Counted from the first letter of the stretch, positions 1 to 64,000 are shown. The stretch: DNA of 64,000 bases from Burkholderiaceae bacterium (GCA_022702125.1 JAKOND010000021.1:1-64000); one strand, 5' to 3'. Notes: generated from the sequence alone by a model not told the origin. A program made the numbers and translations.

Positions 1-781
1 GCATCGCCAGGATGGCCGTGGCCATCACCACGTTCCATTCGTTCTGGCCGTCGCCGCCGGCGATCATCCGCTTGATGCCCACCACCACCGGGTACATGTC
101 CTCGCCGGTGGTGGCGATCAGCGGCCACAGGTACTGGTTCCAGCCGTAGATGAACTGGATCACGAACAGCGCCGCGATGGAGGTCTTCGACAGCGGCACC
201 AGCACGTCCTTGAAGAAGCGCATCGGCCCGGCGCCGTCCATGCGCGCGGCCTCCACCAGCTCGTCGGGCACCGTCAGGAAGAACTGCCGGAACAGGAAGG
301 TGGCGGTGGCCGAGGCGATCAGCGGCACCGTCAGGCCCGCGTAGCTGTTGAGCATGCCCAGGTCGGACACCACCTGGTAGGTGGGGCCGATGCGCACCTC
401 CACCGGCAGCATCAGCGTGACGAAGATGGCCCAGAAGCACAGCTGCTTGAACGGGAAGCGGAAGTACACCACCGCGAAGGCCGACAGCAGCGAGATGGCG
501 ATCTTGCCGATGGTGATGACCAGCGCGCTGACCAGGCTGACCCACATCATGCGGGCCACCGGCGCGGTCGAGCCGGCGCCGGATTCGCTGCCGAACAGCG
601 CCTGGCGGTAGGTCTCCACGAAATGCGATCCCGGCAGCAGCGGCATCGGCGCCTGGACGATCTCCTGCGCGGTGTGGGTCGAGGCCACGAAGGCCAGGTA
701 GACCGGGAAGGCGACGATCAGGACGCCCAGCAGCATGACCGCGTGCGCGAGGAGTCCGAGGGTGGGGCGGCGTTCGACCAT
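1..781 (-). CDS. ugpE: ABC importer permease UgpE (partial, C-terminus off window)
   Basis: Inner-membrane permease of the sn-glycerol-3-phosphate/glycerophosphodiester importer UgpABCE. Translating the minus strand from the ATG at 781 gives MVERRPTLGLLAHAVMLLG, a hydrophobic first membrane segment, and further segments after it. The permease EAA loop is clear (residues near 200 read ELVEAARMDGAGPMRFFKD), which is where the ATPase docks. About 260 residues are in the window; the family is about 280, so only the tail is missing. It lies 92 bases after ugpA on the same strand, and ugpB lies before ugpA, so the order is ugpB-ugpA-ugpE. The ATPase gene ugpC is expected past the left edge but is not visible. 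Assignment to Ugp rather than another sugar permease rests mainly on the whole operon. Confidence 0.85.
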   Translation of the reverse strand, partial: MVERRPTLGLLAHAVMLLGVLIVAFPVYLAFVASTHTAQEIVQAPMPLLPGSHFVETYRQALFGSESGAGSTAPVARMMWVSLVSALVITIGKIAISLLSAFAVVYFRFPFKQLCFWAIFVTLMLPVEVRIGPTYQVVSDLGMLNSYAGLTVPLIASATATFLFRQFFLTVPDELVEAARMDGAGPMRFFKDVLVPLSKTSIAALFVIQFIYGWNQYLWPLIATTGEDMYPVVVGIKRMIAGGDGQNEWNVVMATAILAM

Positions 782-794
782 GTCAGTGCCGCCC

Positions 795-872
795 GGCCGC
801 CCGAAGGCATTGACGCGCCCCCTCGGGGGGCAGCGAACGCAACGCAGTGGAGGAGCGTGGGGGTGTTTTCAT
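795..872. repeat. Comamonadaceae-type intergenic GC-rich repeat
   Basis: The ugpA-ugpE spacer is almost filled by a sequence with a C-run/G-run palindrome (about 816-831) followed by GCAGCGAACGCAACGCAG and GGAGCGTGGGGGTG. From memory, near-identical elements are scattered in intergenic spaces of Variovorax, Acidovorax and relatives. Here it sits between two genes of one operon, so it may form an mRNA hairpin that sets relative expression. I saw no second copy in the window. Confidence 0.6.
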
Positions 873-873
873 T

Positions 874-1755
874 TCAGTAGTTCACTTTCTTTTCGACGTA
901 GCGGAACTGCACCACCGTCAGCACGACGACGATCAGCATCAGCACCACCGACTGCGCGGCCGAGCCGCCGAGGTCCATGGCCTTGAAGCCGTCGTAGTAC
1001 ACCTTGTAGACCAGGATCGCGGTGTCCTTGCCCGGGCCGCCCTGGGTGGCCGCGTCGACGATGGCGAAGGTGTCGAAGAAGGCGTAGACCACGTTGATCA
1101 CCAGCAGGAAGAAGGTGGTCGGCGACAGCAGCGGGAACTGGATCGTCCAGAAGCGCCGCCACGGCCGGGCGCCGTCGATGGCCGCGGCCTCGATCAGCGA
1201 CTTCGGAATCGATTGCAGTCCGGCCAAAAAGAAGAGGAAGTTGTAGGAGATCTGCTTCCACACCGCCGCCATCACGATCAGCGTCATCGCATGGCCGCTG
1301 TTGAGCATGTGGTTCCAGTCGATGCCGACGCGGGCGAGCGCATAGGACACCACGCCGAGCGAGGGCGAGAACATGAACACCCATAGCACCGCCGCCACCG
1401 CCGGCGCCACCGCGTAGGGCACCACCAGCAGCGTGCGGTAGACCATCGCGCCGCGCACCACCCGGTCGGCGAAGACCGCCAGGCACAGCGACAGCGACAG
1501 CCCCAGGCCGGCCACCAGCACCGAGAACAGCGCGGTGGTCTTGAAGGATTCCAGGTACGAGGGGTCGGAGAAGAGCTGGCGGAAGTTGTCCAGACCGACC
1601 CATTCGGTCGCGGTGCCGAAGGCGTCCTGCGACTGCAGCGACTGCACCAGGGCCTGGCTGGCGGGCCAGAAGAAGAAGACCGAGATCACCGCCAGCTGCG
1701 GCGCGAGCAGGGCCCACGGCAGCCAGGAGGATCGGAAGGAAACGCGTTTGTCCAT
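874..1755 (-). CDS. ugpA: ABC importer permease UgpA
   Basis: First permease of the glycerol-3-phosphate importer; it pairs with UgpE to form the membrane channel. The 293-residue product has a cytoplasmic start ([20 protein letters not shown]) followed by about six membrane segments, and an EAA loop near residues 195-215 ([20 protein letters not shown]). Length matches the family (about 295). The ATG at 1755 was chosen over an upstream in-frame ATG at 1773 because it gives the usual N-terminus. The gene follows ugpB after 123 bases and precedes ugpE, so co-transcription from the ugpB promoter is likely. The similar MalF-type sugar permeases are the main alternative. Confidence 0.9.
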
Positions 1756-1878
1756 GGCAGTCCAGGAGGTCAACGAAAGAACCCGCCGTGGCCTGTCGGG
1801 GCCATGGCGGGAGAGGGGCGGTGCCGGCAGGCGCGTGTCCCGCCGGCGTCCGGCCGGCGCGCGCCGGGGGCGGGGCGG

Positions 1879-3192
1879 TCAGCCCTTGTTGGCCTTCTGG
1901 AAGCGTTCCAGCTGCTCGTTGCCGCGCTTGACGATGGAGCCGAGCGCTTCCTGGGCGGTCTTCTTGCCGTTCCAGACCTGCTCCAGCTCCTCGTCCTCGA
2001 TGGCGCGGATCTGCAGGTAGTTGCCCAGGCGGATGCCGCGGCTCTTGTCGGTGACCTTGCGGATCATCTGCGTCACCGCGACGTCGGTGCCGGGGTTCTG
2101 CTGGTAGAAGCCGGACTTCTCGGTCAGCTCGTAGGCGGCGGTGGTGACCGGCAGGTAGCCGGTGCGCTTGTGGCTGGCCGACTGCACCTCGGGCCGCGAG
2201 ATGAAGCCGAAGAACTCGGCCACGCCCTTGTAGTCGGCGGCCGGCTTCTTGGCCATGACCCACAGGCTGGCGCCGCCGATGACGGTGTTCTGCGGCGCGC
2301 CGGGCACGTCGGGGTAGTAGGGCAGGGGCGCCAGGCCGTAGGCGAACTTGGCGTTCTTCGCCACGTTGCCGTAGAAGCCGGAGGAGGTGTTGATCATGGC
2401 GCACTCGCCCGAGACGAAGCTCGCCTCGGGCGTATTGCTGCGGCCCTTGTAGACGAAGAGGCCCTGCTTGGCCATGTTGGCCAGGTTCTCGATGTGGCGC
2501 TGGTGCAGCGGCGAATCCACCTTCAGGCGCGTGTCCAGGCCCTGCAGGCCGTTGCCCTTGGTGGCGAACTCCACGTTGTGCCAGGCCGAGAAGCTCTCGA
2601 GCTGGGTCCAGTTCTGCCAGGCGGTGGTGAACGGGCACTTGTGGCCGGCGGCCTTGAGCTTGGCGGCGGCGGAGACGACCTCCGGCCAGGTGGCGGGCGC
2701 CTTGTCGGTCGGCAGGCCGGCCGCCTTGAAGGCGTCCTTGTTGAAATAGAAGATGGTGGTCGAGCTGTTGAACGGGAAGCTCAGCATCTGGCCGTTGGGC
2801 GCGGTGTAGTAGCCCGCGACCGCCGGGATGTAGGCCTTGGGGTCGAAGGGCTTGCCGGCCTCCTGCATCACCTGGCTCACCGGCACCACGACGCCCTTGC
2901 TGGCCATCATGGTGGCGGTGCCGACCTCGAACACCTGCAGGATGTGCGGCGCGTTGCCGGCGCGGAAGGCGGCCACCGCGGCGGTCATCGACTCGTCGTA
3001 GGTGCCCTTGTAGGTGGGCACGATCTTGTAGGCCTTCTGGCTGTCGTTGAACTGGCGGGCCAGGTCGTTGACCCATTCGCCGTTGACGGCGGTCATCGAA
3101 TGCCACCACTGGATCTCGGTCTGCGCCTGGGCGGAAAGGGAGAAGACGGCCGCGCCGGCGGCGAGGGCGAGCGCGAGTCGCTTGAAATGCAT
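1879..3192 (-). CDS. ugpB: Periplasmic glycerol-3-phosphate-binding protein UgpB
   Basis: Periplasmic binding protein that captures sn-glycerol-3-phosphate and glycerophosphodiesters for the UgpAE channel. The 437-residue product begins with a Sec signal peptide (MHFKRLALALAAGAAVFSLS, cleavage after AQA near residue 23), and the mature protein opens with EIQWWHSMTAVNGEWVNDLA, characteristic of UgpB. Aromatic-rich ligand-contact stretches such as SSGFYGNV and GGASLWVM are present. Length equals that of E. coli UgpB (438). An AGGAG ribosome site lies 6 bases before the ATG at 3192. It is the promoter-proximal gene of the operon, as expected for a binding protein needed in excess. In E. coli this operon is induced by phosphate limitation. 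Confidence 0.95.
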   Translation of the reverse strand: MHFKRLALALAAGAAVFSLSAQAQTEIQWWHSMTAVNGEWVNDLARQFNDSQKAYKIVPTYKGTYDESMTAAVAAFRAGNAPHILQVFEVGTATMMASKGVVVPVSQVMQEAGKPFDPKAYIPAVAGYYTAPNGQMLSFPFNSSTTIFYFNKDAFKAAGLPTDKAPATWPEVVSAAAKLKAAGHKCPFTTAWQNWTQLESFSAWHNVEFATKGNGLQGLDTRLKVDSPLHQRHIENLANMAKQGLFVYKGRSNTPEASFVSGECAMINTSSGFYGNVAKNAKFAYGLAPLPYYPDVPGAPQNTVIGGASLWVMAKKPAADYKGVAEFFGFISRPEVQSASHKRTGYLPVTTAAYELTEKSGFYQQNPGTDVAVTQMIRKVTDKSRGIRLGNYLQIRAIEDEELEQVWNGKKTAQEALGSIVKRGNEQLERFQKANKG

Positions 3193-3590
3193 GGAGGCTC
3201 CTGTCGGGATGGACATGGTTCGGGAAGCGCCGTGGATGCTGGTAGCAGTCTGTGACGCGGGGGTGAATTCTGTATGACACATGAATGGCGCAGCAAGGGG
3301 TAAACCCCGCTGCGTGCGCCGCCGCGCCGGCCGTCCGGGCGGGACGCCGCCGGAAGCGGCACCGGCGGAAACGGCCGCAGTGTAGGGGCGTGCCGGCGCG
3401 CCGCCTGTCGCCTGCCGTACACCCTGCGCCCGGCCGGAGCGCGTGCTAGCATGACCCTCCGCCTCCCGGCCGCTGCCGGAGCGACCCGCCGGGCCCGCCG
3501 CCGCCAGCCCGCGCGCCGCATCCTTCGTCCCCTCCCCATCCATCATTCCGGGACCCCGGGCACCGCCCGGCTTCCCTCGCGAGTACCCGC
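3193..3590. other. Divergent control region between ugpB and serA
   Basis: This 398-base gap has no credible gene. It must hold the start signals for both divergent units. The half next to ugpB contains the only AT-rich patch (3261-3285) with a candidate minus-strand promoter; the serA half is very GC-rich with a TGCTAGCAT extended -10-like box at 3444-3452, leaving a leader of about 130 bases before serA. No riboswitch fold is evident by eye. Confidence 0.6.
3269..3296 (-). promoter_or_regulatory. Candidate ugp promoter with partial Pho-box-like overlap
   Basis: Read on the minus strand, TTGCTG (3296-3291) and TACAGA (3274-3269) are 16 bases apart. The bases between and around them (3280-3263) read GTGTCATACAGAATTCAC, which matches 11 of 18 positions of the enterobacterial Pho box. 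That match is weak, but PhoB control of ugp is established in E. coli. Confidence 0.35.
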
Positions 3591-4820
3591 ATGAGCAAGA
3601 CTTCCCTGGACAAGAGCAAGATCAAATTCCTGCTGCTCGAAGGCATCCACCCCTCGGCCCTGCAGGTGCTGCAGGACGCCGGCTACACCAACATCGAGTC
3701 GCTGCCGGGCGCGCTGCCCGACGCCGAGCTGAAGGCCAGGATCGCCGACGCGCACTTCATCGGCATCCGCTCGCGCACCCAGCTCACCGCCGAGGTGTTC
3801 GCCGCCGCCCAGAAGCTGGTGGCCGTCGGCGCCTTCTGCATCGGCACCAACCAGATCGACCTGGGCGCGGCGCGCGAGCGCGGCATCGCCGTCTTCAACG
3901 CGCCGTACTCCAACACCCGCTCGGTGGCCGAGCTGGTGCTGGCCGAGGCCATCCTGCTGCTGCGCGGCGTGCCCGAGAAGAGCGCGGTCGCCCACCGCGG
4001 CGGCTGGCTCAAGTCGGCCGAGAACGCCTACGAGATCCGCGGCAAGACGCTGGGCATCGTCGGCTACGGCTCGATCGGCACCCAGCTGTCGGTGCTGGCC
4101 GAAGGGCTGGGCATGCAGGTCGCCTTCTACGACACGGTGACCAAGCTGCCGCTGGGCAACGCCCGCCAGGTGCCGCGCCTGCACGACCTGCTGGCGCAGA
4201 GCGACATCGTCAGCCTGCACGTGCCCGAGCTGCCGTCCACCCAGTGGATGATCGGCGAGGCCGAGATCGCCGCGATGAAGCCCGGCGGCATCCTGATCAA
4301 CGCCGCGCGCGGCACGGTGGTGGTGATCGAGGCGCTGGCCGAGGCGCTCAAGGCCAAGAAGCTGCTGGGCGCGGCGATCGACGTGTTCCCGGTCGAGCCG
4401 CGGTCCAACAAGGACGAGTTCCAGTCGCCGCTGCGCGGGCTGGACAACGTGATCCTGACGCCGCACGTCGGCGGCTCCACCATGGAGGCGCAGGCCAACA
4501 TCGGCCTGGAGGTCGCCGAGAAGCTGGTGCGCTACAGCGACACCGGCGCCACCACCTCGTCGGTCAACTTCCCCGCGGTGGCGCTGCCGGCGCACGGCGG
4601 CAAGCACCGGCTGCTGCACATCCACCACAACGTGCCGGGCGTGCTGTCGCAGATCAACAGGATCCTGTCGGACAACCAGATCAACATCGCCGCGCAGTTC
4701 CTGCAGACCGACGAGAAGATCGGCTACGTGGTCATCGACCTCGACGCCGAATCGTCCGAGGTGGCGCAGCGCAAGCTCGCCGAGGTGCCGGGCACGATCC
4801 GCAGCCGCGTGCTGTTCTGA
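3591..4820 (+). CDS. serA: D-3-phosphoglycerate dehydrogenase SerA
   Basis: Cytoplasmic enzyme that oxidises 3-phosphoglycerate to 3-phosphohydroxypyruvate with NAD+, the first step of serine synthesis. At 409 residues it matches the E. coli-type enzyme (410). The catalytic domain holds the NAD motif GYGSIG (about residue 155), the arginine in NAARG (about 240), the glutamate in the FPVEP loop (about 267) and the histidine in LTPHVGGST (about 291). A C-terminal ACT domain (about 339-409, starting LLHIHHNVPGVLSQI) is where serine normally binds to inhibit the enzyme. It stands alone, divergent from ugpB, and is closed by a strong terminator, so it is probably monocistronic. Confidence 0.97.
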   Translation: MSKTSLDKSKIKFLLLEGIHPSALQVLQDAGYTNIESLPGALPDAELKARIADAHFIGIRSRTQLTAEVFAAAQKLVAVGAFCIGTNQIDLGAARERGIAVFNAPYSNTRSVAELVLAEAILLLRGVPEKSAVAHRGGWLKSAENAYEIRGKTLGIVGYGSIGTQLSVLAEGLGMQVAFYDTVTKLPLGNARQVPRLHDLLAQSDIVSLHVPELPSTQWMIGEAEIAAMKPGGILINAARGTVVVIEALAEALKAKKLLGAAIDVFPVEPRSNKDEFQSPLRGLDNVILTPHVGGSTMEAQANIGLEVAEKLVRYSDTGATTSSVNFPAVALPAHGGKHRLLHIHHNVPGVLSQINRILSDNQINIAAQFLQTDEKIGYVVIDLDAESSEVAQRKLAEVPGTIRSRVLF

Positions 4821-4835
4821 CCCGGGCAGAGGGAA

Positions 4836-4871
4836 AGGCGCCCCGGCAGCCCTGCCGGCGGCGCCTTTTTT
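4836..4871 (+). terminator. Rho-independent terminator after serA
   Basis: An AGGCGCC/GGCGCCT outer stem (4836-4842 with 4860-4866), extended by an inner CGGCAG/CTGCCG stem, is followed by a run of six T at 4866-4871. It lies 15 bases after the serA stop and just before the convergent gene ending at 4885. Confidence 0.9.
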
Positions 4872-4884
4872 CGTGGATCGCGGT

Positions 4885-5196
4885 TCAGGCCGCCGCGCCG
4901 CGGCCGGCGACTGGGGTGAAATGCTCCACCACCGGCGGCGCGGCGAAGAACGGTCCGACGATGGCGCGCCACTCGGCGAAGGCCGGCGATTCGCGGAAGC
5001 CCACGGTGTGGTCCTCCAGCGTCGCCCAGCGGATCTGCAGCAGGTAGCGCTCGGGCGACTCGACGCCGCGCACCACGGAATGGCCGAGGAAGCCTTCGGC
5101 GCGCGAGATGACGGTGTCCACGCCGCGCGCGATGGCCTCGTCGAATGCGGCCTGCCGGCCGGGCGCGATGCGGATGTCTGCGACTTCGAGAATCAT
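4885..5196 (-). CDS. Small antibiotic-biosynthesis-monooxygenase-type (ABM) protein
   Basis: A 103-residue ferredoxin-like alpha/beta barrel protein of the ABM family. The N-terminus (MILEVADIRIAPGRQAAFD) and the middle stretch (SPERYLLQIRWATLEDHTVG, then FRESPAFAEWRAIVGPFF) have the typical order of first strand, helix, hydrophobic strand and final helix. Members range from quinol monooxygenases to heme-degrading or purely structural proteins, so the substrate cannot be named. The ATG at 5196 has a GGAG site just upstream (read on the minus strand); a longer in-frame start at 5373 would run through the control region of the next gene and is not credible. It is a single gene divergent from the FAD/Fe-S oxidoreductase. 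Confidence 0.75.
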   Translation of the reverse strand: MILEVADIRIAPGRQAAFDEAIARGVDTVISRAEGFLGHSVVRGVESPERYLLQIRWATLEDHTVGFRESPAFAEWRAIVGPFFAAPPVVEHFTPVAGRGAAA

Positions 5197-5258
5197 GGAA
5201 GCTCCGGATGGGGTGAGGGCCGGCGCCCCGTTTCGCAGCGGGTCGCCGGGCAGGTTCC

Positions 5259-5264
5259 TAGAAT
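5259..5264 (+). promoter_or_regulatory. Possible -10 box of the FAD/Fe-S oxidoreductase gene
   Basis: TAGAAT at 5259-5264 stands out in otherwise GC-rich sequence, 32 bases before the ATG at 5297. No good -35 hexamer sits at the right distance, so this is only a candidate. Confidence 0.3.
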
Positions 5265-5296
5265 AGCCGCCCCACGCATCCAAAAAACACCCACCC

Positions 5297-8200
5297 ATGA
5301 ATGCACCGATTGCGGCAGCCGCGCTGCTGGCCCGTGCGGACGAGCCGCAACGCCTGCGCGAGATTCCGTACAACTACACCTCGTTCTCGGACCGCGAGAT
5401 CGTCATCCGCCTGCTCGGCCCCCGCGCCTGGGACCTGCTGCAGCAGCTGCGCGGCGAGCGCCGGACGGGCCGCTCCGCCCGCATGCTCTACGAGGTGCTG
5501 GGCGACATCTGGGTGGTGCAGCGCAATCCCTACCTGCAGGACGACCTGCTCGACACGCCCAAGCGCCGCGCGCAGCTGGTGCAGGCGCTGCAGCACCGGC
5601 TCGGCGAGATGGACAAGCGCCGCACGCCCGAGGCCGACGCCCCGCGCGACGCGCTGGTGGGCGAGCTGCTGGCGCTGGCCCGGGGCGCCATCGCGTCCTT
5701 CGACGCCTCCTTCGCCGAGGCGGCCCGGCTGCGCCGCCAGGTCCGCGCCACGCTCGGCCGGCTGACGGCCAAGGACAACCTCAAGTTCGACGGCCTGTCG
5801 CGGGTGGCGCACGTCACCGACGCCACCGACTGGCGCGTCGAGTACCCCTTCGTGGTGCTCACGCCCGACACCGAGGCCGAGATGGCCGGCCTGGTCAAGG
5901 GCTGCATCGAGCTCGGCCTGACCATCATCCCGCGCGGCGGCGGCACCGGCTACACCGGCGGCGCGATCCCGCTGACCTGGAAGAGCGCGGTGATCAACAC
6001 CGAGAAGCTCGAAGCGATGACCGAGGTCGAGATGACCGCGCTGCCCGGCGTCGACGCGCTGGTGCCCACCATCTGGACCGGCGCCGGCGTGGTGACCCAG
6101 CGGGTGGCCGACGCGGCCGAGCGCGCGGGCTACGTGTTCGCGGTGGACCCGACCTCGGCCGAGGCCTCCTGCGTGGGCGGCAACATCGCGATGAACGCCG
6201 GCGGCAAGAAGGCGGTGCTGTGGGGCACCGCGCTGGACAACCTCGCGTCCTGGCGCATGGTCACGCCCGAGGCGCAGTGGCTGGAGGTGACCCGCCTCAA
6301 CCACAACCTGGGCAAGATCCACGACGCGGAAGTGGCCAGCTTCGAGTTGAGGTACTTCGAGGCCGACGGCCGCACGCCGGTGCGCACCGAGCGGCTCGAC
6401 ATCCCCGGCCGCACCTTCCGCAAGGAGGGCCTGGGCAAGGACGTGACCGACAAGTTCCTGGCCGGCCTGCCAGGCATCCAGAAGGAAGGCTGCGACGGCC
6501 TGATCACCAGCGGCCGCTGGGTGGTGCACCGCATGCCGGCGCACACCCGCACCGTCTGCCTGGAGTTCTTCGGCAACGCCAAGGACGCGGTGCCGAGCAT
6601 CGTCGAGATCAAGGACTTCATGTTCGCCGAGCAGAAGCGCTCGGGCACGCTGCTCGCCGGGCTGGAGCACCTGGACGACCGCTACCTGAAGGCGGTCGGC
6701 TACGCGACCAAGTCCAAGGCCCACGGCGGCCTGCCGAAGATGGTGCTGTTCGGCGACATCAGCGGCGACGACGCCGACGCCGTGGCGCGGGCCGCCTCCG
6801 AGGTGGTGCGCATCGCCAACTCGCGCTCGGGCGAGGGCTTCGTCGCCATCAGCCCCGAGGCGCGCAAGAAGTTCTGGCTCGACCGCAAGCGCACCGCGGC
6901 CATCAGCCGGCACACCAACGCCTTCAAGATCAACGAGGACGTGGTGATCCCGCTGCCGCGCATGGCCGAGTACACCGACGGCATCGAGCGGATCAACATC
7001 GAGCTGAGCCTGCGCAACAAGCTCAAGCTCTGCGACGCGCTCGACGCCTTCTTCCGCCGCGACGACCTGCCGCTGGGCCGCGACGAGGACACCCAGGGCA
7101 TCCCCTCGGCGGAGATGCTTGAGGACCGTACCGCCCAGGCGCTGGCGCTGGTGCGCGGCGTGCGGGCGCAGTGGCAGGGCTGGCTGGACGGCGTGGAGGC
7201 GCTCTTCCCGCGGCTGCAGGACCACACGCTGCGCGCCAGCTGGAAGACCCAGCTGCGCGCGCCGCTGCAGCAGATCTTCGCCGGCGCGGCCTTCGGGCCG
7301 CTCCTCGACGAGGCGGCCGCGATCCACAAGCGGGTGCTCAAGGGCCGGGTCTGGGTCGCGCTGCACATGCACGCGGGCGACGGCAACGTGCACACCAACC
7401 TGCCGGTCAACAGCGACGACTACGAGATGCTGCAGACCGCGCACGAGGCGGTGGCGCGCATCATGGTGCTGGCGCGCAGCCTCGACGGGGTGATCTCGGG
7501 CGAGCACGGCATCGGCATCACCAAGCTCGAATTCCTGACCGACGAAGAGCTGCGGCCCTTCACCGACTACAAGCGCCGGGTCGATCCCCAGGGCCGCTTC
7601 AACAAGGGCAAGCTGCTACGGAATCAAGAGCAGGGAACCCAGGCGGAACCGGGGCTTCGCGCCGATCTGACCAACGCCTACACGCCGAGCTTCGGCCTGA
7701 TGGGCCACGAGTCGCTGATCATGCAGCAGAGCGACATCGGCGCCATCGCCGACTCGGTCAAGGACTGCCTGCGCTGCGGCAAGTGCAAGCCGGTCTGCGC
7801 CACCCACGTGCCGCGCGCCAACCTGCTCTATTCGCCGCGCAACAAGATCCTCGCGACCTCGCTGCTGGTCGAGGCCTTCCTCTACGAGGAGCAGACCCGG
7901 CGCGGCGTCAGCATCAAGCACTGGCAGGAGTTCGAGGACGTGGCCGACCACTGCACCGTCTGCCACAAGTGCGTCACGCCGTGCCCGGTCAAGATCGACT
8001 TCGGCGACGTGACCATGAACATGCGCAACCTGCTGCGCAAGATGGGCCAGAAGAGCTTCCGGCCCGGCAACGCGGCGGCGATGTTCTTCCTCAACGCCAC
8101 CAACCCCGAGACCATCAAGCTGATGCGCGGCGCGATGGTGGACGTGGGCTTCAAGGCCCAGCGCGCCGCGAACAGGCTGCTCGGCGGCCTCGCGCGGCAG

Positions 8201-9181
8201 CAGACCGCGCACCCGCCCGCGACCGTCGGCAAGCCGCCCCTCAAGGAGCAGGTGATCCACTTCGTCAATAAGAAGATGCCCGGCGGCCTGCCCAAGAAGA
8301 CGGCCCGCGCGCTGCTCGACATCGAGGACGCGGAGTACGTGCCGATCATCCGCGACCCGAAGGCGACCACCGCCGAGTCGGAGGCGGTCTTCTACTTCCC
8401 CGGCTGCGGCTCGGAGCGGCTCTTCAGCCAGGTCGGCCTCGCGACCCAGGCGATGCTCTGGCACGCCGGCGTGCAGACGGTGCTGCCGCCGGGCTACCTG
8501 TGCTGCGGCTACCCGCAGAAGGGCAGCGGCCAGTTCGACAAGGCCGACAAGATCATCACCGACAACCGGGTGCTGTTCCACCGGGTCGCCAACACGCTCA
8601 ACTACCTCGACATCAAGACGGTGGTGGTGAGCTGCGGCACCTGCTACGACCAGCTCCAGGGCTACCAGTTCGACAAGATCTTCCCCGGCTGCCGCATCAT
8701 CGACATCCACGAGTACCTGCTGGAGAAGGGCATCGTCCTCGACGCCTCGGCCGGCGCCTACCTCTACCACGACCCCTGCCACAGTCCGATGAAGCTGCAG
8801 GACCCGATGAAGACGGTCAAGGCGCTGGTGGGCGACGCGGTGGTCAAGAGCGACCGCTGCTGCGGCGAGTCCGGCACGCTCGGCGTGACCCGGCCCGACA
8901 TCTCCACCCAGATCCGCTTCCGCAAGGAGGAGGAGCTGAAGAAGGGCGAGACCACGCTGCGCGCCCAGCACGCCATCGGGCCGCAGGACGACGTCAAGAT
9001 CCTGACCAGCTGCCCGAGCTGCCTGCAGGGCCTCTCGCGCTACGGCAACGACCTCAACAACGGCCTGCTGGAGGCCGACTACATCGTGGTCGAGATGGCC
9101 AACCGCATCCTCGGCGCCGACTGGATGCCGCGCTACGTCGCCGACGCCAACGCCGGCGGCATCGAGCGGGTGCTGGTCTGA
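5297..9181 (+). CDS. Large FAD-linked oxidase / 4Fe-4S / CCG-domain fusion oxidoreductase (DUF3683 type)
   Basis: A 1294-residue flavo-iron-sulfur protein, related to D-lactate and glycolate dehydrogenases, that probably oxidises a 2-hydroxy acid and passes electrons towards quinone. Order of parts: an N-terminal DUF3683-like region (1-180); a PCMH-type FAD domain (about 185-400, [12 protein letters not shown]); an FAD-oxidase C-terminal domain (about 600-775) with [12 protein letters not shown] and the GEHGIG motif; two ferredoxin-like clusters ([11 protein letters not shown] near 823 and [12 protein letters not shown] near 885); and two CCG cysteine-rich domains (PGCGSERLF near 1033, [18 protein letters not shown], then CCGESGTLG and SCPSCLQG up to 1240) as in heterodisulfide reductase and GlpC/LutA proteins. 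In many bacteria these parts are separate subunits. Its stop overlaps the start of the HIT gene. The true substrate is unknown. Confidence 0.85.
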
Positions 9182-9690
9182 TGGCCGCGCAGGCGGACTC
9201 GCGGACCGCGGGCTGCGTGCTGTGCGACACGATGGGCGGGCTGCCGGTGTTCGAGGCCGCCGCCTTCCGCGTCATCCGCGCGCAGGAGCCGGGCTTCCCG
9301 GCCTTCTACCGGGTGGTGTGGCAGGCGCACGTGGCCGAGTTCTCGGACCTGCCGCGGGCCGACCGCATCCTCTGCATGGAGGCGGTCGCGGCGGTCGAGC
9401 GCTGCCTGCGCGAGGCGCTGTCGCCCGACAAGGTCAACCTCGCGGCCCTCGGCAACATGGTGGCGCACCTGCACTGGCACGTGATCGCGCGCTTCGGCGG
9501 GGACAGCCATTTCCCCGGCGCGGTCTGGGCCGCGCCGCAGCGCGAACGCGACGCGGCGCGCGAGGCGGACGTCGCCGCGCGGCTGCCGGCGCTGGACGCG
9601 CTGCTGGCCGAGCGGCTGGCGGCGCTGGTCGGCGCCCTGGATGCGGCCGGCGCCGGCGACGGGAGCGCCGCGGATGGGGGCGGCGTCTGA
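9181..9690 (+). CDS. HIT-family (histidine triad) nucleotide-binding protein
   Basis: A 169-residue HIT protein; the family hydrolyses or transfers nucleotides from dinucleoside polyphosphates or nucleoside phosphoramidates. The active-site triad is seen as MVAHLHWHVIARF near residues 95-107, and two cysteines near the start (CVLC, 12-15) resemble the zinc-linked Cys pair of some HIT proteins. The C-terminal 40 residues are Ala/Gly-rich and probably disordered. The ATG shares one base with the preceding TGA stop, so it is translationally coupled to the FAD/Fe-S oxidoreductase. Substrate is not predictable. Confidence 0.85.
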   Translation: MAAQADSRTAGCVLCDTMGGLPVFEAAAFRVIRAQEPGFPAFYRVVWQAHVAEFSDLPRADRILCMEAVAAVERCLREALSPDKVNLAALGNMVAHLHWHVIARFGGDSHFPGAVWAAPQRERDAAREADVAARLPALDALLAERLAALVGALDAAGAGDGSAADGGGV

Positions 9691-9746
9691 CGGCCGCGCC
9701 GCGCCGCATGCCCGACAATCCACCGCATGAACCGACAGGACTCTCC

Positions 9747-10184
9747 ATGGCCGGCCTGACCGCCGGCGCCCCGGCCCCGACCGACCTGGTGGTGCACCGC
9801 CGCTCGCGCGTGCTCGAGGTCGCCTTCGACGACGGCGCGCGCTTCCGCATCCCGTTCGAGCTGCTGCGCGTCTACTCGCCCTCCGCCGAGGTCCAGGGCC
9901 ACAGCCCCGACCAGGCGGTGCTGCAGACCGGCAAGCGCGAGGTCCTGATCGACGCGGTCGAGCCGGTGGGCAACTACGGCGTCCAGCCCCGGTTCTCCGA
10001 CGGGCACGACACCGGCATCTTCACCTGGGCCTACCTGTACGAGCTGGGCGCGCACGAAGCCGAGCGCTGGGCCGATTACGCCGCCCGCCTGCAGGCCGCC
10101 GGCGCCGACCGCGACACCCCGATGCCGCCGCCCCGCGGCCGCGCGCCTTCGCATCCGCCGCACGGCGGATGCGGCGGGCATTGA
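9747..10184 (+). CDS. DUF971 / GBBH-like domain protein
   Basis: A 145-residue protein with one DUF971 (gamma-butyrobetaine-hydroxylase N-terminal-like) domain: LTVHRRSRVLEV-type strand (here DLVVHRRSRVLEVAFDDGAR), then RIPFELLRVYSPSAEVQGH, and the hallmark FSDGHDTGIFTWAYLYELG near residues 85-105. Proteins of this type bind Fe-S clusters or zinc and in proteobacteria accompany the ubi genes; the exact role is uncertain. Upstream ATG codons exist at 9708 (in frame, 13 residues longer) and 9727 (out of frame); 9747 was taken because it gives the usual MAGL start and has AGGA nearby. It precedes ubiE by 175 bases. Confidence 0.8.
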   Translation: MAGLTAGAPAPTDLVVHRRSRVLEVAFDDGARFRIPFELLRVYSPSAEVQGHSPDQAVLQTGKREVLIDAVEPVGNYGVQPRFSDGHDTGIFTWAYLYELGAHEAERWADYAARLQAAGADRDTPMPPPRGRAPSHPPHGGCGGH

Positions 10185-10346
10185 GCGGCGCCCCGCGGGC
10201 CGCGACCCGCCCGGCACCGGCCCCGCGACCCGCGTTTCCCGACGGGACCCCGCCGCGCGTTTCCCGGGCCGTTCCCGGCCTTCCAATGCCCCCGATCCCC
10301 CCATGTGATCCCGGGGTTCTCGGGCGTCCGCCCCTCCCCGAACCGG

Positions 10347-10352
10347 TAGCAT
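10347..10352 (+). promoter_or_regulatory. Possible -10 box just upstream of ubiE
   Basis: TAGCAT at 10347-10352 ends 7 bases before the ubiE ATG, the same hexamer seen before serA (3447-3452). If used, the ubiE transcript would be nearly leaderless, and indeed no Shine-Dalgarno sequence precedes ubiE. Confidence 0.3.
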
Positions 10353-10359
10353 CCATTCC

Positions 10360-11091
10360 ATGAGCACGACACATTTCGGTTTCCAGTCGGTCGACGAAAA
10401 AGACAAGGCGCGCAAGGTGCGCGGCGTGTTCGATTCGGTCGCGTCCCGCTACGACGTCATGAACGACCTGATGTCGGCCGGACTGCACCGCGCCTGGAAG
10501 GCCTACACCGTCATGGTCGCCAACCTCAAGGAAGGCGACCAAGTGCTCGACATCGCCGGCGGCACCGGCGACCTGGCCCTTGCATTCTCGAAAAAGGTCG
10601 GCACCTCCGGAATGGTGGTGCACACGGATATCAACGAGGCCATGCTCTCCACCGGCCGCGACCGGCTCCTGGACAAGGGCGTGGTGCTGCCGACGGTGGT
10701 GTGCGATGCCGAGAAGCTGCCGTTCCCGGACGGCCGCTTCGACCTGGTCAGCGTGGCCTTCGGGCTGCGCAACATGACGCACAAGGATGTGGCCCTGCAG
10801 GAGATGTGCCGCGTGCTCAAGCCCGGCGGCCGGCTGCTGGTGCTCGAATTCTCCAAGGTCGCGAAACCGCTGGAGAAGGCGTACGACTGGTACTCCTTCG
10901 GCGTGCTGCCGCGACTCGGCAAATTGGTGGCGGGCGATGCCGACAGCTACCGGTACCTGGCCGAATCCATCCGGATGCACCCGGGCCAGGAAGAACTCAA
11001 AAAAATCATGAAGCGCAGCGGTTTCGGCCATGTCGACTTCCACAACATGACAGGGGGCATGGTGGCACTGCACGCAGGCATCAAATGCTGA
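10360..11091 (+). CDS. ubiE: Ubiquinone/menaquinone C-methyltransferase UbiE
   Basis: SAM-dependent methyltransferase that adds the C-2 methyl group (ring C-methylation) in ubiquinone and demethylmenaquinone pathways. The 243-residue product has the UbiE N-terminus ([20 protein letters not shown]), the SAM motif [12 protein letters not shown] (about 64-75), and the two UbiE signatures: [15 protein letters not shown] and the stretch [16 protein letters not shown]. Length matches the family (about 245-250). Neighbours Tim44-like, ubiJ and ubiB on the same strand form the usual betaproteobacterial ubi cluster. The protein acts in the cytosol, probably with the soluble Ubi complex. Confidence 0.97.
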
Positions 11092-11210
11092 AGATGCAGG
11101 TCGTCCCTCCGCTTCGGCGGCGCGGGCGGGCCGGTGTCCGTTCCAACTCCGCGGAATGCCGTAGATCCCCGGCATCCGCTGTTCGCAATTCGTAGAAAAG
11201 GGGAGATGTC

Positions 11211-12236
11211 ATGATGAAACTACTATCCACCGTACTGGCCTGCGCGCTGGTGTTCGGAGCCTTCGATGCCGAGGCCAAGCGCATGGGCGGCGGCGGCTCC
11301 ATGGGCCGCCAGTCCAGCAACGTCACCCAGCGCCAGGCCACGCCGCCCGCGGCGCCGGCGCAGACCCCCGCGCAGGCCGCCCCCGGCCAGCGCGCCGCCC
11401 CCGCGGCAGGCGCCGCGGCGGCCGCTCCCCGCCGCCCGTGGATGGGCATGCTCGGCGGCCTGGCCGCCGGCCTCGGCCTGGCCTGGCTCGCCAGCTCCCT
11501 CGGACTGGGCGCGGGCTTCGGCAACATCCTGCTGATCCTGCTGCTGGCCGTCGGCGCCTTCCTGCTGTTCCGCCTGTTCATGCGTTCGCGCCAGCAGCCG
11601 GCCGCCGCGCAGAAGAACTCGCCCTTCGCCTTCCAGGGCGCGGGCGGCGACGCCACCCAGGCCGGCACGCTGCCGCAGTACAACCCGTCGAAGGTCGGCA
11701 ACGACGCCTCGGCGCGTCCTTGGGAATCGGGCAACGCCAGCTTCGAGGCTTCCGCGCCCCGTACCGGCGGCAGCTCGATGCTCGGCTCGGCCATCGGCGC
11801 CGGCGTCGGCGCGACCGCCTCGCCGCTGGCCGGTTCGCAGTCCTGGGGCGTTCCCGCGGGCTTCGACGCCGAAGGCTTCCTGACGGCCGCGAAGCGCAAC
11901 TTCGTGACCCTGCAGGACGCCTGGGACCGTTCGGACATCTCCGCGCTGCGCGCGATGATGACCGACAGCATGCTGTCCGAGATCCGGTCGCAGCTGGCCG
12001 AGCGCGAAAGCCACAGCGCGGGCAAGCCCAACAAGACCGAGGTGGTCATGCTCGACGCCCAGCTGCTGGGCATCGAGGAGGACGCCGACGGCTACCTGGC
12101 CAGCGTCGAGTTCTCCGGGATGATCCGCGAAGACGCATCCGCCGGCCCGAGCCCGTTCCGCGAAGTCTGGAACATGGCCAAGCCGCGCAACGGCCAGTCG
12201 GGCTGGCTGGTCGCCGGCGTGCAGGCGCTCCAGTAA
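11211..12236 (+). CDS. Tim44-like domain membrane protein
   Basis: A 341-residue exported or membrane protein. It starts with a signal-like segment (MMKLLSTVLACALVFGAFDA), followed by a low-complexity Gln/Ala/Pro stretch (about 28-75), one or two membrane segments (about 77-125), a Gly/Ser-rich linker, and a C-terminal Tim44-like domain from about residue 215 (GFDAEGFLTAAKRNFVTLQD ... ending WLVAGVQALQ). The mitochondrial Tim44 relative tethers Hsp70 to the import channel, but the bacterial protein has no settled role. Two ATG codons in tandem (11211 and 11214) follow a strong GGGGAG site. It sits between ubiE and ubiJ, a conserved placement in Burkholderiales. Confidence 0.8.
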   Translation: MMKLLSTVLACALVFGAFDAEAKRMGGGGSMGRQSSNVTQRQATPPAAPAQTPAQAAPGQRAAPAAGAAAAAPRRPWMGMLGGLAAGLGLAWLASSLGLGAGFGNILLILLLAVGAFLLFRLFMRSRQQPAAAQKNSPFAFQGAGGDATQAGTLPQYNPSKVGNDASARPWESGNASFEASAPRTGGSSMLGSAIGAGVGATASPLAGSQSWGVPAGFDAEGFLTAAKRNFVTLQDAWDRSDISALRAMMTDSMLSEIRSQLAERESHSAGKPNKTEVVMLDAQLLGIEEDADGYLASVEFSGMIREDASAGPSPFREVWNMAKPRNGQSGWLVAGVQALQ

Positions 12237-12331
12237 GGCGCGGGGCCCCGCCCGTCGCGATGTCCCGTGGCCGCGCAGGCCGCCGGATTTGTGACACGGC
12301 GGGTGCGACCGTTCGGGAATAATGGGGGACT

Positions 12332-12922
12332 ATGGCAACACAGTCCCCCTTTCCTTTTGGATCGTCTTTCCCGCTGCCGCTGGGCCCGCTGTTCGAGCGC
12401 CTCGGCGAGCACCTGCGGCCGCCGGCCTGGCTGGTCGACGAGGTGCAGCACCGGGCGGTGCTGTTCGCCAACCACGTCCTAATGCAGGAGCCCGCCGCCA
12501 CCGCGCGGCTGGCCCGCCAGAAGGGCCGGGTGGCCCTGGTGCAATGGCGCGGCTTCTCGGCGCGCATCGAGATCACCCCGGCCGGCCTGCTCGACCGCGC
12601 CGCGCCCCATGCGGTGCCCGACCTGACCCTCACCGTCGCCGAGACCTCGCCCCTCGACCTGGCCCGCACCGCGCTGCGCGGCGACAAGCCCGCCGTGCGC
12701 ATCGAAGGCGACGTGCAGTTCGCCGCCGACATCAACTGGCTGGTCGACCATGTGCGCTGGGACGTCGAGGAGGACCTCGCGCGGGTGATCGGCGATGCGC
12801 CGGCCCACACCGCGGCCCAGGCCGGCCGCAGGGTGGCCGAGGCGCTGCGCCGCTTCGTCGGCGACCGCATGGCGGCCCGGGCGGCGGCCGGCGGCGGCGG
12901 CGCGACCGATAGCGAGGCATGA
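12332..12922 (+). CDS. ubiJ: Ubiquinone biosynthesis accessory factor UbiJ (SCP2 domain)
   Basis: Lipid-binding accessory protein of the cytosolic Ubi complex that shields ubiquinone intermediates. The 196-residue product has an N-terminal SCP2 sterol-carrier-like domain (about 35-130, with [20 protein letters not shown]) and a C-terminal helical part ([20 protein letters not shown]) used in UbiK contact. The position between ubiE and ubiB is exactly that of ubiJ (formerly yigP). The stop overlaps the ubiB ATG by four bases, implying translational coupling. A GAATAAT box at 12318-12323 ends 8 bases before the ATG, so a nearly leaderless transcript is possible. Confidence 0.93.
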
Positions 12923-14499
12923 GCCGCTTCCTGCGCGGTGCCGCGATCGTCTGGATCGCGTTGCGCTACGGCCTCGACGAACTGGTGCTCACCAGTTTCC
13001 GCAAGCCCTGGCTCGGCGCCCTGGCGCGCCTGCTGTCCGTGGGCCGCAAGCTCGACGCGCCCCGCGGCCAGCGCCTGCGACAGGCGCTGGAGCAGCTCGG
13101 CCCGATCTTCGTGAAGTTCGGCCAGGTGCTCTCCACCCGGCGCGACCTGCTGCCGCCCGACATCGCCGACGAGCTGGCGATGCTCCAGGACCGGGTGCCG
13201 CCCTTCGGTTCGGACGTGGCCATCGACACCATCGAGCGCGCCTTCCGCCGCCCGGTGGACAGCGTCTTCCTGTCCTTCGAGCGCACGCCGGTGGCCAGCG
13301 CCTCGATCGCGCAGGTGCATTTCGCGACCCTGCGCCACCGCGACGGCGGCATCCGCGACGTGGCGGTCAAGGTGCTGCGCCCGGGCATGCTGCGCATCAT
13401 CGAAAAAGACCTGGCGCTGATGAACATGATGGCCGGCTGGGTCGAGAACCTCTCGGCCGACGGCAAGCGCCTGAAGCCGCGCGAGGTGGTGGCGGAGTTC
13501 AGCAAGTACCTGCACGACGAGCTGGACTTCGTGCGCGAGGCCTCCAACGCCACGCAGCTGCGGCGCAACATGTCCAACCTCGGCACGGTGCGGATCCCCG
13601 AGATGCATTGGGACTACTGCCATCCCGAGGTGATCGTGATGGAGCGCATGGAAGGCGTGCCCATCAGCCAGATCGACCGGCTGCGCGCCGCGGGCGTGGA
13701 CATCAAGCAGCTCGCGCGCGACGGCGTCACCCTGTTCTTCACCCAGGTATTCCGCGACGGCTTCTTCCATGCCGACATGCACCCGGGCAACATCATGGTC
13801 AGCATCCAGCCCGAAACCTTCGGCCGCTACGTGCTGCTGGATTTCGGCATCGTCGGCACGCTGACCGAGTTCGACAAGGAATACCTGGCCCAGAACTTCA
13901 CCGCCTTCTTCCGCCGCGACTACAAGCGCGTGGCCGAGCTGCACGTGGAGTCCGGCTGGGTTCCGGCGACCACCCGGGTCGACGAGCTGGAGGCCGCCAT
14001 CCGCGCCGTCTGCGAGCCGTACTTCGACCGCCCGCTGCGCGAGCTGTCGCTGGGGCTGGTGCTGATGCGGCTGTTCCAGACCTCGCGCCGCTTCCAGGTC
14101 GAGATCCAGCCGCAGCTGGTGCTGCTGCAGAAGACGCTGCTGAACATCGAGGGCCTGGGCCGCGAGCTGGACCCGGACCTGGACCTGTGGAGCACCGCCA
14201 AGCCCTTCCTCGAAACCTGGATGCTCGACCAGATCGGCCCGAAGAAGTTCTGGCGCGAACTCAAGGCGCAGGCGCCGCGCTACGCCAAGCTGCTGCCCGA
14301 TCTGCCCCACCTGCTGGCGGGCTACCTGCAGCACCGCCACCACGACCACCGCCGCCACCTGGAGGAGCTGCTGGCCGCCCAGCAGCGCACCAACCGGCTG
14401 CTGCAGGCCATCATCTACGGCGCCATCGGATTCCTGCTCGGGCTGGTGGCGATGCAGCTGGTGGCGCGGGTACGGTTCCTGCCTGGGTTTTTCTCCTGA
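12919..14499 (+). CDS. ubiB: Atypical kinase-like protein UbiB
   Basis: Membrane-anchored member of the ABC1/ADCK/UbiB kinase-like family required for ubiquinone synthesis; in the family it shows ATPase rather than protein-kinase activity. The 526-residue product carries the invariant KFGQVLSTR motif (about 67-75), the Ala-rich nucleotide loop ASASIAQVH (about 126), the catalytic-loop variant ADMHPGN (about 284-290) and DFGIVG (about 307). The C-terminal end has two hydrophobic segments (about 480-525) that anchor it to the inner membrane. Overlap with ubiJ supports an operon of at least ubiJ-ubiB. Confidence 0.96.
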
Positions 14500-14552
14500 T
14501 AATCCGCCGCTTCGCGGAACCGCCCGGACGGGCGACATAGGGAGAAGGCGCC

Positions 14553-16010
14553 GTGCTGCTGTTTCTGGTTTTCGTCTACCTGCTGGTGACCATCGGCATC
14601 GGCCTGCTGGCCGCGCGCCGGGTGAAGAACACCGCCGACTTCGCCATCGCCGGACGGCACCTGCCGCTGGCGATGGTGGTCACCACCACCTTCGCCACCT
14701 GGTTCGGGTCGGAGACGGTGCTGGGCATCCCGGCGAAGTTCATCCAGGGCGGGCTGGGCAACGTGGTGGAGGACCCGTTCGGCGCCGGCACCTGCCTGAT
14801 CCTGGTGGGCGTGTTCTTCGCGGCCAGGCTCTACCGGATGACGCTGCTGACCATCAGCGACTACTACCGCGAGCGCTACGGCCGGGCGGTGGAGGTGGTC
14901 TGCTCGCTGATCGTGATGCTGAGCTACCTGGGCTGGGTTTCGGCGCAGGTGACCGCGCTGGGCCTGGTGTTCAACGTGCTGTCGGCCGGCGCGATCCCGA
15001 TCCCGGCGGGCATGGCGATCGGCGTGTTCTCCATCCTGGCCTACACGCTCTTCGGCGGCATGTGGTCGGTGGCGGTGACCGACTTCATCCAGATGATCAT
15101 CCTGGTGGGCGGGCTGGCCGTCATCGCCTGGTTCGCCGGCGGCATGGCCGGCGGGGCGGGGCGGGTGATCGAATTCGCCGCCAGCCGCGACCTGTTCCGC
15201 TTCTGGCCGGAGCCGTCGCTGCACGACATCGTGTTCTTCCTCGCCGCGGCGATCACCATGATGCTGGGCTCGATCCCGCAGCAGGACGTCTTCCAGCGGG
15301 TGATGTCGGCCCGCAGCGAGAAGGCGGCCACCCGAGGCCCGGTGATCGGCGGGGTGTGCTACATCCTGTTCGCCTTCGTGCCGATGTTCCTCGTCGCCAG
15401 CGCGCTGCTGATCATGCCGGAGCAGGCGGCCGAACTGCTGCGCGACGACCCGCAGAAGGTGCTGCCCACGCTGGTGCTGCAGAAGATGCCCTTCGTGATG
15501 CAGGTGCTCTTCTTCGGTGCGCTGCTCTCGGCCATCAAGTCGACCGCCTCGGCCACGCTGCTCGCGCCGAGCGTGACCTTCACGGAGAACATCTGGCGCC
15601 AGTTCCGGCCCGCGGCCGACGACCGCGCCAACCTGCGCGCGATGCGGGTGACGGTGCTGGTCTTCAGCCTGTGCGTGCTGGCCTACGCGATCGCGGTGGA
15701 AGGCACGCCGATCTACGAGATGGTGTCCGGCGCCTACCAGGTGACCCTCGTGGGCGCCTTCGTGCCGCTGGTGTGCGGACTCTACTGGCGCCGCGCCAGC
15801 ACCCAGGGCGCGCTGCTGTCCATCGCGCTGGGCATCGGCACCTGGGTGCTGTGCGCGGCGACGCCGGCGGGCGCGGTCTTCCCGGCGCAGCTCGCCGGGG
15901 TGCTGGCCTCGGCGGCGGGCATGGTCGCCGGCTCGCTCGCGCCCCAGTGGATGCGCCATGCCGGCCTGCCCGCGCAGGTGCCGGACGCGCCGGCGGCCGC
16001 CGCCCGATAA
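14553..16010 (+). CDS. Sodium:solute symporter (SSS family)
   Basis: Inner-membrane Na+-coupled importer of the SSS family (PutP/PanF-like), 485 residues with about 13 hydrophobic segments. Family features include the N-terminal AIAGRHLPLAMVVTTTFATW stretch (substrate/sodium site of transmembrane helix 1), SDYYRERYGR after helix 3, and the IKSTASATLLAPS region of helix 8, where Ser/Thr residues usually bind sodium. The substrate could be a proline-, pantothenate- or carboxylate-like molecule; the sequence does not decide. The ATG at 14553 starts in the first membrane segment, so the cytoplasmic or periplasmic tail is very short. No obvious partner gene adjoins it. Confidence 0.85.
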   Translation: MLLFLVFVYLLVTIGIGLLAARRVKNTADFAIAGRHLPLAMVVTTTFATWFGSETVLGIPAKFIQGGLGNVVEDPFGAGTCLILVGVFFAARLYRMTLLTISDYYRERYGRAVEVVCSLIVMLSYLGWVSAQVTALGLVFNVLSAGAIPIPAGMAIGVFSILAYTLFGGMWSVAVTDFIQMIILVGGLAVIAWFAGGMAGGAGRVIEFAASRDLFRFWPEPSLHDIVFFLAAAITMMLGSIPQQDVFQRVMSARSEKAATRGPVIGGVCYILFAFVPMFLVASALLIMPEQAAELLRDDPQKVLPTLVLQKMPFVMQVLFFGALLSAIKSTASATLLAPSVTFTENIWRQFRPAADDRANLRAMRVTVLVFSLCVLAYAIAVEGTPIYEMVSGAYQVTLVGAFVPLVCGLYWRRASTQGALLSIALGIGTWVLCAATPAGAVFPAQLAGVLASAAGMVAGSLAPQWMRHAGLPAQVPDAPAAAAR

Positions 16011-16047
16011 GCCGCCGCCGCGTCGCGGCCGCGGAGGGGCGGCCACC

Positions 16048-16053
16048 TATAAT
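16048..16053 (+). promoter_or_regulatory. -10 box (TATAAT) before the fmdB-DUF502-aspS unit
   Basis: A perfect TATAAT at 16048-16053 in GC-rich surroundings, 38 bases before the fmdB ATG. The sequence 17 bases upstream is GC-rich with no recognisable -35 hexamer. Direction is inferred from the downstream genes. Confidence 0.5.
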
Positions 16054-16090
16054 CGAGGGTTTTTCCACCCCGATCCCGACGCGAACCCCC

Positions 16091-16453
16091 ATGCCCATCT
16101 ACGCCTACAAGTGCGAATCCTGCGGATTCGGCAAGGACGTACTGCAGAAGATGTCCGACCCGCTGCTGACGCGGTGCCCGGCCTGCGGCGCGGAAACCTT
16201 CCGCAAGCAGGTCACCGCCGCGGGCTTCCAGCTCAAGGGCTCGGGCTGGTACGTGACCGATTTCCGCGGCGGCGACACCGCCAAGCCGGCCGCGGCGGGC
16301 GACCAGGCCGCGGCGCCGGCCGCCGATGCCGCCCCTTCCAAGGATGCGGCGGCACCGGCACCGGCGCCCGCACCCGCCGCCGCGCCGGCCGCGGCGTCCC
16401 CCGCCCCGTCGCCGGCGCCTGCCCCGGCCGCATCGGCGCCCAAGGCCGGCTGA
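16091..16453 (+). CDS. FmdB-family zinc-ribbon regulator-like protein with Ala/Pro tail
   Basis: A 120-residue protein with the FmdB zinc ribbon at the N-terminus: MPIYAYKCESCGFGKDVLQK and CPACGAE provide the two CxxC pairs (residues 8/11 and about 34/37), and GFQLKGSGWYVTDFR (about 51-66) completes the domain. From about residue 75 the protein turns into an Ala/Pro-rich tail (repeats of PAPAP), probably extended and disordered. The family name comes from a putative formamidase regulator, but in Burkholderiales the gene is found next to aspS and its role is unknown. It is 17 bases from the next gene, so co-transcribed. Confidence 0.85.
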   Translation: MPIYAYKCESCGFGKDVLQKMSDPLLTRCPACGAETFRKQVTAAGFQLKGSGWYVTDFRGGDTAKPAAAGDQAAAPAADAAPSKDAAAPAPAPAPAAAPAAASPAPSPAPAPAASAPKAG

Positions 16454-16470
16454 GGCGGGACCCGTCCTCC

Positions 16471-17094
16471 ATGGCTTCCTTGCGCAAGTGGATCTTCGCC
16501 GGCCTGCTGGTCATCGTGCCGCTGGCCATCACCATCTGGGTGCTGGACTGGATCGTCGGCACGCTCGACCAGACGCTGTTCATCCTGCCGGCCGCCTGGC
16601 ATCCGGACCGGCTGCTGGGCTTCCACGTGCCCGGCTTCGGCGTGGTGCTGACGCTGGCCATCCTGCTGGTGGTCGGCGCGGTCACCAGCAATTTCATCGG
16701 CCGCAAGCTGGTGCAGTGGGGCGACGCGGTGCTGGTGCGCATCCCGGTGGTGCGCTCGATCTACGGCAGCGTCAAGCAAGTCTCGGACACGCTCTTCTCC
16801 GAGAGCGGCAACGCCTTCCGCACCGCGGTGCTGATCCAGTGGCCGCGCGAGGGCGTCTGGACCGTGGCCTTCGTCACCGGGACGCCCGGCGGCGACGTCG
16901 CGACCTACCTGCGCGACGACTACCAGAGCGTCTACGTCCCGACCACCCCCAATCCCACCGGCGGCTATTTCGTGATGCTGCGCAAGAGCGACTGCATCGA
17001 GCTGGAGATGAGCGTCGACGAGGCGCTCAAGTACATCGTCTCCATGGGCGTGGTGGTGCCGGCCAACCCGGTCCCGGCGCATCTGGCCGACTAG
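16471..17094 (+). CDS. DUF502 membrane protein
   Basis: A 207-residue membrane protein of the DUF502 family. The N-terminus is a membrane segment ([20 protein letters not shown]), a second lies at about 50-70 ([20 protein letters not shown]), and the family signature follows: [19 protein letters not shown], then [17 protein letters not shown]. The soluble domain after residue 80 is conserved in bacteria and plants (COV-like proteins), but no biochemical function is established. It lies between fmdB and aspS, a conserved neighbourhood, with 97 bases before aspS. Confidence 0.85.
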
Positions 17095-17191
17095 CCGGCC
17101 GGACGCGTCGGGCAGGCCTCCGAACCGTTCCCTCCGTCCCTCTTTTTCCCCGACCCAAGCAACGCGCCGCCCGGCGCTGGAAGTCTCAACC

Positions 17192-19006
17192 ATGGCAATG
17201 CGTTCCCACTACTGCGGTCTCGTGACCGACGCCCTGCTGGGCCAAACCGTGACCCTGTGCGGCTGGGTCAACCGCCGGCGCGACCACGGCGGCGTGATCT
17301 TCATCGACCTGCGCGACCGCGAGGGCTATGTGCAGGTGGTCTGCGACCCCGACCGTGCCGAAACCTTCAAGGTGGCCGAGGAGGTGCGCAACGAATACTG
17401 CGTGCAGATCACCGGCCTGGTGCGCGCCCGCCCGGACGGCACCACCAACGACAACCTCAAGAGCGGCAAGATCGAGGTGCTGGCCCATGATTTCGTGGTG
17501 CTCAACCCGTCGGTCACCCCGCCGTTCCAGATCGACGAGGACAACCTCAGCGAGACCACCCGCCTGACGCACCGCGTGCTGGACCTGCGCCGCCCGTACA
17601 TGCAGAACAACCTGATGCTGCGCTACCGGGTCGCGATGGAGGTGCGCAAGTTCCTCGACGCCCACGGCTTCGTCGACATCGAGACCCCGATGCTCACCAA
17701 GTCCACGCCCGAAGGCGCGCGCGACTACCTGGTGCCGAGCCGGGTGCACGACGGGCAGTTCTTCGCGCTGCCGCAGTCGCCGCAGCTGTTCAAGCAGCTG
17801 CTGATGGTCTCGGGCTTCGACCGCTACTACCAGATCACCAAGTGCTTCCGCGACGAGGACCTGCGCGCCGACCGCCAGCCGGAATTCACCCAGGTCGACA
17901 TCGAGACCTCCTTCCTGACCGAGGAGGACATCCGCGAGCTGTTCCAGGGCATGATCAAGACGGTGTTCCAGAACACCCTCGGCGTGGACCTGGGCGAGTT
18001 CCCGGTCATGACCTACCAGGACGCCGCCTTCCGCTTCGGCTCCGACAAGCCCGACCTGCGCGTCAAGCTCGAATTCACCGAACTGACCGACGTCATGGCC
18101 ACGGTGGACTTCAAGGTGTTCTCCACGCCCGCCACCACCAAGGGCGGCCGTGTGGTGGCGCTGCGCGTGCCGGGCGGCGCGAAGGAAGGCACCGGCCTGT
18201 CGCGCGGCGAGATCGACGCGTACACCGAGTTCGTCAAGATCTACGGCGCCAAGGGCCTGGCCTGGATCAAGGTCAACGAGGCCGCCAAGGGCCGCGAGGG
18301 CCTGCAGAGCCCGGTCGTGAAGAACCTGCACGACGCCGCCATCGCCGAGATCCTGCAGCGCACCGGCGCCCAGGACGGCGACCTGCTGTTCTTCGGCGCC
18401 GACAAGGAGAAGGTCGTCAACGACGCCATCGGCGCGCTGCGCATCAAGATCGGCCACAGCGAGTTCGGCAAGAAGAACGGCCTGTTCGAGGACAAGTGGG
18501 CGCCGCTGTGGGTGGTCGACTTCCCGATGTTCGAGTACGACGAGGACAACCAGCGCTGGAGCGCGGTGCACCACCCGTTCACCGCGCCGAAGGACGGTCA
18601 CGAGGACTGGATGGTGACGGCGCCCGAGAAGTGCATCTCGAAGGGCTACGACATGGTGCTCAACGGCTGGGAGATGGGCGGCGGCTCGGTCCGTATCCAC
18701 CGCGCCGACGTGCAGCAGAAGGTGTTCGACGCGCTCAAGATCTCGCCCGAGGAAGCGCAGCAGAAGTTCGGCTTCCTGCTCGATGCGCTGCAGTACGGCG
18801 CGCCGCCGCACGGCGGCATCGCCTTCGGCCTGGACCGCGTGGTCACCCTGATGACCGGCGCCGAGTCGATCCGCGACGTGATCGCCTTCCCCAAGACCCA
18901 GCGCGCCCAGTGCCTGCTGACCCAGGCGCCGAGCCCGGTGGACGAGAAGCAGCTGCGCGAATTGCACATCCGCCTGCGCAATCCGGACGCGGTCAAGGCG
19001 GCCTGA
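17192..19006 (+). CDS. aspS: Aspartyl-tRNA synthetase, probably non-discriminating
   Basis: Class II synthetase charging tRNA-Asp with aspartate. The 604-residue product has an N-terminal OB-fold anticodon domain (1-110), class II motif 1 around residues 140-170, motif 2 [18 protein letters not shown] (about 222-239), a bacterial GAD insertion (about 300-420) and motif 3 [10 protein letters not shown] near 543-552. His32 in [10 protein letters not shown] and the Gly in RPDGT (about 84) match the His31/Gly83 pair of the non-discriminating Pseudomonas aeruginosa enzyme, where E. coli has Leu and Lys. It may therefore also charge tRNA-Asn, with GatCAB converting the product. A GGAAG site precedes the ATG; a second in-frame ATG lies at 17198. 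Confidence 0.96.
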
Positions 19007-19032
19007 TCGCCGCACGTCGCCGGAAACGAGCA

Positions 19033-19055
19033 AGCGCCCCGCGGGGCGCTTTTTT
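19033..19055 (+). terminator. Rho-independent terminator after aspS
   Basis: Perfect palindrome AGCGCCCCGCGGGGCGCT (19033-19050) followed by T to 19055. It ends exactly at the stop codon of the convergent response-regulator gene. Confidence 0.9.
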
Positions 19056-20800
19056 CATAGGGCGGGAGCCGTGGGGGCGGAGTACCGTTCGGTCGGCTCG
19101 GATGCCGGCTGCGCGGCTGCGGCGGGCATCGCGGGTGCCGCAGGCGCGGCGGACACGGTGCGCAGGCTCGGCGCCCCCGGCTGGCGCTGCTGCTCGAGCG
19201 CCGCCATCCGGCGCGCGCCGGAACCGCCGCAGACGATGCGCAGCGCATCGATGCGCTGCTGCAGCGCCTCGGCCGGGGCGATCCGCGCCCGGTGGCGGAG
19301 CAGCACCTGCTGGGCCACGTCGAGCAGCTTGATGTTGAGCGTATCGGCGCAGCGCGCCACCAGCTGTTCGACCGCGGCGCCCGGATCGCCGGCGACATTG
19401 AGGGCCATGGCGCCTTCCGCCATGCGGGTGATCTCCACGTGGCTCTGGCGCAGCATCTCGGCATAGGGCGGATGGGCTTCGCAGGCGCTGGCCAGCAGCT
19501 CGCTCCGGTTGTGGGAAACCGCGAAACGCAGGCCCAGGGCTTCGACGAGGGGGTCGCTGCCGTTGACCTTCGACGACATCGCCGCCAGCGCGGACAGCAG
19601 GCCGGCCAGATTGCAGCCCGCCTCGAAGTCGAAGTCCGGCTCGCGCAGGGCGGAGGCTAGCCGGCGCACCGCGCCGAAGGCCTCGGCGAGACGATGCTGC
19701 CGGATCTCCTGCAGCGCTTCCACGACCAGGGCCCCGCGCTTCGCGCGCAGGTCGTCGGGTCGCTGCTCCAGGATGCGTTTGAGGTCGTGGCCGCAGTGGT
19801 GGAGCGTCTTGCGATCATCGTCCTGGAAGGTCGCCAGGGAGAGCAGCACCAGCGTCTGCACGTCGAACAGCTTCGACATGACGCCCATCGAAACCGCGCG
19901 CTGCAGGGCGCCGACGGCATCGTCGCGCCGGCCGAGATAGTAGGCCAGCATGCCGAATTTCTGCTGGCGGGTGATCGAGCCGGGCGTGAGGCCGGCGGCG
20001 GTGCGGAAGGTGGCGAGCGCATCGTCGAACCTGCCGGCTTCGATCTGCGCGCAGCCCATGACGTCGTAGGCGTCGGCGAAGGTGGCGTCCTCGCCCACCA
20101 GCTGGCTCAGCGTGCCGAGCGCACGCTGGACCTGGCCGGCTTCGATCTGCGTGCGCGCCACCCCGAGCTTGGCCCAGGGCATCGCCTTGGCGGCGATCAC
20201 GGCCTCGAAGAGCGTCCGGGCCTGTTCGTGCCGGTTGCCGTGCAGGAGCAGTTCGGCGCCGATGCGCGCGGCATAGAGCCAGTAGGGCGCGCGCGCATGG
20301 AAAATTTCCAGGCACAGGGCGGCGGCCTCGTCGAAGGCCCGGGATTCGATGGCGGTGAAAATCGGCCGCAGATGCGCCTTGCGCCGGCGTGCGGCATCGA
20401 GCCGTTCGAAGAGCGACCCCGGGGTGAAGGGCTTGAGCAGATAGCCGTCGAGCGCCGATTCGGCCGCGTCCGCCACCGCGTGGTACGAGGCGGCACCGGT
20501 GACCATGAAGAACACGGTGGAGAAGGGCAGCGACTGGGCGCGCCGCAGGTCGTCGAGAAGGTCCTGGCCCGACAGCTCCTCGCCGAAGTAGCGCTCGCAG
20601 AGCACGAAGTCGAACGTTTGGAGTTCGAGCTTCTGCCGGGCGTCGTGCAGGCGGTGGCACTGCACGACGCGGCCCACCCCGTAGTTGCGCAATTGCGATA
20701 CCAGGATGCTGCGGGAGGTCGAGTTGCCGTCGATGACCAATGCTTGGCAATGGGAGACCGGCGGCAGCGGTTCGGAAGCAGGCGGCAGCTTTTCGAGCAT
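19055..20800 (-). CDS. Response-regulator receiver/TPR protein with Asp-to-Glu phosphoacceptor
   Basis: A 581-residue protein made of an N-terminal CheY-like receiver (about 18-140) and a long array of TPR-like helical repeats (about 145-520), with an Ala/Pro-rich tail. In the receiver, LVIDGN (Asp24), the Thr of MVTGAA (Thr101) and the Lys of LLKPF (Lys123) are kept, but the phosphoacceptor position reads FVLCERYF: Glu69 stands where Asp is expected. Such receivers usually cannot be phosphorylated normally and may act as constitutively active or as protein-binding modules. No DNA-binding or enzymatic output domain is present; TPRs suggest protein docking. It is a single gene divergent from folE with 130 bases between. 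The partner kinase is not in the window. Confidence 0.85.
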   Translation of the reverse strand: MLEKLPPASEPLPPVSHCQALVIDGNSTSRSILVSQLRNYGVGRVVQCHRLHDARQKLELQTFDFVLCERYFGEELSGQDLLDDLRRAQSLPFSTVFFMVTGAASYHAVADAAESALDGYLLKPFTPGSLFERLDAARRRKAHLRPIFTAIESRAFDEAAALCLEIFHARAPYWLYAARIGAELLLHGNRHEQARTLFEAVIAAKAMPWAKLGVARTQIEAGQVQRALGTLSQLVGEDATFADAYDVMGCAQIEAGRFDDALATFRTAAGLTPGSITRQQKFGMLAYYLGRRDDAVGALQRAVSMGVMSKLFDVQTLVLLSLATFQDDDRKTLHHCGHDLKRILEQRPDDLRAKRGALVVEALQEIRQHRLAEAFGAVRRLASALREPDFDFEAGCNLAGLLSALAAMSSKVNGSDPLVEALGLRFAVSHNRSELLASACEAHPPYAEMLRQSHVEITRMAEGAMALNVAGDPGAAVEQLVARCADTLNIKLLDVAQQVLLRHRARIAPAEALQQRIDALRIVCGGSGARRMAALEQQRQPGAPSLRTVSAAPAAPAMPAAAAQPASEPTERYSAPTAPAL

Positions 20801-20930
20801 CGGATGACCCGGAGAACGTCGTGGTCGACATTCTGTTGCGGGAAGCGTGCGGCATTCTGAACCGACGGTCCACGGGGCGCCGCTGCCGCGTCGCCCGGCC
20901 AGGGAAATTTCGCACTGTTACCATCATCGG

Positions 20931-21674
20931 ATGACTTCCGATGACGCCGTCTCGTCCCTTCCTTCCCTCCTGGGCACTTCCGGTCCGTCCGACGACGCGG
21001 AGGGCACGCCGCTGTCCCTGCGCATCCGGCAGCGCGTGCGGGACGCCAACCGCCGCTACCACGCCAACGACAACATCTCCGAGTTCATCCGGCCGGGCGA
21101 GCTGGAAAAACTGCTCGACGAGGTGCAGGAGAAGATGCAGGGCGTGCTCGACAGCCTGGTCATCGACACCGAGAACGACCACAACACGGGCGACACCGCC
21201 CGCCGGGTCGCCAAGATGTACCTCAACGAGGTGTTCGCCGGCCGCTACCAGCCCCAGCCGCGGATCACCGACTTCCCCAACGCCGAGCACCTCAACGAGC
21301 TGATGATCGTCGGCCCGATCACCGTGCGCAGCGCCTGCAGCCACCATTTCTGCCCGGTCATCGGCCGCATCTGGATTGGCGTGCTGCCCAACCGCAGCAC
21401 CAACGTGATCGGCCTGTCGAAGTACGCCCGGCTGGTCGACTGGATCATGAACCGGCCGCAGATCCAGGAGGAGGCGGTGGTGCAGCTGGCCGATCTGATC
21501 CAGGACAAGACCTCGCCCGACGGCCTCGCCATCGTGATGGAGGCCAGCCACTACTGCATGTCCTGGCGCGGGGTGAAGGAAATGAACAGCAAGATGGTGA
21601 ATTCCGTCATGCGCGGCGCCTTCCTCGAGAACACAGCGCTGCGCCGCGAGTTCCTGTCGCTGATCCCGCGCTGA
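20931..21674 (+). CDS. folE: GTP cyclohydrolase I FolE
   Basis: Zinc enzyme converting GTP to 7,8-dihydroneopterin triphosphate, the first step of folate/pterin synthesis. The 247-residue product has an extended N-terminus (1-50) and a T-fold catalytic domain: NDHNTGDTARRVAKMYLNEV, then VRSACSHHFCPVIGRI with the zinc Cys and the two catalytic His, IGLSKYARLVDW, and the second zinc Cys in ASHYCMSWRGVK (about residue 205). The ATG at 20931 was chosen over an upstream in-frame start at 20847, which would run through the divergent control region. It is followed by the EamA transporter after 54 bases. Confidence 0.95.
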   Translation: MTSDDAVSSLPSLLGTSGPSDDAEGTPLSLRIRQRVRDANRRYHANDNISEFIRPGELEKLLDEVQEKMQGVLDSLVIDTENDHNTGDTARRVAKMYLNEVFAGRYQPQPRITDFPNAEHLNELMIVGPITVRSACSHHFCPVIGRIWIGVLPNRSTNVIGLSKYARLVDWIMNRPQIQEEAVVQLADLIQDKTSPDGLAIVMEASHYCMSWRGVKEMNSKMVNSVMRGAFLENTALRREFLSLIPR

Positions 21675-21728
21675 GCGCGGCAGCGGCTTCCATCCCCTGA
21701 CGCCACGTCGCGTACCGGGCCTTTCCGC

Positions 21729-22619
21729 GTGTCGGCCGGCGCCTTCGCCATCGTCCTGCTGGCCGGGCTGATCCACGCCGGCTGGAACATCGCGGCCAAG
21801 CGCGCGGGCGGCGACGCGCGCTTCGCCTTCTTCACGAGCGTCGTCATGATGGTGGCGTGGGCGCCGCTCGGGCTCTGGCTGGCGCGGGACGCGCTGCCGG
21901 GATGGGACGCGGCGGCCTGGACGGCGGTCGGAGTCAGCGGCGTGCTGCACGTGGCGTATTTCGTGGTGCTGCTGCGGGGCTACCGGGCGTCGGACCTCAC
22001 GGTGATGTACCCGGTGGCGCGGGGCTCGGGGCCGCTGCTGTCGTCGGCGGTGGCGGTCGTGCTGCTGGGGGAGCGGCTGTCCCTCGCCGGCGTGCTGGGC
22101 ATCGCGGGCGTGGTCGGCGGCGTGTTCCTGATCGCCGGAGGGCCGGCGCTGCTGCGCGCCCGCCGGCAGGGCGCGGACCCGGCCGTCCGGCGCCGGCTGC
22201 AGCGCGGCATCGGCTACGGCCTGGCCACCGGGTGCCTGATCGCGGCCTACACGGTGGTCGATGGCTATGCGGTCAAGGTGCTGCTGCTGTCGCCGATCCT
22301 GGTCGACTACATGGGCAACTTCGTGCGGGTGGGCCTGCTGGCGCCGGTGGCCCTGCGCGACCGGGTGGCCACCGCCCGGCTCTGGCGCCTGCAGTGGCGC
22401 CATGCGCTGCTGGTGGGGGGCGTCGGCCCGGTGTCCTATGTGCTGGTGCTGTATGCGCTGCAGACGGCGCCGCTGTCGCATGTGGCGCCGGCGCGCGAGG
22501 TGTCGATGCTGTTCGCCGCGCTGCTCGGCGGCCACCTGCTGGGCGAGGGCGACCGGCGGGCGCGCGTCCTGGGGGCGCTGTGCATCGCCGGCGGCGTCGT
22601 GGCGCTGGGATTGGGCTGA
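21729..22619 (+). CDS. EamA/DMT-family membrane transporter
   Basis: A 296-residue protein of the drug/metabolite transporter superfamily with two EamA repeats and about ten hydrophobic segments. Typical pieces are AGLIHAGWNIAAKRAGG in the first helix, LTVMYPVARGSGPLLSSAVA in the first repeat and APLSHVAPAREVSMLFAALL in the second. These proteins export amino acids or metabolites, but substrates are rarely predictable. The start is a GTG at 21729; no in-frame ATG lies in a better place. The stop lies 4 bases before the DUF429 gene, so the two are probably co-transcribed. Confidence 0.85.
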   Translation: MSAGAFAIVLLAGLIHAGWNIAAKRAGGDARFAFFTSVVMMVAWAPLGLWLARDALPGWDAAAWTAVGVSGVLHVAYFVVLLRGYRASDLTVMYPVARGSGPLLSSAVAVVLLGERLSLAGVLGIAGVVGGVFLIAGGPALLRARRQGADPAVRRRLQRGIGYGLATGCLIAAYTVVDGYAVKVLLLSPILVDYMGNFVRVGLLAPVALRDRVATARLWRLQWRHALLVGGVGPVSYVLVLYALQTAPLSHVAPAREVSMLFAALLGGHLLGEGDRRARVLGALCIAGGVVALGLG

Positions 22620-22623
22620 GCCG

Positions 22624-23508
22624 ATGGCTGCCGCTCCGTCCCTCGCGCCGCAGCCGCAGGCAGGAACCGTCGGCCTGCTGGGCTGCGATTTTTCCAGCAG
22701 CCCGAGCCGGCGCAAGCCCGGCGTGCTGGCCGTGGGACGGCTCGACGGCGGGACGGCGGTGCTGGACCGGCTGGAACGCTTCGACACGCTCGACGGCCTG
22801 CGGCGGCGCCTGGAGGCCCCCGGGCGCTGGGTGGGCGGATTCGACCTGCCGTTCGGCCTGCCGCGCGAACTGGTCGAGCACCTGGGCTGGCCCACCGACT
22901 GGCGCGGCTGCATGCGCCACTACGCGGCCCTGTCGCGGGCGGAGATCCGCGCCGCCTTCGCCGCCTTCTGCGATGCGCGGCCGGCCGGCGGCAAGTTCGC
23001 CCACCGGGCGACCGACCGGCTGGCGGGATCGAGTCCGTCGATGAAATGGGTCAATCCCCCGGTGGCGTACATGCTGCATGCCGGCGTGCCGCTGCTGCTG
23101 GCCGCGGGCGCGCATCTGGCGGGCGTGGAGCCCGACGATCCGGCGGCGGACCGGGTGGCGCTGGAGGCCTACCCCGGCCTGCCGGCGCGCGAGGTGCTGG
23201 GCCGCCGCAGCTACAAGAGCGACGACCGCGCGAAGCAGACGGCCGACCGCCGCGACGCGCGCGAGGCGCTGGTGGCGGCGCTGGAGCGGGGTGCCGGCCC
23301 GGCCGGCCCGCTGCGCCTGGGGCTGCGCCTGCGGCTGGAGAGGCCGCGGCGCGCGGTGCTGGTGGACGATGCCAGCGGCGACAGCCTGGATGCCGTGCTG
23401 TGCCTGCTGCAGGCGGCCTGGGGGCTGGCGCGGCACCGCGCGGGCGCGCCCCGCTACGGCCTGCCGCCGGATGTCGATCCGCTCGAAGGCTGGATCGTCA
23501 GCGCGTGA
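22624..23508 (+). CDS. DUF429 family protein (predicted RNase H-like nuclease fold)
   Basis: A 294-residue DUF429 protein. The opening strand GLLGCDFSSSPSRRKPGVLA (about 17-36) carries the Asp of the RNase H-like fold; later pieces are VGGFDLPFGLPRELVEHLGW, ALEAYPGLPAREVLGRRSYK and the C-terminal DDASGDSLDAVLCLLQAAW (about 240-258), whose acidic residues would complete an active site. Members are predicted nucleases, but activity is not established for this subgroup. The ATG lies 4 bases after the EamA stop. Its 3' end overlaps the convergent EAL gene by 11 bases. Confidence 0.75.
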   Translation: MAAAPSLAPQPQAGTVGLLGCDFSSSPSRRKPGVLAVGRLDGGTAVLDRLERFDTLDGLRRRLEAPGRWVGGFDLPFGLPRELVEHLGWPTDWRGCMRHYAALSRAEIRAAFAAFCDARPAGGKFAHRATDRLAGSSPSMKWVNPPVAYMLHAGVPLLLAAGAHLAGVEPDDPAADRVALEAYPGLPAREVLGRRSYKSDDRAKQTADRRDAREALVAALERGAGPAGPLRLGLRLRLERPRRAVLVDDASGDSLDAVLCLLQAAWGLARHRAGAPRYGLPPDVDPLEGWIVSA

Positions 23509-24265
23509 GGCCCGCCGCGTCCCAGTCCACCGCCGGCAGCGGCCCGACCGCCGGTTTGGCGAACAGGTAGCCCTGGAACAGCGAAACGCCCAGGTCGCGC
23601 AGCACCCGCACCTCGGCGGGGTGCTCGACGCCCTCGGCGATCACCCGGATGCCGAGCTCGCGGCAGATGCCGACGAAGCCCGCGACGATGGTGCGCCGCA
23701 CCCGGTGGATGTGCAGGTCGCGGATGAGGTGCATGTCGATCTTGACCACGTCGGGCTGGAATTCGGCCAGCAGGTCGAAGCCCGCGTAGCCCGCGCCGAA
23801 GTCGTCCACCGCGGTGAGGAAGCCCCGCTGCTTGTAGTCCCGGAAAATGGACGTCAGGTGGGGCAGGTCGTTGGCCCGCTCGTCCTCGACGAGTTCGAAC
23901 ATGATCCGCTCGATCGGGAAGCCGCAGCGCTCCGCCGTGGCCAGCGTGACGCGGATGCACGCCTCGGCGCGGTAGACCGCGTTGGGCAGGAAATTGATCG
24001 ACAGCAGGGTCCGCATGCCGAGCGCGCTGGCCTGCTCGATGGCCTTGATGCGGCAGGCCTGGTCGAAGGAGTAGCGGTTGTCGGCGTTCACGCGGGCGAG
24101 CACGCTGCCCGCGCCTTCGCCGGCCAGGCCGCGCACCAGGGCCTCGTGGGCGAAGACGGTTCGGGTCTCCAGGTCGACAATCGGCTGGAATGCCATGGTG
24201 AAGTCGAAACCGAGGTCCTGCGTCTTGCGGCAACCCTCGCAGCCGGCAGCGGAGGAAAAAGTCAT
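23498..24265 (-). CDS. EAL-domain cyclic-di-GMP phosphodiesterase
   Basis: A single-domain, 255-residue EAL protein that should hydrolyse cyclic di-GMP to pGpG. The active-site motifs look intact: HEALVRG (about 41-47), the Asn in SINFLPNAVY, the Glu in MFELVEDE, DDFGAGYAG, the Lys of VVKIDMH, EGVEHP and the Gln in FQGYLFAKP. There is no sensor or transmembrane domain, but the N-terminus (MTFSSAAGCEGCRKTQD) has a CxxC pair at 9/12 that might bind metal or respond to redox. The ATG at 24265 was preferred to a longer start at 24343 because the extra residues look non-coding. Confidence 0.88.
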   Translation of the reverse strand: MTFSSAAGCEGCRKTQDLGFDFTMAFQPIVDLETRTVFAHEALVRGLAGEGAGSVLARVNADNRYSFDQACRIKAIEQASALGMRTLLSINFLPNAVYRAEACIRVTLATAERCGFPIERIMFELVEDERANDLPHLTSIFRDYKQRGFLTAVDDFGAGYAGFDLLAEFQPDVVKIDMHLIRDLHIHRVRRTIVAGFVGICRELGIRVIAEGVEHPAEVRVLRDLGVSLFQGYLFAKPAVGPLPAVDWDAAGLTR

Positions 24266-24341
24266 GGAGAAAGGGAGCCCTGGGATGCGTGGAACGATTC
24301 GGCAGGATGCGCCCGTCGCGCCGACGCATCCCGAAAGGACC

Positions 24342-24650
24342 ATGGTATGTCCAAAGGGATGCGGGCAGAGGTCGGATCAGCGAGGTGTTTTCCGGTTTTA
24401 CGCCGATGCCGGCGGGGCACGCGCGGCATCGGGCGGATGGCGCCGGGTCCGCTGGCGCGCCTGGATGCTGGCGCTGTGCTGCGGCGCCACGGCCCTGGCG
24501 GCCGCGCCGGCCCCCTGGTACCAGTGGCGCAGCAAGCTCGATGGCGGCCTGGCCTGCGCCCAGGTCTCGCCGGGCGACGGCTGGGAGGCCGCCGGCGGTC
24601 CCTACCGCGACGCCGACTGCCGGCAGCCGCTGCGCGTCGTCCGCCGGTGA
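24342..24650 (+). CDS. Small secreted protein, family conserved in Comamonadaceae
   Basis: A short gene ending in a mature part of about 45 residues (PAPWYQWRSKLDGGLACAQV, then SPGDGWEAAGGPYRDADC) after a hydrophobic signal segment (WMLALCCGATALAAAPA). Two cysteines in the mature region could form a disulfide. I recall similar small WYQWRSKLDG proteins in related genomes, but no function. The start is uncertain: 24342 gives 102 residues with an unusually long n-region and poor ribosome-site spacing; the next in-frame ATG, 24465, gives 61 residues without a basic n-region. It is divergent from the EAL gene. Confidence 0.45.
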   Translation: MVCPKGCGQRSDQRGVFRFYADAGGARAASGGWRRVRWRAWMLALCCGATALAAAPAPWYQWRSKLDGGLACAQVSPGDGWEAAGGPYRDADCRQPLRVVRR

Positions 24651-24688
24651 GCCTGGCGGTCCCGCCGGCGGTTCGCCCTGCCGGCATT

Positions 24689-24708
24689 GCTATCTTTTCA
24701 GGAGCTGC
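24689..24708. repeat. GCTAT...AGCTGC intergenic hairpin element, copy 1 (degenerate)
   Basis: GCTATCTTTTCAGGAGCTGC lies in the 111-base gap between two convergent genes (stop at 24650, stop at 24762). It resembles the copies at 31307 and 41553. The family-wide consensus in Comamonadaceae, as I remember it, is GCTATTATTTTGATAGCTGC. Confidence 0.45.
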
Positions 24709-24761
24709 GAGCGCAGGCGGCATCCGGGCAGGAGCGCATTTCCCTTCCGGAAATACGTCCC

Positions 24762-25475
24762 TTATCCGGCCAGCCCCACGAACAGGTTCTGCACGTCGTC
24801 GTTCGCGTCGATCGCCGCCAGGAAGGCCTCGACCTCCTCCAGCTGCGCGGCGCTCAGGTTCGCCGGGTCGACCGGATTCTTCGGCTTGTAGCCCAGCTTG
24901 GCCGACAGGACGGTGAAGCCCTGCGCCGGCAGCGCGCGGCTGACGAGGTCCAGGTCGGCGGCGTCGGTCAGGAAGAGGACGGTGCCGTCGTCGCCGTGCG
25001 GCTCGAAGTCCTGCGCGCCGGCCTCGATGGCCGCCACTTCCGCGTCGGCGCCGGCGGCCGCGGGCTCGGCCTCGATCATGCCGACGTGGTCGAAGTCCCA
25101 GGCCACCGAGCCGGAGGTGCCGAGCTGGCCCTTGCGGAACAGCACCCGCATCTCGGGCGCGGTGCGGTTGAGGTTGTCGGTCAGGCACTCGACCATCACC
25201 GGCACCTGGTGCGGCGCGAAGCCCTCGTAGATCACATGCTCGAAATGCACCGACTCGCCGCTCAGGCCGGCGCCCTTCTTGATGGCGCGGTCGAGCGTGT
25301 CCTTGGGCATGGAGACCTTGCGCGCCTGCTCCACCACCAGCCGCAGGCGCGAGTTGGAGGCCGGGTCGGCGCCGGCGCGCGCGGCGACCATGATTTCCTT
25401 GGCCAGCTTGCCGAACAGCTTGCCCTTGGCGTTGGCCGCCAGTTCCTTGCCTTTTGCTTTCCACTGCGCGCCCAT
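24762..25475 (-). CDS. YebC/PmpR-family DNA-binding regulator
   Basis: A 237-residue YebC-family protein. The N-terminus ([20 protein letters not shown]) resembles the usual AGHSKWANIKHRK start but with the YeeN-like subgroup spelling; the core contains [15 protein letters not shown], the [20 protein letters not shown] stretch and [13 protein letters not shown]. Members are transcription regulators (PmpR, quorum sensing) and more recently have been linked to relief of ribosome stalling; which applies here is not decidable. A GAGGAA site lies before the ATG at 25475. It is downstream of the peptide-type ABC operon but separated by 113 bases containing a G-run tract. Confidence 0.88.
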
Positions 25476-25588
25476 GGGGAGATTCCTCGAAAGTAGTGTC
25501 GTGTTGTCGGTGCCTGCGCGCCTTCCGGCGCGACTGCGGGAGCAGGGCGGGGGCGGGGGCGCGGGGCGGGAGGGGGATTCTGGCCGAT
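25476..25588. other. Spacer with G-run tract between ABC operon and yebC-type gene
   Basis: The plus strand from about 25544 to 25577 has six runs of three to five G separated by one to three bases, a potential G-quadruplex. A minus-strand transcript leaving the upstream binding-protein gene would be C-rich and G-poor here, the composition of a Rho loading site. No U-tract hairpin terminator is seen between the genes. Confidence 0.4.
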
Positions 25589-27094
25589 TCAGGTCCAGTG
25601 CAGCGCCGCCAGTTCGTTCACGAAGACGGGCATGTCCTTCCAGAGCCCGGCCAGCCGCCGGTCGGCCACGGTGGGCCACTGCGGCTGGTAGAGCCAGGCG
25701 TTGGCCGCGTCGGCCGCCAGCAGGCGCTGGGCCTCGGCCAGCAGGGCGGCGCGCTCGGCGGGCCGCGGCTCGGCGAGGATGCGGGCGTAGAGGGCGTCGA
25801 AGCGCGCCGACTCGTAGCCCCAGTAGTAGCCGCGCTTGGCGTAGTTGCCCAGGTCGAAGGGCTCGACGTGGGAGATGATCGTCAGGTCGTAGTTGCGCCC
25901 GTTGTAGACGCCGCCGAGCCACTGCGCCCACTCCACGTTCTCGATCCTCGCCACGATGCCGACCTGGGCCAGCTGCGCCGCGACGATCTCGCCGCCGACG
26001 CGGGCGTAGGGCGGCGGCGGCAGCTTCAGGCTCAGCGCGAGCGGCGCGGTCACGCCGGCCTCCTGCAGCAGCGCGCGGGCGCGGGCCGGGTCGTAGGGGT
26101 TGACGCCGGTGGTGTCCACGTAGCCCGGCGCGCCCGGCACGTAGTGGCTGCCGATGGGCACGCCCAGGCCCTCGGCCGCGCCGGCGATCACCGCCTTGCG
26201 GTCGATGGCGGCGGCGATCGCGCGGCGCACCCGCACGTCGTCGAGCGGCTTCTTGCGCTGGTTGATCGCCAGCAGCGTCTTCGCCCGCGAGTTGCTCACC
26301 AGCACCTGGAAGCGCGGGTCCGCACGGAACTGCGCCAGGCTGCGCACCGCGCCCAGCCGGGGGAAGGCGTCCACGTCGCCGGCCAGCAGGGCCGCGACCT
26401 GCGCCGCGGCGTCGGGGATGAAGCGGAAGGTGGCGCGCCGCAGCCGGGCGGCGGCCGCGTCGCGGTGGCCGTCCCAGCGGACCAGCGTGACCGAGGCGCC
26501 GCGGTTCCAGCGCTCGAAGCGGTACGGGCCGGTGCCGACCGGCTGGGTGGCGTTGCCGGCGGCGCTGCCGGGCTCGACGACGGCGGCGGTGGCCTGCCCC
26601 AGCAGGAACAGCAGGTCCGGGTCGGCCTGGCGCAGCGACAGGACCAGGGTGCGCGCGTCCGGCGCCTCGATGCGCTCCATGCCGGCGAACAGCGCCTTGT
26701 CCTTGTTGGTGCTAGCCTCGGCGGCGGCGCGGGCGAAGGCGAATTTCACCGTCTCGGCGGTGCAGGCCGCGCCGTTGTGGAAGCGCACGCCGTCGCGCAG
26801 CCGGAAGGTGACGGTCCGGCCGTCGGCCGACAGGTCCCAGCGCTCGGCCAGGAGCGGCGCGACGCTGCCGTCGGGGCGGATGCGGGTCAGCGTCTCGAAG
26901 ACGTTGTAGTGCACGATCTCGCCGATGGACGAGGCCGCGCCGGCGGTCGGGTCGAGCCCCGGCGGCTCCAGGATCATGCCCAGCACCAGCGTGTCCTTGG
27001 ACGGCTGGGCCCGCGCGGCCTGCGGCAGGCCGGCGGCGAGGGTGCCGAGGGCGCCGAGCGCGGCGGAAGCGAGAAGGTGGCGGCGGTCGGGCAT
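25589..27094 (-). CDS. Peptide/nickel-type ABC periplasmic binding protein (SBP family 5)
   Basis: Periplasmic ligand receptor of a Dpp/Opp/Nik-type importer, 501 residues. The signal peptide begins [20 protein letters not shown]; the Arg pair before a hydrophobic stretch is compatible with Sec or Tat export. The mature protein has the family-5 signature early ([59 protein letters not shown]) and the [13 protein letters not shown] stretch near residue 195. It is the last gene of a minus-strand operon with two permeases and a double ATPase; 87 bases separate it from the ATPase gene. The ligand may be a peptide, glutathione, opine or metal chelate; not decided. Confidence 0.92.
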
Positions 27095-27181
27095 GGGCGG
27101 GTCTCCTGGATCGTGGGCGGCGCGGGCGAAGCGGCCCGTCCGGCGAGGCTTTTTAGCAGGTTTCGCCGGCTCCGGCCGGCT

Positions 27182-28932
<1,751 letters not shown>

Positions 28933-28936
<4 letters not shown>

Positions 28937-29808
28937 CGCCGCCCCGCCAGCCGGGGATCGAGCAGGTCGCGCAGCCCGTCGCCCAGCAGGTTGGTGCCCA
29001 GCACCGCCAGCGCGATGGCCGCGCCGGGGAAGACGGCCAGCAGCGGCGCCTGGAACATCAGGGTCTGCGCCTCGGCCAGCATCCGGCCCCAGGACGGCGC
29101 CGGCGGCTGCGCGCCCAGGCCGAGGTAGGACAGCGCGGCCTCGGCCAGGATGGCGACCGCGAACTGCAGCGTCGCCTGCACCGCCAGCAGCGGCAGGATG
29201 TTGGGCAGCACATGGTCGCGGGTGATGCGCCAGCGGCCGAAGCCCGCGGCCCGCGCGGCCAGCACGAAATCGCGCGACCAGACCCCGCCGGCCGCCGCCC
29301 GCGACAGCCGCGCGAAGACCGGGATGCCCGCGACGCCGACCGCCGCCACCGCGTTGACCAGCCCCGCGCCGTAGAGCGCGGCCAGCACGATGGCGGTGAG
29401 CAGCGCCGGGAAGGCGAAGGTCAGGTCGGCCAGCCGCATCGCCAGCGCATCGGCCCAGCCGCCCCGCGCCGCGGCCCACAGGCCCAGCGCGGTGCCGCCG
29501 GCGAGTCCGATGGCGACCGCCACCGCGCCCGCCAGCAGCGAGCCGCGCGCGCCGGCCAGCAGCAGCGAGGCCACGTCGCGCCCCAGCGCGTCGGTGCCCA
29601 GCCAGTGCGCGGCGGACGGCGGCCGCAGCCGGGCGGCCAGGTCCACCGCATCGGTCGGCCACGGCGTCCAGGCCAGCGACAGCAGGGCGGCCGACACCAC
29701 CGCCAGCACCAGCAGGCCGCCGGCGAACAGGCTGGCGGGCAGGCGGCGGCGGGCGCGGCGCGACGGGGGGCGCACGGCCGGAGCGGCCGGATCGCGTGCC
29801 GCCGTCAT
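28933..29808 (-). CDS. Peptide-type ABC permease 2 (DppC-like)
   Basis: Second inner-membrane permease of the peptide-type importer, 291 residues. It has an N-terminal cytoplasmic stretch rich in Arg (RRARRRLPASLFAG), a first membrane helix, the LGTDALGRDVASLLLAGARG region typical of DppC/OppC proteins, and five further helices. The EAA loop is LAARAAGFGRWRITRDHVLP near residue 185. Gene overlaps of four bases at both ends (with the ATPase and with the DppB-like permease) indicate a tightly coupled operon. Confidence 0.93.
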
Positions 29809-30770
29809 GCCGCCCGCGCCTCGCGCCGGCGCGGGTCGATGGCGGCGCAGGCCACATCCGCCAGCGTGTTGACCAGCATCGCCATCGCCGCCAGCAGCAG
29901 CACGCAGTTGCGCACCACCGTCAGGTCCCGGTTGGCGATGCCCTGGAACACCAGCCGGCCCAGGCCGGGCAGCGAGAAGACGTTCTCCACCACGATGGTG
30001 CCGGCCAGCAGGTTGGCGAACTGCAGCCCGCCCACCGTCGCCACCGGCACCATCGCGTTGCGCAGCGCATGGCGCCACAGCACCGCCCGGCGGCTCAGGC
30101 CCTTGGCGCGGGCGGTCCGCACGAAGTCCTCCTGGAGCACGTCGAGCAGCGCGCCGCGCACGATGCGCGACAGGATCGCGCCCTGCACCGCCGCCAGCGC
30201 CACCGCCGGCAGCAGCAGCGCCCGCAGCGCCGGCCCGGCGCCGCCGCCGTCGTCCGCATGCCAGCCGGGGAAGCCGCCCGAGGGCAGCCACCGCAGCCGG
30301 ACCGCGAACAGCAGCACCAGCAGGATCGCCAGCCAGAAGTTCGGCACCGCGATGCCGATCTGCGCCAGCGCCATCGTGCCCAGGTCGCCGGCGCGCCCGT
30401 GGCGGGAGGCGGCGTACAGCCCGGCGCCCAGCGCCAGCACCACCGACAGCGCCATCGCCAGCAGGGCGAGCGGCACCGTCACCGCCAGCCGCTCGGCCAC
30501 CAGGGCGGCCACCGGCGTGCCGTAGGCGTAGCTGGTGCCCATGTCGCCGCGCAGCAGGTCGCGCAGCCAGCCCAGGTAGCGCTGCCAGGCCGGCAGGTCC
30601 AGGCCGAGCTGGCGGGTCAGCGCCCGCACCGCCTCGGGCGCGGCGTCCGGCCCCATGAAGACCTGCGCGGCGTTGCCCGGCAGCACGTCGAGCGCCACGA
30701 ACACCGCGGCCGACGCCGCGGCCAGCAGGGCCAGCAGCCAGAGGAGGCGACGCAGGAGGAAAGGGAGCAT
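29805..30770 (-). CDS. Peptide-type ABC permease 1 (DppB-like)
   Basis: First permease of the importer, 321 residues with about six membrane segments. Family marks include the N-terminus MLPFLLRRLLWLLALLAAAS, the GLDLPAWQRYLGWLRDLLRG loop followed by GDMGTSYAYGTPV, and the EAA loop VRTARAKGLSRRAVLWRHAL near residue 225, then VPVATVGGLQFANLLAG. It is the first gene of the four-gene operon (permease, permease, double ATPase, binding protein), whose promoter should lie in the 217-base gap shared with the divergent ferredoxin gene. Confidence 0.93.
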   Translation of the reverse strand: MLPFLLRRLLWLLALLAAASAAVFVALDVLPGNAAQVFMGPDAAPEAVRALTRQLGLDLPAWQRYLGWLRDLLRGDMGTSYAYGTPVAALVAERLAVTVPLALLAMALSVVLALGAGLYAASRHGRAGDLGTMALAQIGIAVPNFWLAILLVLLFAVRLRWLPSGGFPGWHADDGGGAGPALRALLLPAVALAAVQGAILSRIVRGALLDVLQEDFVRTARAKGLSRRAVLWRHALRNAMVPVATVGGLQFANLLAGTIVVENVFSLPGLGRLVFQGIANRDLTVVRNCVLLLAAMAMLVNTLADVACAAIDPRRREARAA

Positions 30771-30815
30771 GGAGGTGGAGGAGGGCGGGGCCGGGCGGAG
30801 GGGGGATTATCGGCC

Positions 30816-30821
30816 GGCCCC
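30816..30821 (-). promoter_or_regulatory. -10-like box for the peptide-type ABC operon
   Basis: ATTATC on the plus strand reads GATAAT on the minus strand, 46 bases before the DppB-like ATG at 30770. It mirrors the GATAAT at 30914-30919 facing the ferredoxin gene. No convincing -35 hexamer was found. Confidence 0.35.
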
Positions 30822-30913
30822 GGGGACCGGGCGCCGGGCGCCGCGGGCGGGCAAGACCCTGCCGCGCATGCGCCGACCCGCCGGGCCGGGCGGGCTCCGC
30901 CCCCGGGGCCGGG

Positions 30914-31242
<329 letters not shown>

Positions 31243-31306
31243 CGCCGGGCAGCTCTCCGGTCACCGGCGGAAAGCGGCCGCTGCCCGCGTTCCGCCTTCG
31301 TTGCCA

Positions 31307-31323
31307 GCTATTCTTTCGGTAGC
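31307..31323. repeat. GCTATT...GTAGC intergenic hairpin element, copy 2
   Basis: GCTATTCTTTCGGTAGC, preceded by TTGCCA, between the convergent ferredoxin and pth genes. The 4-base arms GCTA/TAGC pair. The pth stop codon (31308-31310 on the minus strand) lies inside the element, so its last residues are encoded by repeat sequence. Confidence 0.55.
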
Positions 31324-31958
31324 GGATCGCCTGCCGGCCGCGGGGACCGCGCGGGGGCCGCCGGGCGCGGCGGCTTGGGCCGGGGCGGCTGGTGGGTGTG
31401 GGTCAGCATGGTGGCCTTCTCCATGTCGCCCTGCAGCATCGCCGGCACCGCCTTGAGGCTGCGGTCGATGGCCTGCTCGATGCCGATGCGGTGGTCGGGC
31501 GAGGGCTTCTTCAGCACCCAGTGGATCACCTCGCTCTTGACGCCCGGATGGCCCACGCCGAGCCGCAGCCGCCAGTAGTCGGACGAGCCCAGCTGCGCGT
31601 GGATGTCGCGCAGGCCGTTGTGGCCCGCGTGGCCGCCGCCGAACTTGAGCTTGGCCTGGCCGGGCACCACGTCGAGTTCGTCGTGGGCCACCAGGATTTC
31701 CTGCGGCGCGATCTTGAAGAAGCGCGCCAGCGCCGCGACCGACTTGCCCGAGGCGTTCATGAAGGTCATCGGCTCCAGCAGCCAGACGTTCTGCCCGCCG
31801 ATGCCGGTGCGCGCCACCAGGCCGTGGTAGCCCTTGTCGAAGGCGGGCGACAGCTTCCATTCGCGGGCGAGCGCATCGATCCACCAGAAACCGGCGTTGT
31901 GGCGGGTGGCCTCGTATTCGGGACCGGGATTGCCGAGTCCGACGAAGAGTTTGATCAT
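31308..31958 (-). CDS. pth: Peptidyl-tRNA hydrolase
   Basis: Enzyme that hydrolyses peptidyl-tRNAs released from ribosomes and so recycles tRNA. The 216-residue product has the full signature: [20 protein letters not shown] at the start with the catalytic His (His21, in RHNAGF), [15 protein letters not shown], and [20 protein letters not shown] (Asp near 95) followed by GHNGLRDI. Length is about 20 residues over E. coli Pth (194), the excess being a Pro/Arg-rich tail that runs into a repeat element. It ends the conserved order prs-rplY-pth, but a terminator separates it from rplY and a GATAAT box at 31977-31982 suggests its own promoter. Confidence 0.96.
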
Positions 31959-31976
31959 GGGGCGCGATTATCGGCA

Positions 31977-31982
31977 TCCGGC
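31977..31982 (-). promoter_or_regulatory. -10-like box for pth
   Basis: The minus strand reads GATAAT here, 18 bases before the pth ATG at 31958. It lies downstream of the rplY terminator, consistent with independent transcription of pth. Confidence 0.4.
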
Positions 31983-32045
31983 CGCGAGGGCCCGTGCCGG
32001 AAAGGATGGGCGGAACCGCAGAGGCCCGCCGGGAGGGGGAGACGC

Positions 32046-32070
32046 AAAAAGGCCCACCGGAGTGGGCCTT
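32046..32070 (-). terminator. Rho-independent terminator after rplY
   Basis: On the minus strand AGGCCCAC-TCCG-GTGGGCCT is followed by TTTTT (plus-strand arms 32050-32057 and 32062-32069, A-run 32046-32050). It lies about 60 bases beyond the rplY stop and 90 bases before pth. Confidence 0.88.
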
Positions 32071-32130
32071 CGCGGGGCGATCCTGCGGGTGAGGGCGGGA
32101 TCGCGGCAGGAAGCGGGCGCAGCGGGCCGC

Positions 32131-32763
32131 TTATTTCTTCTTGCCCTTGCCCTTGGCTTCGGAAGCGGCGGCCACGACCGGCGCCACTTCCTCTTCCACG
32201 ACCGGAGCGGTCACCGAGACCAGCACCGGGTTGTCCTGGTTGCGGCGGATGACCGGCGAGACGCGGCGCGGCAGCTTGATGTCCTTGAGGTGCAGGGACT
32301 CGTTCTTCTTCAGCTCGCTCAGGTCCACCTCGATGAACTCGGGCAGGTCCGACGGCATGCAGGAGACTTCCAGTTCGGTCACCACGTGGTTGACCAGGCA
32401 CTGGTCGACCTTGACGGCGGGCGAGTTCTCTTCGCCGGCGAAGTGGAGCGGCACCTTCATGTGCAGGCGGGTGCGGGCATCGACGCGCTGGAAGTCGATG
32501 TGCAGGACCTGCTGGCGGTACGGGTGGTACTGCACGTCGCGCAGCAGCACCTTGGACGCCTGGCCGGCGACTTCGATGTCCAGCACGCTGGAGTGGAAGG
32601 CTTCCTTCTGCAGGGCGAACCACAGGGCGTTGTGGTCGAGTTCGACCAGCTGCGGCTGCTGGCCTTCGCCACCGTAGACGATGCCGGGGGTCCGGCCGGA
32701 ATTGCGGAGACGGCGGCTCGCACCCGTGCCCTGCTTGGCGCGCTCAAAAGCGACGATGTTCAT
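32131..32763 (-). CDS. rplY: 50S ribosomal protein L25 (Ctc-type)
   Basis: 5S rRNA-binding ribosomal protein of the long, general-stress (Ctc/TL5) type: 210 residues against 94 in E. coli. The L25 domain occupies about 1-95 ([18 protein letters not shown] near 16-33, then [20 protein letters not shown]), and the TL5 C-terminal beta domain about 100-185 ([15 protein letters not shown]). The tail ends in Ala/Glu/Lys-rich KGKGKKK. An AGGAG site lies before the ATG at 32763. It follows prs after 103 bases that contain a 13-base-pair hairpin, so readthrough may be modulated. Confidence 0.96.
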
Positions 32764-32814
32764 AAATTACTCCTGGAGGAGCCCACCGCGACCAGTGCGG
32801 CTCCGGTTTGACAA

Positions 32815-32848
32815 GGGGCGGGCGTCCCCGGAAGAGGACGCCCGCCCC
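32815..32848 (-). promoter_or_regulatory. Long GC hairpin between prs and rplY
   Basis: GGGGCGGGCGTCC (32815-32827) pairs perfectly with GGACGCCCGCCCC (32836-32848) around an 8-base loop. On the minus strand it follows the prs stop (32867) but is trailed by TTGTCA, not a U-run, so it is not a standard terminator. It may protect the prs mRNA end, pause transcription or reduce rplY readthrough. Confidence 0.55.
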
Positions 32849-32866
32849 GCACGATGTTCCCGAAGG

Positions 32867-33841
32867 TCAGAACAGGTTGTCCTGCTCCGAGAACAGACTC
32901 ATCACCGACTGTCCGCTGGCGATGCGCTGGATCGTCTCGGCGATCAGCGGCGCCACGGACAGCTGGCGGATGTTGCTGCATTGCTGGCCGGCCTGGCTCA
33001 GCGGAATGGTGTTGGTGACCACGACCTCGTCGAGGACGGTGCCGCCGGAGATGCGCTCGACCGCCGGGCCCGAGAAGACCGGGTGGGTGCAGTAGGCGTA
33101 GACCTTCTTCGCGCCGCGCTCCTTGAGCACCTCGGCCGCCTTCACCAGCGTGCCGGCGGTGTCGATCATGTCGTCCATGATCACGCAGTTGCGGTTCTCG
33201 ATCTCGCCGATGACGTTCATCACCTCGCTGACGTTGGCCTTGGGGCGGCGCTTGTCGATGATGGCCAGGTCGCAGTTGAGCTGCTTGGCCAGCGCACGGG
33301 CGCGGACCACGCCGCCGACGTCCGGCGAGACGACGATCAGGTCGTCGTAGCTCTTCTGGCGCAGGTCGCCCAGCAGCACCGGCGAGGCGTAGATGTTGTC
33401 CACCGGGATGTCGAAGAAGCCCTGGATCTGGTCGGCGTGCAGGTCCATGGTCAGCACATGGTCGGCGCCCACGGTCTGCAGCAGGTTGGCCACCACCTTG
33501 GCCGAGATCGGCACCCGCGACGAACGCGGACGGCGGTCCTGGCGGGCGTAGCCGAAGTAGGGGATGACGGCGCTGATGCGGCCGGCCGACGAGCGGCGCA
33601 GCGCGTCGATCATCACCAGCAGTTCCATCAGCGCGTCGTTGGTCGGGGCGCAGGTCGACTGGACCACGAAGACATCGCGGGCACGGACGTTTTGGCGGAT
33701 CTCGACCGTCACCTCGCCGTCGGAGAACCGGCCGACATGCGCCTGGCCGATGCTGGTGCCCAGGTGGGCGGCGATCTCGTGCGCGAGCGTGGGATTCGCG
33801 TTGCCGGTGAAGACGAGGAATTCGGACGGATGGGCCTGCAT
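32867..33841 (-). CDS. prs: Ribose-phosphate pyrophosphokinase (PRPP synthetase)
   Basis: Makes 5-phosphoribosyl-1-diphosphate from ribose-5-phosphate and ATP, feeding nucleotide, NAD, His and Trp synthesis. The 324-residue product shows [18 protein letters not shown] at the start, the ATP loop [21 protein letters not shown], the metal-binding [13 protein letters not shown] (about 137-149) and the PRPP loop [13 protein letters not shown] (about 226-238). The ATG at 33841 gives the usual [11 protein letters not shown] start; an in-frame GTG at 33880 would add 13 residues and has no ribosome site. It lies between tRNA-Gln and rplY, the standard Burkholderiales order. Confidence 0.96.
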
Positions 33842-33944
33842 GGCGGTCTCGGCGCGCTTGAAGAGCGTAGAAGGATTCACGGTGGGAAGGGCTATATGCC
33901 AGGATCATGCGCTGGCGGGCGCGGCATCAGCGACGGTGAATATT

Positions 33945-34021
33945 TGGCAGGGGAAGAAGGATTCGAACCTTCGCATGCCGGAATCAAAATCCGGTGCCTT
34001 AACCAGCTTGGCGACTCCCCT
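33945..34021 (-). tRNA. tRNA-Gln (anticodon TTG)
   Basis: Read on the minus strand, the gene runs from A at 34021 to an encoded CCA at 33947-33945. Acceptor arms AGGGGAG and TTCCCCT pair (last pair G-U), the D region is GCCAAGCTGGTTAAGGC, the anticodon stem-loop is CCGGA-TTTTGAT-TCCGG with anticodon TTG (reads CAA/CAG), and the T arm is GAAGG-TTCGAAT-CCTTC. Discriminator base is G. The first pair is A1-U72, the reverse of the U1-A72 pair in E. coli tRNA-Gln. It lies 33 bases after ispE and about 100 before prs, so it may be cut from a common transcript. Confidence 0.95.
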
Positions 34022-34054
34022 ACACCGGTCGACTGCCACCGGGGCAACCAACCT

Positions 34055-34933
34055 TCAATCTCTGCCTTCCGCCCACCCCGCCAGAGGATGGATGTCCAGG
34101 CTGCTGCATCGACGCACCTGCCACGCCGGGTGCGTGTCGGGTGCCGAGAGCGGCATTCTATTCGCTGTTCCAGTATCTGCGCTCACTGCGAATACCGCAC
34201 TGCCGGAACCTGTCATACGGGCCTGCAACCCCTGCGATGCGAGCCAATCCAGGGCTTGCGCGATCTCGGGGCAGAGCGTCTCTGCGACAGGTTGCAGGTC
34301 ATTCCGGCCAAAGCCGTAGTGATCAGCAGCGAAGACCGCTATTCTAGCACCAGCCGAATCGCGTTTCAAAGCCGGCGATGAAAAAATCGTGCGGGTGTCG
34401 AGTCCGGCCTGTGGCTTGACCACCACGAAACGCGCCGGCGGCAGCGCGGAATCGCCGGTCAGCGGGGTGATGCGTTCGCCGATGCCCTCGACCCAGGCGT
34501 TGTGCCCGCGCAGGAAGAAGGGCACGTCCGCGCCCAGGCCCAGGCCGATGGCTTCGAGCGCGGGCCGGTCCAGGTCCAGGCCCCACAGGCGGTTGAGCGC
34601 CAGGAGGCAGCTGGCGGCATCCGACGATCCGCCGCCCATGCCGGCCTGCGCGGGGATGCGCTTCTCCACGCCGATATGGGCGCCGAGCGCGGTGCCGGCG
34701 TGCTGCTGCAGGGCGCGGGCGGCGCGCAGCACCAGATCGTCGGCCGGCAGCGGCACGGTCAGGTCCTCGCGGCTGAGCCGGCCGTCGGCGCGCAGCTCGA
34801 AATGCAGGGTGTCGCACCAGTCGATCAGTACGAAGGCCGACTGCAGCAGGTGGTAGCCATCCTCCCGGCGGCCGGTGATGTGCAGGAACAGATTGAGCTT
34901 GGCCGGTGCCGGCACGTCGAGAAGGGAGCGCAT
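34055..34933 (-). CDS. ispE: 4-diphosphocytidyl-2-C-methyl-D-erythritol kinase
   Basis: GHMP-family kinase of the MEP isoprenoid pathway, phosphorylating the 2-hydroxyl of CDP-methylerythritol. The 292-residue product has the start PAPAKLNLFLHITGRREDGY (Lys11 region), the GHMP ATP loop IPAQAGMGGGSSDAASCLLA (about 93-112), and the C-terminal GSGSAVFAV motif. The Asp of LGADVPFFLRG near 135 is the catalytic-region acidic residue. The ATG at 34933 has a GGGAG site. It lies 59 bases after lolB and before tRNA-Gln, in the standard lolB-ispE-tRNA-prs order. Confidence 0.96.
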   Translation of the reverse strand: MRSLLDVPAPAKLNLFLHITGRREDGYHLLQSAFVLIDWCDTLHFELRADGRLSREDLTVPLPADDLVLRAARALQQHAGTALGAHIGVEKRIPAQAGMGGGSSDAASCLLALNRLWGLDLDRPALEAIGLGLGADVPFFLRGHNAWVEGIGERITPLTGDSALPPARFVVVKPQAGLDTRTIFSSPALKRDSAGARIAVFAADHYGFGRNDLQPVAETLCPEIAQALDWLASQGLQARMTGSGSAVFAVSADTGTANRMPLSAPDTHPAWQVRRCSSLDIHPLAGWAEGRD

Positions 34934-34992
34934 CGCGGGAGAGGAAAAAAGGAATCGGGTCCGAAGCCGCCACCGGGGCCGCGGCCACCGCG

Positions 34993-35529
34993 TCAGCGGT
35001 CGAGGACGATGCGCAGCGTCGCCGGCGGCCCGCCCGCCGTTCGACGCGCGACGATGCGGCCGTCGGCCAGCTGGCCCAGGTCGGCCTGCCAGTCCGGGAT
35101 CGGCGTGGCGGTCCCGACCAGCCAGTCGAAGAGCGCGGCGACGGGGATCGGCGTGCCGGTCGCCTCGGCCGCCAGCGCGTCGAGCGACGGGAAGCTGCGG
35201 CGCTGGTCGCCCTGCAGCAGCGTCGCCTGGCCCGGCGCCCATTCCAGCACCGCGACGGTGCTGCCCAGCGGCGACAGCAGCGCCAGACGGCCCGCCGCCG
35301 CGCTGCCGCGCAGGTCGAAGGCGCCGGAGAAGGACTGCGACGGCGCATCCTCGACCTGCAGGCCCAGGCGGCCGGACCAGGCCTGCCGCGCGCCGGTGGC
35401 GGACAGCGCGCCGTCCCCGGCGGCAGGCGCCCGGGGACGGGCGCAGCCTGCCACCGACAGCAGCAGCGCCGCGGCGCATGCCGCCGCGGCACGCCGCCGG
35501 CCGGGCAGGGCGACGGACGGGACGGTCAT
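34993..35529 (-). CDS. lolB: Outer-membrane lipoprotein receptor LolB
   Basis: Outer-membrane-anchored lipoprotein that accepts lipoproteins from LolA and inserts them in the outer membrane. The 178-residue product has a lipoprotein signal peptide with Arg-rich start (GRRRAAAACAAALLLSVAGC, modified Cys29), followed by an 11-stranded LolB fold; WSGRLGLQV and SFSGAFDLRGSAAAGRLALL are typical first strands and FDWLVGTATPIPDWQADL a typical late one. Length is slightly below E. coli LolB (207). The ATG overlaps the stop of the TPR gene by four bases. Confidence 0.9.
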   Translation of the reverse strand: MTVPSVALPGRRRAAAACAAALLLSVAGCARPRAPAAGDGALSATGARQAWSGRLGLQVEDAPSQSFSGAFDLRGSAAAGRLALLSPLGSTVAVLEWAPGQATLLQGDQRRSFPSLDALAAEATGTPIPVAALFDWLVGTATPIPDWQADLGQLADGRIVARRTAGGPPATLRIVLDR

Positions 35530-37385
35530 GGCCGGACCCCGAGGCGCTTGAGCGTCTGCTCCAGCGTCTCGTTGTCGGGATTGAGGCTGCGGCCCTCGCG
35601 CCAGACGGCGCGCGCGCGGTCCTTGTCGCCGGCCGTCCACAGCACCTCGCCCAGGTGCGCCGCGATCTCCGCGTCGGGCTTGGCGGTGTAGGCCTTCTCC
35701 AGGATGCGGCGCGCCTCGGCGCGGTTGCCCAGGCGGAATTCGACCCAGCCCAGGCTGTCGTTGATGAACGGATCGTCCGGCACGAATTCGAGCGCCTTCT
35801 GGATCAGCTGCTTGGCCTCCGGCAGCCGCACGTTGCGGTCCGCGAGTGAGAAGCCCAGGGCGTTGTAGGCATGGTGGTAGTCGGGCCGCAGCCGGATGAC
35901 CTCGCGCAGCAGGCGTTCCGCGTCCTCGATGCGGTCGAGGCGCTCGGCGGCCATGGCCTGGTCGTAGAGCAGGTCGGGGTCGGTCGGATTCTGGGCGCTG
36001 GCCTGGGCCAGCAGGTCGTAGACGTCCTGGCGGCGGTCGTTGTCGCGCAGCAGCTGGACCTCGGCCATCAATTTGAGGCGGGCGTCGGCGGGCGTGCGGG
36101 CGGGCACGGCGCGGATCAGCCTGCGGCCGTCCTCGAGCTTGCCCTGGCGCGCCAGGACCGAGGCGCGGCGCATCTGCACGTTGAGCAGGGCCTGCGGGCT
36201 CTCGACCTTGTCGAGCCAGCTTTCGACGGCGGGCAGGTCGCCGCGCTTCTCGGCGATCTGCGCCATCAGCAGGTAAGCCTGGTCGAGCACCCGGCGGCGG
36301 GCGGGGGCCTGCTGCGCGGACGCGCCGGCGGACGATGCGTCCGGGGCGGCCGTCGCGACCTCGGCATCGACCAGCGACAGGTAGCGGCGCACCGACGCCT
36401 CGGCGCGGTCGGGCTGGTCGTCCTGCAGCTGCAGGTTGCCCAGCAGCAGCCAGGCGTCGGCGAAATCGGGCGTCTGCTCGGTGATCGCCAGCACCTGCTG
36501 CATCGCCTCGGCGCCGCGCTGGTTTTCCAGCAGGGCGCTGGCGTAGGCCATGCGCAGGGGCGGCGTCGGCTTGCCTTCGAGGTACTTGCGGACGATGGGC
36601 TCGGCCAGCGGGTTCTTCGGGTCCAGCAGCTCCAGCGCCAGGATCGCCGGGCCTTCGGCGGTGGGCTCCAGCGCCTGGGCGCGCTGGGCGGCCTCCAGGG
36701 TGCCGGTGCTGTCGCCGGCGGCCAGGCGCATCCGGCCCACGGCCACCCAGGCGGCGGCGCCCTGGGCCGGGTTGGCGGGGGACTGCAGTTCGCCGGCCAG
36801 CGCCTGTTCCACCACCGCGCGGGCCTGGTTCTTGTCGGAGGCCCGCGCGTACAGCACCGGGATGGCGGCGTAGGTCAGGATCAGGCTGTCGGATCGGGCG
36901 AATTCGAGTTCCTTGCGCAGCGGCGCGGCGCTTTCCTCGATGCGGTTGAGCGCCACCAGGATCTGCAGCACGAAGCGGTTGGCCTCGCGCGATTCGGGCT
37001 GGGCGGTGACCCAGGCCCGGGCGGACAGCAGGGCCGAGTCGCCCGAGCGGGCCTGCAGCGCGATTTCCGTGGCCCGCTGGTAGAGCCGCGCATCGCCGGT
37101 CTGGCGCGCGGCGTCCAGCAGCAGCGCGTAGCCGTCGCCCGCGCTGCCGCGGCCGACGCTGAGTTCGCCCAGCAGCACGCCGTAGAACAGCTTGGCGCTC
37201 GATTCGGCCCGGGCGATCTCGCTCGATGCGCGCGGCGCGGGCTGCGCCTGCTGCGGCGATGCGGACGGGCTGGACTCGACGCCGCGCCGGGGCGCCTGGG
37301 TCGCGGCCTGCGCCCCGGCGAAAGGGGCGAGGCAGGCGGCGGACAGCAGGACCGCGGCGGCGGCATGGCGCGGGGTTTTTTTCAT
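35526..37385 (-). CDS. Exported tetratricopeptide-repeat protein
   Basis: A 619-residue exported protein. The signal peptide runs [20 protein letters not shown] to about residue 28 (AQA). The mature part is nearly all TPR-like helical hairpins, with well-formed repeats near the C-terminus ([20 protein letters not shown], then [20 protein letters not shown], and [20 protein letters not shown]). The family precedes lolB in many Burkholderiales and is likely periplasmic or outer-membrane facing, perhaps assisting envelope assembly; the function is not known. The ATG at 37385 was preferred to an upstream one at 37403 because it starts the signal peptide. It is divergent from mutM. Confidence 0.88.
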
Positions 37386-37474
37386 CGAATGATGATAGTG
37401 CAAGCCCTTCTCCCGAATGTATCCGTGGCCGCGCCCGGCTTGTAATCCCGGCGGCAGGCCCGATGTGGGACGCC

Positions 37475-38290
37475 ATGCCCGAACTCCCCGAAGTCGAAGT
37501 CACCCGCCTGGGTTTTGCCGATCGCATCCAGGGCGCCCGCATCCGGTCGGCGCGCGTCGGCAAGCCGCTGCGCTGGGCGCTGGGCTGCGACCCGGCGCTG
37601 CTGGCCGGACGCCGGGTGCTGTCGGTGGGGCGGCGCGGCAAATACCTGCTGGTGGCGCTCGACGCCGGGCTGCTGCTGGTGCACCTGGGCATGTCGGGCC
37701 GCCTGCGCTTCGACCGCGACCTGCCCGCACCCGGCGCGCACGACCATTTCGACCTGGACACCGACCATGGCACGCTGCGGCTGCACGACCCGCGGCGCTT
37801 CGGGGCGGTGGTGTTCGCCGAGAGCGCCGACGACCCGGTGGCGCGCAAGCTGCTCGGCAGGCTCGGCGTGGAGCCGCTGGACGACAGTTTCGACGCCGCG
37901 GGCTTCTTCCTGGCGCTGCGCCGGCGCAAGTCGCCGGTCAAGCAGGTGCTGCTCGCGGGCGACGTGGTGGTGGGCGTCGGCAACATCTACGCGTCCGAGG
38001 CGCTGTTCGCCGCCGGCATCCGGCCGACGACGCCGGCCGCGCAGCTTTCGCGCCCGCGCGCGGACCGGCTGCACACCGCGGTGCGCACCGTGCTGGCGCG
38101 GGCGGTGGCCACCGGCGGCAGCACGCTGCGCGATTTCCGCGGCGCGGACGGCGCGCACGGCCTGTTCCAGCAGGAGGCGATGGTCTACGGCCGGGAGGGG
38201 CTGCCGTGCCGGATCTGCGGCACCCCGATCCGCATGCTGCGCCAGGGACAGCGTTCGACCTTCTACTGCCCGCACTGCCAGAAGGCCTAG
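37475..38290 (+). CDS. mutM: Formamidopyrimidine-DNA glycosylase MutM (Fpg)
   Basis: Bifunctional DNA glycosylase/AP lyase removing 8-oxoguanine and ring-opened purines. The 271-residue product begins MPELPEVEV, so after Met removal Pro2 is the catalytic nucleophile and Glu3 is present. Other marks are Lys near 57 (GRRGKYLL), [23 protein letters not shown] (the helix-two-turn-helix, about 167-179) and the C-terminal zinc finger with CRICGTPI and FYCPHCQK. Upstream in-frame Met codons would mask Pro2, which fixes the start at 37475. It is the first of three plus-strand genes with the dynamin-like gene and mutY. Confidence 0.97.
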
Positions 38291-38431
38291 GCGGTCCGGC
38301 GCCGCTGCCGGGCGGCCGGTGGGGCGGTGCCGGCTGCTATATCCTCTGCTCTTCCGAGTCCGGTGACATCGCGCAGGCCGCCTGCCGGCCCGTCGGCTCT
38401 TTCGGCCTTCCTTCTTCTTCCCGGATCCACC

Positions 38432-40396
38432 GTGCCTGCCCTTCTCGACCGCAGCCTCGATGCGTACGGCGCCTGGCGCCACGACACGGCGGAACGCCTG
38501 GACCGGCTGCAGCACTGGCTCGACGCGCACCGGCTGTCCGACACGGCCACGCAGTCCCCGTTGCGCCGGGTGGTGCAGTGGCTGCAGGACGACCGGCTGC
38601 TGGTGGCCTTCGTGGCCGAGTTCTCGCGCGGCAAGTCCGAGCTGATCAACGCGCTGCTGTTCGCCGGCAGCGGGCAGCGCATCGTGCCGGCGCGCGCCGG
38701 GCGCACCACCATGTGCCCGACCGAATTCGGCTACGACGCCGCGCTGCCGCCCTGCATCCGGCTGCTGCCGATCGACAGCCGGCTCGACCCCCGGCCGCTG
38801 TCCGCGTGGCGCGCCGAGCCGGAGGCCTGGACCCGGTTGCCGCTCGACCCGGCCGATCCGCCGCGCATGGCCGCCGTGATGGAGCGGGTGGCCCAGGTGC
38901 GCCGGATGCCGGTGGCCGCGGCCCGGGCGCTGGGCTTCTGGGACGACGAGGCGCCCGCGTCGCAGCCGGTGCCCGACGCCCGGGGCCAGGTCGAGGTGCC
39001 GATGTGGCGCCACGCGCTGGTCAACATCGACCATCCGCTGCTGCGGCGGGGCCTGGTGGTGCTGGACACGCCGGGCCTCAACGCGGTCGGCGTCGAGCCC
39101 GAACTGACGCTCGACCTGCGCGCCCATGCGCATGCGGTGGTGTTCGTGCTGGGTGCCGACATCGGCGTGTCGCGGTCGGACCTGGCGCTGTGGCGCGACC
39201 AGCTGGCGCCGTCCGCCGGCCGGGCCGACACCCGCCTCGCGGTGCTCAACAAGTCCGATCTGCTGCGCGACCCGCTGGGCACGCCGCAGCAGGCGCAGAC
39301 GGCCATCGCCCGGCAGCTGGCCAGCGTGGCCGCGCTGCTGGGCGTGCCGCCCGCGCGGGTGCTGCCGGTGTCGGCGCGCGACGGGCTGGTCGCCCGCATC
39401 GCCGGCGACGAGGCGGCCCTGCAGGCCAGCGGTCTGACGGCGCTGGAGGCGCATCTGGCCGACGAACTGCTCGGCCGCCGACGCGCGCTGCTGCGCGAAG
39501 CGGTCGCCGCCCTGGTCGACGAACTGCGCGCCGGCGCGGCGCGGCAGGCCAACATCCAGCGCCGCGACCTCGACGAGCAGGCGCTGGAGCTGCGTGCGTT
39601 GCGCGGCAAGAACAGCGGCGTGATCGCCGGCATGCGCGAGCGGGTGCAGTCCGAGCAGCGGGCCTTCGACACCGGCCAGACGCGCATCCACAGCATCCGC
39701 ACGGTGCATGCGCGGATGCTGCGCGACTGCCTCGCGCCGCTCGATCCCGAGGTCGCGCAGCCGGTGCTGGCCGAGCTGTCCGCCGTGCTGCAGCGCGGCG
39801 GTCTGAAGCTGGGCATCGGCCGCCGGTACGAGCAGGCCGTCGACCGGCTGGCGGCGCAGCTGCAGCAGGCCGCCACCGGCGCGGCCGAACTCCACACGAT
39901 GCTCGACGCCAGCTTCCGCGGGCTCAATGCCGGCCTGGGCTTTTCGCTGCAGGCGGGCGCCGCGCCGTCGCTGGCGCGCCAGTCCGAGGAGCTGCGCCGG
40001 ACGGCCGGCGAGCTGCTGCCCCACCTGGACCTGACCCAGCGCCTGCGGCTGGCGCAGCCCGCGTTCGCCGCGCGCATGGCGAAGACGCTGGACGACCGGG
40101 TGCAGGCCCTCTTCGCCGACGCGCGCGCCGACCTCGCCGCCTGGGGCCGTTCCGCGATCGAACCGCTGCGCGGCCAGCTCGACGCGCGGCGCGCCGTCTT
40201 CCTGCGCCGCATCGACGCGCTCGACCGCATCCGCGAGGCGGCGTCGGGCCTGGACGAACGGCTGCAGGACATCGACGGGCAGATCGCCGCGCTGGCCGCC
40301 GCCGAGCGGCAGCTGTACGGGCTGCTCGACGCGCTGGTCGGCCTGCCGCCCGCCGCTCCGGCGCAGGCCGCGCCCGCCACCGGCACCGCCCCATGA
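38432..40396 (+). CDS. Dynamin-like GTPase
   Basis: A 654-residue large GTPase of the bacterial dynamin group, probably membrane-remodelling or membrane-stress related. The G domain (about 60-330) has a P-loop AEFSRGKSELINALL in which the first Gly of GxxxxGKS is Ala, G3 LDTPGLN, and G4 LNKSD; the rest is long alpha-helix, as in dynamin stalks (for example QANIQRRDLDEQALELRALR). The start was set at the GTG 38432 (VPALLDRSLDAYGAWR), which matches the expected N-terminus; the open frame extends to a GTG at 38327, across sequence resembling an intergenic repeat. It overlaps mutY by four bases. Confidence 0.82.
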   Translation: MPALLDRSLDAYGAWRHDTAERLDRLQHWLDAHRLSDTATQSPLRRVVQWLQDDRLLVAFVAEFSRGKSELINALLFAGSGQRIVPARAGRTTMCPTEFGYDAALPPCIRLLPIDSRLDPRPLSAWRAEPEAWTRLPLDPADPPRMAAVMERVAQVRRMPVAAARALGFWDDEAPASQPVPDARGQVEVPMWRHALVNIDHPLLRRGLVVLDTPGLNAVGVEPELTLDLRAHAHAVVFVLGADIGVSRSDLALWRDQLAPSAGRADTRLAVLNKSDLLRDPLGTPQQAQTAIARQLASVAALLGVPPARVLPVSARDGLVARIAGDEAALQASGLTALEAHLADELLGRRRALLREAVAALVDELRAGAARQANIQRRDLDEQALELRALRGKNSGVIAGMRERVQSEQRAFDTGQTRIHSIRTVHARMLRDCLAPLDPEVAQPVLAELSAVLQRGGLKLGIGRRYEQAVDRLAAQLQQAATGAAELHTMLDASFRGLNAGLGFSLQAGAAPSLARQSEELRRTAGELLPHLDLTQRLRLAQPAFAARMAKTLDDRVQALFADARADLAAWGRSAIEPLRGQLDARRAVFLRRIDALDRIREAASGLDERLQDIDGQIAALAAAERQLYGLLDALVGLPPAAPAQAAPATGTAP

Positions 40397-41496
40397 CCCC
40401 CGCCCTGCACGACGCGCCCGCTCCGCAGGCGCCCGCCGCCCCGTCCGCCGTCCGCGCCGCCTTCGCGCCCGCCGTCGTCGACTGGCAGCGCCACCACGGC
40501 CGGCACACGCTGCCCTGGCAGAACACCCGCGACCCGTACCGCGTCTGGCTGTCGGAAATCATGCTGCAGCAGACCCAGGTGGCCACGGTGATCGGCTACT
40601 ACGACCGTTTCCTGGCGCGCTTCCCCACCGTGGCCGACCTCGCCGCCGCGCCGGCCGATGCGGTGATGGGCCTGTGGGCCGGCCTGGGCTACTACAGCCG
40701 GGCGCGCAACCTGCACGCCTGCGCGCAGCAGGTGGTGGAGCGCTTCGGCGGCGCCTTCCCGCGCACCGCCGAGCAGCTGCAGACGCTGCCGGGCATCGGC
40801 CGGTCGACCGCGGCGGCGATCTCGTCCTTCTGCTTCGGCGAGCGGGTCGCGATCCTCGACGCCAACGTCAAGCGGGTGCTGACCCGGGTGCTGGGCTTCG
40901 GCGGCGACCTGGCGTCGGGCGCGAACGAGCGGGCGCTCTGGGCCGAGGCCACCGCGCTGCTGCCGGCCGCCGACCGCCTGGCCGACGACACCATGCCGCG
41001 CTACACCCAGGGCCTGATGGACCTGGGCGCCACCGTCTGCCTGCCGCGCCGGCCGATGTGCCTGCTCTGCCCGGCGCAGCCGCTGTGCGCGGCGGCGCAC
41101 GACGGCAACCCGGAGGACTACCCGGTGCGCAGCCGCACCCTGCGCCGCACGTCCGAGTCCTGGTGGCTGCTGCTGGCGACCGACGGCCAGGGCCGGCGCT
41201 GGCTGCAGCGCCGGCCGCCGACCGGCATCTGGGCCGGCCTGCATTGCCCGCCGGCCTTCGCCAGCCGCGAGGCGCTGGACGCGGCGCTGCCGGCCGAGGC
41301 GCGGGCCGAGGCGCGCGAGTTGCCGTCCTTGCTGCATGTGCTGACGCACAAGGACCTGCATCTGCATGCGATCGAGGTGCGGCTGGCGGACGGCCGTCGA
41401 CCGGAGGGCGAGGGCGGCTGGACCACGCCCGAGGCGGAGCGGGCGCTGGGCCTGCCGGCGCCGGTGCGCAAGCTGCTGGACGCCCGGCGCGCCTGA
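40393..41496 (+). CDS. mutY: Adenine DNA glycosylase MutY
   Basis: Removes adenine mispaired with 8-oxoguanine, the partner activity of MutM encoded just upstream. The 367-residue product has the HhH-GPD core: WLSEIMLQQTQVATVIGYY (catalytic Glu in SEIMLQQT near 55), the helix-hairpin-helix LPGIGRSTAAAISSFCFG (about 132-149), the catalytic Asp in AILDANVKRVLTR (near 156), and the 4Fe-4S Cys set CLPRRPMCLLCPAQPLC (about 216-232). The C-terminal NUDIX-like domain starts near 255 and recognises 8-oxoguanine. The ATG overlaps the dynamin-like stop, so the glycosylase is translationally coupled to it. Confidence 0.97.
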   Translation: MTPALHDAPAPQAPAAPSAVRAAFAPAVVDWQRHHGRHTLPWQNTRDPYRVWLSEIMLQQTQVATVIGYYDRFLARFPTVADLAAAPADAVMGLWAGLGYYSRARNLHACAQQVVERFGGAFPRTAEQLQTLPGIGRSTAAAISSFCFGERVAILDANVKRVLTRVLGFGGDLASGANERALWAEATALLPAADRLADDTMPRYTQGLMDLGATVCLPRRPMCLLCPAQPLCAAAHDGNPEDYPVRSRTLRRTSESWWLLLATDGQGRRWLQRRPPTGIWAGLHCPPAFASREALDAALPAEARAEARELPSLLHVLTHKDLHLHAIEVRLADGRRPEGEGGWTTPEAERALGLPAPVRKLLDARRA

Positions 41497-41552
41497 GGCC
41501 GACGTCCCACCCGCCGAAAGCCCGCTAGGCCCAGGTGTTACCTTGGCTGCCA

Positions 41553-41569
41553 GCTATGTTTTCAATAGC
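41553..41569. repeat. GCTAT...ATAGC intergenic hairpin element, copy 3
   Basis: GCTATGTTTTCAATAGC has perfect five-base arms around a seven-base loop and is preceded by CTGCCA. It lies between the stops of the convergent mutY (41496) and rapZ (41584) genes, the same kind of place as copies 1 and 2. Confidence 0.6.
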
Positions 41570-41583
41570 GCGATGCCGCAGGG

Positions 41584-42504
41584 TCAGGCCTGCCGCGCAT
41601 CGAGCTCCCGGTGCCGGCACAGCGTCAGCTGCGACGCGGAGAAGGCCGCGGCCAGCCGCTCGACCAGGTAGACCGACCGGTGCTGCCCGCCGGTGCAACC
41701 CACGCCCACGGTGACGTAGCTGCGCCGGTTCTGCGCCAGCGCCGGCAGCCAGTGCTCCAGGAAGCCGTGGATGTCGCGGAACATGCGCTCGGCCTCCGGA
41801 TCGCGCTGCAGGAAATCGACCACCGGCTGGTCGCGCCCGGTCAGGTCGCGCAGCGCGGGTTCGTAGTGCGGATTGGGCAGCATCCGCACGTCGAAGATGT
41901 AGTCCGCGTCCACCGGGATGCCGCGCTTGAAGGCGAAGGACTCGAAGACCAGCGTCAGCCGGCTGCCCGGCGCGGTGACGATGGTCTGCACGTAGTCGAG
42001 CAGCTGGGCGGGCCGCATCAGGCTCGAATCGATGACGTGCGACTGCTCGCGCAGGTCCACCAGCAGCTCGCGCTCCAGCCGGATCGCCTGCACCAGCGCC
42101 CGGCGCTGGTAGACCACCGCGTCGCCCGACAGCGGATGGCGGCGGCGCGTCTCGGAATAGCGACGCACCAGCGTGTCGGTGGTGGCGTCGAGGAACACCA
42201 TGCGCACCTGCAGGCCGCGGGCGCGCAGGGTGTCGAGGTGGTGGGGCAGGGCGGGCAGCGAACTCGCGCTGCGCACGTCCACCGCGATGGCCACGCGGCC
42301 CGAGACCTTGTTGCCCGGCGGCAGCGCGCCGCTGGTCTCCAGTTGCTGCGCCAGCTCGGCGCTGTTGCGTTCCTGCAGCTCGATGAAGGGCAGCAGCAGT
42401 TCGGGCGGCAGGTTGTCCACGCAGTAGAAACCCGCGTCCTCCAGCGCATGCAGCGCAACCGATTTGCCCGATCCGGACATGCCGGTAATGAGCACGATGT
42501 CCAT
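41584..42504 (-). CDS. rapZ: RNase adapter / nucleotide-binding protein RapZ
   Basis: In E. coli RapZ binds small RNA GlmZ and guides RNase E, so controlling glucosamine-6-phosphate synthesis. The 306-residue product has Walker A GMSGSGKS (residues 8-15), [16 protein letters not shown], the [18 protein letters not shown] middle part and the C-terminal RNA-binding [18 protein letters not shown] (about 268-285). The usual upstream neighbours hprK and ptsN are absent; recN lies directly before it. It converges on mutY. Whether the sRNA partner exists in this genus is not known. Confidence 0.93.
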
Positions 42505-42643
42505 CGCGACCGATCCTTTCGTTGGGTGCCTGCGCGGCCCGCATGCGATTCGCAGGCCGCAGCGGGCGGAAATGGTGAATGGGTGGGCGGGCGGCCGGCC
42601 GGCCGGGACGGGCGGCGCGGATCCGTTCCGCGACGATCCTGCG

Positions 42644-44335
42644 TCAGCTCCGCACCGGCGCGGCGTCCTGCACCGCACGGTCGAGCATCTCACGGGCGTG
42701 TGCCAGACTCGTGTCCGAACGTCGCTCGCCCGCCAGCATGCGCGCGATCTCGGCGATGCGCGCGTCGCGGCCGACCGAGACCACGGTGCTGACGGTGGCG
42801 GCGCCGTCGCGCTGCTTGGCCACCACCAGGTGCGCGTCGGCGCAGGCCGCCACCTGCGGCAGGTGGGTCACGGCCAGCACCTGCCGGTCGCGGCCCAGGC
42901 GCTGCATCAGCCGGCCGACCGTCTCGGCCACCGCGCCGCCGACGCCCGAATCCACCTCGTCGAAGATCAGCGTCTGCGCGGTGCCGAGCTGGCTGGTGGT
43001 GACCGCGATGGCCAGCGCGATGCGCGAGAGCTCGCCGCCCGAGGCGACCTTGCCGACCGGCCGCGGCGTGCTGCCGGCGTGGCCCGCCACCAGGAAGGCC
43101 ACGTCCTCCAGGCCGCTGGCGGTCGGCGGGTCGTGCGGCTGGAGCGCCACCTCGAAGCGGCCGCCCTCCATGCCCAGGCCCTGCATCGCGGTGGTGATTT
43201 CCTTCGACAGGCGCGGCGCGGCGCGCACGCGGGCGGCCGACACCTGGCGCGCCTGCGCGGCGAAGGCCTTGCGCGCGGCCGCCTCGGCGGCTTCGAGCGC
43301 GTCGAGGTCGGCGGCGGCGTCGAGCGCGGCGAGTTCCTGCCGCCAGCCGGCCAGCAGCGCCGGCAGCTCCGCCGGCGTGCGCTTGTAGCGCCGGGCCAGC
43401 GAGATCCAGGACGCCAGCCGCTCGTCGAGCACCGCCAGCGCCTGCGGGTCGGGGTCGGTGCGGCGCAGGTAGGCGCCGAGCGAATGCACCGCGTCCTCGG
43501 CCTGCGCCAGGCTGGAGGCCAGCACCTCGGCCGCCGCGCGGAAATCGGGCTCCAGGTGCTCCTGCGACTGCAGCGCCGCCAGCGCGCGCGACAGGCCCGC
43601 GGTGGCGCCGCCGGACCCGTCGTCGTCGCTGCCGCCCTCGAGCGCCCGGACCGCCTCCTGCGCCGCGTCGATCAGCGACTGGGCGTTGGACAGGCGGGTG
43701 TGGCGGGCGTTGAGGTCCTCCCATTCGTCGGCGCCGGGCGCGAGCTTGTCGACCTCGCCGATCTGCCAGGCCAGCCGCTCCTGCTCGCGCTGCAGCGAAT
43801 CCTGCGCGGCGCGGGCCGCGTCGAGCGCGCGCTGCGCCTCGCGCCAGGCCTGCCAGGCGCGCGCCATCGGCTGGGTGTCGATGCCGCCGTAGGCGTCGAG
43901 CAGGCCGCGCACCGCCTCGGGCCGGGTCAGCGTCTGCCAGGCGTGCTGGCCGTGGATGTCGAGCATGCGGCCGCCCACCTCGCGCAGCTGCGCGGCGGTG
44001 GCCGGGCTGCCGTTGATCCAGGCGCGGCTCTTGCCCTGCGCGTCGATGGTTCGGCGCAGCAGCAGCGTGCCGTCGGGCGTGTCGAAGCCGGCGTCGTCGA
44101 GCCAGCCGCGCAGGTGCTCGGCGCCGTCGAACTCGGCGGCGATGTCGGCGCGCTGGGCGCCCTCGCGCACCACGCCGGCATCGGCCCGGCTGCCGAGGGC
44201 CATCTGCAGCGCGTCCACCAGGATCGACTTGCCGGCGCCGGTCTCGCCGGTCAGCGCGCTGAAGCCGGCGGCCAGGTCCAGCCCCAGTTCCTTGACGATC
44301 ACGAAATCGCGCAGCGAGATGCGACGCAACGCCAT
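42644..44335 (-). CDS. recN: DNA repair protein RecN
   Basis: SMC-like ATPase acting in double-strand-break repair. The 563-residue product has an N-terminal ATP-binding half with [16 protein letters not shown] and Walker [10 protein letters not shown] (about 30-38), a long coiled-coil middle (about 150-350) with many Ala, Leu, Arg and Glu, and a C-terminal half with the signature [13 protein letters not shown] (about 433-445) and Walker [13 protein letters not shown]. Length is near the family norm (about 550). It lies 66 bases after nadK and is followed by rapZ. In E. coli recN is under LexA control; no LexA box was seen upstream. Confidence 0.96.
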
Positions 44336-44401
44336 GTCAGGCCTCCTCCTGCCCGGAAACGGGGGAACCCGCGACGACCGCGCGGCCGGTGCGGCGGCCC
44401 C

Positions 44402-45301
44402 TCACTGGCCGCCCTCGTTCCAGTGCAGCTTCTGGCGCAGCGTGTCGAAATAGCTCCAGCCCTGCGGATGCAGGAAGCAGGACCGGTGCTCCGAGCGGCG
44501 CACCACGATGCGGTCGCCGTGCTGCAGCGAGGCGAGCGACTGCATGTCGAAGTTGGCGGCGATGTCGCGCCCGGCCACGATCGTCACCTCGACCACCGCG
44601 CTGTCGGGCAGCACGATCGGCCGGTTCGACAGCATGTGCGGCGCGATCGGCACCATGATCCAGCCCGCCACCGACGGGTGCAGGATCGGGCCGCCGGCCG
44701 ACATCGCGTAGGCGGTCGAGCCGGTCGGGGTGGCGATGATCAGGCCGTCGGCCCGCTGGTTGGCCATGAAGTGGCCGTCGATGGTGATCCGCAGCTCGAC
44801 CATGCCCGAGGTGCCGCCCCGGTTGACCACCACGTCGTTGAGCGCCAGCGCCTCGAAGACGCATTCCTCGCCGCGCATCACGCAGGTCTGGATCAGGCTG
44901 CGGAACTCGCGGGTGTACTCGCCCGCGAGCATCGGCGCGAGCGTGGCCTGGTAGTTCTCCAGGCGGATGTCGGTCACGAAGCCGACGCGGCCCTGGTTGA
45001 TGCCGATGAGCGGCAGGCCGGTGTGCGCCAGCTGCCGGCCGCTGCCGAGCATCGTGCCGTCGCCGCCCACCACCAGCGCCAGGTCGCAGTCGCGGCCGAT
45101 GTCCTGCACCGTGCGCACCGGATAGGCATCCCGCAGCCCGGTGTAGTGCGCCGTGTCATGCTCCAGCGACACCTCGCATCCCCGGCGCTGCAGGAAGTCG
45201 GCGATGTCCGCCATCAGGCTGCGCGAGGCGGCCGTCGCCTCGCGGTTGCCGGGCGTCTGGTACTTGCCGATCAAGGCCACATGCCGGAAGGTGGAATTCA
45301 T
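44402..45301 (-). CDS. nadK: NAD kinase
   Basis: Phosphorylates NAD+ to NADP+. The 299-residue product shows the conserved GGDGTML motif (about 78-84, Asp general base), the [11 protein letters not shown] stretch, [20 protein letters not shown] (about 152-171) and the substrate-binding [19 protein letters not shown] (about 190-208). Length matches the E. coli enzyme (292). The start at 45301 lies only 28 bases from the divergent hrcA gene, and those 28 bases are strongly AT-rich, so both promoters must overlap or lie inside the neighbouring coding regions. Confidence 0.96.
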
Positions 45302-45329
45302 TCACAAATTACATCATTAAAATCATTCG
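45302..45329. promoter_or_regulatory. 28-base AT-rich divergent spacer nadK/hrcA
   Basis: The only sequence between two divergent start codons, about 75 % A+T in a 70 % GC genome. It has TTAAAA and TAATTT-type hexamers that could serve as -10 boxes, but there is no ribosome site before hrcA and no CIRCE element (TTAGCACTC-N9-GAGTGCTAA). Confidence 0.5.
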
Positions 45330-46340
45330 ATGATCGACGACCGGGCCAAGATGCTGCTCAAGGCGCTGGTGGAGCGCTACATTGCCGACGGCCATCCGGT
45401 GGGCTCGCGCACGCTCTCCCAGGCCTCGGGCCTGGAGCTGTCGCCGGCCACCATCCGCAACGTGATGTCCGACCTGGAGGCGCTGGGCCTGATCGCCAGC
45501 CCGCACACCTCCGCCGGCCGCATCCCGACCGCGCGCGGCTACCGCCTCTTCGTGGACACCATGCTCACCGCCAACGGCGAGCAGTTCGCGCCGCCGCCGC
45601 AGCTCGCGCCCGAGCAGCCGCGCCGCGTCATCGCCAACGCCGCCAGCCTGCTGTCGAGCCTGTCGCAGTTCGTCGGCGTGGTGAAGGCGCCCCGGCGCGC
45701 CTCGGTGTTCCGGCACATCGAGTTCCTGCGGCTGTCGGAGCGTCGCTTCCTGGTCATCATCGTCGCGCCCGACGGCGACGTGCAGAACCGGGTCATCTTC
45801 ACCGACACCGACCACACCCAGTCCCAGCTCGCCGAGGCGGCCAACTTCCTCAACGCCAATTACGCCGGCATGGCCATCGAGCAGGTCCGCGAGCGGATCA
45901 AGGTCGAGGTCGAGCAGCTGCGCGGCGAGATCGCGGGCCTGATGCAGGCCGCCGTCCACGCCAGCAGCGAGGCGATGGCGCAGGAGGACGCGGAGGACGT
46001 CGTCATCTCCGGCGAGCGCAACCTGCTCTCGGTCAGCGACTTCTCCAGCGACATGGGCCAGCTGCGCCGCGCCTTCGACCTGTTCGAGCAGAAGACGCAG
46101 CTGATGCGGCTGCTCGACGTGTCGAGCCAGGCCGCCGGGGTGCGCATCTACATCGGCGGCGAGAGCCAGATCGTGCCGATCGAGGAGCTGTCGGTGGTCA
46201 GCGCGCCCTACGAGGTGGACGGCCAGATCGTCGGCACCCTGGGCGTGATCGGCCCGACCCGCATGCCGTACCACCGCATGATCCAGATCGTCGACATCAC
46301 CGCCAAGCTGGTGAGCAACGCCCTGAGCCAGCCGCGCTGA
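45330..46340 (+). CDS. hrcA: Heat-inducible transcription repressor HrcA
   Basis: Repressor of groE/dnaK heat-shock genes through the CIRCE element. The 336-residue product starts [20 protein letters not shown], followed by the winged-helix part [20 protein letters not shown] (about 24-43), then [20 protein letters not shown], a GAF-like core and a C-terminal dimerisation region ending [17 protein letters not shown]-like (here [10 protein letters not shown]). Length matches the family. It is divergent from nadK. No CIRCE lies in front, so it is not visibly self-regulated from this spacer. Confidence 0.96.
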
Positions 46341-46412
46341 CGCCGCGCGTCCGGCCGTCGCGGCGACCGATGCGGATATTCCCCTGGAACGGACCCTGAA
46401 TTGGCTTCCTAG

Positions 46413-46441
46413 TTGTACGATGACTGATAACTCGCTACAGT
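46413..46441 (+). promoter_or_regulatory. Candidate sigma-70 promoter before the Bug/kdgD pair
   Basis: TTGTAC (46413-46418) and TACAGT (46436-46441) are 17 bases apart in an AT-richer patch, 49 bases before the ATG at 46491. An overlapping choice is TTGGCT (46401) with TGATAA (46425). The patch also contains GTTGTACGATGAC, which could be a regulator site. Confidence 0.5.
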
Positions 46442-46490
46442 AGCGGCTACCCCCCGCCGAGGTGGGACCGCCGACATCCAGGAGACAACC

Positions 46491-47480
46491 ATGCCCATTT
46501 CACGTCGCCATCTGCTGACCTCCGTCCTGCCCGGCCTGGGGGCCGTGGCCGCCGGTTCGCGGGCCGGCACCGCCTTCGCGGCCGATGCCTATCCCGCGCG
46601 CCCGATCAAGCTCGTCGTGCCGTACCCGCCCGGCGGGTCGTCGGACATCATCGCTCGCGCGATCAGCCAGTCGCTGTCGGAATCGCTCAAGCAGTCGGTG
46701 ATCGTGGAGAACAAGCCCGGCGCCAACGGCAACCTCGGCGCGGATTTCGTCGCCAAGTCGGCGCCCGACGGCTACACCCTGCTGCTGTGCGACGTGGGCG
46801 CGCTGTCGATCAGCCCCTCGGTCTACACCAAGCTGCCGTTCGACCCGTCGAAGGACCTGCGCGGCGTGACCATGCTCGCGTACTCGCCCCACCTGCTGGT
46901 GGTGCATCCCTCGGTCAAGGCATCCAACCTGCAGGAGCTGGTGGCGCTGTCGAAGACCTCGGACCTCAACTTCGCCGTCACCGCCTCGGGCAGCGCGCCG
47001 CACCTGGCGGGCGTCGCCCTGCAGCGCGCGACCAACGCCAAGTGGGAGTACGTGCCCTACAAGGGGGGCGTGCAGTCCATCCAGGACACGGTGGCCGGCC
47101 AGACCCAGGTGCTGATGAACGGGATGCTCGCCACGCTGCCGCACGTGCGCAGCGGCAAGCTCAAGCTCCTGGCCGTCTCCAAGAGCACCCGCATGCCGCT
47201 GGTGGGCGACGTGCCCACCATCGCCGAGCAGGGCGTGCCGGGCTTCGAGTCCGGCACCTGGCAGGGCGTCATGGCCGCCAAGGGCACGCCCGACGCGATC
47301 GTCGCCCGCCTGAACCAGGAGCTGATCCGCGCCATCCGCACGCCCGACATCCGCTCGCGCCTGGCGGGGCAGGGCGCCGAGGTGACCACCATGGCGCCCC
47401 AGGAGCTGGAGCAGTTCTTCAACAAGGAACGCGCCCGCTGGGCCAAGGTCGTCGCCGACGCGCAGATCAAGCTCGACTGA
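46491..47480 (+). CDS. Bug-family (TctC-like) periplasmic binding protein
   Basis: A 329-residue periplasmic receptor of the tripartite-tricarboxylate/Bug family, greatly expanded in Burkholderiales. The signal peptide [20 protein letters not shown] has an SRRxLL twin-arginine-like start; the mature part opens [19 protein letters not shown], then [20 protein letters not shown] and [14 protein letters not shown], the loops that hold a carboxylate ligand. No membrane partner genes (TctA/TctB) adjoin. It is followed by kdgD after 95 bases, so the ligand may be a sugar acid such as glucarate or galactarate; this is inferred from the pair. Confidence 0.92.
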
Positions 47481-47506
47481 CCCGGCCGCGCCGCGATCCG
47501 TTTCCC

Positions 47507-47539
47507 CGCTTTCCCGCTTTCCCGCTTTCCCGCTCTTCC
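47507..47539 (+). repeat. Tandem CGCTTTCC repeat in pyrimidine-rich leader
   Basis: Three perfect 8-base units (47507-47530) plus one degenerate unit lie in the 95-base gap before kdgD. From 47499 to the kdgD ATG almost every base is C or T, so there is no purine-rich ribosome site. Confidence 0.75.
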
Positions 47540-47575
47540 CGTCCCTTTCTCCACCAACCCCACCGGTCCCCTTCC

Positions 47576-48493
47576 ATGAGCTACACCCCGCAAGACCTCA
47601 AGACCATCATGGGCTCCGGCCTGCTGTCCTTCCCGGTGACCGATTTCACCGCCGAAGGCGACTTCGACAAGGCCGGCTACGAGAAGCGCCTCGAATGGCT
47701 CGCGCCCTACGGCGCCACCGCGCTCTTCGCGGCCGGCGGCACGGGCGAGTTCTTCTCGCTCACCCCCGACGAGTACCCCACCATCATCAAGACCGCGGTC
47801 GACGTCTGCCGCGGCACGGTGCCCATCATCGCCGGCGCCGGCGGCCCCACCCGCCAGACCATCCAGTACGCCCAGGCCGCCGAGAAGGCCGGCGCCCACG
47901 GCATCCTGCTGATGCCCCACTACCTGACCGAAGCCGGCCAGGAAGGCCTCTTCCAGCACGTCAAGGCCATCTGCGACAGCGTGGACTTCGGCGTCATCAT
48001 CTACAACCGCGCCCAGGCCCGCTACAGCCCCGACACCCTCGCGCGCCTGGCCGACGCCTGCCCGAACCTGGTCGGCTTCAAGGACGGCGTGGGCGACATC
48101 GAGGCGATGGTCTCGGTCTACCAGAAGATGGGCGACCGCTTCAGCTACCTCGGCGGCCTGCCCACGGCCGAGGTCTACGCCGCGGCCTACAAGGCCCTCG
48201 GCACGCCCGTGTACTCGTCGGCGGTCTTCAACTTCATCCCGAAGACGGCGATGGAGTTCTACGAGGCGGTGCGCACCGACGACCTGCCGACGCAGCACCG
48301 GCTGCTCAAGGACTTCTTCATGCCCTACCTCGACATCCGCAACAAGATGGCGGGCTACGCGGTGAGCATCGTCAAGGCGGGCGCGACGATCGTCGGCCAC
48401 GGCGCCGGGCCGGTGCGCCCGCCGTTGACGGACCTGAAGCCCCAGGAGGTCGAGGAACTGCGCGCCCTCATCGAGAAGCTCGGGCCGCAATAA
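47576..48493 (+). CDS. kdgD: 5-dehydro-4-deoxyglucarate dehydratase
   Basis: Class I aldolase-fold enzyme converting 5-keto-4-deoxyglucarate to 2-oxoglutarate semialdehyde, water and CO2 in glucarate/galactarate breakdown. The 305-residue product has the DapA-type core: [16 protein letters not shown] near the substrate-carboxylate loop, [20 protein letters not shown] with the catalytic Tyr, and [10 protein letters not shown] with Schiff-base Lys169. [15 protein letters not shown] near 215-230 is typical of KdgD rather than DapA. The Bug protein upstream is its likely transport partner; other pathway genes (gudD, garD, aldehyde dehydrogenase) are not in the window. A strong terminator follows. 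Confidence 0.93.
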
Positions 48494-48500
48494 GCCGCCG

Positions 48501-48533
48501 AGCGCCGCTCACGCACGAGCGGCGCTTTTTTTT
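48501..48533 (+). terminator. Rho-independent terminator after kdgD
   Basis: Ten-base perfect stem AGCGCCGCTC (48501-48510) with GAGCGGCGCT (48517-48526), loop ACGCAC, followed by T from 48526 to 48533. Confidence 0.95.
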
Positions 48534-48564
48534 ATCCAAAAACAAAATTCCCAGGAGACACGCC

Positions 48565-49014
48565 ATGTTCCGTCGCGCAACGCTCGCCCTCGTCCTCGCC
48601 GCCGGCCTGGCGGGCTGCTCCCCCATGCCCCGGGGCGCCGCCCCGGGCGCGGCGTCCGGCGACGCGGCCGCCGCCGCCGAGAGGCTGCGCCTCGCCATGA
48701 TCGACCCCAGCCGACCGGCGCTCGACGCGCTGGTGGCCGACGACCTGAGCTACGGCCACTCCGGCGGCCGGATCGACACCAAGGCCAGCTTCGTCGCCGA
48801 CCTGCTCGACGGCAAGTCGGACTTCGTCACCATCGCCATCACCGACCAGACCGTGAAGCTGTCGCAGGACGTCGCGGTCATCCGCCACACCCTGACCGGC
48901 CAGACCCTCGACGGCGGCAAGCCCGGCAACGTGACGATCAAGGTGCTGCAGGTCTGGCAGCGGCAGGACGGCCAGTGGCGGCTGCTGGCGCGCCAGGCGG
49001 TGCGTCCGGGCTGA
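48565..49014 (+). CDS. NTF2-like (DUF4440-type) lipoprotein
   Basis: A 149-residue predicted lipoprotein. The signal MFRRATLALVLAAGLAGC ends with a lipobox (LAGC, Cys18), then a short linker leads to an NTF2-like domain (about 38-147): LRLAMIDPSRPALDALVADD, LSYGHSGGRIDTKASFVADL, then VWQRQDGQWRLLARQAV, a cone-shaped fold that often binds small hydrophobic ligands or has lost activity. An AGGAGA site precedes the ATG. The gene follows the kdgD terminator and converges on the amidase. Between them a sequence TTTTATCCAA (48530-48539) resembles the operator of the island to the right. Confidence 0.8.
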   Translation: MFRRATLALVLAAGLAGCSPMPRGAAPGAASGDAAAAAERLRLAMIDPSRPALDALVADDLSYGHSGGRIDTKASFVADLLDGKSDFVTIAITDQTVKLSQDVAVIRHTLTGQTLDGGKPGNVTIKVLQVWQRQDGQWRLLARQAVRPG

Positions 49015-49035
49015 GCGCCCGATCCGCGGGCGGCG

Positions 49036-50490
49036 TCAGGCGATCCGTTCGATCTCCCGCGCGAAGCGCAGCACCCGCGCGTCCTCGTAGCGCGGCGCGA
49101 CCACCTGCAGCCCCACCGGCAGGCCGCGGGTCCGCCCGGCGGGGACCGAGCAGGCCGGCACGCCGCAGTAATTGAACAGCGGCGTGAAGGCGGCATGGCC
49201 CCGGGGGCCGGCGGGCCGGTCGCCGATGACCGGCGGGCCGAGCTGGCCGCGCGGCCAGGCGGTGACCGGCGCCGTGGGGCACAGCAGCAGGTCGTGGTCC
49301 TCGAAGAAGCGGCCGAGCGCGTGGGCGATCCGTTCCCGCAGGCGCAGCGCCCGCGCGATGTCGCCGGGCGCGCAACGCGCGCCCGCCTCGATCTGCACCG
49401 CCAGGTCGGGGTCGATCCGGTCGCGCGCCTCCGCCAGTTGCCGGCCGTAGAGCGCATGCAGACCGCTCTGCTGCAAGGCGATCAGCGGGTATTCGCGCGC
49501 TTCGGGCGGCCAGGGCGGATCGGCGTCCGCGATGTCCCAGCCGGCCGCGCGCAGGGCGTCGACCCGGGCCTGCAGCGTCTCCAGCACGTCCCGGTCGATG
49601 GCGAAATCGCAGCCCAGCCGCGGGCTCCAGGCGATGCGCAGGCCGCGCGGCGGGGAGTCCAGCGGCAGGCCGGCCTCCAGCCCGCAGGCGATCGGCACCC
49701 CGGCCGGGTCGCCCGCGTCGTACCGGGCCAGCAGGTCGTACGCCAGGGCGGCATCGGTCGCGGTGCGGGCCAGGATGCCGATGACCGACAGGCCGTAGTT
49801 GGGCTCCGCGAAGCCCCAGGGATGCGGGACGAGGCCCGGGCTGGGCTTGAAGCCCACCAGGCCGCAGTGCGCGGCGGGCCGGCGGGTGGAGCCGCCCGCG
49901 TCGGTCGCCAGCGCCAGCAGGCCGAGCCCGCGGGCCAGGGCCGCGACGGCGCCGCCGGACGAGCCGCCGGGCGTGAGCGACGCGTCCTGCGGATGGCGCG
50001 TGCTGCCGTACACCAGGTTGTCCGTGACGCCCTTGCAGGCGAACTCCGAGCAGTTGGTGATGCCCAGCACCACCGCGCCGAGCGCGCGCAGCCGGGCGAC
50101 CGCCCAGGCGTCGCGCGGCGCGACGAAGTCCTCGAACAGCAGCGATCCCTGGGTGATGCGGTAGCCCTCCACCCAGAGGTTGTCCTTCACGGTGATCGGC
50201 ACGCCCGCCAGCGGCAGGGTTTCGCCCGCGGCGAGGCGGCGGTCCACCGCGGCGGCTTCCTCCCGCACCCGCGCCGGATCGAACCGGACGATGGCGAGCA
50301 GCGCCGGGTTGAGGGCCTGCACCCGGGCGATGAAGTGCTCCGCCACCGCGGCGGCGCGGAGCCGGCCGTCGCCCACGGCCCGCGCGAGCGCCCGGGCCGA
50401 GCAGTCGTGCAGCGCCTCGGGCACCGGCATGCCCGGCTGCGCTGCCGCGTGGAGCGCATTCGCGCCGGATCGGTCCGGCCCGGCGGTCAT
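49036..50490 (-). CDS. Amidase-signature family hydrolase
   Basis: A 484-residue amidase-signature enzyme that hydrolyses a carboxamide, releasing ammonia or an amine. The catalytic Ser-cisSer-Lys set is visible: Lys102 in ITVKDNL, the Gly/Ser loop TPGGSSGGA (173-181) and nucleophile Ser201 in DAGGSTRRPA. Substrate is unpredictable; relatives include AtzE-like ring-fission amidases, allophanate hydrolase and GatA. No signal peptide is present. The ATG overlaps the racemase-like gene by four bases, and it is the last gene of the minus arm of the island. The product was probably taken from a bulky cyclic ureide or amide made by the upstream enzymes; that is inference. Confidence 0.88.
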   Translation of the reverse strand: MTAGPDRSGANALHAAAQPGMPVPEALHDCSARALARAVGDGRLRAAAVAEHFIARVQALNPALLAIVRFDPARVREEAAAVDRRLAAGETLPLAGVPITVKDNLWVEGYRITQGSLLFEDFVAPRDAWAVARLRALGAVVLGITNCSEFACKGVTDNLVYGSTRHPQDASLTPGGSSGGAVAALARGLGLLALATDAGGSTRRPAAHCGLVGFKPSPGLVPHPWGFAEPNYGLSVIGILARTATDAALAYDLLARYDAGDPAGVPIACGLEAGLPLDSPPRGLRIAWSPRLGCDFAIDRDVLETLQARVDALRAAGWDIADADPPWPPEAREYPLIALQQSGLHALYGRQLAEARDRIDPDLAVQIEAGARCAPGDIARALRLRERIAHALGRFFEDHDLLLCPTAPVTAWPRGQLGPPVIGDRPAGPRGHAAFTPLFNYCGVPACSVPAGRTRGLPVGLQVVAPRYEDARVLRFAREIERIA

Positions 50491-51239
50491 GCGGCGGACC
50501 CCCCCCGGAACAGGCCCGCGAGGGCCGGCGAGACGTCGCTGACGTCGCGGTCCTCCAGCGGCGCCAGGCTGCCCGCGCGGCTGGCCGGCAGTCCCAGGGC
50601 ATGGCGGGCCTCGGCCAGCGCGACGGCGCAGGCCACGCCGTCGATCAGCGGCACGCAAGCGTGCGGCTGCAGGGCGCCGGCCATCGAGGCCATGGCCGCG
50701 CCGGCCAGCAGCACCGCCTCGGCGCCGTCGCGCCGCACCAGGCGCTCGATGCCGGCGAGCACGGCATGGCGCACGGCCGCCGGATCGTCGAAGGTCTGCT
50801 GCGGCGTGACGTCGAGCGCCTCCACGCCCGCCAGCCGCGCGCCCAGCCCGTGCTCCTCCACCAGCGCGCGGTACAGCGGCGCCATCCGCGCGCCGTAGGT
50901 CACGATGCCGATGCGGCCGGCCAGGGTGGCGCCCACCAGCAGCCCGGCCTCGGTCATGCCGATGACCGGGATGTCGAGCAGTTCGCGGCAGGCCCACAGC
51001 GCGCTGTCGAGCGAGACGGCCAGCACGATGGCGTCCGCCTCGCCCGCGTGCTGCGCGGCCAGCTCCAGCACTTCCTGCTGCGCGATCGCGTTCTCGGCGC
51101 GCGAGGCGATGACCCGCGGTCCGCGCCGGCCGGTGACGGCCCGCAGCGCGGTGCCCGGCCGCGCGGCCGCGCGCGCGGCGGCCAGCACCGCGTCGGTCAC
51201 GGCCTGGGTGCGGTTGGGGTTGATCAGCAGCAGTCTCAT
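50487..51239 (-). CDS. Asp/Glu/hydantoin-racemase superfamily protein lacking both catalytic cysteines
   Basis: A 250-residue protein of the Asp/Glu racemase fold, closest in layout to hydantoin and allantoin racemases: MRLLLINPNRTQAVTDAVL at the start, then a family-typical ARELLDIPV-like stretch (here CRELLDIPVIGMTEA). In that family a Cys sits in IACFGDPG and another in LGCAGM. Here the first reads LAVSLDSA (Val75 at the Cys place) and the second LLAGAAM (Gly180 at the Cys place). A two-base racemase mechanism therefore seems impossible. It may be a decarboxylase, isomerase or a non-catalytic binder. It overlaps both neighbours (PuuE-type and amidase genes) by four bases. Confidence 0.82.
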   Translation of the reverse strand: MRLLLINPNRTQAVTDAVLAAARAAARPGTALRAVTGRRGPRVIASRAENAIAQQEVLELAAQHAGEADAIVLAVSLDSALWACRELLDIPVIGMTEAGLLVGATLAGRIGIVTYGARMAPLYRALVEEHGLGARLAGVEALDVTPQQTFDDPAAVRHAVLAGIERLVRRDGAEAVLLAGAAMASMAGALQPHACVPLIDGVACAVALAEARHALGLPASRAGSLAPLEDRDVSDVSPALAGLFRGGSAA

Positions 51240-52177
51240 GCGCGCGCTCCCGCCATGCCGGGCGGCGGCGGCACCGTGGCGCGCCAATGGCGCGCGATCT
51301 GCTCGCGCGTGGCGAGCCAGACGCCTTCGCGGCCCGCGATGCGCTCCACCAGCGCCCGCAGCCCGCCGATGCGTCCGGGCCGGCCGATGATGCGGGTGTG
51401 CAGGCCGATGGACAGCATGCGCGGGGCCTCGCGCGACTCGGCCAGCAGCCAGTCGAAGGCGTCGCCGCAGTAGTCCGCGAAATCCGCGCCGCGCACGAAG
51501 GCGTGGCTGTCGAAGAAGCGCATGTCGTTGGTGTCGAAGCCGTACGGCAGCACCAGGTGGGCCTGCCCGGCCACCTCGCGGTAGAAGGGCAGGTCGTCGT
51601 TGTAGGCGTCGCTGTCGTAGAGGAAGCCGCCGTGCTCCACCAGCAGGCGACGCGTGTTCACCGACGCCGACGACTTGGTGTGCCAGCCCGCCGGCGGGCG
51701 GCCGGTCAGCCGCGCGATGGCGGCCGCGCTGCGCGCGATGCGCTCGCGCTCCTCGTCCACCGGCAGGCCGGCGTGGGATTCCCAGCGCCAGCCGTGGCAG
51801 CAGACCTCGAAGCCCCGGCGCACCGCGTCCTCGGCGATCCAGGGCGTGGCTTCGAGCGCGCGGGCGCAGCAGTTGAGGGTGAGCGGCACGCCGGCCCGCG
51901 CCAGCAGGTCCGCGATGCGCCGGTAGCCCACCCGCGCGCCGTACTCGAAATGGCTCTCCATGCACAGGTCGGGCGCGCCGCGCACCTCGTGCGTGACCTC
52001 GTGGCAGGCCTCGTTGCGCTCGTCGCCGGCCGAGAGCGCGAACTCGGCGCCTTCCTCGATGTTGAGCACGAAGGACACGGCCAGGCCCGCGCCGCCCGGC
52101 CAGCGCATGGCGGGGGCGGCGTCGCCGTAGCCCGCGAAGTCGCGGGGCGGGGAGGAAGGGAATGCGGAAGCGTTCAT
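51236..52177 (-). CDS. PuuE/allantoinase-type polysaccharide-deacetylase-fold hydrolase
   Basis: A 313-residue NodB-fold protein of the PuuE (metal-independent allantoinase)/HpPgdA group. Typical motifs: RWPGGAGLAVSFVLNIEEGA near the start (PuuE proteins have NYEEGGE), MESHFEYGARVGYRRIADLL, FEVCCHGWRWESHAGLP with the conserved His, WHTKSSASVNTRRLLVEHGG and FLYDSDAYNDDLPFYREV. In the purine pathway PuuE hydrolyses allantoin; the family also includes peptidoglycan and cyclic-amide hydrolases. Here it accompanies amidohydrolases and an amidase, so a cyclic ureide or imide is a fair guess. The ATG overlaps the amidohydrolase gene. Confidence 0.85.
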   Translation of the reverse strand: MNASAFPSSPPRDFAGYGDAAPAMRWPGGAGLAVSFVLNIEEGAEFALSAGDERNEACHEVTHEVRGAPDLCMESHFEYGARVGYRRIADLLARAGVPLTLNCCARALEATPWIAEDAVRRGFEVCCHGWRWESHAGLPVDEERERIARSAAAIARLTGRPPAGWHTKSSASVNTRRLLVEHGGFLYDSDAYNDDLPFYREVAGQAHLVLPYGFDTNDMRFFDSHAFVRGADFADYCGDAFDWLLAESREAPRMLSIGLHTRIIGRPGRIGGLRALVERIAGREGVWLATREQIARHWRATVPPPPGMAGARA

Positions 52178-53682
52178 GCGAGGCGCGCCGGGTAGGTGTC
52201 GGGGGCCACCGGCTGCGCCAGGCCCTCGTGGTGGATGCGGTCCATGGCCCGCAGCACCGGGGCCATCTCGGCCTCGGCGGCGGCGTAGCGGGGCAGGAGT
52301 TCGGCGAACTCGCGCTCGATCTCGGCCAGCAGCGCGGCCTCGTCGATGCGGGCCAGGCGGCCGTCGCGCAGCGCGATCTCGCCCCCGACCATCGAGAAGT
52401 CCAGGCCGGCGCCGCGCTCGGCGTAGACCAGCTGGCGCACCGGATCGTTGAGCGGCGCGAAGGTCACGGTGTCGGTGCGGTAGGCCGCCAGGTCGGCGAG
52501 GGCGCCGACGCGGAGGCTGCCCAGCGCGTCGCCGAAACCCAGCGCCCGGCCGCCGGCCAGGGTGCCGGCGTGCAGCGCCTCGTGCGCCGACAGCCAGCGC
52601 GCGGGATCGTCGCCGCGCAGCTTCGACACCGCCGCGGCGCTGCCCAGCACGTTGAGCATGTTGACGGTGACGGTCGAGCAGGAGCCGTCGGAGCCCAGGC
52701 TGACGTTCACGCCCGCGTCGAGCAGCGCGCGCACCGGCTGCACGCCGGAGCCCAGCAGCAGGTTGCTCCAGGGGTTGTGCTGCGCGGTGGCGCCGGCGCG
52801 GGCCAGGGCGTCGATCTCGCGCGGGTTGAGCCAGACCGCGTGGATCAGGCTGGTCGCGGGCTGCAGGAAGCCGATGCGGTCCAGGTACTCGACCATCGGG
52901 CAGCCGTAGAGCCACCGGCCGGTGACGACCTGCAGCCGCGTCTCCTGCACATGGGTGATCACCGGCAGCGCCAGGTCGTCGGCCAGGCCGCGCACCGCGC
53001 GCAGGAAGGGCTCGGTGCAGCGCTGCGGCGCCGAAGCCGACACCAGCACGCCGACGCGGTTCGCCCGCGGGTGGCGCGCGCGCGCCAGGTCGCGCACCAG
53101 CGCCAGCTGGTCCTCGGGCGCGGGGCGCGGCGCGGCGCGCAATTCGGCCGCCAGCGCGGGCGGCACGTGCTTCTCGACGAAGGGGAAGTTGTCGACGATG
53201 GGCTTGTCCATCATCGCGAAGCCGACCAGCGCGCGGATGCCCGCGTCGTCGTAAGCCTGCAGCGCCGCGTCGATGCGTTCGCGGTCGATGGCCGCGCCCA
53301 GGGCGGTGTCGTCCACCAGCGTGGTGCAGCCGGTGCGCAGCGACTCGATCGCGCCGATCATGGTGCGCAGGTAGACCTGCCGCGGCGTCAGCCGGACCGG
53401 CGTGCGGGTGCGCACCAGGTGCATCCACAGCTCCAGCGGCAGGTTCTCGGTGCGTCCGCGCTGGAAGTGCTCGTGCGAATGCTGGTGGCCGTTGACCAGG
53501 CCCGGCACCAGCAGGCGGTGGCCGAGGTCGACGATGCGGTCCGCCGCGCCCAGCGTGCCCGCGGGTTCGATGGCGGCGATGCGGTCGCCCGCGACCAGCA
53601 CGTCGCGCGGCCGGCCGTCGTAGGCGAGCGCATCGCCAAGCAGCACGCGCGCGCCGCGCAGCAGGGTTCGTTTCGGGGTCAT
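52174..53682 (-). CDS. Metal-dependent amidohydrolase 1 (TRZ/ATZ-like)
   Basis: A 502-residue amidohydrolase-superfamily enzyme for deamination or dechlorination-type hydrolysis of heterocycles. Metal ligands are HQH plus more His: VNGHQHSHEHFQRG (His66, His68), VITHVQETRLQ, SLIHAVWLNPREI and GSDGSCSTVT with the catalytic Asp. The N-terminal beta-sandwich part (RGARVLLGDALAYDGRPRDV) and C-terminal GALADLAAYR are usual for the subgroup. The C-terminus is about 50 residues longer than most. Its start is 53 bases after the permease stop, so it belongs to the same minus operon. The second amidohydrolase (59673) is only distantly related. Confidence 0.88.
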   Translation of the reverse strand: MTPKRTLLRGARVLLGDALAYDGRPRDVLVAGDRIAAIEPAGTLGAADRIVDLGHRLLVPGLVNGHQHSHEHFQRGRTENLPLELWMHLVRTRTPVRLTPRQVYLRTMIGAIESLRTGCTTLVDDTALGAAIDRERIDAALQAYDDAGIRALVGFAMMDKPIVDNFPFVEKHVPPALAAELRAAPRPAPEDQLALVRDLARARHPRANRVGVLVSASAPQRCTEPFLRAVRGLADDLALPVITHVQETRLQVVTGRWLYGCPMVEYLDRIGFLQPATSLIHAVWLNPREIDALARAGATAQHNPWSNLLLGSGVQPVRALLDAGVNVSLGSDGSCSTVTVNMLNVLGSAAAVSKLRGDDPARWLSAHEALHAGTLAGGRALGFGDALGSLRVGALADLAAYRTDTVTFAPLNDPVRQLVYAERGAGLDFSMVGGEIALRDGRLARIDEAALLAEIEREFAELLPRYAAAEAEMAPVLRAMDRIHHEGLAQPVAPDTYPARLA

Positions 53683-53735
53683 GGCAGGGTTCCGGCGGGA
53701 GGGGACCGTGGAGGGCGGTGGAAGGGCGGTCGGCG

Positions 53736-54617
53736 TCAGCGCATGTGGCGGGAGATGCCCGCCACCCGCTCCATCGCCACCATCAGCACCACGGTGGCCG
53801 CCACCAGCACGCCCGACACCGCGGCGGCGCGCACGTCCAGGTTCGATTCGATGATGTGCCACATGCGGATCGGCAGCACCTCGCTGCGCGCGTCCGACAG
53901 GAAGAGCGAGACCGCCACGTTGTCGAAGGAGTACATGAAGCCGATGAAGGCCCCGGCCGCGATGCCCGGCCCGATCAGCGGCAGCGTCACCGTGCGGAAG
54001 GCGTACGGCGACGAGGCGCCCAGGGAATGCGCGCTCTCCAGCAGCACGCCGTCCATCTGCGCCAGGCTGGCCGAGGTGGTGCGCAGGATGTAGGGCGTGG
54101 TGATCGCGATGTGGCCCAGCACCAGCGTGCCGAAGGACAGGCCGGTGCCCGCCAGGTTGAACAGCATCAGCAGCGACAGGCCGATGGCCAGCGCCGGCAG
54201 CATCAGCGGCGACAGGAACATCGCCTCCGCCGCGCGGGCCCAGGCCTCGCGCCGCCGGGCCAGCGCCAGCGCGGCCGCCACCGCCAGCACGACCGACACG
54301 GCGGTGGCGCACGCCGCCAGCTTCAGCGACAGCACGAAGGCGTCGACCAGCTCGGGCGAGTCGTTGAACAGCGCCTCGTACCAGCGCGTGGAATAGCCGG
54401 CGGGCGGGAACTTCAGCGAATAGCCGCTGGTGAAGGAGGTGATGACCACGATCACCGTGGGCGCCAGCAGCAGCACCGCCGCCACCAGGCCCAGCAGGCC
54501 GAAGACGCCGCCGAAGGACAGGCGTTCGAGCCGGCCGCCGAGGCGGGCGCGGGCGAGGGGCGGCGCGTCCGCGGCGAAGGCCGCCCGCGGAGCGCCGGAG
54601 ACGAACTGGTCAGGCAT
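53736..54617 (-). CDS. Spermidine/putrescine-type ABC permease (PotC-like)
   Basis: Second permease of a polyamine/opine-type importer, 293 residues with six membrane segments after a 35-residue Ala/Arg-rich cytoplasmic lead. Family features: SFTSGYSLKFPPAGYSTRWY in the loop after helix 1, and the EAA loop LLESAHSLGASSPYAFRTVT near residue 200. The ATG at 54617 overlaps the PotB-like stop by eight bases. Expected to pair with the PotB-like protein and the ATPase at 55475. The solute receptor is encoded on the other strand at 56880. Confidence 0.92.
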   Translation of the reverse strand: MPDQFVSGAPRAAFAADAPPLARARLGGRLERLSFGGVFGLLGLVAAVLLLAPTVIVVITSFTSGYSLKFPPAGYSTRWYEALFNDSPELVDAFVLSLKLAACATAVSVVLAVAAALALARRREAWARAAEAMFLSPLMLPALAIGLSLLMLFNLAGTGLSFGTLVLGHIAITTPYILRTTSASLAQMDGVLLESAHSLGASSPYAFRTVTLPLIGPGIAAGAFIGFMYSFDNVAVSLFLSDARSEVLPIRMWHIIESNLDVRAAAVSGVLVAATVVLMVAMERVAGISRHMR

Positions 54618-55467
54618 GCACGAACCCCTTGCTGCGCCGGCCCAGCGCGTTGATGGCGGCCGCCACGGCCAGCACGCTCGCCAGCAGCAGCATGGCGATG
54701 GCGGCGGCGAACGGATAGTCGTTGGCCTGGATGGCCTGCTGGTACATGTAGAACGGCATGAACATCTGCTGGCCGCCGCCGACCAGCGTCTGGGTGACGA
54801 AGGCGCTGACGCTGGAGGCGAAGACCAGCAGGCTGCCGGCCAGCAGCCCCGGCATGGACAGCGGCAGGGTGACCTGCCGGAAGGTGCGCCAGTGGCCGGC
54901 GCCCAGCGCCAGCGAGGCCTGCCGCAGGTTGCCGTCCAGGTTGGAGAGCACGGTGATGAGCGGCAGCACCATCAGCGGCAGCTCGATCTGCGCCAGCGCG
55001 ACCACCACCGCGCCCGGCGTGTAGAGCAGCTTGAGCGGATCGGCGATGACGCCCAGGTCCAGCAGCACCGTGTTGACGATGCCCTGGCGGCCCAGGATCA
55101 CCACCCAGGCGAAGGTGCGCACCACCGAGCTGGTCAGCAGCGGCAGCAGCACCAGCAGCAGCAGCGGCCCCTGCCAGCGCGCCGGCGCCCGGGTGTAGAG
55201 GTAGGCCAGCGGGAAGCCGAGCGCCAGCGCCAGCAGCGTGACGCGTAGCCCCAGCCACAGCGTGTTGGCCAGGATGCCGAGGTTGAAGCCGTCGCCGAGG
55301 AACTTGGCGTACTGGGCCGGGCCCATGCGGGCCATGGCGGGGTCGTCGTGCAGGCTCACGTAGGCCAGCAGCAGCATCGGCGCCAGCACGAAGGCGAGGA
55401 AGAACAGCGCCAGCGGCAGGCCGAGGGCCAGCGGCGGCGAGAAGCGGGGGGCGGTGGTGGCGGCCAT
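54610..55467 (-). CDS. Spermidine/putrescine-type ABC permease (PotB-like)
   Basis: First permease of the importer, 285 residues with six membrane helices. The start MAATTAPRFSPPLALGLPLA leads into helix 1; GFPLAYLYTRAPARWQGPLL and TSSVVRTFAWVVILGRQGIV are PotB-type loops, and the EAA motif is LRQASLALGAGHWRTFRQVT (about 185-204). The ATG at 55467 starts 7 bases past the ATPase stop (55475), a tight operon junction. A longer open frame extending into the ATPase gene is an artefact. Confidence 0.92.
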   Translation of the reverse strand: MAATTAPRFSPPLALGLPLALFFLAFVLAPMLLLAYVSLHDDPAMARMGPAQYAKFLGDGFNLGILANTLWLGLRVTLLALALGFPLAYLYTRAPARWQGPLLLLVLLPLLTSSVVRTFAWVVILGRQGIVNTVLLDLGVIADPLKLLYTPGAVVVALAQIELPLMVLPLITVLSNLDGNLRQASLALGAGHWRTFRQVTLPLSMPGLLAGSLLVFASSVSAFVTQTLVGGGQQMFMPFYMYQQAIQANDYPFAAAIAMLLLASVLAVAAAINALGRRSKGFVHA

Positions 55468-55474
55468 GGTCGGA

Positions 55475-56566
<1,092 letters not shown>

Positions 56567-56879
56567 GGGAGAGGTCCTTTTCGGCGTGGGCGGCCCGTCG
56601 CCGCAGTCAGGCGTCTCAAGATCCGTGCCACGCCCGGCACAGGACGGCGGCGGGAAAGCCGGAGCCGGGATTGGATACAAAACTAGAGGCAACTGTGTCC
56701 ATCACGGTGCGCGCCGAACCAATCCGGGACATGGCATCCACCGAAACAGTGCGCCGCCCCGCGCTCCGCACCCGGCGGCGGCGGTCCGCGCGGCCCGCGC
56801 CCATTGGCATGGAGCTTGCGCTGAGGCTGCATCCGTCCCGCACCACCCCGGCATCGATGCCCGCACGAAAGGAATCCCC
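56567..56879. other. Divergent control region of the catabolic island
   Basis: This 313-base gap separates the two arms of the island. It contains one operator-like site (TTGGATACAA, 56671-56680) in an AT-richer patch roughly midway, and a GAAAGGAA ribosome site before the plus-strand gene. No gene is seen in it. No perfect -35/-10 pair was found on either strand. Confidence 0.6.
56671..56680. promoter_or_regulatory. Operator-like site 1, TTGGATACAA
   Basis: ATTGGATACAAAAC, with TTG-N4-CAA arms, lies between divergent starts at 56566 and 56880. The same 10-mer recurs in inverted form at 59588 and 61093 and directly at 61171. TTG-N4-CAA arms suit FCD-type GntR regulators, and one is encoded at 58753. 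Confidence 0.65.
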
Positions 56880-57926
56880 ATGAGCCACCCCCTGTCCCGC
56901 CGCCGCCTGCTGCAGGGCGCCGGCGCCGCCTGCCTGACCGGCGCCTCCGGCCTGGTCCCGGCCCAGAACCGCTCCATCTCGGCCACGACCTACCCGGGCG
57001 CGTGGGAGTCCGCCCACCGCGGCATCCTGCTGCCGGCCTTCACCAAGGCCACCGGCGCCTCGGTGAGCCTGGTGCCCTCGCTCGCGGTGGACACCGTCTC
57101 GAAGATCGTCGCCTCCAAGGCCAACCCGCCCTACGACGTGATCATCCTGGACGAGGGCCCCTACCTGGCGGCGCTGCCGCAGGACATCTTCGAGAAGATC
57201 CCGACCGACAAGATGCCCTACCTCAAGGACGTGCCGGCCAAGCTGGTCGATCCGCGCGGCCTGGGCGTCTTCGTGTCCGGGCAGATCATCGGCATCGCTT
57301 ACAACACCGAGAAGATCAAGAACCCGCCGCGCTCCTGGAACGACCTGCTCAAGCCCGAGTACAAGGGCCGCGTGGGCCTGGCCGGCATGGGCTCGACGCT
57401 GATGTCCGCCTGGATGGTGGAGATCGCGCGCCAGAACGGCGGCAGCGAGGAGAATCTGGAGCCGGCCTTCCAGTTCGTGAAGAAGCTGCTGCCCAACGTG
57501 AGCGCGGTCGCCAGCAACCCCGGCTCGCTCGCCACGCTGTTCCAGCAGGGCCAGATCGACATCTCGGTGCACTACAACAACAACATCGGCGACCTGCAGG
57601 CCAAGGGCGTGCCGGTGGCGCTGGCCCGGCCCGACACCGGCTGGATCCACATCAAGAGCGTGATGCACATCGTCAAGAACAGCAAGAACCCCGACCTGGC
57701 CGCCGCCTACATCAACGCGGCCCTGAGCCCCGAGGTGCAGACGAAGATGGCCGCCGCGCCCTACTACGTGGCGCCGGTCAGCGCCAAGGCGGCGTTCAGC
57801 CCGGGCCTGCAGGCCTACGCGAAGAGCATGGCCGAGATCGAGACCATGAACGGCGTCGACTGGGCCAAACTCAACCCGCGCCGCGGCGAGTACATCGACC
57901 GCTTCAACCGGGAGATCCGGGTGTGA
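56880..57926 (+). CDS. Spermidine/putrescine-type periplasmic binding protein (Tat-like signal)
   Basis: Periplasmic receptor of the polyamine/opine-type importer, 348 residues. The signal MSHPLSRRRLLQGAGAACLT contains SRRRLL, a good twin-arginine motif. Mature part: SATTYPGAWESAHRGILLPA, then PYDVIILDEGPYLAALPQDI, VSGQIIGIAYNTEKIKNPPR and SWNDLLKPEYKGRVGL, as in PotD/IdiA-like proteins. It is divergent from the ATPase gene of the same importer, and an operator-like site lies 200 bases upstream. The ligand is unknown; the neighbouring hydrolases suggest a nitrogen compound. The GTG start of the next gene overlaps its TGA stop. Confidence 0.92.
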   Translation: MSHPLSRRRLLQGAGAACLTGASGLVPAQNRSISATTYPGAWESAHRGILLPAFTKATGASVSLVPSLAVDTVSKIVASKANPPYDVIILDEGPYLAALPQDIFEKIPTDKMPYLKDVPAKLVDPRGLGVFVSGQIIGIAYNTEKIKNPPRSWNDLLKPEYKGRVGLAGMGSTLMSAWMVEIARQNGGSEENLEPAFQFVKKLLPNVSAVASNPGSLATLFQQGQIDISVHYNNNIGDLQAKGVPVALARPDTGWIHIKSVMHIVKNSKNPDLAAAYINAALSPEVQTKMAAAPYYVAPVSAKAAFSPGLQAYAKSMAEIETMNGVDWAKLNPRRGEYIDRFNREIRV

Positions 57927-58696
57927 GCGCGGCGACGACCCCGACCCCGACGGCAGTCCCGGACGCGGCCGCGCCCCGCCGCGTCCTGCTCGGGATGCTG
58001 ACGCCGTCGTCCAACACCGCGCTGGAGCCGATCACCGCCGCCATGCTGGCCGGCCTGCCGGAGGCGTCCGCGCACTTCGCGCGCTTCCGCGTCACCGAGA
58101 TCTCGCTGGGCGACCGGGCGCTCGGCCAGTTCGACGAGGCTCCGATCCTGGAGGCCGCGCGGCTGCTGGCCGACGCCCGGGTGGACGTGATCGCCTGGAA
58201 CGGCACCTCCTCGGGCTGGCTCGGCTTCGAGCGCGACGAGGCGCTGTGCGCGCGCATCACCGCCGAGACGGGCATCCCGGCCTGCACCTCGGTGCTGGCG
58301 CTCAACGAGGCGATGCGCCTGGCCGGGCGCACCCGCTTCGGCCTGCTGTCCCCCTACCTGGAAGACGTGCAGCGGCGCATCGTGGACAACTACGCGCGCC
58401 GCGGCTTCGACTGCGCGGCCGAGCGGCACCTGGGCCTGCGGGTGAACTTCGAGTTCTCGGAGGTGACGCCGGAGCAGATCGGGGGCATGGCGCGCGCGGC
58501 GATGGCCGCCGGCGACCCGCAGTGCCTGACCACCTTCTGCACCAACCTGCGCGCCGCGCCGATGGTGCCGGCGCTGGAGGCCGCGCTCGGCGTTCCCGTC
58601 TACGATACGGTGGCCACCGCGGTGTGGAAATCGCTGCGCATCGCGGGCGTGGACACCCGCCGCGTGCGGGGCTGGGGCAGCCTGTTCGACCTGTAG
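57923..58696 (+). CDS. Arylmalonate-decarboxylase/maleate-isomerase superfamily protein
   Basis: A 257-residue protein of the Asp/Glu-racemase superfamily, AMDase/maleate-isomerase branch. It starts with GTG overlapping the previous stop. Seen: LLGMLTPSSNTALEPITAAM (substrate-carboxylate loop), VIAWNGTSSGWLGFERD with Gly94-Thr95-Ser96 where maleate isomerase has Cys, TTFCTNLRAAPMVPALE with Cys206 in the second catalytic place, and the C-terminal WKSLRIAGV...GSLFDL. Known AMDases have exactly a Gly-Thr-Ser first site and a single catalytic Cys, so a cofactor-free decarboxylation of a malonate-like acid is possible; maleamate or maleate isomerisation is the alternative. Confidence 0.83.
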   Translation: MSAATTPTPTAVPDAAAPRRVLLGMLTPSSNTALEPITAAMLAGLPEASAHFARFRVTEISLGDRALGQFDEAPILEAARLLADARVDVIAWNGTSSGWLGFERDEALCARITAETGIPACTSVLALNEAMRLAGRTRFGLLSPYLEDVQRRIVDNYARRGFDCAAERHLGLRVNFEFSEVTPEQIGGMARAAMAAGDPQCLTTFCTNLRAAPMVPALEAALGVPVYDTVATAVWKSLRIAGVDTRRVRGWGSLFDL

Positions 58697-58752
58697 TCGC
58701 CTCCCCCCGCGCCGATCCCCGCTCCCATCCGCTCCAGCCTTCCCACTCCACC

Positions 58753-59541
58753 ATGGCGACCACGACCTCCCGCGCGCATCCGGCGCCTCCGGCCTCCGGC
58801 AAGACGGCCTCCCGGGCCGTTGCCGACAGCGCTCCCCAGGACGCCCGCAAGGCCGTCGCCAAGGTCGCGTCCAAGGCGGACATCTACCAGCGCATCTACG
58901 AGGCCATCGTCGAGCACCGGCTCGTGCCCGGCACCAAGCTCGCGGAGGAGCGGGTGGCCGAGCTGTTCGCCGTCAGCCGCACGCAGGTGCGCGGCGTGCT
59001 GCAGCGCCTGGCGGTGGAGCAGCTGGTCACGCTCATCCCCAACCGCGGCGCCTTCGTCACCACGCCCAGCGTGGACGAGGCGCACGACGTGCTGGAGGTG
59101 CGCCGGACGCTGGAGCCCGCCATCGTGCGGCGCCTGATGGACCGCATCGCGCAGGGCAAGGCGCCCGGCGCGGTGCGGCAGCTGCGCGCGCTGATCAAGC
59201 GCGAGCAGCAGGCGCACGCCAAGGGCGACCGGCGGGCGGCGGTGCGCCTGTCGGGCGAATTCCACGTGCTGCTGGCCGAGCTCTCGGGCAGCAGCATCCT
59301 CACCCGCATGATGCGCGAGCTGACGCCGCTGACCTGCCTGGCCATCCTGACCTACGACGCCCCCACCGGCGCCGCCTGCCCGAACGACGAGCATTCGCTG
59401 CTGGCCGACGCGATCGAGGCCGGCCGGCACGACGCGGCGATGGCGCTGATGGTGGAGCACCTGCACCACATCGAGGGCTCGCTCAACCTCCGGGAAGAGG
59501 AGGAGGCGGAGGTCGACCTGGCCGACGTGCTGCTCGGCTGA
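58753..59541 (+). CDS. GntR-family transcription regulator (FCD subfamily)
   Basis: A 262-residue regulator. After a 40-residue Ala/Ser/Lys-rich lead comes the winged helix-turn-helix (about 42-110: IYQRIYEAIVEHRLVPGTKL, AEERVAELFAVSRTQVRGVL, LVTLIPNRGAFVTTPSVDEA), then an all-helical FCD ligand domain (about 115-245) whose metal-type residues include the His of EFHVLLAEL and the C-terminal MALMVEHLHHIEGSL. Such proteins are usually repressors released by a pathway intermediate. It lies inside the plus arm of the island, 56 bases after the AMDase-like gene, and is the natural candidate for binding the TTGGATACAA sites around it. Confidence 0.9.
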   Translation: MATTTSRAHPAPPASGKTASRAVADSAPQDARKAVAKVASKADIYQRIYEAIVEHRLVPGTKLAEERVAELFAVSRTQVRGVLQRLAVEQLVTLIPNRGAFVTTPSVDEAHDVLEVRRTLEPAIVRRLMDRIAQGKAPGAVRQLRALIKREQQAHAKGDRRAAVRLSGEFHVLLAELSGSSILTRMMRELTPLTCLAILTYDAPTGAACPNDEHSLLADAIEAGRHDAAMALMVEHLHHIEGSLNLREEEEAEVDLADVLLG

Positions 59542-59586
59542 GCGGGCGCCGGGCAGGGCGGCGGAGGCGCCGCGCCCCGCCGAAGC

Positions 59587-59597
59587 TTTGTATCCAA
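59587..59597. promoter_or_regulatory. Operator-like site 2, TTTGTATCCAA
   Basis: TTTGTATCCAAAG, the inverted form of site 1, lies 76 bases before the amidohydrolase 2 ATG. A weaker variant, CCTGGATACGCA (59609-59620), follows 12 bases later. Confidence 0.6.
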
Positions 59598-59672
59598 AGG
59601 CATGGCAGCCTGGATACGCATGGCATACCGGTTGCTTCCTCCCGGGCTTCCCTTGTCCGGAGCGCCACCGCC

Positions 59673-61025
59673 ATGTCCCCGTCCCCCGAAACCTTCGACC
59701 TGCTGATCCTGGGCGCCACCGCCCTCACCGCCGAGCCCGACCGGCCCGAGATCCGCGACGCCGCCATCGGCATCCGCGACGGCCGCATCGCCTGGCTCGA
59801 CAAGCAGCCGCCGGCGCGGTACGAGGCGCGCCGCACGCTGCGGATGCCGGACCACTTCGTCACGCCGGGCTTCGTCAACGTCCACACCCACGCCATCCTG
59901 AGCATGGTGCGCGGCGTGGCGGCCGACCTGGGCTTCGCGCCGTCCTATACGCCCGGCATCCCCAAGGGCACGCAGGTCGATCCCGGCCAGGCGCGGGCGC
60001 TCGCGCGGCTCGGCGCGCTGGAGGCGCTGCTGTCGGGCTCGACCCTGGTCGGCGACAACTTCGTGCATGCCGACGTGAGCACCGAGGCCATGGCGGAACT
60101 CGGCCTGCGCCTCGCGCCCAGCTGGCGCATCCACGACGTGGACTTCGCGCGGGTGGCCCACGGCGACTGGCACCACACGGCCGCCATCGGCCACGCCACG
60201 CTGGAGGCGGCGCTGGCGCTGCACGCGCGCTGGAAGGACCATCCGCGGGTGCGGGTGAACCTCGCGGCGCACGCGGTCGACACCTGCTCCGACGGCTTCC
60301 TGCGCGAGGTGGCGGCGGCCTCGGAAGCGCACGGCCTGCGGGTCAGCACCCACCTGGGCCAGAGCCGGGTGGAGGTGGAGCGGGTCCGCGCCCGCACCGG
60401 CCGCAGTTCCACCGAGGCGCTGCAGGACGCCGGCCTGCTCAACGGGCGGCTGATGGGCGGCCACTGCATCCACGTGGACGAGGCGGACGCGCGCCGCATG
60501 GCCGAGGCCGGGGCGCACGCGGTGCACATCCCCAAGTGCAACGCGGCCTCGGGCCGCATGGCGCCCACGCCGATGCTCAAACGCCTGGGCGTGAACATCG
60601 CGCTGGCCACCGACACCCAGCACGCCGACATGGTCGAGCTGATGCGCTGGGCGCTCGCCACCGCGCGCATCCAGGAGGGGGGCGTCGCCGACGACTGGCA
60701 GCCGTCGCACGTCTTCCACATGGCCACGCTCGGCGGCGCGCGGGCGCTGGGCCAGGAGGACCGGATCGGCAGCCTCGCGGTCGGCAAGTCCGCGGACCTG
60801 GCGGTGATCGACGCGCGGCGCCCGCACCTGCGGCCCCATGTGAACCCGCTCGGCGCGCTGGTGCACACCGGGCAGGGCCGGGACGTGCGCATGGTGCTGG
60901 TCGAGGGCGAGGTGCTGGTCGAGGACGGCCTTCCCACGAAGGTGGACATGGAGACGGTGTGCGCCGAGGCGGAGGCCGCGTCGCGCGCGCTCTGGGGCGC
61001 CGAGGGCAAGGCCTACTGGCAGTGA
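59673..61025 (+). CDS. Metal-dependent amidohydrolase 2 (TRZ/ATZ/cytosine-deaminase-like)
   Basis: A 450-residue amidohydrolase-superfamily enzyme. Metal residues: FVNVHTHAILSMVRG (His71 and His73), STHLGQSRVEVE, MGGHCIHVDEADAR and LATDTQHADMVE (catalytic Asp). GSLAVGKSADLAVIDARRPH near the end closes the beta-sandwich domain. It is closer to the guanine/8-oxoguanine/TRZ deaminase layout than to the 52174 enzyme. The region upstream carries operator-like site 2. The gene is followed by 236 bases of control sequence before the second ABC importer, so it may be its own transcription unit. Confidence 0.88.
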   Translation: MSPSPETFDLLILGATALTAEPDRPEIRDAAIGIRDGRIAWLDKQPPARYEARRTLRMPDHFVTPGFVNVHTHAILSMVRGVAADLGFAPSYTPGIPKGTQVDPGQARALARLGALEALLSGSTLVGDNFVHADVSTEAMAELGLRLAPSWRIHDVDFARVAHGDWHHTAAIGHATLEAALALHARWKDHPRVRVNLAAHAVDTCSDGFLREVAAASEAHGLRVSTHLGQSRVEVERVRARTGRSSTEALQDAGLLNGRLMGGHCIHVDEADARRMAEAGAHAVHIPKCNAASGRMAPTPMLKRLGVNIALATDTQHADMVELMRWALATARIQEGGVADDWQPSHVFHMATLGGARALGQEDRIGSLAVGKSADLAVIDARRPHLRPHVNPLGALVHTGQGRDVRMVLVEGEVLVEDGLPTKVDMETVCAEAEAASRALWGAEGKAYWQ

Positions 61026-61092
61026 GCGGCGGCCGCGGCGTCCCCGGAGGCCGATGCATGGAAGCCGTGCGCGATTGCATCGGCATGTAAGG

Positions 61093-61102
61093 TTGTATCC
61101 AA
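61093..61102. promoter_or_regulatory. Operator-like site 3, TTGTATCCAA
   Basis: Perfect inverted copy of TTGGATACAA, 67 bases after the amidohydrolase 2 stop and 78 bases before site 4. Confidence 0.6.
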
Positions 61103-61106
61103 AACC

Positions 61107-61132
61107 GGTGCGTTTTTTCTATGGAACGCACC
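61107..61132 (+). promoter_or_regulatory. Inverted repeat between operator-like sites
   Basis: GGTGCGTT (61107-61114) pairs with AACGCACC (61125-61132) around a 10-base loop. It could be a terminator-like hairpin for the upstream gene, though there is no U-run after the stem, or an additional regulator site flanked by the two operator-like copies. Confidence 0.4.
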
Positions 61133-61170
61133 ACGTTAGGCCGTCTCCTGTGCGATTCGGCCGGGAGGAA

Positions 61171-61180
61171 TTGGATACAA
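61171..61180. promoter_or_regulatory. Operator-like site 4, TTGGATACAA
   Basis: ATTGGATACAAAC, a perfect direct copy of site 1, 81 bases before the ATG of the second binding-protein gene and 78 bases from site 3. Two sites this close could allow looping or cooperative binding. Confidence 0.65.
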
Positions 61181-61261
61181 ACTTGGCACGCACATTGCAT
61201 GAAAGGAGCACCCGGCGGCCTGTCCGCAGGCCGGTTCCTCCCCACCGTTCCAGGGAAAGCC

Positions 61262-62263
61262 ATGCGCAAGCTCATCGCTCCTCTTCTCCTCGCCATCGCG
61301 GCCGTGCTGCCCCTCGCCAGCCAGGCGCAGGACGCCATCAGGCTCGGCTACGCCAAGTGCGCCCACTGCACGCCGCTGTCGCTGACGCCGCAGAACGCCG
61401 ACCCGGCCAACGTCAAGCTGGAGGCCACCGCCTTCAACACCGGCAACGACGTGCTGACGGCCCTGCTGTCCAAGAGCATCGACGTCGCGCAGGTCACCTA
61501 CCTGCACTACGCCACCGCGCTGGACAAGGGCTTCGACGTGGTCGCCATCTCGGGCCAGATCAACGGCGGCTCGCAGATCCTGGTGGGCAACGACGTGCCC
61601 GTCGCCGAGAACGACTGGGGCGGCCTCAAGAAGGTCATCGCCGACTACAAGGCCCAGGGCAAGCCCTTCCGCGTCGCCGCCTCGCGCGGCAACGCGCAGG
61701 ACATCCACATGCGCGGCGCCTTCGCGAAGCAGGGCATCGACATCGCCAAGGACGTGCAGTTCATCAACATCCCCAACCCCTCGGACCACGTCCAGGCGCT
61801 GCGCAGGGGCGAGGTGGAGCTGATCTGCTCGGTGGACCCCTTCGCCACCCAGATCCGCGAGGTCAAGGCCGCCAAGTTCTTCGCCTTCCCCTACGACCAG
61901 GCGGCCGGCAAGCTCACCAACCTGATCGTCACCCGCTCGGACGTCATCGCCGCCAAGCCCAAGGCGGTCGAGGAGACGGTGCGCTCCATCGTCAAGGTCA
62001 ACGACCGGATGGAGCAGGACAAGTCGCTCTTCGTCGACACCATCCAGAAGGTCACCGGGCTGGACAGGGCCGTGGCCGCCGGCGCCGCCGGGAACCTCTA
62101 CCCCGACTACCGCATGCACCGCGCCTCGGCCGTGGCGATCGCCAGGATGATGAAGGACCTGCGCTACATCAACACCGACGTGTCGGCGGCGGTGGAGAAG
62201 CACCTGGACTACCGCTTCCTGGAGGCGGCGACCGGCAAGCCCAAGTCCGCGCTGGGTTATTGA
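61262..62263 (+). CDS. SsuA/TauA-like ABC periplasmic binding protein with a CxxC pair
   Basis: Periplasmic receptor of the second importer, 333 residues. Sec signal MRKLIAPLLLAIAAVLPLAS, cleaved near residue 23 (SQA-Q). The first mature strand is DAIRLGYAKCAHCTPLSLTP: Cys33 and Cys36 form a CxxC beside the usual ligand site, not normal for SsuA/TauA proteins. NMT1-type fold features follow (LLSKSIDVAQVTYLHYATAL, VAASRGNAQDIHMRGAFAKQ). The gene starts a three-gene ABC unit. AGGGAAAG precedes the ATG at 61262; a longer in-frame start at 61121 would cover operator-like site 4 and is rejected. The ligand is unknown. Confidence 0.9.
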   Translation: MRKLIAPLLLAIAAVLPLASQAQDAIRLGYAKCAHCTPLSLTPQNADPANVKLEATAFNTGNDVLTALLSKSIDVAQVTYLHYATALDKGFDVVAISGQINGGSQILVGNDVPVAENDWGGLKKVIADYKAQGKPFRVAASRGNAQDIHMRGAFAKQGIDIAKDVQFINIPNPSDHVQALRRGEVELICSVDPFATQIREVKAAKFFAFPYDQAAGKLTNLIVTRSDVIAAKPKAVEETVRSIVKVNDRMEQDKSLFVDTIQKVTGLDRAVAAGAAGNLYPDYRMHRASAVAIARMMKDLRYINTDVSAAVEKHLDYRFLEAATGKPKSALGY

Positions 62264-62279
62264 CAGGACGGGACCGACG

Positions 62280-63173
62280 ATGGCACACGGCACCACCGAC
62301 ACGCTGACCGCCGCGCCGCCGGCGGCAGGCCCCGCGACCGCCTCCGCGCAGGCCGGCGCCCCGCTGTGGAAGCGGATCTACCGCCGCATCGAGCGCGCGA
62401 TCGTGCCGGTGCTGCTGCTCGCGGGCTGGGAGGTCTTCTCCCGCTCCGGCGTGCTGCCGGCGGCCCTGCTGCCCGCGCCCTCGCAGGTGATGGTGGCCTG
62501 GGCCGACTGGGTCTTCGCCACCGACGGCAACACCCAGGACTACAGCGGCCACTGGATCTTCGACGTCGCGGCCAGCGCGGCCCGGGTCTTCGCCGGCTTC
62601 GCGCTGGCGGCGCTGGCGGGCATCGGCCTGGGCATGGCGATCGGCTGGTCGCGCACCGTCGAGAAGCTCATCGAGCCCGCGCTGCAGGTGCTGCGCCCGG
62701 TGCCGCCGGTGTCCTGGATCCCGCTGGCGATCATCTGGTTCGGCATCGCCAACAAGCCGGCCATCTTCCTGGTGTTCCTGGGCTCCTTCTTCCCGGTGCT
62801 GCTGTCCACCATCCACGGCGTCAAGACCTGCGACCGCAACCTGCTGCGCGCGGGCGCCATGGCCGGCGGCACGCCGGGCCGGCTGCTGCGCCACATCGTG
62901 TTCCCGGCGGCGCTGCCGAGCATCTTCTCGGGCCTGCGCATCGCGATCGGCTCGGCCTGGATGCTGACCGTGACGGCCGAGATGGTGGCCGTCAAGAGCG
63001 GCGTGGGCTACGTGCTCTGGGATTCCTACTACTTCCTGCGCTACGACATCGTGATCGCGGCCATGGCCAGCATCGGCCTGCTGGGCTTCTGCAGCGATTT
63101 CGCGATCAAGCTGCTGTCGATGCGCCTGCTGCGCTGGCAGCGCGGCTCCACCCTGCAATCGAAGGAGGGCTGA
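62280..63173 (+). CDS. SsuC/TauC-like ABC permease
   Basis: Inner-membrane permease of the second importer, 297 residues with six membrane segments after a 25-residue Ala/Pro-rich start. Features: LPAALLPAPSQVMVAWADWV after helix 1, LIEPALQVLRPVPPVSWIPL (helix 3 entry), the EAA loop LLRAGAMAGGTPGRLLRHIV near residue 195 and AEMVAVKSGVGYVLWDSYYF, the SsuC/TauC mark. It follows the receptor gene by 16 bases and precedes the ATPase by 4. Confidence 0.92.
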   Translation: MAHGTTDTLTAAPPAAGPATASAQAGAPLWKRIYRRIERAIVPVLLLAGWEVFSRSGVLPAALLPAPSQVMVAWADWVFATDGNTQDYSGHWIFDVAASAARVFAGFALAALAGIGLGMAIGWSRTVEKLIEPALQVLRPVPPVSWIPLAIIWFGIANKPAIFLVFLGSFFPVLLSTIHGVKTCDRNLLRAGAMAGGTPGRLLRHIVFPAALPSIFSGLRIAIGSAWMLTVTAEMVAVKSGVGYVLWDSYYFLRYDIVIAAMASIGLLGFCSDFAIKLLSMRLLRWQRGSTLQSKEG

Positions 63174-63177
63174 CGCC

Positions 63178-63963
63178 ATGAGCAGCCTCATCGCCATCCA
63201 GAACGTCTCGCGCCTGTTCCAGGATCCGCGCCGCGGCACGCCGGTGCGCGCGCTGGACGACGTGTCCCTGAGCGTGCGGCGCAACGAGTTCCTGTGCCTG
63301 CTGGGGCCGAGCGGCTGCGGCAAGTCCACGCTGCTCAACATGATCGCCGGCTTCGACCATCCGAGCAGCGGCACGGTCAGCGTCGGCGGCCGGCCGGTGC
63401 GCGCGCCCGGCGTGGACCGCGGCGTGGTCTTCCAGCAGCCCACGCTGATGCCCTGGCTCACGGTCTGGGAGAACGTGGCCTTCCACCTCACGATGACCGG
63501 CGCGCCCCGGGCCACGCGGCGCAAGAAGGCGCAGCACTACATCGACATGGTGGGCCTGCGCGGCTTCGAGACGCACTTCCCCAGCGAGCTGTCGGGCGGC
63601 ATGAACCAGCGCGTGGGCATCGCCCGGGCGCTGCTGATGAATCCCGAGGTGATCCTGATGGACGAGCCCTTCGGCGCGCTCGACGAGCAGACCAAGATGG
63701 ACATGCACGCCGAGCTGGTGCGCATCTGGCGCGAGAGCCAGAGCACCATCGTGTTCGTCACCCACGGCATCGAGGAGTCGCTGGCGCTGGGCACGCACAT
63801 CGCCGTGATGTCGGCGCGGCCCGGCCGCATCCGCGAGCTGATCGAGGTGGACCTGCCGCGCCCGCGCGACTCCACCGGCGCCCGCTTCAACGACTACAAG
63901 CGCCACATCCTGTCGCTGCTGCGGCCCGATCCGGCCCGCGCGTCCCCGGCCGCCCATGCCTGA
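63178..63963 (+). CDS. SsuB/TauB-like ABC ATPase
   Basis: Cytoplasmic ATPase of the second importer, 261 residues. Walker A LLGPSGCGKSTLL (about 43-55), Q-loop VVFQQPTLMPWLTVWEN, signature ELSGGMNQRVGIARAL and Walker B VILMDEPFGALDEQTKMDM, then FVTHGIEESLALGTHIAVM. There is no TOBE-like tail, as usual for nitrate/sulfonate/taurine-type ATPases. Its stop overlaps the ATG of the following gene at 63956 by eight bases, so at least one more enzyme belongs to this unit. Confidence 0.93.
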   Translation: MSSLIAIQNVSRLFQDPRRGTPVRALDDVSLSVRRNEFLCLLGPSGCGKSTLLNMIAGFDHPSSGTVSVGGRPVRAPGVDRGVVFQQPTLMPWLTVWENVAFHLTMTGAPRATRRKKAQHYIDMVGLRGFETHFPSELSGGMNQRVGIARALLMNPEVILMDEPFGALDEQTKMDMHAELVRIWRESQSTIVFVTHGIEESLALGTHIAVMSARPGRIRELIEVDLPRPRDSTGARFNDYKRHILSLLRPDPARASPAAHA

Positions 63964-64000
63964 GGCGGACGGCACCACCTTCGTCACCGGCGCCTGCGGC
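63956..64000 (+). CDS. Start of a Rossmann-fold oxidoreductase (partial)
   Basis: Only 15 residues are in the window: MPEADGTTFVTGACG. The TFVTGACG piece looks like the first strand and glycine loop of a short-chain or epimerase-type NAD(P)-binding fold. It overlaps the ATPase stop by eight bases, as expected of a coupled downstream gene. The call rests on very few residues. Confidence 0.45.
   Translation, partial: MPEADGTTFVTGACG

Follow-up and report, generated by a model that had tools for sequence, protein, structure and literature searches.

At Pseudomonas hutU, the local GntR repressor HutC protects a region that overlaps the sigma-54 site, and NtrC, with the consensus GCACCA-N3-TGGTGC, is part of the hut circuit (PMC12977541). 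For the FadR subfamily of GntR proteins, the general form of the operator is TNGTNNNACNA, as exemplified by GntR1 and GntR2 of Corynebacterium glutamicum (PMC2230225).

The locus described here is a catabolic island within a window of 64 kb, the whole stretch of DNA that was analysed. It resembles hutU in that a local GntR protein, predicted here to be a repressor, is associated with sigma-54-like promoters of a cluster for the catabolism of nitrogen compounds. The two systems differ in the regulator and its site: HutC carries the effector domain of the HutC subfamily and has the consensus TGTA-N2-TACA, whereas the island regulator is of the FCD type with the predicted operator TTGGATACAA. The targets differ as well, those of the island being amidohydrolases and ABC importers. 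HutC at hutU is the closest and a direct precedent for the proposed exclusion of sigma-54 polymerase by a repressor whose operator abuts the -24 box.

With GntR1 and GntR2, the island regulator shares the combination of a GntR DNA-binding domain with an FCD domain, and the island sites approach TNGTNNNACNA. Their TTG-N4-CAA arms are preserved across islands, the left half-site TTGGA deviates from GT at its inner base, and the site is one base short of the 11-base consensus; the FCD operator type appears broadly consistent with FadR-subfamily sites. Unlike the Corynebacterium system, the island promoters are sigma-54-like, and no named NCBIfam equivalog was found for the regulator, the best match being PhnR of Burkholderia (TIGR03338, 89.9 against a cut-off of 271.5). 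Among open-licence papers, nothing related by title and abstract was found for the 10-mer on either strand, and searches for FCD regulators at sigma-54 promoters and for the island itself returned nothing relevant.

Gene Content of the Island and Its Regulator

The regulator gene (58753..59541, + strand, 262 aa) is probably the last gene of a unit designated SBP1-AMD-gntR. As the earlier note had proposed, a GntR/FCD protein is encoded at 58753 in the middle of the island, and both Pfam domains scored above their cut-offs: the N-terminal GntR winged helix-turn-helix (PF00392, 2e-15, 56.6 bits against 27) and the C-terminal FCD domain (PF07729, 2.8e-20, 73.4 bits against 24.3). The HutC equivalog TIGR02018 reached 27.3 bits against a cut-off of 220, over the DNA-binding part only, and the HutC-type effector domain was absent.

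The other two genes of this unit encode the ABC substrate-binding protein SBP1 (56880..57926, +; Pfam SBP_bac_6/8) and AMD (57923..58696, +), an enzyme of the Asp/Glu-racemase superfamily resembling arylmalonate decarboxylase or EutA (Pfam Amdase and Asp_Glu_race; under the NCBIfam equivalog cut-offs). They are followed on the same strand by the TRZ/ATZ-like amidohydrolase AHY2 (59673..61025; Pfam Amidohydro_1), whose closest solved relatives are putative amidohydrolases and deaminases, and by an NMT1/SsuA-type importer operon of ssuA-, ssuC- and ssuB-like genes (61262..63963). The ssuA product matched Pfam NMT1_2 and, with a score under the cut-off, NCBIfam SsuA_fam, and ssuC and ssuB were placed as orthologues in related islands.

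On the opposite strand, a leftward unit (49036..56566) was delimited by nearly abutting ORFs and protein family matches, in the order potA, permA, permB, AHY1, a PuuE-like deacetylase, a racemase and an amidase. Two importers and five hydrolases had previously been counted for the island; the hydrolases were corrected to four (two amidohydrolases, the amidase and the PuuE-like deacetylase), next to two enzymes of the Asp/Glu-racemase superfamily. None of the ten proteins scanned reached an NCBIfam equivalog cut-off. Judging from the protein families, the substrate may be a cyclic amide or a related nitrogen compound.

The Ten-Base Repeat in the Window and the Assembly

Exact search of the window returned four copies of TTGGATACAA, an imperfect palindrome with the half-sites TTGGA and TTGTA. 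Copy O1 (56671-56680, +) lies in the divergent potA/SBP1 promoter region, O2 (59588-59597, −) is inverted and lies upstream of the AHY2 promoter, O3 (61093-61102, −) is inverted and lies upstream of the ssuACB promoter, and O4 (61171-61180, +) is situated 3 bp upstream of the -24 box of ssuA. These are the four places given in the earlier note, which, as far as its reading went, had found the 10-mer nowhere else in the window.

Nor are copies scattered over the genome of this organism: in the whole assembly (G000; 4.68 Mb, 347 contigs), the only exact copies were these four, compared with one for the reversed control. By rough arithmetic, the chance of four independently placed sites all falling within one 4.5 kb stretch is about 4e-9.

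When up to one mismatch was allowed, five matches were observed in the window against a mean of 0.22 in window shuffles. The fifth, TTGGATAAAA at 48530-48539 (−), lies outside the island promoters and had been listed as a partial variant. Since 24 one-mismatch copies occur across the assembly, i.e., about 0.3 per 64 kb, it can be explained by chance alone, and it was set aside as a chance match. A ranking of 10-mers by the number of loci with at least two copies was dominated by GC-rich coding words and gave no information.

Conservation of the Site in Related Islands

Twenty-three close orthologues of the regulator (66–90% identity) with flanking DNA were available, and their DNA-binding domain is nearly invariant. 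Orthologous islands occur in Variovorax, Pseudacidovorax, Pseudorhodoferax, Polaromonas, Ideonella, Burkholderia and other genera, and the 10-mer is kept at their corresponding promoters. All 19 ssuA promoters and 16 of the 17 AHY2 promoters carry the exact operator ahead of the gene; the AHY2 promoter of L063 alone differs, reading TTGGATACAC. At SBP1, nine of 17 promoters have the exact sequence and the other eight read TTGGACACAA, TTGGCGCCAA or TTGTCGACAA, so that the core changes and the TTG-N4-CAA arms persist. All these counts refer to loci and not to independent events, some rows being near-identical species.

At the position orthologous to O1, TTGGATACAA is found in Variovorax and Pseudacidovorax, TTGGACACAA in Pseudorhodoferax, TTGGCGCCAA in L063 and L069, and TTGTCGACAA in the distant island L134. 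Most ssuA promoters retain a further operator upstream, at about -100 to -200 relative to the start codon, and the two copies are spaced approximately 70 to 112 bp apart where both are exact. In Polaromonas, Ideonella, Sphaerotilus and Leptothrix, sites were located between the divergent amidase and potA genes.

The 18 genomes holding an orthologue contained two to five exact copies each, 68 in total, against two for the reversed control. A further 60 genomes of the same family without a close orthologue contained 48 copies in total, mostly scattered. Outside the islands, some exact copies lie near neither a sigma-54 element nor a target gene, and look like chance occurrences or sites of other regulators.

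The comparison across genera marks the 10-mer as a real, evolutionarily conserved, predicted docking site. Absence of the 10-mer from orthologous clusters and wide scatter over the genome had been named in the earlier note as refuting its reading; neither was observed. Short repeats can arise in AT-richer intergenic DNA, and a chance origin, or mobile or duplicated DNA with no regulatory role, might be considered on that ground. Such an origin is next to inconceivable for repeats whose four exact copies are clustered and unique in the genome, and whose sequence, position and spacing are conserved across genera while the flanks have diverged.

Two related words were recorded elsewhere. In three Variovorax genomes, CTTGGATACAAG occurs (L104 3017, L105 3076, L110 3054) near another amidase/ABC cluster with about 31–33% identity to the island amidase, and is possibly the site of a paralogous regulator. 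Conserved in two Pseudorhodoferax genomes, TTGGATACAAAAT (L107 3024, L108 3036) lies about 1.6 kb before a racemase gene and a different GntR gene (38–39% identity).

Sigma-54-like Promoters and the Position of the Operator

Sigma-54 promoters depend on an AAA+ activator, and FCD proteins are not AAA+ activators. Judged by pattern, all four transcription units of the island have sigma-54-like promoters, a feature absent from the earlier reading. The canonical pattern TGGCAY-N5-TTGC is shown by the -24/-12 elements of SBP1-AMD-gntR (TGGCATGGAGCTTGC, 56805..56819, +), AHY2 (TGGCATACCGGTTGC, 59621..59635, +) and ssuACB (TGGCACGCACATTGC, 61184..61198, +). The element of the leftward potA operon (TGGCACGGATCTTGAG, 56615..56630, −) has TTGA for TTGC, i.e., GA instead of GC in the -12 box. 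Searched as TGGCAYNNNNNTTGC, the canonical form gave three matches in the window (56805, 59621 and 61184), all at island promoters, where 0.35 were expected, and 23 across the genome, with six for the reversed control.

In the related islands, a sigma-54-like element was present at every ssuA (19/19), AHY2 (17/17), SBP1 (17/17) and potA promoter examined, using a relaxed pattern that also allows TTGA and any first base. Upstream of potA, TGGCAY-N5-TTGA is found in the closely related islands, canonical TTGC in the rearranged islands L074, L078–L080 and L111, and CGGCAT...TTGA in L134. The AHY2 promoters of Pseudorhodoferax have CGGCAC forms at a similar spacing from the operator.

The operator abuts the -24/-12 region with a gap of 1–4 bp at ssuA and at most AHY2 promoters, and an exact copy stands just ahead of the -24 box in 17 of the 19 ssuA promoters. 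Altogether, TGGCAY-N5-TTG[CA] lies 1–4 bp downstream of 25 of 63 exact operators, compared with 0.035 expected by chance. The O1-type site is more distant from the -24 boxes, at about 40 bp for potA and 125 bp for SBP1.

These distances are activator-like, and upstream operators could serve an activating role; the regulator might then bind its sites yet mainly activate, aiding sigma-54 polymerase or the enhancer protein when substrate is bound. An FCD-type regulator of Corynebacterium glutamicum has been reported both to repress and to activate (PMC2230225). We nevertheless consider predominant activation improbable: a dimer occupying the ssuA or AHY2 operator, right beside the -24 box, would collide with polymerase, and the AAA+ activator required at such promoters is not an FCD protein.

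At the AHY2 promoter of the window, the proximal copy is decayed (CTGGATACGC, 59610-59619, +) and abuts the -24 box, with the perfect, inverted copy O2 situated 22 bp further upstream. The partial variant previously noted at 59609 is this sequence; it aligns without gaps with the intact TTGGATACAA of L059 and L060, has the same 1-bp gap to TGGCAT, and occupies the orthologous position of the relatives' operator. L059, L060 and L062 show the opposite state, with a perfect proximal copy and, at the position aligned with O2, a degenerate upstream copy. Between 59588 and 59619, two adjacent operators appear to have decayed reciprocally in this organism and in three Variovorax loci, a turnover seen in four sequences.

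Site and Regulator Outside Conserved Synteny

The AHY2 gene and the ssuABC operon of Pseudacidovorax are unlinked from the regulator gene, being found on other contigs or more than 100 kb away, and each has the site (L093, L094, L096, L098, L099, L101, L102 and L121). The term local fits the present organism, where all copies fall within the island, and does not extend to Pseudacidovorax, where the targets are unlinked yet carry the site. Downstream of the regulator gene of Burkholderia L076 (69% identity) lies a transporter operon with permeases only about 30% alike, and the promoter of this operon still reads ATTGGATACAATTTC-TGGCACGGAGCTTGCG. The site appears to follow the regulator when the target genes differ and to follow the targets once these have moved.

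The distant island L134, which encodes a regulator of 51% identity, lacks the 10-mer. At the corresponding place of its potA/SBP1 region, ATTGTCGACAAT is found, with the perfect palindrome TTGTCGACAA, and the recognition helix of its regulator is altered at residues that do not vary elsewhere among the orthologues. Operator and recognition helix differ together in this single case.

On these grounds, the 10-mer almost certainly belongs to the cluster's own GntR/FCD regulator. Further FCD-GntR paralogues exist in the genome (16 matches to the regulator query in G000). Among the genomes examined, none was found with the targets and without the regulator; the two nearly always co-occur, and a different transcription factor travelling with the island and binding the sites is conceivable. 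That a factor other than the 58753 protein does so is highly unlikely, considering that the site stays with the regulator in L076 though other genes differ, that operator and recognition helix differ jointly in L134, and that relatives lacking a close orthologue have fewer and mostly scattered copies.

Enhancer Half-Sites and a Candidate Activator

Upstream of the sigma-54 elements, GCACCA/TGGTGC was the commonest permuted 6-mer (6.0 against 1.8 per kb in the background), with an approximately threefold enrichment upstream of the ssuA and SBP1 promoters. In the window, GGTGCG...CGCACCA half-sites beside O3 (61107..61133, no strand assigned) form a candidate enhancer element that may be NtrC-like; no intact half-site dyad was found at the window's SBP1 promoter. 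A P-II gene of this genome has comparable half-sites no more than about 1.5 kb away.

The dyads show N5/N6 spacing at SBP1 and a reversed order at ssuA, and differ from the canonical NtrC form GCAC-N7-GTGC; for this reason NtrC is regarded as a candidate only for the enhancer-binding activator of the island promoters. None of the 11 strong sigma-54 activator genes of the genome lies on the contig of the island.

Proposed Mechanism of Regulation

The 10-mer is very probably the operator of the island's own 58753 GntR-FCD regulator, which would most likely be a substrate-responsive repressor of four sigma-54-dependent units, namely potA...amidase, SBP1-AMD-gntR, AHY2 and ssuACB. An operator 1–4 bp upstream of the -24 box is seen at ssuA and would be the ancestral state at AHY2; a regulator dimer on it would overlap the footprint of sigma-54 RNA polymerase and so hold the promoter closed. 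The upstream operator sits among GCACC/GGTGC half-sites, the predicted location of an enhancer-binding protein that is perhaps NtrC, and a dimer bound there could obstruct the activator or take part in a repression loop. Release of the regulator would be brought about by an imported compound or its breakdown product, after which firing of the promoter would still depend on a second signal, probably a shortage of nitrogen. Autoregulation is expected as well, because the regulator gene is probably the last gene of a unit under its own predicted control. Taken together, the arrangement suggests a separate activator with a local off-switch superimposed on it.

A more elaborate version of this repression is offered tentatively, and we consider it rather unlikely. 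The regulator would grip the operator at the -24 box together with another among the enhancer half-sites and fold the interval between them, so that the AAA+ activator could not reach sigma-54 polymerase; lineages would trade the strong operator at AHY2 between the two positions.

The island adds a predicted FCD-type example to the arrangement of a GntR protein over a sigma-54 promoter known from HutC. For an uncharacterised catabolic island common to several genera of Burkholderiales, a predicted regulator, operator and promoter class are now provided, and the island substrate becomes testable through inducer screening. The natural variation of the operator core with the recognition helix may serve as a ready test set for the specificity of FCD-GntR proteins.
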